Shown piece by piece: positions 1 to 33,930 of a DNA stretch of 33,930 bases. This stretch comes from a virus. Within the stretch, counting starts at the first letter, position 1. Every line of letters starts with the position of its first letter. The position numbers and the translations under genes are program-made. A model generated the notes under the pieces. It did not search any database, was not told where the DNA came from, and worked only from the letters and a program-made list of their open reading frames with translations. The DNA lies in the IMG/VR virus record IMGVR_UViG_3300032224_000028, positions 1 to 33,930 of that record, one strand, 5' to 3'.

Positions 1-174
1 GCTAGGGGTATGACTACACTTACAGACCCTTATTTACGATTAAATTCCACAGCAGCAGAATCAGCTACATTAGGCTCTGTAACAACAACTGCTGGTGGCT
101 TTACAGTTAATGCTGCAATTTTTGCTGCTATTAATACAAACGCTGTTTCTTATTTATTTTTGGCTATTGCATAG
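1..174 (+). CDS. C-terminal end of tail repeat protein (continues from 32434-33930)
   Basis: This 57-codon open frame has no start of its own: frame 1 is open from the first base and ends at TAG 172-174. The residues (ARGMTTLTDPYLRLNS, later FLAIA at the end) match the second half of the repeat unit in the gene at 32434-33930. There WYVIDVMRGAS leads into a similar stretch ending in YMAIRRP. That gene stays open to base 33930 in exactly the frame that continues at base 1. I therefore read this as the last part of a 556-residue tail/fibre protein cut by linearising a circular sequence. The internal ATG at 10 could be miscalled as a start, but it lies inside the repeat unit. Repeats of this kind resemble the DUF7483 family of phage tail proteins. 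Confidence 0.8.
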   Translation, partial: ARGMTTLTDPYLRLNSTAAESATLGSVTTTAGGFTVNAAIFAAINTNAVSYLFLAIA

Positions 175-182
175 GACAAATT

Positions 183-662
183 ATGTTAGTTCGAGTTCGT
201 GATACTGGTGAGGTTATGTACCTTCCACAATGGGAACAAACCTTCCCTGAAACCTCTTTTCCTAATCCTGTCCCTACAGAAACCATTAATGAGTTTGGTG
301 CTGATGTGGTGTTGGACGGCCCATACCCTTCATGCGGAACATACCAATATGTCATCTCTGGCCCTGTGGTTCAGATTGACCTGCAATGGTATACATCGTT
401 TATTGTTGAAGATATGGATGCAGAGCAAATTGCTGCCAAAAATGCAGAATTAGCCGCAAATAACAAGACCAAAGGCAAGCAAATTCTATCTGATACCGAT
501 TGGACAGCTATTGCTAGTATTGCTGACCCTGCCGAATCAAACCCTTATTTGACTAACCGCCAAGCGTTTTTAGAATATCGTTCTGCGGTGAGAGCTATTG
601 TGCTTAACCCTGCTTTTGATTCAGTATTCCCTACAGAACCAACAGAGGTATGGAGTAGCTAA
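183..662 (+). CDS. Probable tail-fibre assembly chaperone (Phage_tail_APC/XkdW-like)
   Basis: 159 residues. The C-terminal third has the pattern of small phage tail assembly chaperones: KQILSDTDWTAIA, then a YR-x-A-(x)n-NPAF segment and a proline-rich end PTEPTEVW. Such proteins help fold or trimerise tail fibres and usually sit directly after the fibre gene, as here, 8 bases after the stop of the repeat protein. AGGAC at 173-177 gives a usable ribosome binding site for ATG 183. The N-terminal half (residues 1-75) is not recognised and may bind the fibre partner. The stop overlaps the next start (TAATG). Family assignment is from pattern only. Confidence 0.55.
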   Translation: MLVRVRDTGEVMYLPQWEQTFPETSFPNPVPTETINEFGADVVLDGPYPSCGTYQYVISGPVVQIDLQWYTSFIVEDMDAEQIAAKNAELAANNKTKGKQILSDTDWTAIASIADPAESNPYLTNRQAFLEYRSAVRAIVLNPAFDSVFPTEPTEVWSS

Positions 663-1333
663 TGCTAGGTTTTACCCCGTTCTCGACTAATCCAATATCG
701 GATATACAACTTCCTGCAATTACAGGAACAATTAATGTAACCGATAGTAACGATACTGCCACCCTTACAGGCACGGTAGCTAATCCTATTGTTACAGGGA
801 CTATTTCGGCAACGGATAGCAACGATACAGCCAATATTACAGGCGTTATTCTTGTACCATCTACAGGCACTATTTCAGCTACAGACAGTAACGACACGGC
901 TAATATTACTGGCTTTGTTGGCGTTCCTACCCCTACAAATCTAGGTGGTGATGACGGCTTTACCAAGAAAGAATACAAGCGTTATAAAGCCCTGCAAGCT
1001 GCAAAACAAAAGGCTGAACAAGACAAATTAGACGCTATAAGAAAAGCTAAAGCTGACCGTAAAGCTGGCATTAAAGAATTGCTTGACCCAACTCCTAAAA
1101 ACAAGCAAAAGAAAAATAAAGTACAATCCAATCAAGAAGTTAGCGAAGATATACCGTCTGAGATAACTGCATTAGACAATACCATCGCTAACCTTGTTAA
1201 ACAAGAACAAGAACTTTTGCATGGCGTAATGCTTAGACAAGAGCTAGTTCGGATACAAACCGAAATGGCTATCTTAGAAGCAAGACGCTTGCAAGAATTA
1301 GACGATGAGGAAGCATTATTACTACTACTTTAA
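662..1333 (+). CDS. Repeat-containing virion-associated protein, function unknown
   Basis: 223 residues, translationally coupled to the preceding gene (TAATG). The N-terminal part holds three near-identical 17-residue repeats of the form TGTIsaTDSNDTAniTG (residues 21-37, 45-61, 68-84). These are followed by a lysine/glutamine-rich, probably helical or coiled-coil region (about 100-215) and a C-terminus of five leucines after an acidic patch. Repeated beta-type motifs plus a helical tail suggest a structural or fibre-associated protein. The last codons overlap the reading frame of the next gene, which lies in the -1 frame and is open from 1309. I do not recognise a family. Confidence 0.55.
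   Translation: MLGFTPFSTNPISDIQLPAITGTINVTDSNDTATLTGTVANPIVTGTISATDSNDTANITGVILVPSTGTISATDSNDTANITGFVGVPTPTNLGGDDGFTKKEYKRYKALQAAKQKAEQDKLDAIRKAKADRKAGIKELLDPTPKNKQKKNKVQSNQEVSEDIPSEITALDNTIANLVKQEQELLHGVMLRQELVRIQTEMAILEARRLQELDDEEALLLLL
722..913 (+). repeat. Three imperfect coding direct repeats
   Basis: Three copies of a 51-base unit at 722-772, 794-844 and 863-913 encode TGTI-x-x-TDSNDTA-x-x-TG. Copies 2 and 3 are the most alike, differing mainly at third codon positions, which indicates duplication followed by selection on the protein rather than recent slippage. Confidence 0.85.
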
Positions 1334-1428
1334 ATCCACACCAACAATACAAGTTAGCCTACGAACACCTTCATGCTGGCAGATTAGAACAAGGATTTAG
1401 ATTATTTGAGTATCGTTGGCACGATGCG

Positions 1429-2223
1429 GTGATGGCAAACCAGGCTCAACCGTACACTCAGCCATTAAAAATGCCTGTTTGGAGAGGTGAAAGCCTGTTA
1501 GGGAAAACCATTACTGTTCTTGCAGAGCAAGGCTTTGGTGACATTATTCAATATGCTCGATTCCTGCCTTTTTTAAAGGTCATGGGCGCTAAATCTGTAG
1601 TGTTATTGCAAAACGGCTCATTACATCATTTATTTGGGCAAATGGACTGCGTTGATGTCTTTAGCAATATGCCGCAAGAAGGCATAGCTACTGAATCAGA
1701 CTATTGGATTGGCATAATTTCTTTGCCTTATTACATTAGCCTAGCGCCAGCGTATGCAAGGGCATTATTTCCTATAACAGCCAAAAAGATAGTAGGCTCA
1801 GAAGGCTATTTAGATGCTATTCCTAGCAATATCCCTAAGAAATTAGCAGTAAATTGGTCTACTTCTAAGGGTCTTTTGCATTATGTCCGCACGATGCGAC
1901 CTGAAACTATGCTTGAATTAGTAGGTAATGACGCTTATTCATTTAATCCCCAAGAAGATAGATTTTGGTCACCTTTGCCTAACGATGGCTGGAAAGAGGA
2001 TTGGAATAAGACTGCAAGCCATTTAAAAGCCTGTAAAGGACTTGTGACTGTTGATACAGGCATAGCCCACTTAGCTGGTGCTTTGGGTGTCAAAACCGTC
2101 TGCATCATGCCTAAAAAAGAGTTTAAATGCTGGCGTTGGAAACATGGTTCTTGGTACGACTCTGTAGTGACAGTCGAAGAAGATGAATTGCACAAGATAC
2201 CTGAACTTATTGGGAGAATGTAA
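1429..2223 (+). CDS. Glycosyltransferase family 9-like protein (heptosyltransferase fold), start uncertain
   Basis: From GTG 1429 the product is 264 residues. It has the two signatures of TPR-linked GT9/ADP-heptosyltransferase-like proteins: VLAEQGFGDIIQYARFLPFL near residues 30-49 and, near the C-terminus, GLVTVDTGIAHLAGALGVK followed by W-K-H-G-SWYDSV. Such proteins transfer sugars; in a phage this could modify host surface glycans or a virion protein. Coding similarity begins before the annotated start: 1333-1428 in the same frame encodes NPHQQYKLAYEHLHAG and RLEQGFRLFEYRWHDA, a TPR-like lead-in typical of the family. That frame opens at 1309 after TGA 1306 and holds no ATG, GTG or TTG before 1429. 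A rare ATT start at 1315 (after GAGGAA) or a -1 frameshift from the upstream gene could supply it. Confidence 0.7.
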   Translation: MMANQAQPYTQPLKMPVWRGESLLGKTITVLAEQGFGDIIQYARFLPFLKVMGAKSVVLLQNGSLHHLFGQMDCVDVFSNMPQEGIATESDYWIGIISLPYYISLAPAYARALFPITAKKIVGSEGYLDAIPSNIPKKLAVNWSTSKGLLHYVRTMRPETMLELVGNDAYSFNPQEDRFWSPLPNDGWKEDWNKTASHLKACKGLVTVDTGIAHLAGALGVKTVCIMPKKEFKCWRWKHGSWYDSVVTVEEDELHKIPELIGRM

Positions 2224-2618
2224 TGTTAGTAAAGATTCAGAAATGTTGCCCATCTTGTAAACAAAATAGTGAAGATTACGACTATTCGCAAATGGATGAC
2301 AAAGAAAAATACCTTTATTACTGGGGATTTGAGTTTGGTAGCCCAGAAGCTGAAGAAGCTTGGAAACAAAAGCTAGAAATGACACCCAAAGAAACCGCTA
2401 TGGTGATGTCTGACATTGACGGATATGTAAGCCAGGTTGATGGCTCATGGATTAAAAGCCGTAGCGAGCATAGAAACCACCTCAAACAGCACCGCATGAT
2501 TGAACTTGGTAATGATGTACCGCAGCAACATAAAGCTATTGAAATTAACAATAAATCTAATGAGGCAAGAAAGCGTCAAATTGCTGAATTGGCGTATTCC
2601 AAACTTAACTATAGATAA
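2223..2618 (+). CDS. Hypothetical phage protein preceding the scaffold gene
   Basis: 131 residues, coupled to the gene before it (TAATG). The N-terminus has CCPSC (residues 8-12), half of a possible zinc-binding site. The C-terminal half, with DGYVSQVDGSWIKSRSEHR and then a charged helical end, resembles a small protein often found between packaging and scaffold genes in P22-like podoviruses. Its role is unknown. Position suggests an assembly-phase protein expressed with scaffold and capsid. Confidence 0.6.
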   Translation: MLVKIQKCCPSCKQNSEDYDYSQMDDKEKYLYYWGFEFGSPEAEEAWKQKLEMTPKETAMVMSDIDGYVSQVDGSWIKSRSEHRNHLKQHRMIELGNDVPQQHKAIEINNKSNEARKRQIAELAYSKLNYR

Positions 2619-2626
2619 GGAACATC

Positions 2627-3688
2627 ATGTCAGAAGAATTAGACCGTAGGTCAATGCTAGAAGCTGCAATGGAGCAAGCTGAAGAAGGCACTTTAGAATC
2701 ACCAGACGAGGTAGAAATTGAACTTTCAAAAGACAGCATATCTGAGGAAAATGAGCAGGCTCGTGATGAAAAAGGGCGGTTTGCTAACGAACAGGAACAA
2801 TCGGATGGTAAAACTGCTGAACTTGAAGCTAGAGCGCCAGAGGAGAATACAGAGGAACAAGTAGAGTACAAGCGCCCTACTACCTGGAAGAAGGAATACA
2901 AGGAAATATGGGACAAAATGGAGAAAGGCGAGCAGATTAACAGAGATGACTTTGTTAAATTTGCCCAATATGCCAATCAGCGTGAATCTGAATACCAGCG
3001 TGGCGTAAGCACCTATAAGGCTGAAGCTGATGAAGCCAAGCAGTTAAAAGAGGCAATTATTCCTTTTGTTCCTGAATTGCAAAAACAAGGTATCAATCCT
3101 GCTACTTGGATTAATAACCTAGGTCGGGCGCACATGGTACTAAGTTCTGCCCCCCAAGAGCAAAAAGTTCAAATGTTTCAAAAGCTTGCAAGCGATTATG
3201 GTATACAATTAAACAATATGGGCCAAGTACAACAACTTGACCCTTATGCCCAACAATTGATGAACCAATTACAATCGGTAAATCAAGAGGTAAGTGTAAT
3301 AAAGAGTAGATTTGCCCAAGAGGAGAATAATCGACTCATGGGAGAGATTGAAAGTTTTAAGAGTGGTGGTAATGCACCGCACTTTGAATTGGTAAGGGAA
3401 GAAATGGCTCAACTCCTTGAGCTAGGGAAGGCCCAAGACCTGAAAACGGCTTATAAGCTGGCTGTTCGTATTAACGATGAAGCATGGGCTTTAGAACAAG
3501 AGAAACTCATTTCTGGTGCAAAGCAACAAGCTTCAAAGGCGAATCAGGTAGCTAAAGCTAAGGCTGCTGCTGTTAGTCCACGCTCCGTTACTCCTAGCGG
3601 ACAATCGACAAATGGTACAGATAAGAAGGATAGACGCTCAATTATTGCCGACCAATTAAATTCAGGCGCATTGAGCGGTAGGGTTTAA
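2627..3688 (+). CDS. Head scaffolding protein
   Basis: 353 residues directly upstream of the major capsid gene, with AAGGAA before ATG 2627. The first 90 residues are strongly acidic and low in complexity (E/D/S rich). The middle is alpha-helical and glutamine rich, with YGIQLNNMGQVQQLDPYAQQ and then a coiled-coil-like stretch. The end is basic (SKANQVAKAKAAAVSPRS, about residues 303-320). A basic C-terminal helix that docks on coat protein is the usual design of podovirus scaffolds. Scaffold directs procapsid assembly and leaves before or during packaging. Assignment rests on composition and gene order. Confidence 0.8.
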   Translation: MSEELDRRSMLEAAMEQAEEGTLESPDEVEIELSKDSISEENEQARDEKGRFANEQEQSDGKTAELEARAPEENTEEQVEYKRPTTWKKEYKEIWDKMEKGEQINRDDFVKFAQYANQRESEYQRGVSTYKAEADEAKQLKEAIIPFVPELQKQGINPATWINNLGRAHMVLSSAPQEQKVQMFQKLASDYGIQLNNMGQVQQLDPYAQQLMNQLQSVNQEVSVIKSRFAQEENNRLMGEIESFKSGGNAPHFELVREEMAQLLELGKAQDLKTAYKLAVRINDEAWALEQEKLISGAKQQASKANQVAKAKAAAVSPRSVTPSGQSTNGTDKKDRRSIIADQLNSGALSGRV

Positions 3689-3728
3689 CTTAGTCTAATT
3701 TTGGACACATTTTTTAAGGATAATTATC

Positions 3729-4709
3729 ATGGCATTTGCTAATAGCGCAATTACCGATATTATCGCTACAACCATTCAAAGTCGTAGCGGTGAATTGGCA
3801 GACAACTTAACACAAAACAACGCAATTCTTCAGCGTTTACAACAAAAGGGCAATGTACGCCCATTTTCAGGTGGTAACGTGATTTTGGAAGAAATCATGT
3901 ACAACGACCCAAATACTAACAACGCTAATTCATATAGCGGTTACGAAGTATTGAATATTGCTCCAGACAGCCCTATTTCTGCTGCTCAGTACAAGATTTC
4001 ACAGTACGCAGACGCAGTTACTATGTCTGGTTTGGAAATGTTACAAAACTCAAGCAAAGAAGCAATCATCGACTTGTTAGATGGTCGTATGCAAGTTTCT
4101 GAAGCTCGTTTGCTAAACCGTATTTCTGGTGACTTGTACCTTGATGGTACTGGCAACGGTGGTAAGAACCTTGATGGTTTGGCTGCTGCTGTTTCTTCTA
4201 CTCCTTCAACAGGCACATACGGTGGTATTAATCGTGCTAACTGGGAATTTTGGCGCAATGTGGCAACAACTGGCACAGCTATCACTACATCAAACATCTT
4301 GGCTAAGATGACTTCTACAGCTATTCAATTAGTTCGTGGAACAGACAAAGCTGACTTGATTGTTGCTGATAACAACTTCTACAGCACTTATGTACAGTCA
4401 TTGCAAGCTATTCAGCGTATCGCTTCTGAGGAATCAGGCGCTGCTGGTTTTGCTTCTTTGAAGTTCTACGGTGGCGGTACTTCTGCTGATGTTGTATTAG
4501 GCGGTGGTTATGGCGCTCAAGCTCCTAGCAACACAATGTACTTCTTGAACACCAACTACATCTTCTTGCGTCCACACAAAGAGCGCAATTTTGTACCTAT
4601 TGGTGGTGAGCGTCAGTCAATTAACCAAGACGCAATCGTGAAGTTATACGGTTGGGCTGGTAACTTGACAGCTTCAAACAGCTTCTTGCAAGGCATTATG
4701 ACTAACTAA
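3729..4709 (+). CDS. Major capsid protein (HK97-fold)
   Basis: 326 residues with a strong start (AAGGATAATTATC before ATG 3729). The sequence begins MAFANSAITDIIATTIQSRSGELADN and ends in RQSINQDAIVKLYGWAGNLTASN, the usual layout of podovirus coat proteins that follow a scaffold gene. Segments such as GNVILEEIMYNDPN and SEARLLNRISGDLYLDGTGNGGKNLDGL fit the E-loop/P-domain pattern of an HK97-type subunit. It forms the icosahedral shell. A hairpin terminator lies 6 bases after the stop, so the transcript level probably drops after this gene. Confidence 0.9.
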   Translation: MAFANSAITDIIATTIQSRSGELADNLTQNNAILQRLQQKGNVRPFSGGNVILEEIMYNDPNTNNANSYSGYEVLNIAPDSPISAAQYKISQYADAVTMSGLEMLQNSSKEAIIDLLDGRMQVSEARLLNRISGDLYLDGTGNGGKNLDGLAAAVSSTPSTGTYGGINRANWEFWRNVATTGTAITTSNILAKMTSTAIQLVRGTDKADLIVADNNFYSTYVQSLQAIQRIASEESGAAGFASLKFYGGGTSADVVLGGGYGAQAPSNTMYFLNTNYIFLRPHKERNFVPIGGERQSINQDAIVKLYGWAGNLTASNSFLQGIMTN

Positions 4710-4714
4710 TAATT

Positions 4715-4732
4715 GGGGAGAAATCCCCTTTT
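4715..4732 (+). terminator. Intrinsic terminator after capsid gene
   Basis: GGGGA (4715-4719), loop GAAA and TCCCC (4724-4728) form a perfect 5-bp GC-rich hairpin followed at once by TTTT. It lies 6 bases after the capsid stop codon. The short T run suggests partial read-through to downstream head genes. Confidence 0.75.
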
Positions 4733-4765
4733 ATTAAAGTCTATTTAACATATAAAGGAAACATC

Positions 4766-5065
4766 ATGGCATATACCATTACTCCCCTGTCTGGGATTGA
4801 TTTTAATGACACACAAACAGTTGCAGAAATTGCATTAAATGGCGGTTCATCTCCAACATTTGGCCCATTAGGAGCAGAAGTATTTGGCTCTGACGGTCGT
4901 AGATATGTTTGGGCAAAAGCTGGTGCAGCTATTACTGCTTCTACAACAACTTGCTCCATTAACGCTTCAACCTTTGTAGCAACCGCTTCTGCTGGTACTT
5001 ACCTAGCTCCAGCAGTTGCAATGGCTTCTGGCGATTATGGCTGGTTTAGTGCAGCTTCAGTTTAA
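4766..5065 (+). CDS. Probable head decoration or capsid-associated protein
   Basis: 99 residues, preceded by AAAGGAAACATC. Small, Ala/Thr/Ser-rich and beta-prone, with a core VFGSDGRRYVWAKAGAAI that resembles phage decoration/capsid-fibre proteins (pattern: new-token, YV-x-A-x-AGAAI). It is a single gene boxed between two intrinsic terminators next to the capsid gene, which suits a protein needed in high copy. Function is inferred from position and composition. Confidence 0.6.
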   Translation: MAYTITPLSGIDFNDTQTVAEIALNGGSSPTFGPLGAEVFGSDGRRYVWAKAGAAITASTTTCSINASTFVATASAGTYLAPAVAMASGDYGWFSAASV

Positions 5066-5084
5066 GTTTTACCTGTAGTACCCT

Positions 5085-5120
5085 GGGACTTCCTCACAAG
5101 GGGAGTCCCTTTTTTCTTTT
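5085..5120 (+). terminator. Strong intrinsic terminator
   Basis: GGGACTTCC (5085-5093) pairs with GGGAGTCCC (5101-5109) through nine base pairs including one G-U, with loop TCACAAG. A T-rich run follows directly (5110-5120). It closes the capsid/decoration transcript. Confidence 0.85.
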
Positions 5121-5148
5121 TAACAACCTAATCCCTTAGGAGAATTAA

Positions 5149-5769
5149 ATGGCTATTGAATCAGATGTTAATAACGCAGACTCACAATTAGCAGTACGCT
5201 TTTACAAGCGCCCAGTAGAAATCAAAGATGAAACTATTGCCCAAGGCAGACCAATCTTTAAAGAGATGGATTTCATCACAATTATGACCCCTGGTGACCA
5301 GCTTAATATTATTGATACTATTGCTGAAGAACGCCATAAACGCAGATTTCCGCTACATTGGGCTGATTATCAGAACAAAACTGGAAACCATGAAGGTTTT
5401 ACAGGAACTCCCCTATCAGAATGGCCTTTATTGACTATGGGACAAGCGGAAGAACTCAAAGGCATCAAATTTTATACTGTAGAAGCGGTCGCTAATTGCG
5501 GTGACCAACAATTACAGCGTATTGGCATGATTGCTGGCATGAGTCCTTATGCTTTTAGGGACAAAGCCAAAGCTTTTCTGTCTGTAGCTAACCAAACTGC
5601 TGATATTTCTAAGCGTGAAGAAGAAGTAGCGCAACTTAGAGAAGAAAATGCTAAAATCAAGGCAGAAACAGACGCAAAGCTGGCTGAGATGCAATCTCAG
5701 ATGACGGCTCTACTTGCCGCTGTTGGAACTAAAAAACCACGCAAAACCAAAGTAGAAGCAGAGGCTTAA
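5149..5769 (+). CDS. Conserved-looking head/neck-region phage protein with C-terminal coiled coil
   Basis: 206 residues; TTAGGAG precedes ATG 5149. Residues 10-125 form a compact domain (RFYKRPVEIKDETIAQGRP, IMTPGDQLNIIDTIAEERHK, FPLHWADYQNK). Residues 150-195 are a coiled coil (AQLREENAKIKAETDAKLAE) and the end is basic. Proteins of this layout follow the capsid gene in many uncultured podo- and siphoviruses, but I know no assigned role. It may be a head-completion or accessory assembly factor. The next gene begins 1 base after its stop. Confidence 0.65.
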   Translation: MAIESDVNNADSQLAVRFYKRPVEIKDETIAQGRPIFKEMDFITIMTPGDQLNIIDTIAEERHKRRFPLHWADYQNKTGNHEGFTGTPLSEWPLLTMGQAEELKGIKFYTVEAVANCGDQQLQRIGMIAGMSPYAFRDKAKAFLSVANQTADISKREEEVAQLREENAKIKAETDAKLAEMQSQMTALLAAVGTKKPRKTKVEAEA

Positions 5770-5770
5770 T

Positions 5771-6682
5771 ATGTCATCAACGATGCTACAACTCGTAAAT
5801 CAAGTTCAATCTGAGCTTAATTTAGCCGTTACCCCCAATGTGGCAGGAAATCCTAGCCAAGATACGCAACAAATCTTGTCTTTGATGAACGCTGCTGGGT
5901 ATGAGTTAATTAAAGAACATGATTGGCAAGCCTTACAAGTTCAGTATCGTTTTTACACTCAAGCTATTACAACAAACGCCACTACAGTCAATGGTTCTAC
6001 CATTTTGACCGTAGTTGGCGGTACTAATATTAGTGCTGTTACTAATCAATGGCAGATTACTGGTTATAACATTAACCAAGACACCAATGTAGTATCAGCA
6101 AATAACACCTCAAAGCAAATTACCATGAGCCAAATGGCTTCAGGTACAGGTACGGGTTCTGTTGTATTGGCGCAAACCGCTTATGACCTTCCTGATGACT
6201 TTGAAAACATTACAGACCGCACGATGTGGGATAAGACAAAACATTGGGAAATGTTGGGTGGCGAAGATGCTCAACAATGGCAATGGCTTAAGTCTGGTTA
6301 TATTTCAACTGGGCCTAGAATCCGTTGGAGAATCTTAGACAACCAATTCCAAATCTGGCCGCCAATGAATACCCAAGAGTATTTAGGGTGGGAATACCGT
6401 TCTAAAGGTTGGGCAAGAAGTGCTAACGGCACTATAAAAAACAGCTTTACAAATGATGATGATACGACTGTTCTTGATGACCGTATCATGGTGCTTTACA
6501 CCAAGCTTAAATACTTTCAAATTAAGTCTTTTGACACTACTGCATTAAATCAAGATTATCAGCGTTATTTGTCAATTGCTAAAGCTAATGATAAAGGCGC
6601 TCCTAACCTATCATTTGCTCCTAATCCAAGCCAGGTATTGATTGGATGGGCTAATATTCCTGACAGTAACTACGGCACATAA
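5771..6682 (+). CDS. Head-to-tail adaptor (P22 gp4-like / tail tubular A-like)
   Basis: 303 residues. The helical N-terminus (LQLVNQVQSELNLAVTPNVA, AAGYELIKEHDWQAL) and the later DLPDDFENITDRTMWD and IRWRILDNQFQIWPP segments are typical of podovirus adaptor proteins that dock below the portal and close the DNA channel. The central insert at residues 55-130 is a Thr/Val/Asn-rich beta region. It overlaps the next gene by one base (TAATG), the gp10-like hub, matching the gp4-gp10 order of P22-type tails. Confidence 0.75.
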   Translation: MSSTMLQLVNQVQSELNLAVTPNVAGNPSQDTQQILSLMNAAGYELIKEHDWQALQVQYRFYTQAITTNATTVNGSTILTVVGGTNISAVTNQWQITGYNINQDTNVVSANNTSKQITMSQMASGTGTGSVVLAQTAYDLPDDFENITDRTMWDKTKHWEMLGGEDAQQWQWLKSGYISTGPRIRWRILDNQFQIWPPMNTQEYLGWEYRSKGWARSANGTIKNSFTNDDDTTVLDDRIMVLYTKLKYFQIKSFDTTALNQDYQRYLSIAKANDKGAPNLSFAPNPSQVLIGWANIPDSNYGT

Positions 6683-8436
6683 TGCGAGCTAAACCATTTA
6701 CAGCCCTTACTGCGTCTATTACATCACCTATTGGTGGATGGAACGCTAGGGATTCTGTTGCACAAATGCCACCTACTGATGCGGTGACTTTAACTAATTT
6801 ATACCCTAATCCTACTGATGTTCAGTTAAGAAAAGGCTATTCTAAAAAGTCTATTGGCATTACAGGCAAAGTTAACACATTAATGAATTATGCTGGCGCA
6901 AATACTCAAAAACTATTTGCTGCGGCTGGTACGGCTATTTATAACTGCGATACCGCTACTGCGACCAATGTATATACAATTACCAATGACAAGTTTCAAT
7001 ATGTCAACATAACCAATTCAGGCGGTAATTTTTTAGTAGCTTGTAATGGCACAGACCCTACTTTAATCTATGATGGCACTAACTGGATTAAGATGGCTAC
7101 GACTACAACGGCTGCCAGCATTACTTCTATTACTCATGTTGGAACGCTTGCCACAATGACAACCACTACTCCTCATGGGTTAGTGACAGGCAATCAAATA
7201 ACTATCTCTGGCAACCTTCCTACGGCTTATAACGGCACTTATGTTGTTACAGTAACAGGCGCAAGCACCCTGACATACACAATGTCTAGTACCCCTGCTA
7301 CTGATGCCCTTACCATTGGTACTTATTTAGTTAATTTTGGTGTTACTGGGGTAAACCCTAATACATTTGCCAATGTAAACTTATTTAAAAATCGTTTATA
7401 TTTTACGCAAAAGAATACTCTCAAAGTATGGTATTTACCTGTTAATGCTTTAGGTGGCGCAGCTTCTCAATTAGATTTTGGTGGCATTGCTCGTAATGGT
7501 GGCTTCCTTCAAGGCATGGCTACTTGGACTATTGACGCTGGACAAGGCGCAGATGATTACGCAGTCTTTGTTACGAATATGGGCGAAGTTATTGTCTATA
7601 ACGGCACAGACCCATCAAATGCTGACACATGGGCTTTAAAAGGCGTATGGCAACTAGGCTATGTATTTAGCCGTAGGTTCTACTATAAGTGGGCTGGTGA
7701 CATCCTATTGCTTACTCAAGATGGTTTAGTGCCATTGGCTTCTGCTTTGCAATCTAGTCGATTAGACCCTAGAGTAAACATTACAGATAAGATTTATTAT
7801 GCAATTTCTTTAGCTGCTGATACTTATTCTACTGAATATGGCTGGCAAGTTATTTACTTTGCTAAACCAAATATGCTGATTATTAATGTGCCAGATACTA
7901 CAGGCACTCAGCAATATGTAATGCACACTATTAGCAAAGCTTGGTGCAACTTTACAGGCATTAATACAACTTGTTTTGAGCTTAGTAATGATGACTTGTA
8001 CTTTGGTGGGAATGGTTTTGTAGGCAAGTTCTTTGATACCAATGCTGACAATGGAGCTAATATTTCAGCCACTTGTCAACAGGCATATAGCTATTTTGAC
8101 AAACCAGGTCAACAAAAGCGCTTTACTATGGTTCGCCCTACATTCTTAGTAGATGTTGGCACTCCTGGTATTTATGCTGGTATTAACACCGACTTTCAAA
8201 CTCAAAATAACCTTGGAAAAGTCACTTTTGTAAACACCCCTACGACTACTGCAATATGGGGTACAGCTAAATGGGATAACGATGTATTTGCTGGAAACCT
8301 AGTAATTTCTCGCCAATGGCAAGGAGTTTCAGGGCTTGGCTATGCTGGCGGCATTAACTTAAACATGGTTTCTGCTGGCATTGATGTACATTGGGTATCA
8401 ACAGATTATGTTATGGAACAGGGAACTGTAATTTAA
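6682..8436 (+). CDS. Tail hub / packaged-DNA stabilisation protein (P22 gp10-like)
   Basis: 584 residues. It opens with SPIGGWNARDSVAQMPPTDA and LTNLYPNPTDVQLRKGY, a start typical of phage tail-hub proteins that plug the portal-adaptor channel. Residues about 145-215 hold an inserted beta module (HVGTLATMTTTTPHGLVTGN, then ISGNLPTAYNGTYVVTVTGA) of the FCCH-like type seen in many phage tail proteins. The rest repeats short beta motifs such as NGTDPSNADTW and is probably propeller-like. It acts in the virion neck. Assignment is strong by motif and gene order, though exact homology to gp10 is inferred. Confidence 0.78.
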   Translation: MRAKPFTALTASITSPIGGWNARDSVAQMPPTDAVTLTNLYPNPTDVQLRKGYSKKSIGITGKVNTLMNYAGANTQKLFAAAGTAIYNCDTATATNVYTITNDKFQYVNITNSGGNFLVACNGTDPTLIYDGTNWIKMATTTTAASITSITHVGTLATMTTTTPHGLVTGNQITISGNLPTAYNGTYVVTVTGASTLTYTMSSTPATDALTIGTYLVNFGVTGVNPNTFANVNLFKNRLYFTQKNTLKVWYLPVNALGGAASQLDFGGIARNGGFLQGMATWTIDAGQGADDYAVFVTNMGEVIVYNGTDPSNADTWALKGVWQLGYVFSRRFYYKWAGDILLLTQDGLVPLASALQSSRLDPRVNITDKIYYAISLAADTYSTEYGWQVIYFAKPNMLIINVPDTTGTQQYVMHTISKAWCNFTGINTTCFELSNDDLYFGGNGFVGKFFDTNADNGANISATCQQAYSYFDKPGQQKRFTMVRPTFLVDVGTPGIYAGINTDFQTQNNLGKVTFVNTPTTTAIWGTAKWDNDVFAGNLVISRQWQGVSGLGYAGGINLNMVSAGIDVHWVSTDYVMEQGTVI

Positions 8437-8444
8437 TGATTTAT

Positions 8445-8473
8445 AAGGGTATAATCGGCATTGCCGACCCCTT
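8445..8473 (+). promoter_or_regulatory. TATAAT box inside a hairpin upstream of internal-protein genes
   Basis: A perfect -10 box, TATAAT at 8450-8455, lies between the tail hub gene and the next gene, but the -35 region is poor. The same stretch can fold: TCGGC 8455-8459 with GCCGA 8463-8467, extended by AAGGG 8445-8449 with CCCTT 8469-8473. No T run follows, so it is not a standard terminator. It may be a promoter for the ejected-protein genes or an mRNA processing site. Confidence 0.35.
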
Positions 8474-8503
8474 GGTAATAAACTAAACACTTAGGAGTAG
8501 GTC

Positions 8504-9790
8504 ATGGCATTTTTTAACAATTTAAATACGCAAGCTGGTTTGCCTGCTTTAGGTGCGGCAAATACTGATTATACTTTAGCTCCAGCAACTCCTAATTTTA
8601 GCGATTATGAACAAGGGTTTGTAAATCGTAGCCCAATTAGTGCTCAAAATACAAACACTAATGCTAGTGGCGCAAATGACCCTGTTAGCGGTTTATATCA
8701 AAGTTTATTAGGCAGAGCGCCTGATGTTGGTGGCTTGCAATATTGGCAACAACAATTAGCTTCTGGTAAATCTATTCAAGATATTCAAAATGCTTTTATG
8801 CAAACTCCTGAATATCAGCAAAGACAACAACAGTCACAAGTACGGCCTAATCCTAGTACAGCACCTAATACTAATCCGTATGGCATTACTACTGCTAACC
8901 CTTTTTCATCTAGTACAAACCCTTATATTCAAGCTGCACAACAGACTTCATTGGGTAACTTAGCTGGCGCACAAACAGCAACTGTTGCTAACCGTGTTAA
9001 TCAACAAACCCCTTATGGTTCTTTGCAATACACCCAAACAGGTACAGATGCTCAAGGTAATCCTATTTGGTCTGCTAATCAATCATTAAGCCCACAATTA
9101 CAGGCTTTAACTCAGAAATCATTAGCTGGATTACAAGGCTCTTTAAATAACCCTGCTTATGGCATTAATCCTGGTCAGACTTATAGCGATGCAATTATGC
9201 AACGCTTACAACCACAACAACAACAGGCTCAACAGCGTTTAGATGCTCAGTTAGCTAACCAAGGAATTATGCCTGGTTCAGAAGCTTATAACCGTGCTAA
9301 GACATTGCAAAGCCAGTCACTTAATGACCAACTAACAAGTGCTATTGTTGGTGGTATGCAAACAGGTTTAGCCGCTAATACTGCTCAAAATCAAACAGCA
9401 GCTAATATTAAATCATTGGCTACTCCTGGTTATGTAAACCCTTATAGTCAAGCAGCTGCTTCTGGCCCTGATTACACAGGTGCTTATGCTACTTCTAGTG
9501 CTGCCGATATTGCCGCTAGAAATGCCCAATTAGCACAAAGAAACAACATTACTTCAGGTTTATTTGGTCTTGGTACTGCTGGTTTATTGGGTGGTGGTGG
9601 TTTAACTGGATTAGCAAGTGGAATAGGTGGCGCATACAACGGGATTTTTGGAAATAATGGTTTAAACAATCCTTTTGTTAGTTCATCTGACTATATGAAT
9701 AACATTGGTGCAATTAGCAGCGGAACAAGTCCTTTATTTGGTGCTAATAGCGTTCCTATTGATACTGGCATAAATAATCTTATTTTCTAA
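8504..9790 (+). CDS. Virion protein with DUF4214 domain, probable internal/ejection or tail-needle-region protein
   Basis: 428 residues; TTAGGAG precedes ATG 8504. Residues 60-107 form a DUF4214-type helical module (GLYQSLLGRAPDVGGLQYW and FMQTPEYQQRQ). This is followed by a Gln/Asn/Thr-rich section with NQQTPYGSLQYTQTGTDAQG and RLDAQLANQGIMPGSEAYNR, a pattern common in phage virion proteins. A Gly-rich hydrophobic stretch (about 350-385) could insert in membrane. With the next three genes it forms a block downstream of the tail hub, where podoviruses encode proteins ejected with DNA. Role inferred from position. Confidence 0.65.
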   Translation: MAFFNNLNTQAGLPALGAANTDYTLAPATPNFSDYEQGFVNRSPISAQNTNTNASGANDPVSGLYQSLLGRAPDVGGLQYWQQQLASGKSIQDIQNAFMQTPEYQQRQQQSQVRPNPSTAPNTNPYGITTANPFSSSTNPYIQAAQQTSLGNLAGAQTATVANRVNQQTPYGSLQYTQTGTDAQGNPIWSANQSLSPQLQALTQKSLAGLQGSLNNPAYGINPGQTYSDAIMQRLQPQQQQAQQRLDAQLANQGIMPGSEAYNRAKTLQSQSLNDQLTSAIVGGMQTGLAANTAQNQTAANIKSLATPGYVNPYSQAAASGPDYTGAYATSSAADIAARNAQLAQRNNITSGLFGLGTAGLLGGGGLTGLASGIGGAYNGIFGNNGLNNPFVSSSDYMNNIGAISSGTSPLFGANSVPIDTGINNLIF

Positions 9791-9792
9791 AA

Positions 9793-10983
9793 ATGCCTAA
9801 ACAATTACTTTCCAATCAAAGCGAGTGGGTTGCTTCTAATTTTAATAATTTAGCAGACCCTGAAACTCCGCTTGTTTGGTATACAGACCCCAAAACTGGT
9901 GATATATATAATTCAAACCAAGAATATACTGACCTTATAGCTAGTGGAAAAGCTATAAATAATCCTGATTTACAGTATTTAGGTCTTTACCCTACAAAAG
10001 CGATGGAACTGTATGGTTTGCAAACCACAGACCCTAAAAATTATTACAATCAACTTTCTAAAAGTTTAGGTGACACAGCCTATAATTATTATGGCAGGCT
10101 TTTAAAAGAATATAAGCCTGTTACTGAGCAAATAGAAAGTCTTAAAACTAAATCTCCACAAGATTATTTCAATACAAAATTTGAGCTTTTAGGCAAGCAA
10201 ATAGGATGGAATACTGGTTTTGGCGAATCAAGCAAAAATGAATCTATAGCCAATGAATTAAAATCCTTAATTCCTGAAGCTAAAGCTGCTGGATTTAATG
10301 ACAATCAAATTAATTCTATTATTACAAATAATATTAATACTGGAAGCATTGATAGTCAAAACAAAATTGCACATGATAAAGCAGGAAGTGACAGCAATTT
10401 TTGGAAAGAAAATTTAATAGGTACTGCTAAAACTGCAGCAATAATGGCGGCTATGATTGCTGGCGGTACTGGTGCTGAATCTCTTATGGCTGGTGGTGGT
10501 GCTGAAGGAGCTGCTGGCGCAATGGGGCCAACATACGGTGAATTAGGATACACAGGCGTTGAAGGCGGTTTTGCTGGCCCAACATACGGTGAACTTGGTT
10601 ACACAGGATTAAACCAAGGGCAAGCTATTGCATCAGCAGATGCTGCATCAAGACTAGCTCAATTAAAAGATTATGCTTTAACCGCAAAAGATGCTTATAG
10701 CAATGTAAATCGTGCCAAAACAATAGGCAATTTGTTAACTGGTGGCGCAAGTCAAACTGGTCAGCAAGCAATTAACCCGCAAGCTTTAGCTAGTGCATTA
10801 CAAGCTACTCAAGCACCAATGGAACAATTTGGTGGCTTATATCGTATGAATAACACACCATTCTTGCAACAACAAACAGCATCAATTAGCCCAGACTCTT
10901 ATAATGTATCTGGACAAAACATAGCATCACCTATAGCGCCAACAAATCAATTATTGGCTAATTTGTTATATCCAAAGGCTTAA
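9793..10983 (+). CDS. Probable internal virion (ejected) protein
   Basis: 396 residues, starting 2 bases after the previous stop. The N-terminal 200 residues are helical and polar. A hydrophobic Ala/Gly/Met segment (about 211-245) could cross or insert in a membrane. A duplicated 11-residue motif GPTYGELGYTG follows. No family is recognised. The order hub, DUF4214 protein, this protein, and two more large helical proteins matches the ejection-protein block of podoviruses. There is no clear Shine-Dalgarno, which suggests translation by coupling. Confidence 0.6.
   Translation: MPKQLLSNQSEWVASNFNNLADPETPLVWYTDPKTGDIYNSNQEYTDLIASGKAINNPDLQYLGLYPTKAMELYGLQTTDPKNYYNQLSKSLGDTAYNYYGRLLKEYKPVTEQIESLKTKSPQDYFNTKFELLGKQIGWNTGFGESSKNESIANELKSLIPEAKAAGFNDNQINSIITNNINTGSIDSQNKIAHDKAGSDSNFWKENLIGTAKTAAIMAAMIAGGTGAESLMAGGGAEGAAGAMGPTYGELGYTGVEGGFAGPTYGELGYTGLNQGQAIASADAASRLAQLKDYALTAKDAYSNVNRAKTIGNLLTGGASQTGQQAINPQALASALQATQAPMEQFGGLYRMNNTPFLQQQTASISPDSYNVSGQNIASPIAPTNQLLANLLYPKA
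10525..10608 (+). repeat. Tandem coding repeat GPTYGELGYTG
   Basis: Two 33-base copies, 10525-10557 and 10576-10608, are 51 bases apart (17 codons) and encode the identical peptide GPTYGELGYTG. They differ at several third positions. Confidence 0.85.
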
Positions 10984-10985
10984 TC

Positions 10986-12047
10986 ATGGCACAAGACGCA
11001 TACTTAACCGACCAAGCATTACTAGCTCAAAATCCTGAAGCTGCTGATTTATCTCGTCAGCGCAAACTTGCTGAGATGCTTAGTTTAAAAGCATTTGAGC
11101 AGCCACAAGGCAACATGGTTTCAGGTCATTATGTAGCCCCCTCATGGACTCAACAATTAGCCCCATTGGTAAGCGGTATTGCTGGTCAAGCAATGAATGA
11201 AAAGCTTGATAAAAAGCAATTAGCTTTGGCTGAAGCGTTAAGAGCTAAAAAATCTGAAGAAATGATTACATTCCAAGAATTAATGTCATCTCCAGAAACA
11301 CGCCCACAAGCAATGCAATTTGCTGCTAAATCTCAAACATTACAGCCATTAGTAGCTGAGTTAATGAAACCACAAAAGCTTGGCGCAGAAGAATCTATTG
11401 TTATACCTAATATTGGTGGTGGCGAACCAATTAACCTAGCAAGCGGTGCAGCCAAAAAAACTACAGACCAAAGAGATTATGAACTTGCTAAATCTCAAGG
11501 ATTTAATGGTTCATTTATGGACTTTCAAACTGCTCTTAAAAGAGCAGGTGCAACTAATCTTAACGTTAATACTGGGCAACATGGTTTTGATAATGCGCTT
11601 AAATTGCGTACTGATTTTAGGGCTGAACCTATATACAAAGGTTTTGAAGAAGTTAAAGCAGTTAAAAATCAAATTGACCAAGCTGCACAAATGAAATCAC
11701 CTGCTGGTGACCTAGCTGCTGCTACTAAAATTATGAAGATTCTTGACCCTACTTCTGTTGTTCGTGAGTCTGAATTGGGTATGGCAATGGCTGCTACTGG
11801 TCTTGAGGACAGAATTAGAAATTATGCAAATTTAGCTATTACAGGTCAAAAACTTACTCCAGCGCAACGCAAAGACTTTGTTGAATTAAGTGACAAATTA
11901 TTTAATGTTGCAGGCGAGCAATATAATGTTAAACGAAGCGAATATGCTGGAATTGCACAACGCAACAATTTAGATGTAGAGGCAGCTGTTGGTGCACCAG
12001 CAAAAATTAAAACTGCTAATAAAGTTAAATTTTTAGGATTTGAATAA
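10986..12047 (+). CDS. Probable internal virion (ejected) protein
   Basis: 353 residues, AAAGG before ATG 10986. It is almost wholly helical, rich in Ala, Gln and Leu. The C-terminal domain (about 240-335) has SPAGDLAAATKIMKILDPTS, VVRESELGMAMAATG and LTPAQRKDFVELSDKLF. This layout is shared with large helical virion proteins of many podo- and siphoviruses that sit near the tail hub genes. It overlaps the next start by one base (TAATG). The exact role is unknown; ejection into the host is the best guess. Confidence 0.65.
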   Translation: MAQDAYLTDQALLAQNPEAADLSRQRKLAEMLSLKAFEQPQGNMVSGHYVAPSWTQQLAPLVSGIAGQAMNEKLDKKQLALAEALRAKKSEEMITFQELMSSPETRPQAMQFAAKSQTLQPLVAELMKPQKLGAEESIVIPNIGGGEPINLASGAAKKTTDQRDYELAKSQGFNGSFMDFQTALKRAGATNLNVNTGQHGFDNALKLRTDFRAEPIYKGFEEVKAVKNQIDQAAQMKSPAGDLAAATKIMKILDPTSVVRESELGMAMAATGLEDRIRNYANLAITGQKLTPAQRKDFVELSDKLFNVAGEQYNVKRSEYAGIAQRNNLDVEAAVGAPAKIKTANKVKFLGFE

Positions 12048-13477
12048 TGCCTATAGCTAGATTTGAAATGCCTGATGGCAAAATTGGAAGGTTTGAAGTT
12101 CCTGAAGGAACTACGCCAGAAGAAGCTCAATCTTTAATTTCAGAATCTTTGCAATCTCAAGCACCAGTAAGGCCTAAAACAACGCCAATAACATCTGATG
12201 TGCCATTATTGGCTAGTGAAATGCCAAAACAAATACCTGTTCAAGAGCCAAATATTTCAATGGCAAATAAGTTAAAAAGCTTATATGAAGTGCCTGCAAC
12301 AATTGGTAGTGCAATGGTTTCTCAACCAGCGTCTATGATTTATGGATTAGGTAGGGGCGTTGTTCAAGATATATCACAAGGCAAAATGCCTACTGGTGAG
12401 TCTAGAGATGAATTCTACAGACAAGCAAGACAAGCCACCCAGTTTCAACCAACATCTCCTGCTTCTGTAAATGCTTTGGAGTCTATTGGTGGCGCATTAG
12501 AGGCTGCAAAGATTCCCCCATATATAGGCAATATTGGAATGATTCCAAGCTTTGCACAAGCCGCTGGCGCTGTAAAACCTGCAATTCAAGAAGCTGCACA
12601 AGCGGCTAAACCAGCTGTTAATCAAATGGCTCAAGCATTACGCAGAGAGCCTTCTATAATAAAAACTGCGCCAACTGCTGAATCATTAGCTCAACGCTCT
12701 AGTCAATTATTTAATGAAGCAAAACAGTCTGGCGTTGAATTAAATGCTAAAGATTTTGCTAAAAACATGGCAAGCATTGGCAAAGACCTTAGAAATGAAG
12801 GTTACGACCCAAGGCTTTATCCTAAATTATCTGTTGCATTAGATGAGATGGCTAATGCTGGTATTCCTAAAGATTTCAATGAATTAAGCACTTTGCGTAA
12901 GTTTGTTATGGGCGCTCAAAAAAGCGCAGACCCAGAAGAAAGACGATTAGCAACAATGCTTAAGTCTGATTTTGATGAATATGTAGCAAACATTCCAGAA
13001 TCTTCTGTTGTTGGTGGTTCTAAGGAAGGTTTAAAAGCCTGGAAAGAAGCTAGAGATACTTATACAAAATTAAGTAAATCTGATGTATTTACTGAAATGC
13101 TTGAAAATGCTCAACTTGATAAAAGCAAGTTTAGTATGTCAGGCATGGAAAATTCATTAGCACAACAACTTAGACAATTAGCTAAAAATGACAAGAAAAT
13201 GCGTTTGTTTACATCTGAAGAACAAGATGCAATTAAAGCCGCAGCTAAAGGTGGCGCTGGACAAAACGCATTACGCTTTATTGGTAAATTTGCCCCTACA
13301 AGCGCAGTAAGTAGTATTCCTGCTTTATTGGCTACATCTGTTAGTGGGCCAGCAGGATTAGCCGCAACTGGAGCTGCTATGGGTGCTAGAGTAGCCGCAA
13401 CACAAATTAGAAAAAATGATGTTAATAAACTAGCTGCTTTAATGCGGTCTAGTAAAAATTTAGAAACTGGAGAATAA
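12047..13477 (+). CDS. Virion protein with MPIARFEMPDG N-terminus, probable ejection protein
   Basis: 476 residues. The first 40 residues (ARFEMPDGKIGRFEVPEGTT, then PEEAQSLI) form a short beta-beta-helix module found at the start of many phage virion and transglycosylase-like proteins. No catalytic transglycosylase motif (Glu with GLMQ) is visible here, so enzymatic activity is not supported. Residues 200-400 are helical. Residues about 418-452 are hydrophobic (Ala/Gly/Ser) and could insert in membrane. Coupled to the previous gene by TAATG; the S74-type fibre gene follows 3 bases after its stop. Confidence 0.62.
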   Translation: MPIARFEMPDGKIGRFEVPEGTTPEEAQSLISESLQSQAPVRPKTTPITSDVPLLASEMPKQIPVQEPNISMANKLKSLYEVPATIGSAMVSQPASMIYGLGRGVVQDISQGKMPTGESRDEFYRQARQATQFQPTSPASVNALESIGGALEAAKIPPYIGNIGMIPSFAQAAGAVKPAIQEAAQAAKPAVNQMAQALRREPSIIKTAPTAESLAQRSSQLFNEAKQSGVELNAKDFAKNMASIGKDLRNEGYDPRLYPKLSVALDEMANAGIPKDFNELSTLRKFVMGAQKSADPEERRLATMLKSDFDEYVANIPESSVVGGSKEGLKAWKEARDTYTKLSKSDVFTEMLENAQLDKSKFSMSGMENSLAQQLRQLAKNDKKMRLFTSEEQDAIKAAAKGGAGQNALRFIGKFAPTSAVSSIPALLATSVSGPAGLAATGAAMGARVAATQIRKNDVNKLAALMRSSKNLETGE

Positions 13478-13480
13478 ATA

Positions 13481-14662
13481 ATGCCACGCTCAAGCGGAAC
13501 TTACACCCTACCAGCAGGTAATCCTGTTGTTACAGGTACTACCATTACCTCTACATGGGCTAATACTACGTTTAGCGATGTAGCCACAGCCTTAACTGGC
13601 TCTGTTGCCACAGACGGCACATCGCCTATGACAGGCATTTTGCAAATGAGCAACAACAAGATTACAGGAGTTGCTGATGGTACAGCCGCTACAGATGTAG
13701 CTACAGTTAATCAGATTTCTAACCCTACGATTACTGGCGGTACTATTGATGGCGCACCTATTGGGGCTGCTAATCCTAAAAATGGTGCTTTCTTAGCTTT
13801 ATCTGCTACTTCTGCTGCTTTTTCAGGCACATCTACAGCACCTACAGTAACTCCAGCATCGGATAGCTCTACAAAGATTGCTACTACAGCGTTTGTACAA
13901 TCCGCAATTAGCGCAGTATCTTCAGGTGTTACTAGCTTTAATACACGCTCTGGCGTAGTTACCCTTACTTCAGGTGATGTCACTACAGCATTAGGGTATA
14001 CCCCTTATAACGCTGGTGGTGCTACTGTTATTACTACAAGTAACATTAGTTCTTATGCTCCTACCGTAAGTGGTACAGGTGCTTATGGTACATGGGGTAT
14101 TTCTATTAGCGGTAATGCTGCTACAGCTTCTACAGCAACTACTGCTAGTGGATTAACAGGTAGCCCAACAATTACAGTAACGCAAGTAAATACAGGTTCT
14201 ATTAATACAACTGGCTCTACTATTTCTTTAAATATTAGTAGCACTCCCATTGTTTCAGTTAATAACTTAAATATCTTTTTTCCTAATACTGATAATTTAA
14301 TATCACTAGGTGCTGGAGCAAATCGTTGGACTGTAGTTTATGCAGCTACAGGCACAATTAATACTTCTGATGCCAGCAGTAAACAACAAATTAAAGACCT
14401 ATCCGCAGCAGAAAAAGCAGTAGGTCAAGCACTTAAAGGAATGATGAAATCCTTTAAATTTAATGATGCGGTGCAAAAAAAGGGTGCAGAAGCCCGTATT
14501 CATTTTGGTGTAGTTGCACAAGATGTAAAATCTGCTTTTGAAGCCCAAGGCTTAAATGCTGAAGATTACGGTGTATTTTGTTCTGATGATTTACCTGGCG
14601 GTGGTACTCGTTTAGGTGTTAGATATGATGAATTATTTGCTTTAATTATAGGTTCTTTATAA
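13481..14662 (+). CDS. Tail fibre/spike with C-terminal S74 self-cleaving chaperone domain
   Basis: 393 residues; GGAG precedes ATG 13481. The body is Thr/Ser/Ala-rich beta sequence with fibre-type motifs such as DGTSPMTGILQMSNNKITGVADG and GVTSFNTRSGVVTLTSGDVT. From about residue 292 the sequence NTSDASSKQQIKDLSAAEKA and later ARIHFGVVAQDVKSAFEAQG match the Peptidase_S74 intramolecular chaperone, which drives trimerisation and then cuts itself off at the Ser-Asp near its start. The usual serine and a downstream lysine are present, so cleavage is plausible. It likely binds host receptors. It is encoded 20 kb away from the other fibre genes in the linear view. Confidence 0.85.
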   Translation: MPRSSGTYTLPAGNPVVTGTTITSTWANTTFSDVATALTGSVATDGTSPMTGILQMSNNKITGVADGTAATDVATVNQISNPTITGGTIDGAPIGAANPKNGAFLALSATSAAFSGTSTAPTVTPASDSSTKIATTAFVQSAISAVSSGVTSFNTRSGVVTLTSGDVTTALGYTPYNAGGATVITTSNISSYAPTVSGTGAYGTWGISISGNAATASTATTASGLTGSPTITVTQVNTGSINTTGSTISLNISSTPIVSVNNLNIFFPNTDNLISLGAGANRWTVVYAATGTINTSDASSKQQIKDLSAAEKAVGQALKGMMKSFKFNDAVQKKGAEARIHFGVVAQDVKSAFEAQGLNAEDYGVFCSDDLPGGGTRLGVRYDELFALIIGSL

Positions 14663-14686
14663 ACATAACACTTAAAAGGTTTAAGT

Positions 14687-14896
14687 ATGTCTTTTGAAAT
14701 TGACCCAGTACGATACGGCCAACTTTGGGAAAAAGTTGATACCTTAACTCAAAAAGTGGATAAGCTAGAAGAAGGCATGGAAGAATTGCTTGCTTTGGCT
14801 AATAAAGGAAGGGGTGGTTTCTGGTTTGGCATGATGACTGTATCAGCTTTAAGTACTTTAGTTGGTTGGGCAATTCATTGGTTTAACGGCAAATAA
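14687..14896 (+). CDS. XhlA-like small membrane protein, candidate lysis accessory
   Basis: 69 residues: an N-terminal heptad-rich coiled coil (about 10-38, KVDTLTQKVDKLEEGMEELL) followed by a single C-terminal transmembrane segment (about 45-66, FWFGMMTVSALSTLVGWAIH). This is the layout of hemolysin XhlA-type proteins that assist holins. It opens the lysis cassette. AAAGG precedes ATG 14687. Confidence 0.6.
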   Translation: MSFEIDPVRYGQLWEKVDTLTQKVDKLEEGMEELLALANKGRGGFWFGMMTVSALSTLVGWAIHWFNGK

Positions 14897-14897
14897 T

Positions 14898-15353
14898 GTG
14901 GCAGACCCATTCGGATTATCTGAAGGCGTCAAAAGCCTTACAGGAAGCCTTGAAGCAAGCAGAGCTGCAAGCAAAGGGCTATCTGAATCTATTGAAAACA
15001 TACAAAGAGATGGCTTTGATGTTGCTAACAAACAAGCACAAGAACGATTAAGACAAAGGCGAGAAGCAGAGTTCAAGAAAGAACGAGCATTAATTAAAGC
15101 CTTAGAATCTTGGAAACATAAAAAACAAATAAGTGACGAAGAAGCAAAATTAAAAATTGATTTTGTAAAGAAATATGGCGCTAAAGAATGGGAAGCGGTA
15201 CTTAAAATTAAATTAGATATTGAGAATATGCAACGCAAAGACAATGAAGAATTCCAACACGATTTAAAAGCAGTTAGACGAGTACAAGTATGGTGCTTTG
15301 TTGCAGCATTAGTTGTTACTTTGTGGCTTAAATTTATTTTAGGAGCTTTTTAA
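14898..15353 (+). CDS. Coiled-coil protein with C-terminal membrane anchor in lysis cassette
   Basis: 151 residues from GTG 14898, one base after the upstream stop (TAATGTG), so it is likely translated by reinitiation. A longer TTG start at 14862 lies inside the previous gene and is less likely. The body is highly charged and helical (AQERLRQRREAEFKKERALI). The last 20 residues are one hydrophobic segment (VWCFVAALVVTLWLKFILGAF). It sits directly before the holin. Function unknown; a spanin-like or holin-regulating role is possible, but its anchor is C-terminal, unlike an inner-membrane spanin. Confidence 0.6.
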   Translation: MADPFGLSEGVKSLTGSLEASRAASKGLSESIENIQRDGFDVANKQAQERLRQRREAEFKKERALIKALESWKHKKQISDEEAKLKIDFVKKYGAKEWEAVLKIKLDIENMQRKDNEEFQHDLKAVRRVQVWCFVAALVVTLWLKFILGAF

Positions 15354-15752
15354 ATGTTTCCATTAGAGGCAATACTAGGCATTGGCAGCAAGTTAATAGA
15401 CCATTTTTTTCCTGATGCAAAACAGGCAGAAGAAGCTAAACTTAAATTGCTTGAAATGCAGCAAAATGGCGAATTAGCTCAAATAAACGCTGACATCAGC
15501 GAAGGTCAAGAAATCACAAAACGATGGGAATCAGACATGGCTTCTGATTCTTGGTTATCTAAGAACATTCGCCCAATGACCCTTATAGCTATTTTGGCTG
15601 GTTATTTTGTATTTGCTACATCTTCTGCGTTTGAATTAAATGTAAAGCAAGCTTATGTAGAACTACTTGGACAATGGGGTATGCTAATTATGTCTGCTTA
15701 TTTTGGTGGTCGTACCCTTGAAAAGATTATGGATAAAAAGAATGGCAAATGA
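15354..15752 (+). CDS. Holin, three-TM gene-transfer-release type (GTA_holin_3TM-like)
   Basis: 132 residues; TTAGGAGC precedes ATG 15354. The N-terminal helix KLIDHFFPDAKQAEEAKLKL, the SDSWLSKNIRPMTLIA motif and two clear membrane segments (about 74-90 and 105-120) ending in FGGRTLEKI match the PF11351 holin family. It would form lesions in the inner membrane to release the endolysin. It overlaps the endolysin gene by 11 bases. Confidence 0.8.
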   Translation: MFPLEAILGIGSKLIDHFFPDAKQAEEAKLKLLEMQQNGELAQINADISEGQEITKRWESDMASDSWLSKNIRPMTLIAILAGYFVFATSSAFELNVKQAYVELLGQWGMLIMSAYFGGRTLEKIMDKKNGK

Positions 15753-16254
15753 TTTTCAAGAGTGCTTAGAATTAGTATTACAGTCTGAAGGTGGTTGGGT
15801 TAATCATCCTAGCGACCCAGGTGGAGAAACAAATTTAGGGGTTACCAAGGCTGTTTGGGAAGAATATGTAGGTCACCCTGTAAAGACCATGAAAGACCTC
15901 ACCAAAGACGATGTAGCCCCATTGTACGAGCTTAAATATTGGAGAACAGCATATTGTGAAGTATTACCTAGGGGACTCGACTTTGTTGTATTTTCAATGG
16001 CAGTTAACGCAGGCCCAGGAAGAAGCATTAAACTTCTTCAGTCCTCTATTGGCTGCGTACCTGACGGAGTTATTGGCCCAAGAACAAGAGAGCTTATTTC
16101 CGCCAGTAATAGCACAAATCTTATCGAGAAATTCTCTACCGCTAGGCGTGAATACTACCAATCATTAAAAACATTCCCTGTTTTTGGCAAAGGTTGGCTT
16201 GCCAGAGTTGATAGAGAAGAAAAAGAAGCTTTAGATATGATTAAAAATGGCTAA
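15742..16254 (+). CDS. Endolysin, glycoside hydrolase family 108 (N-acetylmuramidase)
   Basis: 170 residues from ATG 15742; an upstream in-frame start at 15703 would lie deep in the holin. The signature SEGGWVNHPSDPGGETNLGV (residues 15-34) contains the catalytic Glu16 of GH108. The C-terminal part (GCVPDGVIGPRTRELISASN) is the peptidoglycan-binding 3 half, usual in this family. It cleaves the glycan strand of peptidoglycan. There is no signal peptide or membrane anchor, so it depends on the holin. Its stop overlaps the stop of the opposing gene. Confidence 0.9.
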   Translation: MANDFQECLELVLQSEGGWVNHPSDPGGETNLGVTKAVWEEYVGHPVKTMKDLTKDDVAPLYELKYWRTAYCEVLPRGLDFVVFSMAVNAGPGRSIKLLQSSIGCVPDGVIGPRTRELISASNSTNLIEKFSTARREYYQSLKTFPVFGKGWLARVDREEKEALDMIKNG

Positions 16255-16457
16255 CGAATACGCATTACTTTAGCTTTCTTCATTACTAATTCGTACTCTT
16301 TTTTGGCATTATCGTCTAGTTTGCGTAATGGCAATTCTTGGTAATACTTCCATTTATCTTGATATTCTAGCAATTCAGATGGTGGAATCCAACCAGTCAA
16401 CTTCCAGCGTACAGTAATGTCTGTACCTACGGGCGTGTATATGTAATCGTTATTCAT
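16251..16457 (-). CDS. Small hypothetical protein, last gene of leftward operon
   Basis: 68 residues from the ATG at 16457, chosen over an upstream start at 16505 because GGAG lies 6 bases before it and it overlaps the stop of the preceding 31-codon gene (ATGA). The sequence (YTPVGTDITVRWKLTGWIPPS, then KYYQELPLRKLDDNAKKEYE) is short and charged with no family I recognise. Its stop overlaps the endolysin stop. Confidence 0.6.
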   Translation of the reverse strand: MNNDYIYTPVGTDITVRWKLTGWIPPSELLEYQDKWKYYQELPLRKLDDNAKKEYELVMKKAKVMRIR

Positions 16458-16549
16458 CTTTTCTCCATCCAAATTAACGCAATAATAGCCATAACGCCTA
16501 TCCAAGCTATCATTCCTGATAAAGCCAAAAAACTAATAAATAATGTCAT
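16454..16549 (-). CDS. 31-residue single-pass membrane peptide
   Basis: A 31-codon frame from ATG 16549 encodes MTLFISFLALSG then MIAWIGVMAIIALIWMEKR. It is almost entirely hydrophobic with a charged C-terminal end: one transmembrane helix. Both ends are ATGA overlaps with neighbouring genes and AAAGG lies upstream, the hallmarks of a genuine, translationally coupled small gene. It could be a holin-like, superinfection or host-membrane modulating peptide; nothing in the sequence decides this. Confidence 0.6.
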   Translation of the reverse strand: MTLFISFLALSGMIAWIGVMAIIALIWMEKR

Positions 16550-16713
16550 TTTTTACCTTTCTTAGCTGGTATTTTGTATTCATTAATAGCCTGTTTAAGC
16601 ATTTCAATAATGCCGTATTGCACCAACATTCCAAGACCTTCCTTGTCAAAATGTACTAAAGCGTCTGCTGAACCATCTTCATTTTCTTTAACAATTTCAA
16701 TTCTTATATCCAT
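16546..16713 (-). CDS. Small hypothetical acidic/basic protein
   Basis: 55 residues from ATG 16713, which lies 4 bases after the stop of the upstream gene; a TTG at 16731 is possible but would overlap it. The sequence DIRIEIVKENEDGSADALVH has beta-type alternation and the end is lysine-rich. No family recognised. Coupled by ATGA to the membrane peptide gene. Confidence 0.55.
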   Translation of the reverse strand: MDIRIEIVKENEDGSADALVHFDKEGLGMLVQYGIIEMLKQAINEYKIPAKKGKK

Positions 16714-16717
16714 TTGC

Positions 16718-16987
16718 TTATTCTTTCTCAAATAAATCTACAATACCCATTTGCTCTTTAGCTCTTACTGATTTTAAGTAATTTTTAAGGGCGTTATCAT
16801 CTTCCTTAAATATCTTGTTAAACATACCCTTTGTAGGCTGTCTAACTGTATATTCCTCAAATCTACCCATTAATATGTAATAAGAAAACGCTCTACAGGC
16901 CCATTCATGCTCTTTGCAATCAGGCGCTTGGTCGCAGTTATCGCATGGGCAATCTTCTTCAAAGATTCTTTTTCTAAGCTTAGTCAT
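16718..16987 (-). CDS. Cysteine-rich small protein, possible zinc binder
   Basis: 89 residues. Five cysteines are clustered near the N-terminus (C13, C15, C18, C24, C31, in EEDCPCDNCDQAPDCKEHEW), which together with nearby histidine could bind zinc. The remainder is helical and charged. Start and previous stop overlap (TAATG). Leftward early operon; no family recognised. Confidence 0.6.
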   Translation of the reverse strand: MTKLRKRIFEEDCPCDNCDQAPDCKEHEWACRAFSYYILMGRFEEYTVRQPTKGMFNKIFKEDDNALKNYLKSVRAKEQMGIVDLFEKE

Positions 16988-17229
16988 TACTTGGAGTCCA
17001 AATAAACTAAATTATCAAACTCATTGCTTGCTTCATATGGGTCTGATGACAAATAAACTATTTTGTCGTTTTCATAAACAGCATAACCATCTTGGTTTTC
17101 TTCTTCTGTTTGGAAATACCATTCTTTTTCATTCAATGGCATTACTTTGTATTTACCAGTATTGCGTGGAATAAGGTCTGAATAGTCAATGCCCCATTTT
17201 TTAATAGTGTATGTTATGTCTTTTTTCAT
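16987..17229 (-). CDS. Small hypothetical protein
   Basis: 80 residues, mixed beta/polar (KKWGIDYSDLIPRNTGKYK, EWYFQTEEENQDGYAVYEND), no recognised domain. ATG 17229 is preceded by AAAGGGGAAATAA, the strong ribosome binding site form used repeatedly in this genome. It is the first gene after the 248-base non-coding stretch. Confidence 0.6.
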   Translation of the reverse strand: MKKDITYTIKKWGIDYSDLIPRNTGKYKVMPLNEKEWYFQTEEENQDGYAVYENDKIVYLSSDPYEASNEFDNLVYLDSK

Positions 17230-17477
17230 TTATTTCCCCTTTAAAAATTTAGTTTATGGGTGTGGTTAAAAAAACCATATTAGGACAAACCCTAATGTTG
17301 TATTTATGCAAATGGGCTGTATTTGGCAGTTGCAAACAATGGGCGAGAAAGCCGCAAAATAACCCAATTACTGCATCCTACATTGGCGGCTTAACGCCCA
17401 GAATAAGGTGAGGCAGCAGAACACTCCGTGATGTGTTTGGTTTGGCAAAGGGGATAGCCAATCTGCCGCCTCGTAGT
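17230..17477. other. Gene-free 248-base stretch with strong predicted RNA structure
   Basis: I see no open frame of useful length on either strand. Two adjacent structured blocks are present. Block 1: GGGCG 17341-17345 pairs with CGCCC 17395-17399, and GCCGC 17351-17355 pairs with GCGGC 17386-17390, continued by CAAT 17365-17368 with ATTG 17382-17385. Block 2: 17410-17420 pairs with 17462-17472 (10 of 11 bases), enclosing two small hairpins (17421-17424/17433-17436 and 17442-17446/17457-17461), a three-way junction. It lies in the leftward operon, so RNA from the minus strand is likely. Could be an ncRNA, leader control element or processing site; matches no family I know. Confidence 0.5.
17279..17296. 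other. Perfect 6-bp hairpin in the leader of the 17229 gene
   Basis: ATTAGG 17279-17284 and CCTAAT 17291-17296 form a perfect inverted repeat with a 6-base loop. On the minus strand a run of seven T (17268-17274) follows 4 bases after the stem, so a weak leftward terminator or attenuator is possible, though the stem is AT-rich. Confidence 0.35.
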
Positions 17478-18206
17478 CTAGTTTAACTTATTTTTAAGTT
17501 TGTAGATATTTAGCAAGTTTAAAAACATTTCATATCCATCTCTAATGTCTTGCTCGTCATGCTCATATATAGCTACTTCATTAGTAGTGCCGTTAATATA
17601 CACATTGGCACACCTAGCTCCTGGGGCTAAAATCTCTCTATATGCAGCAAGCTGTAAGGTATTATCTAGATAGGGTGTTAAATCACCAGGGGATTTCTCC
17701 GTAGTTTTGAAGTCAATTACTACAGTCGAACAATGAAGGTCGCATTTACCGCCATAGCCCATAGGTGATACTAAAGACTGTTCTGCAATCCAATCCTGAA
17801 CCCCAAAATGGGCTTCTACGGCATTAACGACCATAGATACATATGCTGGCCTATCAGGAATAAAATCACCGTTGTAATGGGTTTCTATGAAGTTATGGAT
17901 TAATGTGCCTCTATCGGCAGCTTCCCTAGATTTACGCTTGGCAAGCTCTAATATTCTGGTTACCCATTCTTTTTCAGGTTCACCATCTAAGCGTGGATAC
18001 TCAGTAGCGGCATAAAGTACCTCTGTTTGTTTCCATGTATCAAGCCCTGCTTTCGATAACAGTCCGATAATAGTTGATACGCTTGGCACAAGTGTTCCTG
18101 GTGCTGATTTTGCGTCTCTAAGTGTGGTGCTTCTTTCTTTTCCATTTTTACCAATGGTGGTATAGCGTGGTTCGCCTGTTTTGGCGCAATACCAATGCTC
18201 TGACAT
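17478..18206 (-). CDS. PD-(D/E)XK exonuclease (RecB/Cas4-like phage recombination nuclease)
   Basis: 242 residues; AAAGGGGAATAT precedes ATG 18206. The nuclease core is visible: H104 in RGTLIHNFIE, E142, D156 in GGKCDLHC, D165-x-K167 in VVIDFKTTEK and Q185 in TLQLAAYR. This is the Cas4/RecB-type arrangement used by phage exonucleases that resect double-strand ends. With the ERF annealing protein and SSB-like protein upstream it forms a single-strand-annealing recombination set. The residues match the motif; polarity of cutting cannot be read from sequence. Confidence 0.85.
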   Translation of the reverse strand: MSEHWYCAKTGEPRYTTIGKNGKERSTTLRDAKSAPGTLVPSVSTIIGLLSKAGLDTWKQTEVLYAATEYPRLDGEPEKEWVTRILELAKRKSREAADRGTLIHNFIETHYNGDFIPDRPAYVSMVVNAVEAHFGVQDWIAEQSLVSPMGYGGKCDLHCSTVVIDFKTTEKSPGDLTPYLDNTLQLAAYREILAPGARCANVYINGTTNEVAIYEHDEQDIRDGYEMFLNLLNIYKLKNKLN

Positions 18207-18238
18207 ATATTCCCCTTTATGTACATTTTATTGTGTAT

Positions 18239-18439
18239 TTAATTACACATCTTTAAAATTGCTTCTCTTTCGGCAGCGTCTGTTACCTTTTCTGCTGCTA
18301 CCTTGACAACCGTATTAATAACACTAATCAACCCTTCAGTAGTCATAGATATTAACTGCCTTGTTTCATCAACATGAAAGTCCTCATCGTGAATTGACTC
18401 AATGTTTTGTTGAATAATGTCATTAATAGCGGTTTTCAT
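18239..18439 (-). CDS. Small hypothetical helical protein
   Basis: 66 residues between the SSB-like and exonuclease genes; AGGAG lies 6 bases before ATG 18439. Helical, acidic N-terminal half (NIESIHDEDFHVDETRQLIS) and an alanine-rich end. No recognised family. Position suggests an accessory of the recombination module. Confidence 0.55.
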   Translation of the reverse strand: MKTAINDIIQQNIESIHDEDFHVDETRQLISMTTEGLISVINTVVKVAAEKVTDAAEREAILKMCN

Positions 18440-18447
18440 ATTAACTC

Positions 18448-18690
18448 CTAGAACGGTACATCATCCATAATTTCGTCATTACCAGCAGGTTTAAACCCAA
18501 CAGGTTCTTTTGCTTTGCCAATAGATATGCTAAAAAATTTACCTTTAGCTCCTTCTTTTACCCATGCAGACAAATAATGCTCTTTGCCATTTTCAAGCAT
18601 GATTGAACCTGTATAGTCTGGGTGAACCTCAGAAACCTTACGAGTGTTTTTAAAAAGTGAACCACTATTTGGCTTTGGTGTATAAGCCAT
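18448..18690 (-). CDS. SSB-like single-stranded DNA-binding protein
   Basis: 80 residues; AAAGG precedes ATG 18690. The core (PNSGSLFKNTRKVSEVHPDY, TGSIML, YLSAWVKEG, KFFSISIG) is a short beta-strand series consistent with an OB-type fold. The acidic C-terminal tip DEIMDDVPF closely mimics the DDDIPF tip of bacterial SSB that recruits replication and repair partners. It lies between the annealing protein and the exonuclease. Much shorter than E. coli SSB; assignment is by motif and context. Confidence 0.6.
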   Translation of the reverse strand: MAYTPKPNSGSLFKNTRKVSEVHPDYTGSIMLENGKEHYLSAWVKEGAKGKFFSISIGKAKEPVGFKPAGNDEIMDDVPF

Positions 18691-18691
18691 A

Positions 18692-19123
18692 TTAAATTTC
18701 CTTTGCTTTTACTACTGGTTTAGGTGACGAAGCGGCATTACCGTCATCGTCTGCTTGCACTACTCCTACTACTGCTGCTAATGCATATCTACGCATATAA
18801 GTTAAAGCTGACCCAGCTCCTTGTGCGTCAGGCTTAGTTACTGGTACAGACATTTCTTGACTAATCCATTCGCCAGAGCTATGGGTCAGCAATGTTGTTA
18901 AAGACATAGATTTATCTAAATCTGAATAAGTCCCAGGGAATTGAGCCACAGCCAAATTATTGTCAGCCAACAAATCACGACAAGCATCCCAAACAGACTC
19001 AAGGTCTGCATATTTACTTTTGAAAAAAGGATTTGCAGAGTCTTTTTTAGCATAAGTAAGTTTCCCTTGTACGATTGATAGTGCTTTGGCTAAGTTAGCA
19101 ATACTATCTGAATGATTAAGCAT
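18692..19123 (-). CDS. erf: ERF-family single-strand annealing protein
   Basis: 143 residues from ATG 19123; a longer start at 19156 would overlap the upstream gene more and GGGGG lies 5 bases before ATG 19123. The sequence shows the ERF core: ALSIVQGKLTYAKKDSANPF, FKSKYADLESVWDACRDLL, then GAGSALTYMRRYALAAVVGV and an acidic QADDDGN. ERF proteins form rings that anneal complementary single strands; in P22 this circularises the genome. The stop of the upstream gene overlaps by 8 bases. Confidence 0.88.
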   Translation of the reverse strand: MLNHSDSIANLAKALSIVQGKLTYAKKDSANPFFKSKYADLESVWDACRDLLADNNLAVAQFPGTYSDLDKSMSLTTLLTHSSGEWISQEMSVPVTKPDAQGAGSALTYMRRYALAAVVGVVQADDDGNAASSPKPVVKAKEI

Positions 19124-19313
19124 GGTTGCCCCCAAAGATTGTGCCAAAGTCATCAAACAAACTTTTAAGCACTACATTGCGCTTTGGTTTGCCACAAGCT
19201 TGACGAATACAGTCAATTTGTTCTTGTGTAAGCTCGCCACCGTATTCCATGTCATCAAGCGCTGACTCTAAAAATTCTTCATGCTCTAGCATTAGTTGGT
19301 TTAATTCACCCAT
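19116..19313 (-). CDS. First gene of leftward operon, small hypothetical protein
   Basis: 65 residues from ATG 19313, chosen because AAAGGGGAATTTT precedes it; an upstream start at 19394 would run through the operator. Acidic and helical (MLEHEEFLESALDDMEYGGE), ending with FDDFGTIFGGNHA. No family recognised. It lies just after the predicted operator and start site, so it is the first product of the recombination operon. Confidence 0.6.
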   Translation of the reverse strand: MGELNQLMLEHEEFLESALDDMEYGGELTQEQIDCIRQACGKPKRNVVLKSLFDDFGTIFGGNHA

Positions 19314-19332
19314 AAAATTCCCCTTTAATGGC

Positions 19333-19348
19333 ATAGCAAAATTGCTAT
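19333..19348. promoter_or_regulatory. Perfect 16-bp inverted repeat, candidate repressor operator
   Basis: ATAGCAA-AA-TTGCTAT is a perfect palindrome with 7-base arms. It lies between two divergent units, beside the HTH gene at 19424, and overlaps the expected start site of the leftward promoter. This is the normal place for a Cro/CI-type operator. Confidence 0.6.
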
Positions 19349-19354
19349 AGAAGA

Positions 19355-19386
19355 ATATTAACACAAGTAAATTAAAAAAGTAAAGT
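19355..19386. promoter_or_regulatory. Overlapping divergent promoter candidates
   Basis: Rightward: TTAACA 19358-19363, 17-base spacer, TAAAGT 19381-19386, start expected near 19393. Leftward: TTTACT (19384-19379), 18-base spacer, TAATAT (19360-19355), start near 19347 inside the palindrome. Each has 4-5 of 6 consensus bases. The two overlap completely, so they should exclude each other. Read by eye only. Confidence 0.4.
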
Positions 19387-19423
19387 CTATGCAAATAAAC
19401 AACATTTAAGTTAAACTTTGTGA

Positions 19424-19696
19424 ATGGATACTAAATTAAAACTCACAGACACAGCAATTATTGACCTTTTAGGTGGTACTGCAAAGGTAGCAAGAATGTG
19501 CAAAGTAGACCCAGCAGCCGTATCTAATTGGCGTATAAGGGGTATACCAGCCGATAAATTTATGCTTTTAGGAGCAAGGATTGAGGAAGCTAGTCATGGG
19601 TTAATTACTAGACAAGACTTGTTTCCTACTGCCTGGCATTTAGTATGGCCTGAGTTGTTACCAAAAAACAACGCATTTGGGGTTCAAGATGAATAA
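19424..19696 (+). CDS. YdaS/Cro-like helix-turn-helix regulator
   Basis: 90 residues. Residues 8-45 form a helix-turn-helix (LTDTAIIDLLGGTAKVARMC, then KVDPAAVSNWRIRGIPADKF). The tail with ITRQDLFP and W-x-x-x-WPEL is typical of YdaS-type prophage regulators. It is the first rightward gene, directly beside the palindrome at 19333, so it probably represses one or both divergent promoters. No strong ribosome binding site is seen. Whether it acts as Cro or as an antitoxin-like repressor cannot be told from sequence. Confidence 0.75.
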   Translation: MDTKLKLTDTAIIDLLGGTAKVARMCKVDPAAVSNWRIRGIPADKFMLLGARIEEASHGLITRQDLFPTAWHLVWPELLPKNNAFGVQDE

Positions 19697-20462
19697 ACCC
19701 CATATTGTTGCTTTCGGGGGTGGTGTAGACAGTACGGCTATGATTCTTGGTCTTTACGAATCTAACCGACCAATAGACTTAATATTATTTGCCGATACTG
19801 GTGGAGAAAGACCAGAAACCTATGCCCATATTGAAAACTTTAGCAAATGGCTTGCAAACAAAGGGCTTCCTGAAATTACTATTGTAAGAAAAGTACGCAA
19901 AGATGGTAGCTTAGAAACATTAGAACAAGAGTGCCACAGACGACATAACTTACCGTCTATTGCTTATGGTTTTAAATCATGCTCTCAAAAGCACAAAATA
20001 GCTCCACAAGACAAGTTTTTAAATCATTGGCAACCAGCTATTGAATATTGGAAAACAGGCTTAAAATGCGTTAAATACATTGGGTATGATGCTGGTGAAT
20101 CACATAGAGCTGACAATGCTGCAAAGCGTGATGACCCTAAATACGACTACGAATACCCATTAATTGAATGGCAATGGGATAGGCAAGATTGTTTAGACAT
20201 TATTGCAAAACATGGTATTGCCAATGTTGGCAAATCAGCTTGCTTTTTTTGCCCATCTTCTCGCCCAAAAGAAATTATTGATTTATATGAAAAACATCCA
20301 GACTTAGCACAAAGAGCGCTAAACATTGAGAAACAAGCAGAATTGACTTCAATCAAGGGATTAGGCCGTAATTACGCTTGGTCAGATGTAATTTTAATGC
20401 ACAAATCACAAATGACATTGCCTTTTGTGGGGTTTGATTTGCCTTGCGATTGCACAGAATAA
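19689..20462 (+). CDS. PAPS reductase / adenine nucleotide alpha-hydrolase family protein
   Basis: 257 residues from ATG 19689, which overlaps the HTH gene by 8 bases; GGGG lies upstream. The PP-loop is FGGGVDSTA (residues 9-17), followed by FADTGGERPETYAH, the usual second block. Cysteines C82, C98, C127, C168, C185 and C188 plus the final DLPCDCTE could hold an iron-sulphur cluster or zinc, as in DndC- or sulfurtransferase-like members. The family activates a substrate with ATP for sulphur or amide transfer. In phages it is often found with DNA or RNA modification, but the substrate here is unknown. Confidence 0.75.
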   Translation: MNKPHIVAFGGGVDSTAMILGLYESNRPIDLILFADTGGERPETYAHIENFSKWLANKGLPEITIVRKVRKDGSLETLEQECHRRHNLPSIAYGFKSCSQKHKIAPQDKFLNHWQPAIEYWKTGLKCVKYIGYDAGESHRADNAAKRDDPKYDYEYPLIEWQWDRQDCLDIIAKHGIANVGKSACFFCPSSRPKEIIDLYEKHPDLAQRALNIEKQAELTSIKGLGRNYAWSDVILMHKSQMTLPFVGFDLPCDCTE

Positions 20463-20764
20463 AAATGTAGTACACTCACATTCCTATCTTGAGGCTCTAA
20501 CGACATACCAGGGGATAGGATTAACAGCGCTACTGGGGGTAATGGTTGAAACAGCGCAATATAGGTGGCGAAGTTAGTGCCTATACCATGCAAGACTGAC
20601 GGGTTAGCGATTCCTCAATGGAAGAACTATGAAGGCAACCTAGGTAGGCTAGGTTCGCTCAAACCTCTTGGAAGTTGTATTTTAACAACTAAGGATAAAT
20701 ACTAATAGACTTTAAAGACTAATCTTTTTAACCTATGGTTGTTGTTTAACTAAAGGGGAATTAC
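20463..20764 (+). ncRNA. Candidate structured non-coding RNA region (302 bases, gene-free)
   Basis: No useful open frame exists on the plus strand. Helices seen: TCCTATC 20482-20488 with GATAGGA 20514-20520 (7 bp); GCGCT 20527-20531 with AGCGC 20553-20557; TATAGG 20560-20565 with CCTATA 20580-20585; AACCTA 20637-20642 with TAGGTT 20650-20655; AGTTGT 20673-20678 with ACAACT 20685-20690. In addition TTGAGG 20489-20494 can pair with CCTCAA 20613-20618 and CTAAC 20497-20501 with GTTAG 20603-20607. This crosses the first helix and implies a pseudoknot. A weak AAAGA-CTAA-TCTTT hairpin lies at 20714-20727. Not a tRNA or any riboswitch I recognise; an origin or leader element remains possible. Confidence 0.5.
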
Positions 20765-21076
20765 ATGAAAGATTTATTAGGTGCTTGTTTATTAGGTGCA
20801 GTATTAGGTGCAATGTTTGCTTATGGCATACCAGCTAAAGCACAGACCATTCCAATGACTAATGCCCAAGGTTATAATGTGGGTACAATACAAATTAACG
20901 GCAAAACAGCTCAGTTTGTAAATCAAATGGGCGTTACTACTCAAACAGCTACTTTTTATCCAGGTCAAATTGTTATTGCGACCCCACAAGGCGTAACTAC
21001 TGCGGTGGTTGGCAATACAGGCTACTCAGTACCACCAAGTCCAACTACAATACCAAGCGTAAGGGTTATGCAATGA
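20765..21076 (+). CDS. Secreted/periplasmic small protein with signal peptide
   Basis: 103 residues; TAAAGGGGAATTAC precedes ATG 20765. A hydrophobic N-terminus (LLGACLLGAVLGAMFAYG) ends in AKA, a good signal peptidase I site before Q27. The mature part is short, beta-prone, Thr/Val/Gln-rich, with repeated IQINGKTAQFVN and YPGQIVIATPQGVTT segments and a proline-rich end. Phages rarely encode exported non-lysis proteins in early units, so a role at the envelope such as superinfection exclusion is possible; there is no direct evidence. Confidence 0.65.
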   Translation: MKDLLGACLLGAVLGAMFAYGIPAKAQTIPMTNAQGYNVGTIQINGKTAQFVNQMGVTTQTATFYPGQIVIATPQGVTTAVVGNTGYSVPPSPTTIPSVRVMQ

Positions 21077-21192
21077 GTTTTACAATCATGCAGCATGATG
21101 GCATGAAAGTAATTCAATGGTTCTTTAATATAGATGAACTTATTAAAGCAATGATTAATAACCCACTTGACAGGTATCACAGAAATGTTTGA
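21073..21192 (+). CDS. 39-residue hypothetical protein
   Basis: ATG 21073 overlaps the preceding stop (ATGA) and the frame ends at TGA 21190-21192, overlapping the next start. The product MSFTIMQHDGMKVIQWFFNI, then DELIKAMINNPLDRYHRNV, is amphipathic. Coupling on both sides supports translation; function unknown. Confidence 0.5.
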   Translation: MSFTIMQHDGMKVIQWFFNIDELIKAMINNPLDRYHRNV

Positions 21193-21556
21193 TGAATTCT
21201 GGTCTTTATATCCAAGAAAGATAGCCAAGGCCAATGCCAGGAAAGCTTGGGCTAAACTTAGTGCAGAGCAGCAATTATTGGCAGCAAAAGCAATTAACAC
21301 ACATTGCGAATACTGGAAAGCCAAAGAAACTGAGTTAGAATTTATACCCCATGCTAGTTCATGGTTAAATGGTGAGCGTTACGAAGATGAAATAGTAATT
21401 GAACCTAGGAGAGAAAAAAGTGATAAAAAATGGATGTTTACTAATGAAGGTATTGAAGCTAAAGCTAGGGAACTTGGTGTTATCGGCAATGGTTATGATA
21501 CTTACCAGACTCTCAAAGAAAAGTGCTTGAAAAAGCTAAACATGAGTGTGGCATAA
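21185..21556 (+). CDS. Replisome-organiser-like replication protein (C-terminal domain type)
   Basis: 123 residues from ATG 21185; a TTG at 21167 is a less likely start. The motif FDEFWSLYPRKIAKANARKA (residues 2-21), followed by FIPHASSWLNGERYEDE, is the signature of the C-terminal region of many phage replication initiator/organiser proteins. The usual N-terminal winged helix is absent, so this is a short form. It probably recruits host replication proteins, since the phage has no polymerase. The tail of the gene overlaps the next one by 34 bases. Confidence 0.65.
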   Translation: MFDEFWSLYPRKIAKANARKAWAKLSAEQQLLAAKAINTHCEYWKAKETELEFIPHASSWLNGERYEDEIVIEPRREKSDKKWMFTNEGIEAKARELGVIGNGYDTYQTLKEKCLKKLNMSVA

Positions 21557-21735
21557 GGTATCTTTGTGCTTTACGGCACAAAAAAGGATTGACGTGGTTT
21601 AGAAACTACATTAGTGAAAAGAACCTACCAATACCATTATTGAATGATTTTTATACAGCTTGGCAAGCTGGCAACAAAGGGGAATGGGGATGCTTGAAAG
21701 GTATATTGTCGCAGCAACAGGGCTTGGGTATTTAG
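21523..21735 (+). CDS. Hypothetical small phage protein (GTG start)
   Basis: 70 residues from GTG 21523, inside the end of the preceding gene in another frame. The sequence (KAKHECGIRYLCALRHKKGL, WFRNYISEKNLPIPLLNDFY, EWGCLKGIL) looks protein-like and well ordered. No function assigned. The 34-base overlap is longer than usual, so the true start could be downstream of 21556, but no ATG is available there. Confidence 0.5.
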   Translation: MLEKAKHECGIRYLCALRHKKGLTWFRNYISEKNLPIPLLNDFYTAWQAGNKGEWGCLKGILSQQQGLGI

Positions 21736-21836
21736 TTGTAGGCTTAGCTCAATATTGTAAAGGCTCAAACAGTAATGCTTTGATTTGGATTGGCTACGCT
21801 GCCGCCCAAGTTGGCCTATGGATGAATCTTAAATGA
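21690..21836 (+). CDS. 48-residue protein with two membrane segments
   Basis: ATG 21690 is preceded by AAAGGGG at 7 bases; an in-frame ATG at 21684 sits too close to that site. The product begins MLERYIVAATGLGYLVVGLA, then a short polar turn (QYCKGSNSN) and ALIWIGYAAAQVGLWMNLK: a helical hairpin of two membrane spans. Its stop overlaps the next ATG (ATGA). Small hairpin membrane proteins in phages include holins and exclusion proteins; here it lies in the early/replication unit, far from the lysis genes. Confidence 0.55.
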   Translation: MLERYIVAATGLGYLVVGLAQYCKGSNSNALIWIGYAAAQVGLWMNLK

Positions 21837-22162
21837 AAGATTACGACCCAAATGATGCAATTGACTTCATTTTCAAGAAAGCGCCAGATTATGCGGCTGC
21901 AAAAGGCAGACTTGCAGAGTTGGAAAATTTTAGACATTCTCTTAAAGCAATTAAAGCTTCCCAAGCAGAAGGTTCTAGCATTGCCGCAAAAGAAATGGAA
22001 GCCTACGCAAGCCAAGAATACCAAGACTTATGCAAAGCCATTGGAGCAGCTACAGAACAAACTGAAGCCCTCAGATGGCAATTAGAAGCAGCTAAGATGA
22101 GATTTGAGGCTTGGCGTACAGAATCAGCAACAAATAGAAATATTGAAAGAATGACTAGATGA
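21833..22162 (+). CDS. Hypothetical helical phage protein
   Basis: 109 residues, all helical (DYAAAKGRLAELENFRHSLK, then AYASQEYQDLCKAIGAATEQ, ALRWQLEAAKMRFEAWRTES). This pattern, with a C-terminal W-x-x-x-AA-x-x-R-x-E-x-WR, recurs in short proteins of phage replication modules. Role unknown. Coupled to both neighbours by ATGA overlaps. Confidence 0.6.
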   Translation: MKDYDPNDAIDFIFKKAPDYAAAKGRLAELENFRHSLKAIKASQAEGSSIAAKEMEAYASQEYQDLCKAIGAATEQTEALRWQLEAAKMRFEAWRTESATNRNIERMTR

Positions 22163-22338
22163 ACGATTATTCAGAGAATTACCTTAAAATTCAAAAACTT
22201 ATGAAGCAATACTACTCTGCAACAACAAAATGTAAATATGATTTAGCTACAAAAATAGCCCATGACCTTGCCGATGAAACTATTAGATTGGAGATTGCCA
22301 GCGTTAGGGCATTGAAAGAACAATGGCTGAAAAACTAA
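22159..22338 (+). CDS. 59-residue hypothetical helical protein
   Basis: ATG 22159 overlaps the preceding stop (ATGA) and the frame runs to TAA 22336-22338, overlapping the next gene by 16 bases. Product MNDYSENYLKIQKLMKQYYS, then KCKYDLATKIAHDLADETIR and a charged end. Two helices; no family recognised. Confidence 0.55.
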   Translation: MNDYSENYLKIQKLMKQYYSATTKCKYDLATKIAHDLADETIRLEIASVRALKEQWLKN

Positions 22339-22697
22339 TGCGTAATATGTTTGCTACTCATACAGACTATGCAGACTTTAAAGGCTTAATACCTACTAAT
22401 CCTGGATTTCTTCCATGCGACCTTGATGGTATTGCAGAACGCAATGGTCAATTCTTGATAATGGAATGGAAAAAACCTGGTGAAAAGTTAAGTGAAGGCC
22501 AAAAAATTATGCTTAAATCTTTAGCAAAAAAAGAAGGATTTATTGTTACTATCATTGTAGGCAATACTGATAATGAAACAGTTATTGATGGTTTTTGGCA
22601 AATCACTAAAGACGGTCAATTTTTAAAATGTGGTAATTCTTTTGTTACATTTAAAAACTTTTATAGACAATGGTATGAATTAGCTGATGGCAAATAA
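22323..22697 (+). CDS. Small PD-(D/E)XK nuclease-like protein
   Basis: 124 residues. The nuclease-like core is D33/D35 in CDLDGIAE, E48-x-K50 in FLIMEWKKPGE and Q60 in LSEGQ, a single-domain resolvase/VRR-NUC-like layout. The C-terminal half is beta-rich and may be substrate binding. A small nuclease beside a Ref-like protein suggests DNA processing during replication or recombination. Start and neighbours overlap by short stretches, as across this unit. Confidence 0.55.
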   Translation: MAEKLMRNMFATHTDYADFKGLIPTNPGFLPCDLDGIAERNGQFLIMEWKKPGEKLSEGQKIMLKSLAKKEGFIVTIIVGNTDNETVIDGFWQITKDGQFLKCGNSFVTFKNFYRQWYELADGK

Positions 22698-22977
22698 AAA
22701 TGGCAAAGCGCACTCTCTCAATAAGATTGCAGAACTCGGATGTATTCTATGCTCCGAATTCTTTGGGATTGAAGGCACACCGTCAGAACTCCATCATTGC
22801 AGGCGGTATGGAAATGTCAGGAATGCATCCCCAATCTTGCCTTTATGCCCTGAGCATCATCGGGGAAACGATGGACTTCACGGGTTGGGTGTCAAAGGTT
22901 TTGAAAGAAAATACCAAATATCCTGTGAGAGGCTATTGGAGCGAGTCAGCGAAAAACTTGGAAAAGGAGTTAGCTAA
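22687..22977 (+). CDS. Ref-like HNH recombination nuclease
   Basis: 96 residues from ATG 22687. It has the Ref/DUF968-type arrangement: a C-x-x-C pair (CILC), ELHHCRRYGN, then LPLCPEHHRGNDGLHGLG and a basic helix. The H-H...C-x-x-HH spacing fits a zinc-bound HNH fold. Phage P1 Ref cuts DNA with RecA. A competing plus frame at 22700-23008 is a shadow, since only this one carries the motif. Confidence 0.75.
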   Translation: MANKNGKAHSLNKIAELGCILCSEFFGIEGTPSELHHCRRYGNVRNASPILPLCPEHHRGNDGLHGLGVKGFERKYQISCERLLERVSEKLGKGVS

Positions 22978-23177
22978 TGACAACATTTACTACGGAAGAC
23001 CGTATTAAAGCTCAAGTGGGTCAAAACCCAATTCAGACGAGATACGGTGCGCTCTATTACGAAACTCCTTATCGTGGTGAGTCCACTTGTTCGATTTGTG
23101 ACGGCTCATGTGAATACATTCATGGCACAAAACACGAATTACCGTATCAAGATGACCACAACGAGCAGAAGAAATAG
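22977..23177 (+). CDS. Small hypothetical protein overlapping an antisense gene
   Basis: 66 residues, with GGAG upstream and TAATG coupling to the Ref-like gene. It contains CSICDGSCEYIHG, possibly metal binding. Bases 23005-23177 also encode the end of the SprT-like gene on the other strand. That minus-strand product is clearly conserved in character, so this plus-strand gene is less certain. Confidence 0.4.
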   Translation: MTTFTTEDRIKAQVGQNPIQTRYGALYYETPYRGESTCSICDGSCEYIHGTKHELPYQDDHNEQKK

Positions 23178-23352
23178 TAATCGTATGCTCATACTTTTCC
23201 CCATCATCGTATAAATAACTTCCCATAAGCTGCGGGTCGTTATCCACAATAAAACAAATTTGTTCTGGTAGTGGCATAGCCCATCGGTCAAATGGCTTCA
23301 TGCAATAGATTGCAGAATACAGATTGCGAAGAATGGGAGCAGTTAGCTTCAT
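23005..23352 (-). CDS. SprT-like zinc metallopeptidase
   Basis: 115 residues. The active-site motif is HECIH (H77-E78-x-x-H81) in VLCHECIHMSRH, followed by WTHHDKEFRNRAHRI, which carries the third ligand as in SprT-like proteases. Upstream ITISSARCGHLDTVIRV is typical of phage members. SprT/Spartan proteases remove protein crosslinked to DNA; the phage version may clear DNA during replication or packaging. Its start overlaps the stop of the metallophosphoesterase gene (ATGA), so the two are coupled. Confidence 0.8.
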   Translation of the reverse strand: MKLTAPILRNLYSAIYCMKPFDRWAMPLPEQICFIVDNDPQLMGSYLYDDGEKYEHTITISSARCGHLDTVIRVLCHECIHMSRHKSNKWTHHDKEFRNRAHRISSELGFDPLEL

Positions 23353-24308
23353 ACTTGATGTATTTTACCTCTAAATTCAACTTCATCTTCACCCCATACT
23401 CTTATCATTTCAGGCTGCAATAATTTGCTGCGCTCAAACGATAACATTACAAAACCACTATTCCAATCTTTTGGCGTGTCCTCTGTATAACTAAACTGTT
23501 GCCCATTAGGGTCTGCAAGCGTACCTGTTTGAACCCCCCATCTAGTGCCGTTATAATCATTAAAAGGAATGGCGCTAAGAACATGAGTATGGCCAGTAAT
23601 CATATTTACCCCTGAATTAACAGCATTGTTTCTGCCGCCTGTCCATCCACCTTTCCAGCGATGTTTAATGCAAGTATCTTCGTTAACCCAAAAAGACCAA
23701 CATGGGTTCCACATAGGAAAATAATCTTTAAGACTAGTGCCAGGTATACCCTCAAAAGACGGAAGATTAGCAACAATGTTAGCTTCTAGGCGTTGGTCGT
23801 GATTGCCCATAGGAAAAAACAACTTAGCACTTTTAGCAACTGATTCAATTTGACCTAAAAAATACTGACAAGCTTCTAATTCCTCTTTCATTGTTGGCAG
23901 CTTACTCCAATCAGTACGAGGAAAACGGCTTATAGAAGCACCATCAAGCGCATCCCCATTACAGACTATGGCAGTAGGTTTAAACTCTTTAATCATCTCT
24001 AAGAGTGCTTTAAACGCTGTGGTAGTTTCATCGGGCCAAAAGTGAGCATCACTAAATACAATAACACGCCCTTTTTCTATATCCATACCCCTACGCACAT
24101 TGCCAGGCGTTTGTTGTATTTTTTTAACATAAGCTGGATTTTGGCTATTAAAGGTATCTAATTTAATGCCAAGTCTATCTTCTATTGACCTACGCCTTGC
24201 CATAACATTTCTAACGGCTATACCATGTAATTTTGCAAACTCACTTGGACTTCCTGTTTTATTCCAAGACTCAATCCATTGCTCATCCGTCAAATGATAA
24301 CCAGCCAT
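23349..24308 (-). CDS. Metallophosphoesterase with N-terminal HTH
   Basis: 319 residues from ATG 24308, with AGGGGAT upstream. The calcineurin-like motifs are present: SDAHF (D87, H89), NGDALDG (D119), GNHD (N169-D171) and TGHTHV (about residue 238). Residues 6-45 (LTDEQWIESWNKTGSPSEFA, KLHGIAVRNVMARRRSIEDR) look like a helix-turn-helix, suggesting DNA binding. Such fusion proteins may act as nucleases or phosphodiesterases on DNA; the substrate is unknown. First gene of a short leftward unit. Confidence 0.82.
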   Translation of the reverse strand: MAGYHLTDEQWIESWNKTGSPSEFAKLHGIAVRNVMARRRSIEDRLGIKLDTFNSQNPAYVKKIQQTPGNVRRGMDIEKGRVIVFSDAHFWPDETTTAFKALLEMIKEFKPTAIVCNGDALDGASISRFPRTDWSKLPTMKEELEACQYFLGQIESVAKSAKLFFPMGNHDQRLEANIVANLPSFEGIPGTSLKDYFPMWNPCWSFWVNEDTCIKHRWKGGWTGGRNNAVNSGVNMITGHTHVLSAIPFNDYNGTRWGVQTGTLADPNGQQFSYTEDTPKDWNSGFVMLSFERSKLLQPEMIRVWGEDEVEFRGKIHQV

Positions 24309-24319
24309 CAAAAATCCCC

Positions 24320-24325
24320 TATAAT
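24320..24325 (+). promoter_or_regulatory. TATAAT box before the VRR-NUC gene
   Basis: A perfect -10 hexamer lies 30 bases before ATG 24356 in the divergent gap between the metallophosphoesterase and VRR-NUC genes. The -35 region inside the opposite gene is poor. It would head the long rightward packaging/structural unit. Confidence 0.35.
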
Positions 24326-24355
24326 CAAGAAGTTACCAAATACTAACCTAAACAT

Positions 24356-24640
24356 ATGACATTCGCCAAAAAAGTTGATAAAAATCAGAATGATGTTGTT
24401 AAAGCGCTACGAGATTATGGCGCTGATGTCCACTTACTACACATGGTAGGTAAAGGTATACCCGACTGTTTAGTAGCTTATGAAGGACACACTATTTTAA
24501 TGGAAATTAAAGATGGCCCTGATAAGAAGTTTACCCCTGACCAATTAAAGTTTATTGCTGGTTGGAAAGGTGGTCACTTGTATAGGGTAAATTCAAGCGA
24601 AGAAGCAATTGAAGTGTTAAAATTAATAAAAATGGAGTGA
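24356..24640 (+). CDS. VRR-NUC domain nuclease
   Basis: 94 residues. The core shows GKGIPDCLVAY (D37), ILMEIKDG (E50-x-K52) and TPDQLKFI (Q63), the complete signature of single-domain VRR-NUC nucleases. These cut branched DNA such as Holliday-like junctions and often lie near phage terminase genes, where they may resolve branched DNA before packaging. ATG 24356 starts the rightward unit. Confidence 0.85.
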   Translation: MTFAKKVDKNQNDVVKALRDYGADVHLLHMVGKGIPDCLVAYEGHTILMEIKDGPDKKFTPDQLKFIAGWKGGHLYRVNSSEEAIEVLKLIKME

Positions 24641-24643
24641 TTT

Positions 24644-25003
24644 ATGAATGAAAATATGGCTTTGTTCCTAGCAACGTTGCTACATTCGGGTACAAATACC
24701 CATTTTTTCCATTGGGCAACCAAATCCTACGCCAAACATAAAGCTTTAGGCGGCTTTTACGAGCGCATTATTGAATTGACTGATGAGTTGGCTGAAGCTT
24801 ATTTTGGGTGCTACGGTCAGATTACTGAATTCCCTGCTACTTATCACCAACCAAAAGAGCCATTAGCTTACCTAGAATCTTTAAAAGCTTTTGTAAAGGA
24901 TGCTAGAGCTGATTTGCCTACAGATACAGAAATCTGCCAATTAATTGACAATATTGCTCAAGAAATTGACACTACCATTTACTTACTTAAATTTAAGGCT
25001 TAA
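24644..25003 (+). CDS. DUF5856-like four-helix (Dps-like) protein
   Basis: 119 residues. The pattern LFLATLLHSGTNTHFFHWAT, KSYAKHKALGGFYERIIELT, DELAEAYFGCYGQI matches small phage proteins of the DUF5856 type. H/E residues in positions typical of ferritin-like bundles (HSGTNTHFFHW, E in ERIIELTDELAE) suggest a Dps-like fold. It could sequester iron or bind DNA, but neither is shown by the sequence. It sits 3 bases after the VRR-NUC stop. Confidence 0.6.
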   Translation: MNENMALFLATLLHSGTNTHFFHWATKSYAKHKALGGFYERIIELTDELAEAYFGCYGQITEFPATYHQPKEPLAYLESLKAFVKDARADLPTDTEICQLIDNIAQEIDTTIYLLKFKA

Positions 25004-25005
25004 TC

Positions 25006-25191
25006 ATGCCAATGGACAAATCAGGCTCTGCTCAATCCGTGGGCAAAAATTATAAAACTTCCTTGTCTGAAGGTAAATCAAAAAAGCAATCTATGGCTAT
25101 TGCTTTAAGCGAAGAACGCACCCATGCTAAAGGCAAGCGTAAAGCTAAATTAGAAGAACAATATTCTAAGTATATTAAAAGCCAAGCATGA
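25006..25191 (+). CDS. Small basic protein (DUF6496-like)
   Basis: 61 residues, lysine-rich, with SVGKNYKTSLSEGKSKKQSM and AIALSEERTHAKGKRKAK. Common in phage packaging regions; probably nucleic-acid binding or unfolded. No function known. Confidence 0.55.
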   Translation: MPMDKSGSAQSVGKNYKTSLSEGKSKKQSMAIALSEERTHAKGKRKAKLEEQYSKYIKSQA

Positions 25192-25358
25192 AACCTGGTC
25201 TGTACGCTAATATTCACGCAAAGCAAGCACGCATTAAAGCTGGTTCAGGCGAAAAGATGCGTAAAGTAGGCTCTAAAGGCGCTCCTAGTGCTAAAGACTT
25301 TAAAGAAGCCGCCAAGACACGCAAAGAAGTCATTACTGACAAGATGAAGGATATGTAA
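25188..25358 (+). CDS. 56-residue basic protein
   Basis: ATG 25188 overlaps the preceding stop (ATGA) and the frame ends at TAA 25356-25358, whose last base starts the next gene. Product MKPGLYANIHAKQARIKAGS, then GEKMRKVGSKGAPSAKDFKE and a lysine-rich end. The MKPGLYANI-x-x-K start and GSKGAP motif recur in very small phage proteins near terminase genes. Function unknown. Confidence 0.65.
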   Translation: MKPGLYANIHAKQARIKAGSGEKMRKVGSKGAPSAKDFKEAAKTRKEVITDKMKDM

Positions 25359-25582
25359 TGAAACACATGACTAGAAGCTATCCCCCAGAAAACGCTATGC
25401 TGCGTCCGCACAAAGAATCAACGCTTGAAAAACAAGAGGTTAAGCGTAATAAGCCTAGACCTGATGAATTAGCAGTAGGCGGCAAGGGTGAGACTCTTAA
25501 TGCTAAAGAGAACGCTAGAATGAAGCGTAAGAAGCAATTGCATGAAGCAATGAATAAGATACACGACCCTGATATAGCGTGA
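25358..25582 (+). CDS. Small basic hypothetical protein
   Basis: 74 residues, very rich in Lys/Arg/Glu (PRPDELAVGGKGETLNAKEN, ARMKRKKQLHEAMNK). Third of a run of tightly overlapping basic genes. Possibly intrinsically disordered; function unknown. Confidence 0.55.
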   Translation: MKHMTRSYPPENAMLRPHKESTLEKQEVKRNKPRPDELAVGGKGETLNAKENARMKRKKQLHEAMNKIHDPDIA

Positions 25583-25586
25583 AATT

Positions 25587-26561
25587 ATGGCAACATTAGC
25601 TGATTTACTTAGAGCAGGATATGTTCCGCCAACGGAATCAGCCCTTGCCGACCCTATAAAAGAACATATTAGGTCTATACCTCAAAAGTTTGAGGAAAAC
25701 CAAAGAGCGCAAATGGATTTACTAGCTAGGGCATACCCTGGCAATACTTTTAAATCCAATATGTTAGAAGGTGACCCCAAAGCAATGGCTGAATTAGCTA
25801 TGCAAGCGCCTATAATGGGAATTGTGTCCCCTAAAGTTGTTAATCAATTTGGAATGGCAACAACATTGCCAAAAAATGACATATTTAGCCAAGCGGTAGC
25901 AAATACCCCAAATGCAAGAATTACGGATGAAGGTTTGTATATGAACCTTATGCGTAAACAAAAGCCCGAACAAGCTATGACTGAATCTGTGAGGTCAGGT
26001 GTTTTTTATTTACCTGAAGGCTCTGCAAATATTAAACATTATGGCGGCTCAAATAGTTATGGTGGCACAGAAAAGATTGCTGGTGAAACTCTATACAAAA
26101 ACCCATTATTTGTTAAAGGTTCAACTGGAGGCAAAGCGCCTGAAATGGCTTATGCACAATTAACTGACAAAAATCAATTAAAAATATTGCAAGATGATGT
26201 ATTTAAAGCTGTTAACAGCGGCTCTTCAAACATGAGAGATGATTTAATACAGCAATTTTTAGAAAAACACGCACCTGATTTAACTGATTATGCAAGTTAT
26301 ATTGCTGACAATAGTCGCAAAGGAAATCAATTGCGTTATGCTTTACAAGAAGCCGCAGTAGCACAAAAAGTTAGAGATGCTGGTTATGATGCTGTTATAG
26401 GGCATAGTAAAGGCAAACAAGGCCCATTTATATCTGAAGTATTTGATATAAGAGAATCACATTACCCTGATAAATACGGAAATTTTAATTTAAATCCTAA
26501 ATTTGAAGAAATGACACGCAAACAGATACTTGAACAAGAACTTAAAAAGCGTGTAGAATAA
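25587..26561 (+). CDS. ADP-ribosyltransferase-like (MuF-type ART) phage protein, tentative
   Basis: 324 residues. The N-terminal 100 residues are helical and unassigned. The C-terminal half resembles the ART fold of phage MuF-type and polymorphic-toxin proteins: SGVFYLPEGSANIKHYGG, then GGTEKIAGETLYKNPLFVK, and near the end VRDAGYDAVIGHSKGK followed by FISEVFDIRESHYPD. In that fold the GYDAVI strand precedes a Glu-bearing EVVFDPSQI-type segment; here SEVFDIRE. The diagnostic Arg-Ser-Glu triad is not certain. It lies just before the terminase genes, so it could be a packaged or injected enzyme acting on host proteins. Confidence 0.45.
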   Translation: MATLADLLRAGYVPPTESALADPIKEHIRSIPQKFEENQRAQMDLLARAYPGNTFKSNMLEGDPKAMAELAMQAPIMGIVSPKVVNQFGMATTLPKNDIFSQAVANTPNARITDEGLYMNLMRKQKPEQAMTESVRSGVFYLPEGSANIKHYGGSNSYGGTEKIAGETLYKNPLFVKGSTGGKAPEMAYAQLTDKNQLKILQDDVFKAVNSGSSNMRDDLIQQFLEKHAPDLTDYASYIADNSRKGNQLRYALQEAAVAQKVRDAGYDAVIGHSKGKQGPFISEVFDIRESHYPDKYGNFNLNPKFEEMTRKQILEQELKKRVE

Positions 26562-26591
26562 AGTCCTTATAAATCAATACCTTGAGTTTAT

Positions 26592-26891
26592 ATGACAAAT
26601 AAAGTATCAAAATCTGTAGAAGGCAATCTAAATAGAGCTGGCAGACCCAAAGGAACGCCTAATAAGGCTACTGCTAAGGCTCGTGAAGCGTTTGCTAATT
26701 TCGTTGATGCTAACTCTGAGCGTATGCAAGAATGGCTAGAATCGATTGCTAGTGACCCCAAGCATGGCCCTAAAGTAGCGTTTGATTGCTTAATGGCTGT
26801 ATCTGAATACCATGTCCCTAAACTAGCTAGAACTGAAGTAGTAGGCGATGCCAAAGCACCTCAGCGTATGGTGGTTTCTTGGAAGAAGTAA
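26592..26891 (+). CDS. terS: Terminase small subunit
   Basis: 99 residues directly before the large subunit. The GRPKGTPNKATAKAREAFAN start, with helical FVDANSERMQEWLESIASD and YHVPKLARTEV, is typical of small terminase-like proteins preceding P22/T7-type large terminases. It would bind the packaging start site. It overlaps the large subunit gene by 13 bases. Confidence 0.75.
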   Translation: MTNKVSKSVEGNLNRAGRPKGTPNKATAKAREAFANFVDANSERMQEWLESIASDPKHGPKVAFDCLMAVSEYHVPKLARTEVVGDAKAPQRMVVSWKK

Positions 26892-28225
26892 TCGATGTAG
26901 AGCTTGATTACAAGCCTAGAGATGTATTCTTGAATTTTCATGAAAGACAAGAGCGTTGGGCAGTTATCGTAGCTCACCGCAGATGTGGCAAAACAGTAGC
27001 TTGTATTAACGATTTGATATACAAGGCACTAATTGAAGGTAAGGAAGATGGGCGATATGCCTACCTTGCACCGTATTACGCCCAGGCTAAATCTATTGCA
27101 TTTGACTATCTAATGCGCTTTTCAGAGCCTGTAAGGGCTAATCACAATGTATCAGAACTATGGGTGGAACTAATTAATGGTGCAAGGATTCGTTTGTTTG
27201 GTGCTGATAATCCTGATGCTCTCCGTGGCTTGTACCTTGATGGTGTAGTTTTAGACGAGTTTGCTGATATGAAGCCGTCTACATGGGGAGCAGTATTGCG
27301 ACCATTGCTTGCTGACCGCAGAGGATGGGCAGTATTCATTGGCACACCCAAAGGGCATAACCAATTCTATGATGTGTATAACAACGCTACTAAAGATGAG
27401 TCTTGGTATGTAAAGACGCTGAGAGCTAGTCAGACAAACCTATTGCCTGATGAAGAATTAAGAGATGCCGCCAAGATGATGAGCCAAGACCAGTATCTAG
27501 CTGAGTTTGAATGTGATTTTGAGTCAGCCATAATTGGGGCGTATTACGGTAAAGAACTGCGCCAACTGACTGATTCTAATAGGATTACTGATGTAGAGCA
27601 TGACCCATTGTTCCCTGTATTTACTGCCTGGGACTTAGGCTATAGCGATGACACTAGCATTTGGTGGTATCAGGTCGTGCATGGCGAGATACGAGTGCTT
27701 GATTATCATTCATCTAATGGACAGCCAATAGCCTTTTATACAGGGCTAATTCAAGCCAAAGAAAGAGAACATAAGTATGTTTATAGGACACATTGGTTGC
27801 CTCATGACGCTAGAGCTAAAACTTTAGCCTCTGGTGGAAAAAGCATAATTGAGCAATTAAGTGTTAAAATTCCCTTAGAAAACATGAAAATTGTGCCAAG
27901 TTTGTCACTTCAAGACGGAATTCAAGCAACTAGGCTTGCATTGATGAGAAGCTGGTTTGATTCTAAATGTGAAGATGGGATTGAATGTTTACGGCAGTAT
28001 CAGCGTGAATATGATGAAGATAAAAAGGTGTTTAGGGATAAACCTAGGCATGATTGGACTTCTCACGGTGCTGATGCGTTTCGTATGCTTGCAATAGCCT
28101 GGCGTGAAGAAGAAAAGATTATTAGTAAAGATGACCCAATTAGAGGGTTATTTGTAGGTCAGACGGATGTTACGCTTAACGATATGTGGAAACAAGCTCC
28201 AAAGCAATCCACAGGGAGAATTTGA
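26879..28225 (+). CDS. terL: Terminase large subunit (ATPase-nuclease)
   Basis: 448 residues. The start must be TTG 26879: the frame is closed by TGA 26834 and has no ATG or GTG between. GGTGG lies 5 bases before the TTG. Walker A is AHRRCGKT (residues 32-39), Walker B VVLDEF (123-128), and GTPKG at 155-159 is the coupling motif. The nuclease domain shows AWDLGYSDDT (D252) and HDWTSHGADAFRM near 403-417. It powers DNA translocation into the head and cuts the DNA. Confidence 0.95.
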   Translation: MEEVIDVELDYKPRDVFLNFHERQERWAVIVAHRRCGKTVACINDLIYKALIEGKEDGRYAYLAPYYAQAKSIAFDYLMRFSEPVRANHNVSELWVELINGARIRLFGADNPDALRGLYLDGVVLDEFADMKPSTWGAVLRPLLADRRGWAVFIGTPKGHNQFYDVYNNATKDESWYVKTLRASQTNLLPDEELRDAAKMMSQDQYLAEFECDFESAIIGAYYGKELRQLTDSNRITDVEHDPLFPVFTAWDLGYSDDTSIWWYQVVHGEIRVLDYHSSNGQPIAFYTGLIQAKEREHKYVYRTHWLPHDARAKTLASGGKSIIEQLSVKIPLENMKIVPSLSLQDGIQATRLALMRSWFDSKCEDGIECLRQYQREYDEDKKVFRDKPRHDWTSHGADAFRMLAIAWREEEKIISKDDPIRGLFVGQTDVTLNDMWKQAPKQSTGRI

Positions 28226-30459
28226 TGGCAGAGAATCACACATACGAGAAGTGGTATAAAACAATTACCAATTACGAGCGTACATTTAAAAAGTGGGAAG
28301 CTCGAACTGACCGTATTATTAAGCGTTACAAAGACGATAGTCGCTATCAATCAAACCCTAATTCCCGTTTTAATATCCTTTGGTCTAATGTACAGACTAT
28401 CCAGCCAGCAATCTTTGCTAGACTCCCAAGACCTGATGTAAGCCGTAGATTCCGTGATAACGACCCTATTGGTCGTGTAGCGTCAATGATGCTAGAGCGA
28501 GCTTTAGAGTTTGAATTAGAACACTACGGTGACTACAAATCATCTATGCAACAAGCAGTATTAGACCGCTTACTAGGTGGTAGAGGCACAGCATGGGTAC
28601 GCTATGAGCCACATATTGAGGGTGATAAGACTGAAGAAGAACCTGATGATGGCTACCAAGTTACCGAAGATATAGATGAATCAGAGACAGAAAACGCAAT
28701 GGAAATTGAAAACCCAGAGCGTATTGAGTACGAGTGCTGCCCTGTAGATTATGTCCATTGGCGTGACTTTGGTCATACCACAGGCCGTACATGGGAAGAA
28801 GTAACAGCAGTATGGCGTAGAGTCTTTATGAACCGTGATGCGCTTGTAGAGCGTTTTGGTGAAGATTTAGGCTATCAAGTGCCGCTTGACACTCGCCCCG
28901 ATGAGCAAAAAAAGATTGAAGGATTTGCTGACTATCAATCCCAAGCTTTAGTCTATGAGATTTGGGACAAGGAAACGGGCAAGGTCTTATGGGTATCTAA
29001 GTCACTAGGCAAAATTCTAGATGAGCGTGATGACCCATTGCAATTAGAGAACTTCTGGCCTTGCCCAAAGCCTTTATTCTCTACTCTTACTAATGAGAGC
29101 CTAGAGCCAATCCCTGATTACACAATGTACCAAGACCAGGCTCGTCAATTAGACACCCTGTCAAACCGCATTGAAGAATTAATTAACGCATTAAGAGTGC
29201 GTGGCGTGTATGACGCATCGGCTTCTGAGCTACAACGCCTGTTTTCTGAAGGCGAGAACAACATAATGATTCCAGTTAAGAACTGGGCTGCATTTGCTGA
29301 AAAACAGGGTATGCGTGGCGCTATTGACCTAGTAGACATCACCCCATTTGCTACTGCATTGCAAAACGCTTATCAAGCAATGGAGCAAGTTAAGGGGCAA
29401 ATCTATGAAATCATGGGTATTGCCGATATTCAGCGTGGTCAAACTGACCCTAATGAAACCCTTGGCGCTCAAATAATCAAGTCAAACAACGCTGCTGGTC
29501 GATTAAAGACTATGCAGCACAATGTAGTGGACTTTGCTACTAGTTTGCTACGCATCAAAGCGCAAATTATTTGCAATCACTTCACCGATGACACAATTTA
29601 TAAGATTAGTGGTTCACAACAGCTAAGTCCACAAGACCAACAGCTAGTCCCACAGGCTTTAGAACTGCTTAGAAATGAAGCTGCTGCTAATTTCCGCATT
29701 GAAGTCACCTCTGACTCAATGATTTTCCAAGATGAAGAAGCAGAAAAGCAAAATCGCATGGCTTTTTTGCAAGCGGTCGGTGGATTTATGCAACAAGCTA
29801 TTCCTATGGCATCACAATCCCCTGAAATGGCCCCGATGCTCATGGAAATGCTGAAGTTTAGCGTTACTGCATTTAGAGCAGGCAAGCAATTAGAAGGAAT
29901 TATTGACGAAACAGCCGATAAATTGCGTGAGCAAGCTAAACAAATGGAAGGTCAACCAAAACCACCGCCACCAGAGGTTCAAAAGCTTCAAATGCAGATT
30001 CAAGCTGATGCTCAAAAGATGCAGGCTCAGACTCAAATGGAGATTCAGAAGTTCCAAGCTGAAAACGAGCTAGAAAAAGCTAAACAAGAATACCAAGCAC
30101 AAGAGAACCAGTTAAAATTCAAGCTAGAAGAAGAACGCAATACTAAAGAAGCTGAAATGACCAATAACAGGGACATTCTCTTGGCTTACCTTGATAATGC
30201 GACTAAAATTGAAACCGCTAGGATTAATCAAGGGTTGGATGACGGTTCAGAAGCTTACATTCGCAATATAGAAACTGCAAAATTATTGCAGGACACAATG
30301 GGGTATGACATGACACAACATCCGCTAGAGCCTGTAGTTCAAAACCTACAGCAACAGAATCAACAGTTAGCGCAAATGATTGCCGCTATCCACGATAAAC
30401 TAAATCAACCTAAGACTGTTATTCGTGATGAAAACGGTAAAATTGTAGGAGTTAGATAA
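28225..30459 (+). CDS. Portal protein (P22-type)
   Basis: 744 residues from ATG 28225; an upstream in-frame start at 28186 is inside terL, while AGGGAGA sits 8 bases before this ATG. It shows NSRFNILWSNVQTIQPAIFA, VDYVHWRDFGHTTGRTWEEV, SNRIEELINALRVRGVYDAS and GADIQRGQTDP-type stem sequences (IMGIADIQRGQTDPNETLGA). A long C-terminal helical barrel (from about residue 580) is glutamine-rich. It is the vertex through which DNA enters and leaves. Length fits P22-like portals (about 725). Confidence 0.93.
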   Translation: MAENHTYEKWYKTITNYERTFKKWEARTDRIIKRYKDDSRYQSNPNSRFNILWSNVQTIQPAIFARLPRPDVSRRFRDNDPIGRVASMMLERALEFELEHYGDYKSSMQQAVLDRLLGGRGTAWVRYEPHIEGDKTEEEPDDGYQVTEDIDESETENAMEIENPERIEYECCPVDYVHWRDFGHTTGRTWEEVTAVWRRVFMNRDALVERFGEDLGYQVPLDTRPDEQKKIEGFADYQSQALVYEIWDKETGKVLWVSKSLGKILDERDDPLQLENFWPCPKPLFSTLTNESLEPIPDYTMYQDQARQLDTLSNRIEELINALRVRGVYDASASELQRLFSEGENNIMIPVKNWAAFAEKQGMRGAIDLVDITPFATALQNAYQAMEQVKGQIYEIMGIADIQRGQTDPNETLGAQIIKSNNAAGRLKTMQHNVVDFATSLLRIKAQIICNHFTDDTIYKISGSQQLSPQDQQLVPQALELLRNEAAANFRIEVTSDSMIFQDEEAEKQNRMAFLQAVGGFMQQAIPMASQSPEMAPMLMEMLKFSVTAFRAGKQLEGIIDETADKLREQAKQMEGQPKPPPPEVQKLQMQIQADAQKMQAQTQMEIQKFQAENELEKAKQEYQAQENQLKFKLEEERNTKEAEMTNNRDILLAYLDNATKIETARINQGLDDGSEAYIRNIETAKLLQDTMGYDMTQHPLEPVVQNLQQQNQQLAQMIAAIHDKLNQPKTVIRDENGKIVGVR

Positions 30460-30863
30460 TGGCATCAAACTTAAAATACTCAAACGGCACTAGAGATGCC
30501 CAGCAAACAGGTCTAATCACCTATGCTGGCTCTGGCTCAATCATTCGTTTATACGATGGCACTCAGCCAACTAACGCTAATACTGCTATCTCTACTCAAA
30601 CCCTATTAGTTAGCCTACCCATCGCTGGTAGCTTTGGTACAGATTCAAACGGTACGATTACATTAGGAACAGTTACTAGCGGAACAGCAGTAGCATCAAG
30701 TACAGCGACATTCTTTCGTATAGTTAAATCTGATGGCACGACAGTTGTAATGGATGGCTCAGTAGGCACTTCAGGCGCTGATATGAACCTCAATACTACG
30801 ACTATTGCATCAGGTCAGACAGTCAGCATCACAGCAGGAACAATCATCCGAGCTAACAGTTAA
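30459..30863 (+). CDS. Small beta-rich virion or tail-associated protein
   Basis: 134 residues coupled to the portal (TAATG). Thr/Ser/Gly-rich, with IIRLYDGTQPTNANTAISTQ, then FRIVKSDGTTVVMDGSVGTS. Similar short beta-rich proteins sit between portal and fibre genes in aquatic phages. Could be a head fibre or tail component. Confidence 0.6.
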   Translation: MASNLKYSNGTRDAQQTGLITYAGSGSIIRLYDGTQPTNANTAISTQTLLVSLPIAGSFGTDSNGTITLGTVTSGTAVASSTATFFRIVKSDGTTVVMDGSVGTSGADMNLNTTTIASGQTVSITAGTIIRANS

Positions 30864-30871
30864 GGTAAATC

Positions 30872-32434
30872 ATGGCGCTAATTCTTAAAGATAGAGTCCA
30901 AGAAACAAGTATTACTACAGGTACTGGGACACTTACGCTTGCTGGCGCTGTTACGCAGTTTCAGACTTTTAGTTCAGCAGTCGGCAACGGAAATACAACT
31001 TATTACACTATTTACAACGCTGGCGGTACGCAATGGGAAGTAGGCGTTGGTACTGTAGGCGCAGGAACACTTAGCCGTGATACTGTGCTTTCATCCAGCA
31101 ACGCTAATGCTTTGGTCAGCTTTACAGGCACTTTATATGTGTTTGGTGATTATCCTGCTGGTAAAGCTGTATATCAAGATGCTAATGCAAATGTTTCCGC
31201 CAATGCTTTTTTAAATACATTACAAACTATTGCGGCAACAGGCGGTACAACAACTTTAACTGTTGCATCACCATTAGATTATTCAATTACAGGCTCAGGC
31301 GGTCAAACGATTAAATTGCCTGATGCCACTACGCTTGTCAATGGAACGGCATATACATTTAATAACAATCAATCTAGCGGTTCAATTACAGTTAATAACA
31401 ACTCTAATACTTTAGTTGTTTCTATTCCTTCTGGCGGTTATGTTAGCGTTACATTATTGTCTAATGCAACTTCTGCTGGTTCTTGGGATAGGCATGACCA
31501 AAGTCCTTCAAATGTTTCTTGGTCTACTAACACTTTAGATTACCCAGGTTCTATTACTTCAGCAACTTGGAATGGTAATAATATTGCATTAAATCGTGGC
31601 GGCACAAACGCAAGCTTGACCGCTTCTGCTGGTTCAATACCATATTCAACAGCTTCTGCTTTAGCTTTAAGTGCAGTCGGCACAAGTGGTCAAGTATTAA
31701 CAAGCGCAGGCACAAGCGCACCTACATGGACAACTCCAACTACAGGCACAGTAACTAGCGTTACAGGCACAGCCCCCGTAGTATCAAGTGGTGGTAATAC
31801 TCCTGCTATTAGTATGCCTGCCGCTACAACATCAGTAAGCGGTTATTTAACTAGCACAGATTGGAATACCTTTAATGGTAAAGGCTCTGGTACTGTAACC
31901 TCAGTCAATTTAACTGCAAGCACAGGTATTTCAGTAAGTGGTGGCCCTGTAACTTCTAGTGGTTCTATTACTGTTACAAACACAGCCCCAATGACTTATC
32001 CTGGCGCTGGTATTGGCAACTCTACAGGTAGCGCATGGGGAACAAGTTATACCACTAGTGGTAGCGGTACTGTTGTTGCTTTGGCTACAACGCCTAGCAT
32101 TACAAACCCTACTGTAACTAACTATATAGAAACGCTTTATGCTCCTTCTGCTGGCTCTAGCTTTACTGTAGATTTAGCTAACGGCACAGTACAAAAATTA
32201 AGTCTCAACGCTAACGGCACAATTACATTGCCTAGCTCTGTAGCTGGTAAGTCTTTTGTAATTATTGTTACTTACTCAGGTGCGTTTACATTGACTTGGG
32301 CTGGTGGCTCTACAATTAAATGGCCAGGTGGCACAGTACCTACAGCATCATCCGCAAGCGGTAAATATGACATCTTTACTTTCTTCCAAGATGGTACAAA
32401 TACTTACGGCAACTCTTTTGGATTGAACTATTAA
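30872..32434 (+). CDS. Tail fibre protein
   Basis: 520 residues. The N-terminus MALILKDRVQETSITTGTGT, then FQTFSSAVGNGNTTYYTIYN and LSRDTVLSSSNANALVSFTG, is a common phage attachment module for fibres. Repeated Thr/Ser/Gly/Asn beta motifs follow (for example ALNRGGTNASLTASAGSIPY, then SGYLTSTDWNTFNGKGSGTV twice-like). It ends in a beta-type tip. Adhesin for receptor binding, probably trimeric. Start overlaps nothing; AAGGTAAATC lies upstream. Confidence 0.82.
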   Translation: MALILKDRVQETSITTGTGTLTLAGAVTQFQTFSSAVGNGNTTYYTIYNAGGTQWEVGVGTVGAGTLSRDTVLSSSNANALVSFTGTLYVFGDYPAGKAVYQDANANVSANAFLNTLQTIAATGGTTTLTVASPLDYSITGSGGQTIKLPDATTLVNGTAYTFNNNQSSGSITVNNNSNTLVVSIPSGGYVSVTLLSNATSAGSWDRHDQSPSNVSWSTNTLDYPGSITSATWNGNNIALNRGGTNASLTASAGSIPYSTASALALSAVGTSGQVLTSAGTSAPTWTTPTTGTVTSVTGTAPVVSSGGNTPAISMPAATTSVSGYLTSTDWNTFNGKGSGTVTSVNLTASTGISVSGGPVTSSGSITVTNTAPMTYPGAGIGNSTGSAWGTSYTTSGSGTVVALATTPSITNPTVTNYIETLYAPSAGSSFTVDLANGTVQKLSLNANGTITLPSSVAGKSFVIIVTYSGAFTLTWAGGSTIKWPGGTVPTASSASGKYDIFTFFQDGTNTYGNSFGLNY

Positions 32435-33930
32435 TGTTTAGTGCTGCTACTAAGACAGGAAGTCAGCCTTCTGCTTCATTCAATTACATTGAAGATGTAT
32501 TTAGCACCTATTTATATACAGGTACAGGCGCTTCTCAAACTATTACAAATAATATAGATTTGTTTGGTAAAGGTGGTCTTACTTGGATTAAAAATAGAAG
32601 CAATACAACAGGTCATCGTTTTACAGATACAGTAAGAGGAACAACAAAATCTCTTGCGTCAAATTCAACCGCAGCAGAAGCAACCGAAAGCACAGGATTA
32701 ACAGCTTTTAATTCTACAGGATTTACCATTGGTGCTGATGTTGATTACAATACAGACACAGAAAATTATGTTTCTTGGTCATTCCGTAAACAACCTAAAT
32801 TTTTTGATGTAGTTACTTATACTGGTGATGGGACTTCTGGCAGAACTGTATCCCATAGCCTTGGCTCTGTACCAGGAATGATGATTGTTAAACGGACTGA
32901 TACAGCCGCAGATTGGCAAGTTTATAGTATTGGCGCTAATGCTACTTATGGTGACCCAGAACAAGTTTTTCTTGTATTAAATAAAACACAAGCAGAAAAT
33001 TTTGATGCAAGTCGTTGGAATAATACTCGCCCAACTTCCACAGTTTTTACATTAGGCAATAATGCTACAGTAAACGCTAGTGGAGGAACTTATGTAGCTT
33101 ACCTATTCGCCCATAACGCTGGTGGATTTGGCACAACAGGAACAGATAATGTAATTAGTTGCGGTAGTTATGCTGGTACAGGGTCTAATATTAATATAAA
33201 TCTTGGATATGAGCCACAATATGTAATGGTTAAATGTGCGACTGCTGCTGTTGGCTGGTATGTAATAGATGTAATGCGTGGCGCATCAAACACAGGATGC
33301 GTATCGTTATCACCAAATACATCCTCTGCTGAAAATGATTTTACCAACTCAGTAATAATACCTACAGCTACTGGGTTTACAGTTACAAACTATAGTGGCG
33401 CAATAAATGCCGCTGGATATGATTGGATTTACATGGCAATTCGTAGACCAATGAAAGTGCCTACAGATGCTACTACTGTGTTTAAGCCTGTAGCTAGAGC
33501 TGGAACAAGTGATGTTGCCTCAATTACTGGATTAGGTTTTGCACCAGATTCCATGCTTACAAAAAACAGAGGTAGTGGTGGAAGTGTAGATTGGTCTTTT
33601 AATTTCTTTGACAGGTTAAGAAGTGGTGGCAACGGATATAGATTATCAACTGCTTATACAAATGCAGAAAATACATCTATTAATTTTTTAACAGAAATGG
33701 GTTCAGATGGCGTTTCTTTTCCGTCTATTGGTTATACAGCAACAAATGGTGATGGCTATAATTATATAAATTATATGTTTGCTCGCAGACCAGGATTTTT
33801 TGATGAGGTTTGTTATACAGGCAATGGAACTACTCAAACAGTAACCCATAACCTTGGTGTAGCTCCTGAATTAGTTATTGTTAAACAAAGAAACGCTACT
33901 GGTAGTTGGTATGTATGGGCAAAACCAGTA
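32434..33930 (+). CDS. Tail protein with repeated DUF7483-like domains (5' part; ends at base 174 after circular closure)
   Basis: The frame from ATG 32434 (TAATG overlap with the fibre gene) runs 499 codons to the last base without a stop and continues at base 1 for 57 codons. Repeated units contain FFDVVTYTGDGTSGRTVSHS-like strands followed by LGSVPGMMIVKRTDTAADWQ, seen three times (CGSYAGTGSNININLGYEPQ; FFDEVCYTGNGTTQTVTHNL). The pattern YTGNGT...H-LG-x-PE-x-x-x-VK-x-R...W-YV matches the DUF7483 phage tail family. Probably a tail or receptor-binding component, with the assembly chaperone gene directly behind it. Confidence 0.85.
   Translation, partial: MFSAATKTGSQPSASFNYIEDVFSTYLYTGTGASQTITNNIDLFGKGGLTWIKNRSNTTGHRFTDTVRGTTKSLASNSTAAEATESTGLTAFNSTGFTIGADVDYNTDTENYVSWSFRKQPKFFDVVTYTGDGTSGRTVSHSLGSVPGMMIVKRTDTAADWQVYSIGANATYGDPEQVFLVLNKTQAENFDASRWNNTRPTSTVFTLGNNATVNASGGTYVAYLFAHNAGGFGTTGTDNVISCGSYAGTGSNININLGYEPQYVMVKCATAAVGWYVIDVMRGASNTGCVSLSPNTSSAENDFTNSVIIPTATGFTVTNYSGAINAAGYDWIYMAIRRPMKVPTDATTVFKPVARAGTSDVASITGLGFAPDSMLTKNRGSGGSVDWSFNFFDRLRSGGNGYRLSTAYTNAENTSINFLTEMGSDGVSFPSIGYTATNGDGYNYINYMFARRPGFFDEVCYTGNGTTQTVTHNLGVAPELVIVKQRNATGSWYVWAKPV

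What the first reader, a model, noticed from the sequence alone, without database searches (positions are those of the whole stretch)
20463..20764. Candidate pseudoknotted structured RNA in the rightward early unit
Three hundred gene-free bases in a genome that otherwise packs genes edge to edge. I can pair at least five local helices (positions given in the feature) and two long-range ones: TTGAGG 20489-20494 with CCTCAA 20613-20618, and CTAAC 20497-20501 with GTTAG 20603-20607. The long-range pair directly abuts and crosses the 7-bp helix 20482-20488/20514-20520, which is the geometry of a folded RNA core rather than chance hairpins. It lies between the PAPS-reductase-like gene and a secreted protein gene, on the coding strand. 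I do not recognise the family. An origin of replication is the main alternative.
Basis: partly seen in the sequence, partly recalled or inferred. Interest (0 to 1): 0.72.

Follow-up and report, generated by a model that had tools for sequence, protein, structure and literature searches.

The report
Phage noncoding RNA with doubled tag
This stretch is a real folded RNA gene of a named but unexplained family (Rfam Betaproteobacteria-1); its previously unmodelled end carries the same short variable word twice, and related phages fill the same spot with quite different folded RNAs, as if one job could be done by several unrelated RNAs.

Summary
The RNA is real. Rfam RF02932 (Betaproteobacteria-1, function unknown) matches window 20481-20604 at 93 bits (cut-off 49). 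Homologues from well over 100 phage contigs and several Burkholderiales chromosomes extend it to about 20481-20680. Covariation over 52 diverse copies supports an interlaced core of four helices, two of them pseudoknots (90.7% of cells paired; score 0.57 against 0.16 shuffled).

New: 3' of the Rfam model lies a domain with a 5-12-nt purine-rich word present twice (R1 in a loop, R2 at the 3' end). It differs between phages but changes in concert (z = 24 against swapped copies) and has no partner inside the RNA. Identity in RNA means R1 is complementary to R2's template DNA, so my preferred but unproven mechanism is a self-directed R-loop, as with ColE1 RNA II.

Also new: related phages carry unrelated structured RNAs (C, D, E) in the same slot, usually behind a shared pseudoknotted leader (A). 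None of the four matches Rfam, and no B/C/E pair co-occurred in any record tested. The window has B without A.

The parts
20481..20680 (+). Whole RNA B gene (RF02932 plus its 3' domain), approximate ends
   Evidence: Rfam match 20481-20604; conservation continues to R2 in >100 homologues; sequence 3' of R2 is not conserved and is AT-rich.
20471..20476 (+). Possible -10 hexamer (TACACT) just 5' of the RNA; weak in the window
   Evidence: Homologues without leader RNA A have e.g. TTGCAA-16/18-TAAGAT or TATAGT at this place; the consensus scanner lists no promoter here in the window. Inference.
20482..20488 (+). P1 5' strand (with 20514-20520)
20514..20520 (+). P1 3' strand
   Evidence: As above.
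20527..20531 (+). P2 5' strand (with 20553-20557)
   Evidence: All five pairs have changes on both sides, 87% of cells paired.
20553..20557 (+). P2 3' strand
20542..20546 (+). P3 5' strand inside the P2 loop (pseudoknot with 20585-20589)
   Evidence: All five pairs have changes on both sides, 82% of cells paired.
20585..20589 (+). P3 3' strand
20561..20565 (+). P4 5' strand (with 20580-20584)
   Evidence: 94% of cells paired; three pairs with changes on both sides, two invariant.
20580..20584 (+). P4 3' strand
20573..20578 (+). P5 5' strand in the P4 loop (pseudoknot with 20595-20600)
   Evidence: 99% of cells paired; crosses P3 and P4; conserved U-G pair.
20595..20600 (+). P5 3' strand
20564..20573 (+). 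Invariant block GGTGGCGAAG in the P4/P5 region
   Evidence: Invariant partly by selection, since it was the search pattern, but it is also in the Rfam consensus.
20605..20607 (+). P6 5' strand (with 20627-20629), hairpin whose loop holds R1; only 3 bp here, 3-5 bp in relatives
   Evidence: Own vs swapped z = 10.
20627..20629 (+). P6 3' strand
20607..20610 (+). P8 5' strand in the P6 loop (pairs 20655-20658)
   Evidence: Own vs swapped z = 6; shares base 20607 with P6 in the window, so the exact register is uncertain.
20613..20624 (+). R1, first copy of the variable repeat (CCTCAATGGAAG)
   Evidence: R1=R2 identity: mean 6.7 nt own vs 4.0 swapped, z = 23.7, 0 of 300.
20637..20643 (+). P7 hairpin 5' strand (with 20649-20655)
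   Evidence: Own vs swapped z = 13.
20649..20655 (+). P7 hairpin 3' strand; 20655-20658 also forms the P8 3' strand
20664..20674 (+). R2, second copy of the variable repeat at the RNA's 3' end (CCTCTTGGAAG)

Best explanation
Shown: this is a stand-alone noncoding RNA gene, a member of Rfam RF02932. It has an interlaced double-pseudoknot core and a 3' domain that presents one short, variable, purine-rich word twice: R1 in a hairpin loop and R2 at the 3' end. In these phages it occupies a slot that holds one of several unrelated structured RNAs. Inferred, most likely mechanism: because R1 equals R2, R1 RNA is complementary to the template DNA strand at R2. The folded transcript would use R1 to seize the template at its own 3' end and make a stable R-loop next to AT-rich DNA. 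There it would prime or license phage DNA replication, or otherwise mark that site, as the upstream loop of ColE1 RNA II does at its origin. The core would be the scaffold that holds R1 in reach. Identity and fold: about 0.95. R-loop step: about 0.3.
For: Rfam match well above cut-off. Core covariation 0.572 vs 0.162 shuffled, 0/500, and at most 0.163 when slid. R1=R2 in concert (z = 23.7) with a negative control at z = -1.5. R has no partner inside the RNA (z about 0 against three regions, -2.6 against P7) and no anti-R excess in cis, leaving a partner outside the RNA: its own template DNA or a trans partner. R is 77% purine against 58% for the RNA, favourable for RNA:DNA hybrids. DNA just 3' of R2 is 8-15 points richer in AT than its surroundings over the first 100 nt. 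Replication neighbourhood: replication-initiator-like gene shortly downstream in the window, directly after primase in Acidovorax phage AP1. No co-occurrence of B with C or E in the records tested, which would suit replicon types. Masukata and Tomizawa 1990 on the persistent RNA-template hybrid was seen only as a reference in PMC11012335; its mechanism is from my own knowledge.
Against: Paraburkholderia and Caballeronia carry copies among ordinary chromosomal genes, with R1=R2 kept; a replication primer is not expected there. AT-richness 3' of the RNA could simply be intergenic sequence. Window GC skew shows no origin signal beyond coding direction. Unrelated RNA C, in the same slot, shows no R1=R2 coupling by inspection. 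No expression, R-loop or replication data exist here.
Confidence: 0.33

Rival explanations
1. Trans-acting regulatory RNA with a duplicated seed: the core displays two identical recognition words that base-pair with the same outside RNA or DNA (host, rival phage or own mRNA), with R changing as the target changes.
For: R1 and R2 both look exposed and lack an internal partner; stand-alone chromosomal copies, mostly convergent with the next gene; R differs between close relatives. Multi-seed sRNAs are known (own knowledge: LhrC, RsaE).
Against: No target found; anti-R is not enriched in the phages' own DNA. Exclusivity with C and E would be odd for an add-on regulator.
Confidence: 0.3
2. Early-transcription control RNA in the manner of HK022 put or EAR: it acts on RNA polymerase in cis to modify termination in the early operon.
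For: The window copy sits between a Cro-like gene and a replication-initiator-like gene, where lambdoid phages keep nutR/tR1. Leader RNA A ends in a terminator that must be passed to reach the next RNA, and B copies behind RNA A lack a promoter of their own.
Against: Chromosomal copies mostly face a convergent gene, so there is no operon to control; downstream genes differ widely among phages. R1=R2 has no role in this model.
Confidence: 0.12
3. Mobile RNA-guided element: R1 is a guide and R2 the adjacent target, as in IS110 bridge RNA or a mobile intron.
For: R1 in a loop matches DNA at the 3' boundary; contexts vary; the same slot carries different RNAs in related phages.
Against: No recombinase or reverse transcriptase among the neighbours scanned. 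R1 and R2 keep changing together at what looks like one and the same locus (L093 vs L111), so identity is not just an insertion footprint. No Rfam intron match.
Confidence: 0.08
4. Cis-regulatory leader or riboswitch of the downstream gene.
For: The RNA precedes a gene on the same strand in the window.
Against: 111 downstream ORFs fall into 59 clusters; chromosomal copies often face a gene on the opposite strand.
Confidence: 0.04
5. DNA-level structure only (double-strand or single-strand origin).
For: Replication-gene neighbourhood.
Against: Core pair column 65-89 is U-G in 49 of 52 sequences; it would be A-C on the other strand, pointing to RNA of this strand. Copies without RNA A have promoter-like hexamers just upstream.
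Confidence: 0.06

Closest known systems
Rfam RF02932 Betaproteobacteria-1 RNA
   Same: Full-length model match at 93 bits; P1, P2 and P5 helices; conserved GGUGGCGAAG block; found in Betaproteobacteria.
   Different: The Rfam model is 120 nt and scores three nested helices. Here P3 and P4, the 3' domain (P6, P7, P8) and the R1=R2 pair are added. I could not read the paper I believe may be its source, so whether its authors drew the pseudoknots is unknown.
ColE1 RNA II replication preprimer
   Same: Works-like comparison only: a structured transcript with a loop sequence repeated near its 3' end, able to pair with template DNA.
   Different: No sequence or fold homology; no RNase H site or antisense RNA I shown; chromosomal copies exist.
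IS110 bridge RNA
   Same: A guide in a loop matches DNA at the element boundary.
   Different: No recombinase found nearby; guide and flank co-vary at one locus; different fold.
HK022 put RNA
   Same: Structured RNA in an early operon near cro and replication genes.
   Different: Much larger; stand-alone chromosomal copies; no test of antitermination. Comparison from own knowledge.

Membership tests
RF02932 Betaproteobacteria-1 | Covariance-model score above the curated cut-off | tested here: met
   93.2 bits vs 49.4, positions 1-120 of 120.
RF02932 Betaproteobacteria-1 | Conserved core helices with covariation | tested here: met
   P2 and P5 of the model, plus P3 and P4; 0 of 500 shuffles.
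RF02932 Betaproteobacteria-1 | Occurrence in Betaproteobacteria or their phages | tested here: inconclusive
   Family: 17 of 17 genomes reached by pattern hits carry it, mostly Burkholderiales; 1 of 200 sampled genomes of the phylum; Acidovorax phage AP1. The window's own host is not known.
ColE1 RNA II-type preprimer | Upstream loop identical to the sequence near the 3' end (pairs with template DNA) | tested here: met
   R1=R2, z = 23.7. Only an analogy of arrangement.
ColE1 RNA II-type preprimer | Persistent RNA-DNA hybrid, RNase H processing, replication start at the site | not testable with these tools
   Needs an experiment.
IS110 bridge RNA | Adjacent IS110-family recombinase | tested here: not met
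   Neighbours scanned in the window and in chromosomal loci show none.
Group I intron | Match to the intron model | tested here: not met
   Only RF02932 found in the window and in 16 other loci.
Cis-regulatory leader | Homologous downstream genes | tested here: not met
   59 clusters among 111 downstream ORFs.
HK022 put RNA | Suppresses downstream terminators in cis | not testable with these tools
   No expression data.
tRNA/tmRNA | ARAGORN match | tested here: not met
   None in the window.

The most novel reading that the evidence does not exclude
Small phages, probably of freshwater Betaproteobacteria, carry one exclusive slot for a large structured RNA. It is filled by any of at least four unrelated folds (B = Betaproteobacteria-1; C, D and E unknown to Rfam), often behind one shared pseudoknotted leader (A). 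Unrelated RNAs thus do the same job, and in B that job is directed by a self-matching variable word that targets the RNA to its own DNA.
Probability: 0.3. Interest if true: 0.88.

Novelty: new member of a known kind. Interest (0 to 1): 0.62.

Why it matters
RF02932 has a name but no known function. The concerted R1=R2 repeat gives a concrete handle: it predicts what the RNA touches and can be tested by changing one copy, the other, or both. The slot suggests that several large unrelated RNAs, three of them and their shared leader absent from Rfam, serve one phage function, which makes that function open to swap experiments. If the R-loop model holds, it would be an RNA-directed start site in tailed phages built like a ColE1 origin.

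Tried and rejected
Folding energy as evidence: not significant. A partner for R inside the RNA or its reverse complement in the phage DNA: none. Group I intron, suggested by a resemblance to the Azoarcus P8/J8-7 region recalled from memory: no Rfam support. Upstream genes interrupted by the RNA, as an intron would: the window's PAPS-reductase-like gene (261 aa) looks complete, so not pursued. R1=R2 in RNA C: not seen (the script parsed only 4 cases, so this rests on reading the alignment). GC skew of the window: uninformative. Genome-collection pattern hits were mostly chance, as expected for 16 fixed bases in 257 Gb. The phages collection held one distant match for an L034 query and none for the window's own sequence. 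Literature for RF02932 and a reading of Weinberg 2017: nothing held.

Full report
WHAT IS THERE. Window 20463-20764 lies between a PAPS-reductase-like gene (19677-20462) and a small ORF (20765-21076). Around it are a Cro-like DNA-binding gene (19424-19696), an Erf-like recombinase and an exonuclease on the other strand, and a replication-initiator-like gene at 21167. Rfam RF02932, Betaproteobacteria-1 RNA, matches 20481-20604 on the + strand over its whole 120-position model at 93.2 bits; the cut-off is 49.4. No other Rfam family, tRNA or tmRNA matches. No paper on this family could be found or read.

HOMOLOGUES. The genome-collection scan gave mostly chance hits, but real copies occur in Burkholderia, Paraburkholderia, Caballeronia, Achromobacter, Xenophilus and others, one to four per genome. 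In a sample of 200 genomes of the phylum only the starting genome had it. Acidovorax phage AP1 carries one directly after its primase gene, unannotated.

FOLD OF THE CORE. On 52 diverse sequences four helices were counted: P2 20527-20531/20553-20557, P3 20542-20546/20585-20589, P4 20561-20565/20580-20584, P5 20573-20578/20595-20600. Cells paired are 90.7% against 67.1% shuffled, and the covariation score is 0.572 against 0.162; no shuffle of 500 reached either. Sliding the partners by 1-3 columns leaves at most 0.163. P3 crosses P2, and P5 crosses P3 and P4, so the core is an interlaced double pseudoknot. Minimum folding energy is not better than shuffled, as can happen when pseudoknots cannot be scored.

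Among 33 sequence variants of the window's clade, TTGAGG/CCTCAA keeps its 4-bp core in 15, and CTAAC/GTTAG is complete in 3. Family-wide, the P1 loop pairs with the 3' domain no better than swapped partners. I reject both.

THE 3' DOMAIN AND THE REPEAT. Conservation runs past the Rfam model to about 20680. In 88 declustered sequences, helices P6, P7 and P8 pair better within a sequence than between sequences (z = 10, 13 and 6), and a word of 5-12 nt occurs twice: R1 in the P6 loop (window 20613-20624) and R2 right after P7 (20664-20674). Mean identity is 6.69 nt own against 4.02 swapped (z = 23.7, 0 of 300); a control between R1 and the P7 hairpin gives z = -1.5. The word differs between clades, for example AACGGGCATGG, AAAGGTATCAT, TCCAGCATTG, GGTTCATG, TCAGTCAGA, and between close relatives. 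In the window's clade the tetrad at the start of R is the same in both copies in 29 of 33 variants while itself varying (CCTC, CCGC, CCGT, CCGA, CCAG). R has no partner in the RNA, and its reverse complement is not enriched in the phage DNA. It is 77% purine against 58% for the RNA, and DNA just 3' of it is AT-rich.

STAND-ALONE GENE. Some copies without the leader described below have promoter-like hexamers just upstream, such as TTGCAA-16/18-TAAGAT, though in the window itself these are weak. The mean score of that group is only slightly above shuffled (13.8 against 13.4), so this rests on individual examples. Downstream genes are diverse: 59 clusters among 111 ORFs. Chromosomal copies in Paraburkholderia and Caballeronia lie among dehydrogenase, transporter, H-NS and similar genes, mostly convergent with the next gene. 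It is therefore not a leader of one gene.

THE SLOT. Relatives of the flanking genes show the same intergenic place holding RNA B, another RNA, a tRNA-Thr, or nothing of the kind. C has 12 of 32 and E 11 of 24 predicted pairs with compensatory changes; E reaches 0.436 against 0.115 shuffled. These structures were predicted from the same alignments, which favours them. None matches Rfam at the gathering threshold, and one copy each of E and C finds nothing credible at relaxed thresholds. D is known from few loci and was not analysed. In the records tested, none of 32 carrying C or E has RF02932, none of 30 carrying B has the exact E motif, and none of 29 carrying B plus 5 carrying E has the exact C motif. 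No chance expectation was computed and the E and C tests used exact motifs, so exclusivity is suggestive rather than proven.

LEADER RNA A. B, C, D and E are often preceded by one element: 52 of 245 B, 92 of 128 C, 54 of 133 E and 5 of 5 D loci, counted with a simple detector and not declustered. It has a 5' hairpin whose loop pairs with a bulge in the 3' arm of a long hairpin that ends as an intrinsic terminator. On 28 sequences 97.3% of cells pair, and covariation is 0.380 against 0.159 shuffled; the pseudoknot helix pairs in 98.5% of cells with changes on both sides in 6 of 7 pairs. A model built from it finds it in 14 of 23 records tested and not in the window. B copies behind A have no promoter of their own, so B there is presumably reached by reading past A's terminator (inference).

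MECHANISM. Two identical words in one RNA, kept identical while changing, need a partner that each can bind. That partner is outside the RNA. The simplest self-contained one is the template DNA of R2, which is complementary to R1. This is the arrangement of ColE1 RNA II; Masukata and Tomizawa 1990 was seen only as a reference in PMC11012335, and its mechanism is from my own knowledge. Purine-rich R, AT-rich DNA 3' of R2, replication neighbours and the apparent exclusivity of slot RNAs fit; chromosomal copies among ordinary genes do not. I give this about 0.3 and a trans-acting RNA with a duplicated seed about the same.

NOVELTY. The window RNA is a member of a named family. Its 3' domain and concerted repeat are not in the Rfam model; the leader and the alternative RNAs are not in Rfam at all. 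Whether the family's original description drew the pseudoknots I could not check.

Noticed in passing
L472 948-1095 (-); L332 1126-1274; L277 3253-3402; model R1: RNA A: promoter-led leader with a 5' hairpin pseudoknotted into the 3' arm of a terminator hairpin, placed before RNA B, C, D or E. Not in Rfam. A second pairing between the linker and the apical loop is visible by eye but was not tested.
   Followed up: partly
   Followed up: partly
   Followed up: partly
L275 after 3426; L322: RNA D, a further candidate structured RNA behind RNA A, five raw loci found.
   Followed up: no
L291, L292 3271-3344; L293 3242-3315: A tRNA-Thr (TGT) stands directly after the PAPS-reductase-like gene in place of the slot RNA; at least one of these phages has RNA A elsewhere in the record.
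   Followed up: partly
L592 4001-4139 (Acidovorax phage AP1, OM049504.1 11907-12045): Unannotated RNA B directly after the primase gene of an isolated phage; a handy laboratory system.
   Followed up: partly
L593-L597, L242-L266: Chromosomal RNA B copies in Paraburkholderia and Caballeronia outside prophages, two or three on one contig in some, with R1=R2 kept.
   Followed up: partly
L197, L205, L223, L129: A divergent Burkholderia type of the RNA (GATAGAGCC core) whose 3' domain looks different.
   Followed up: no
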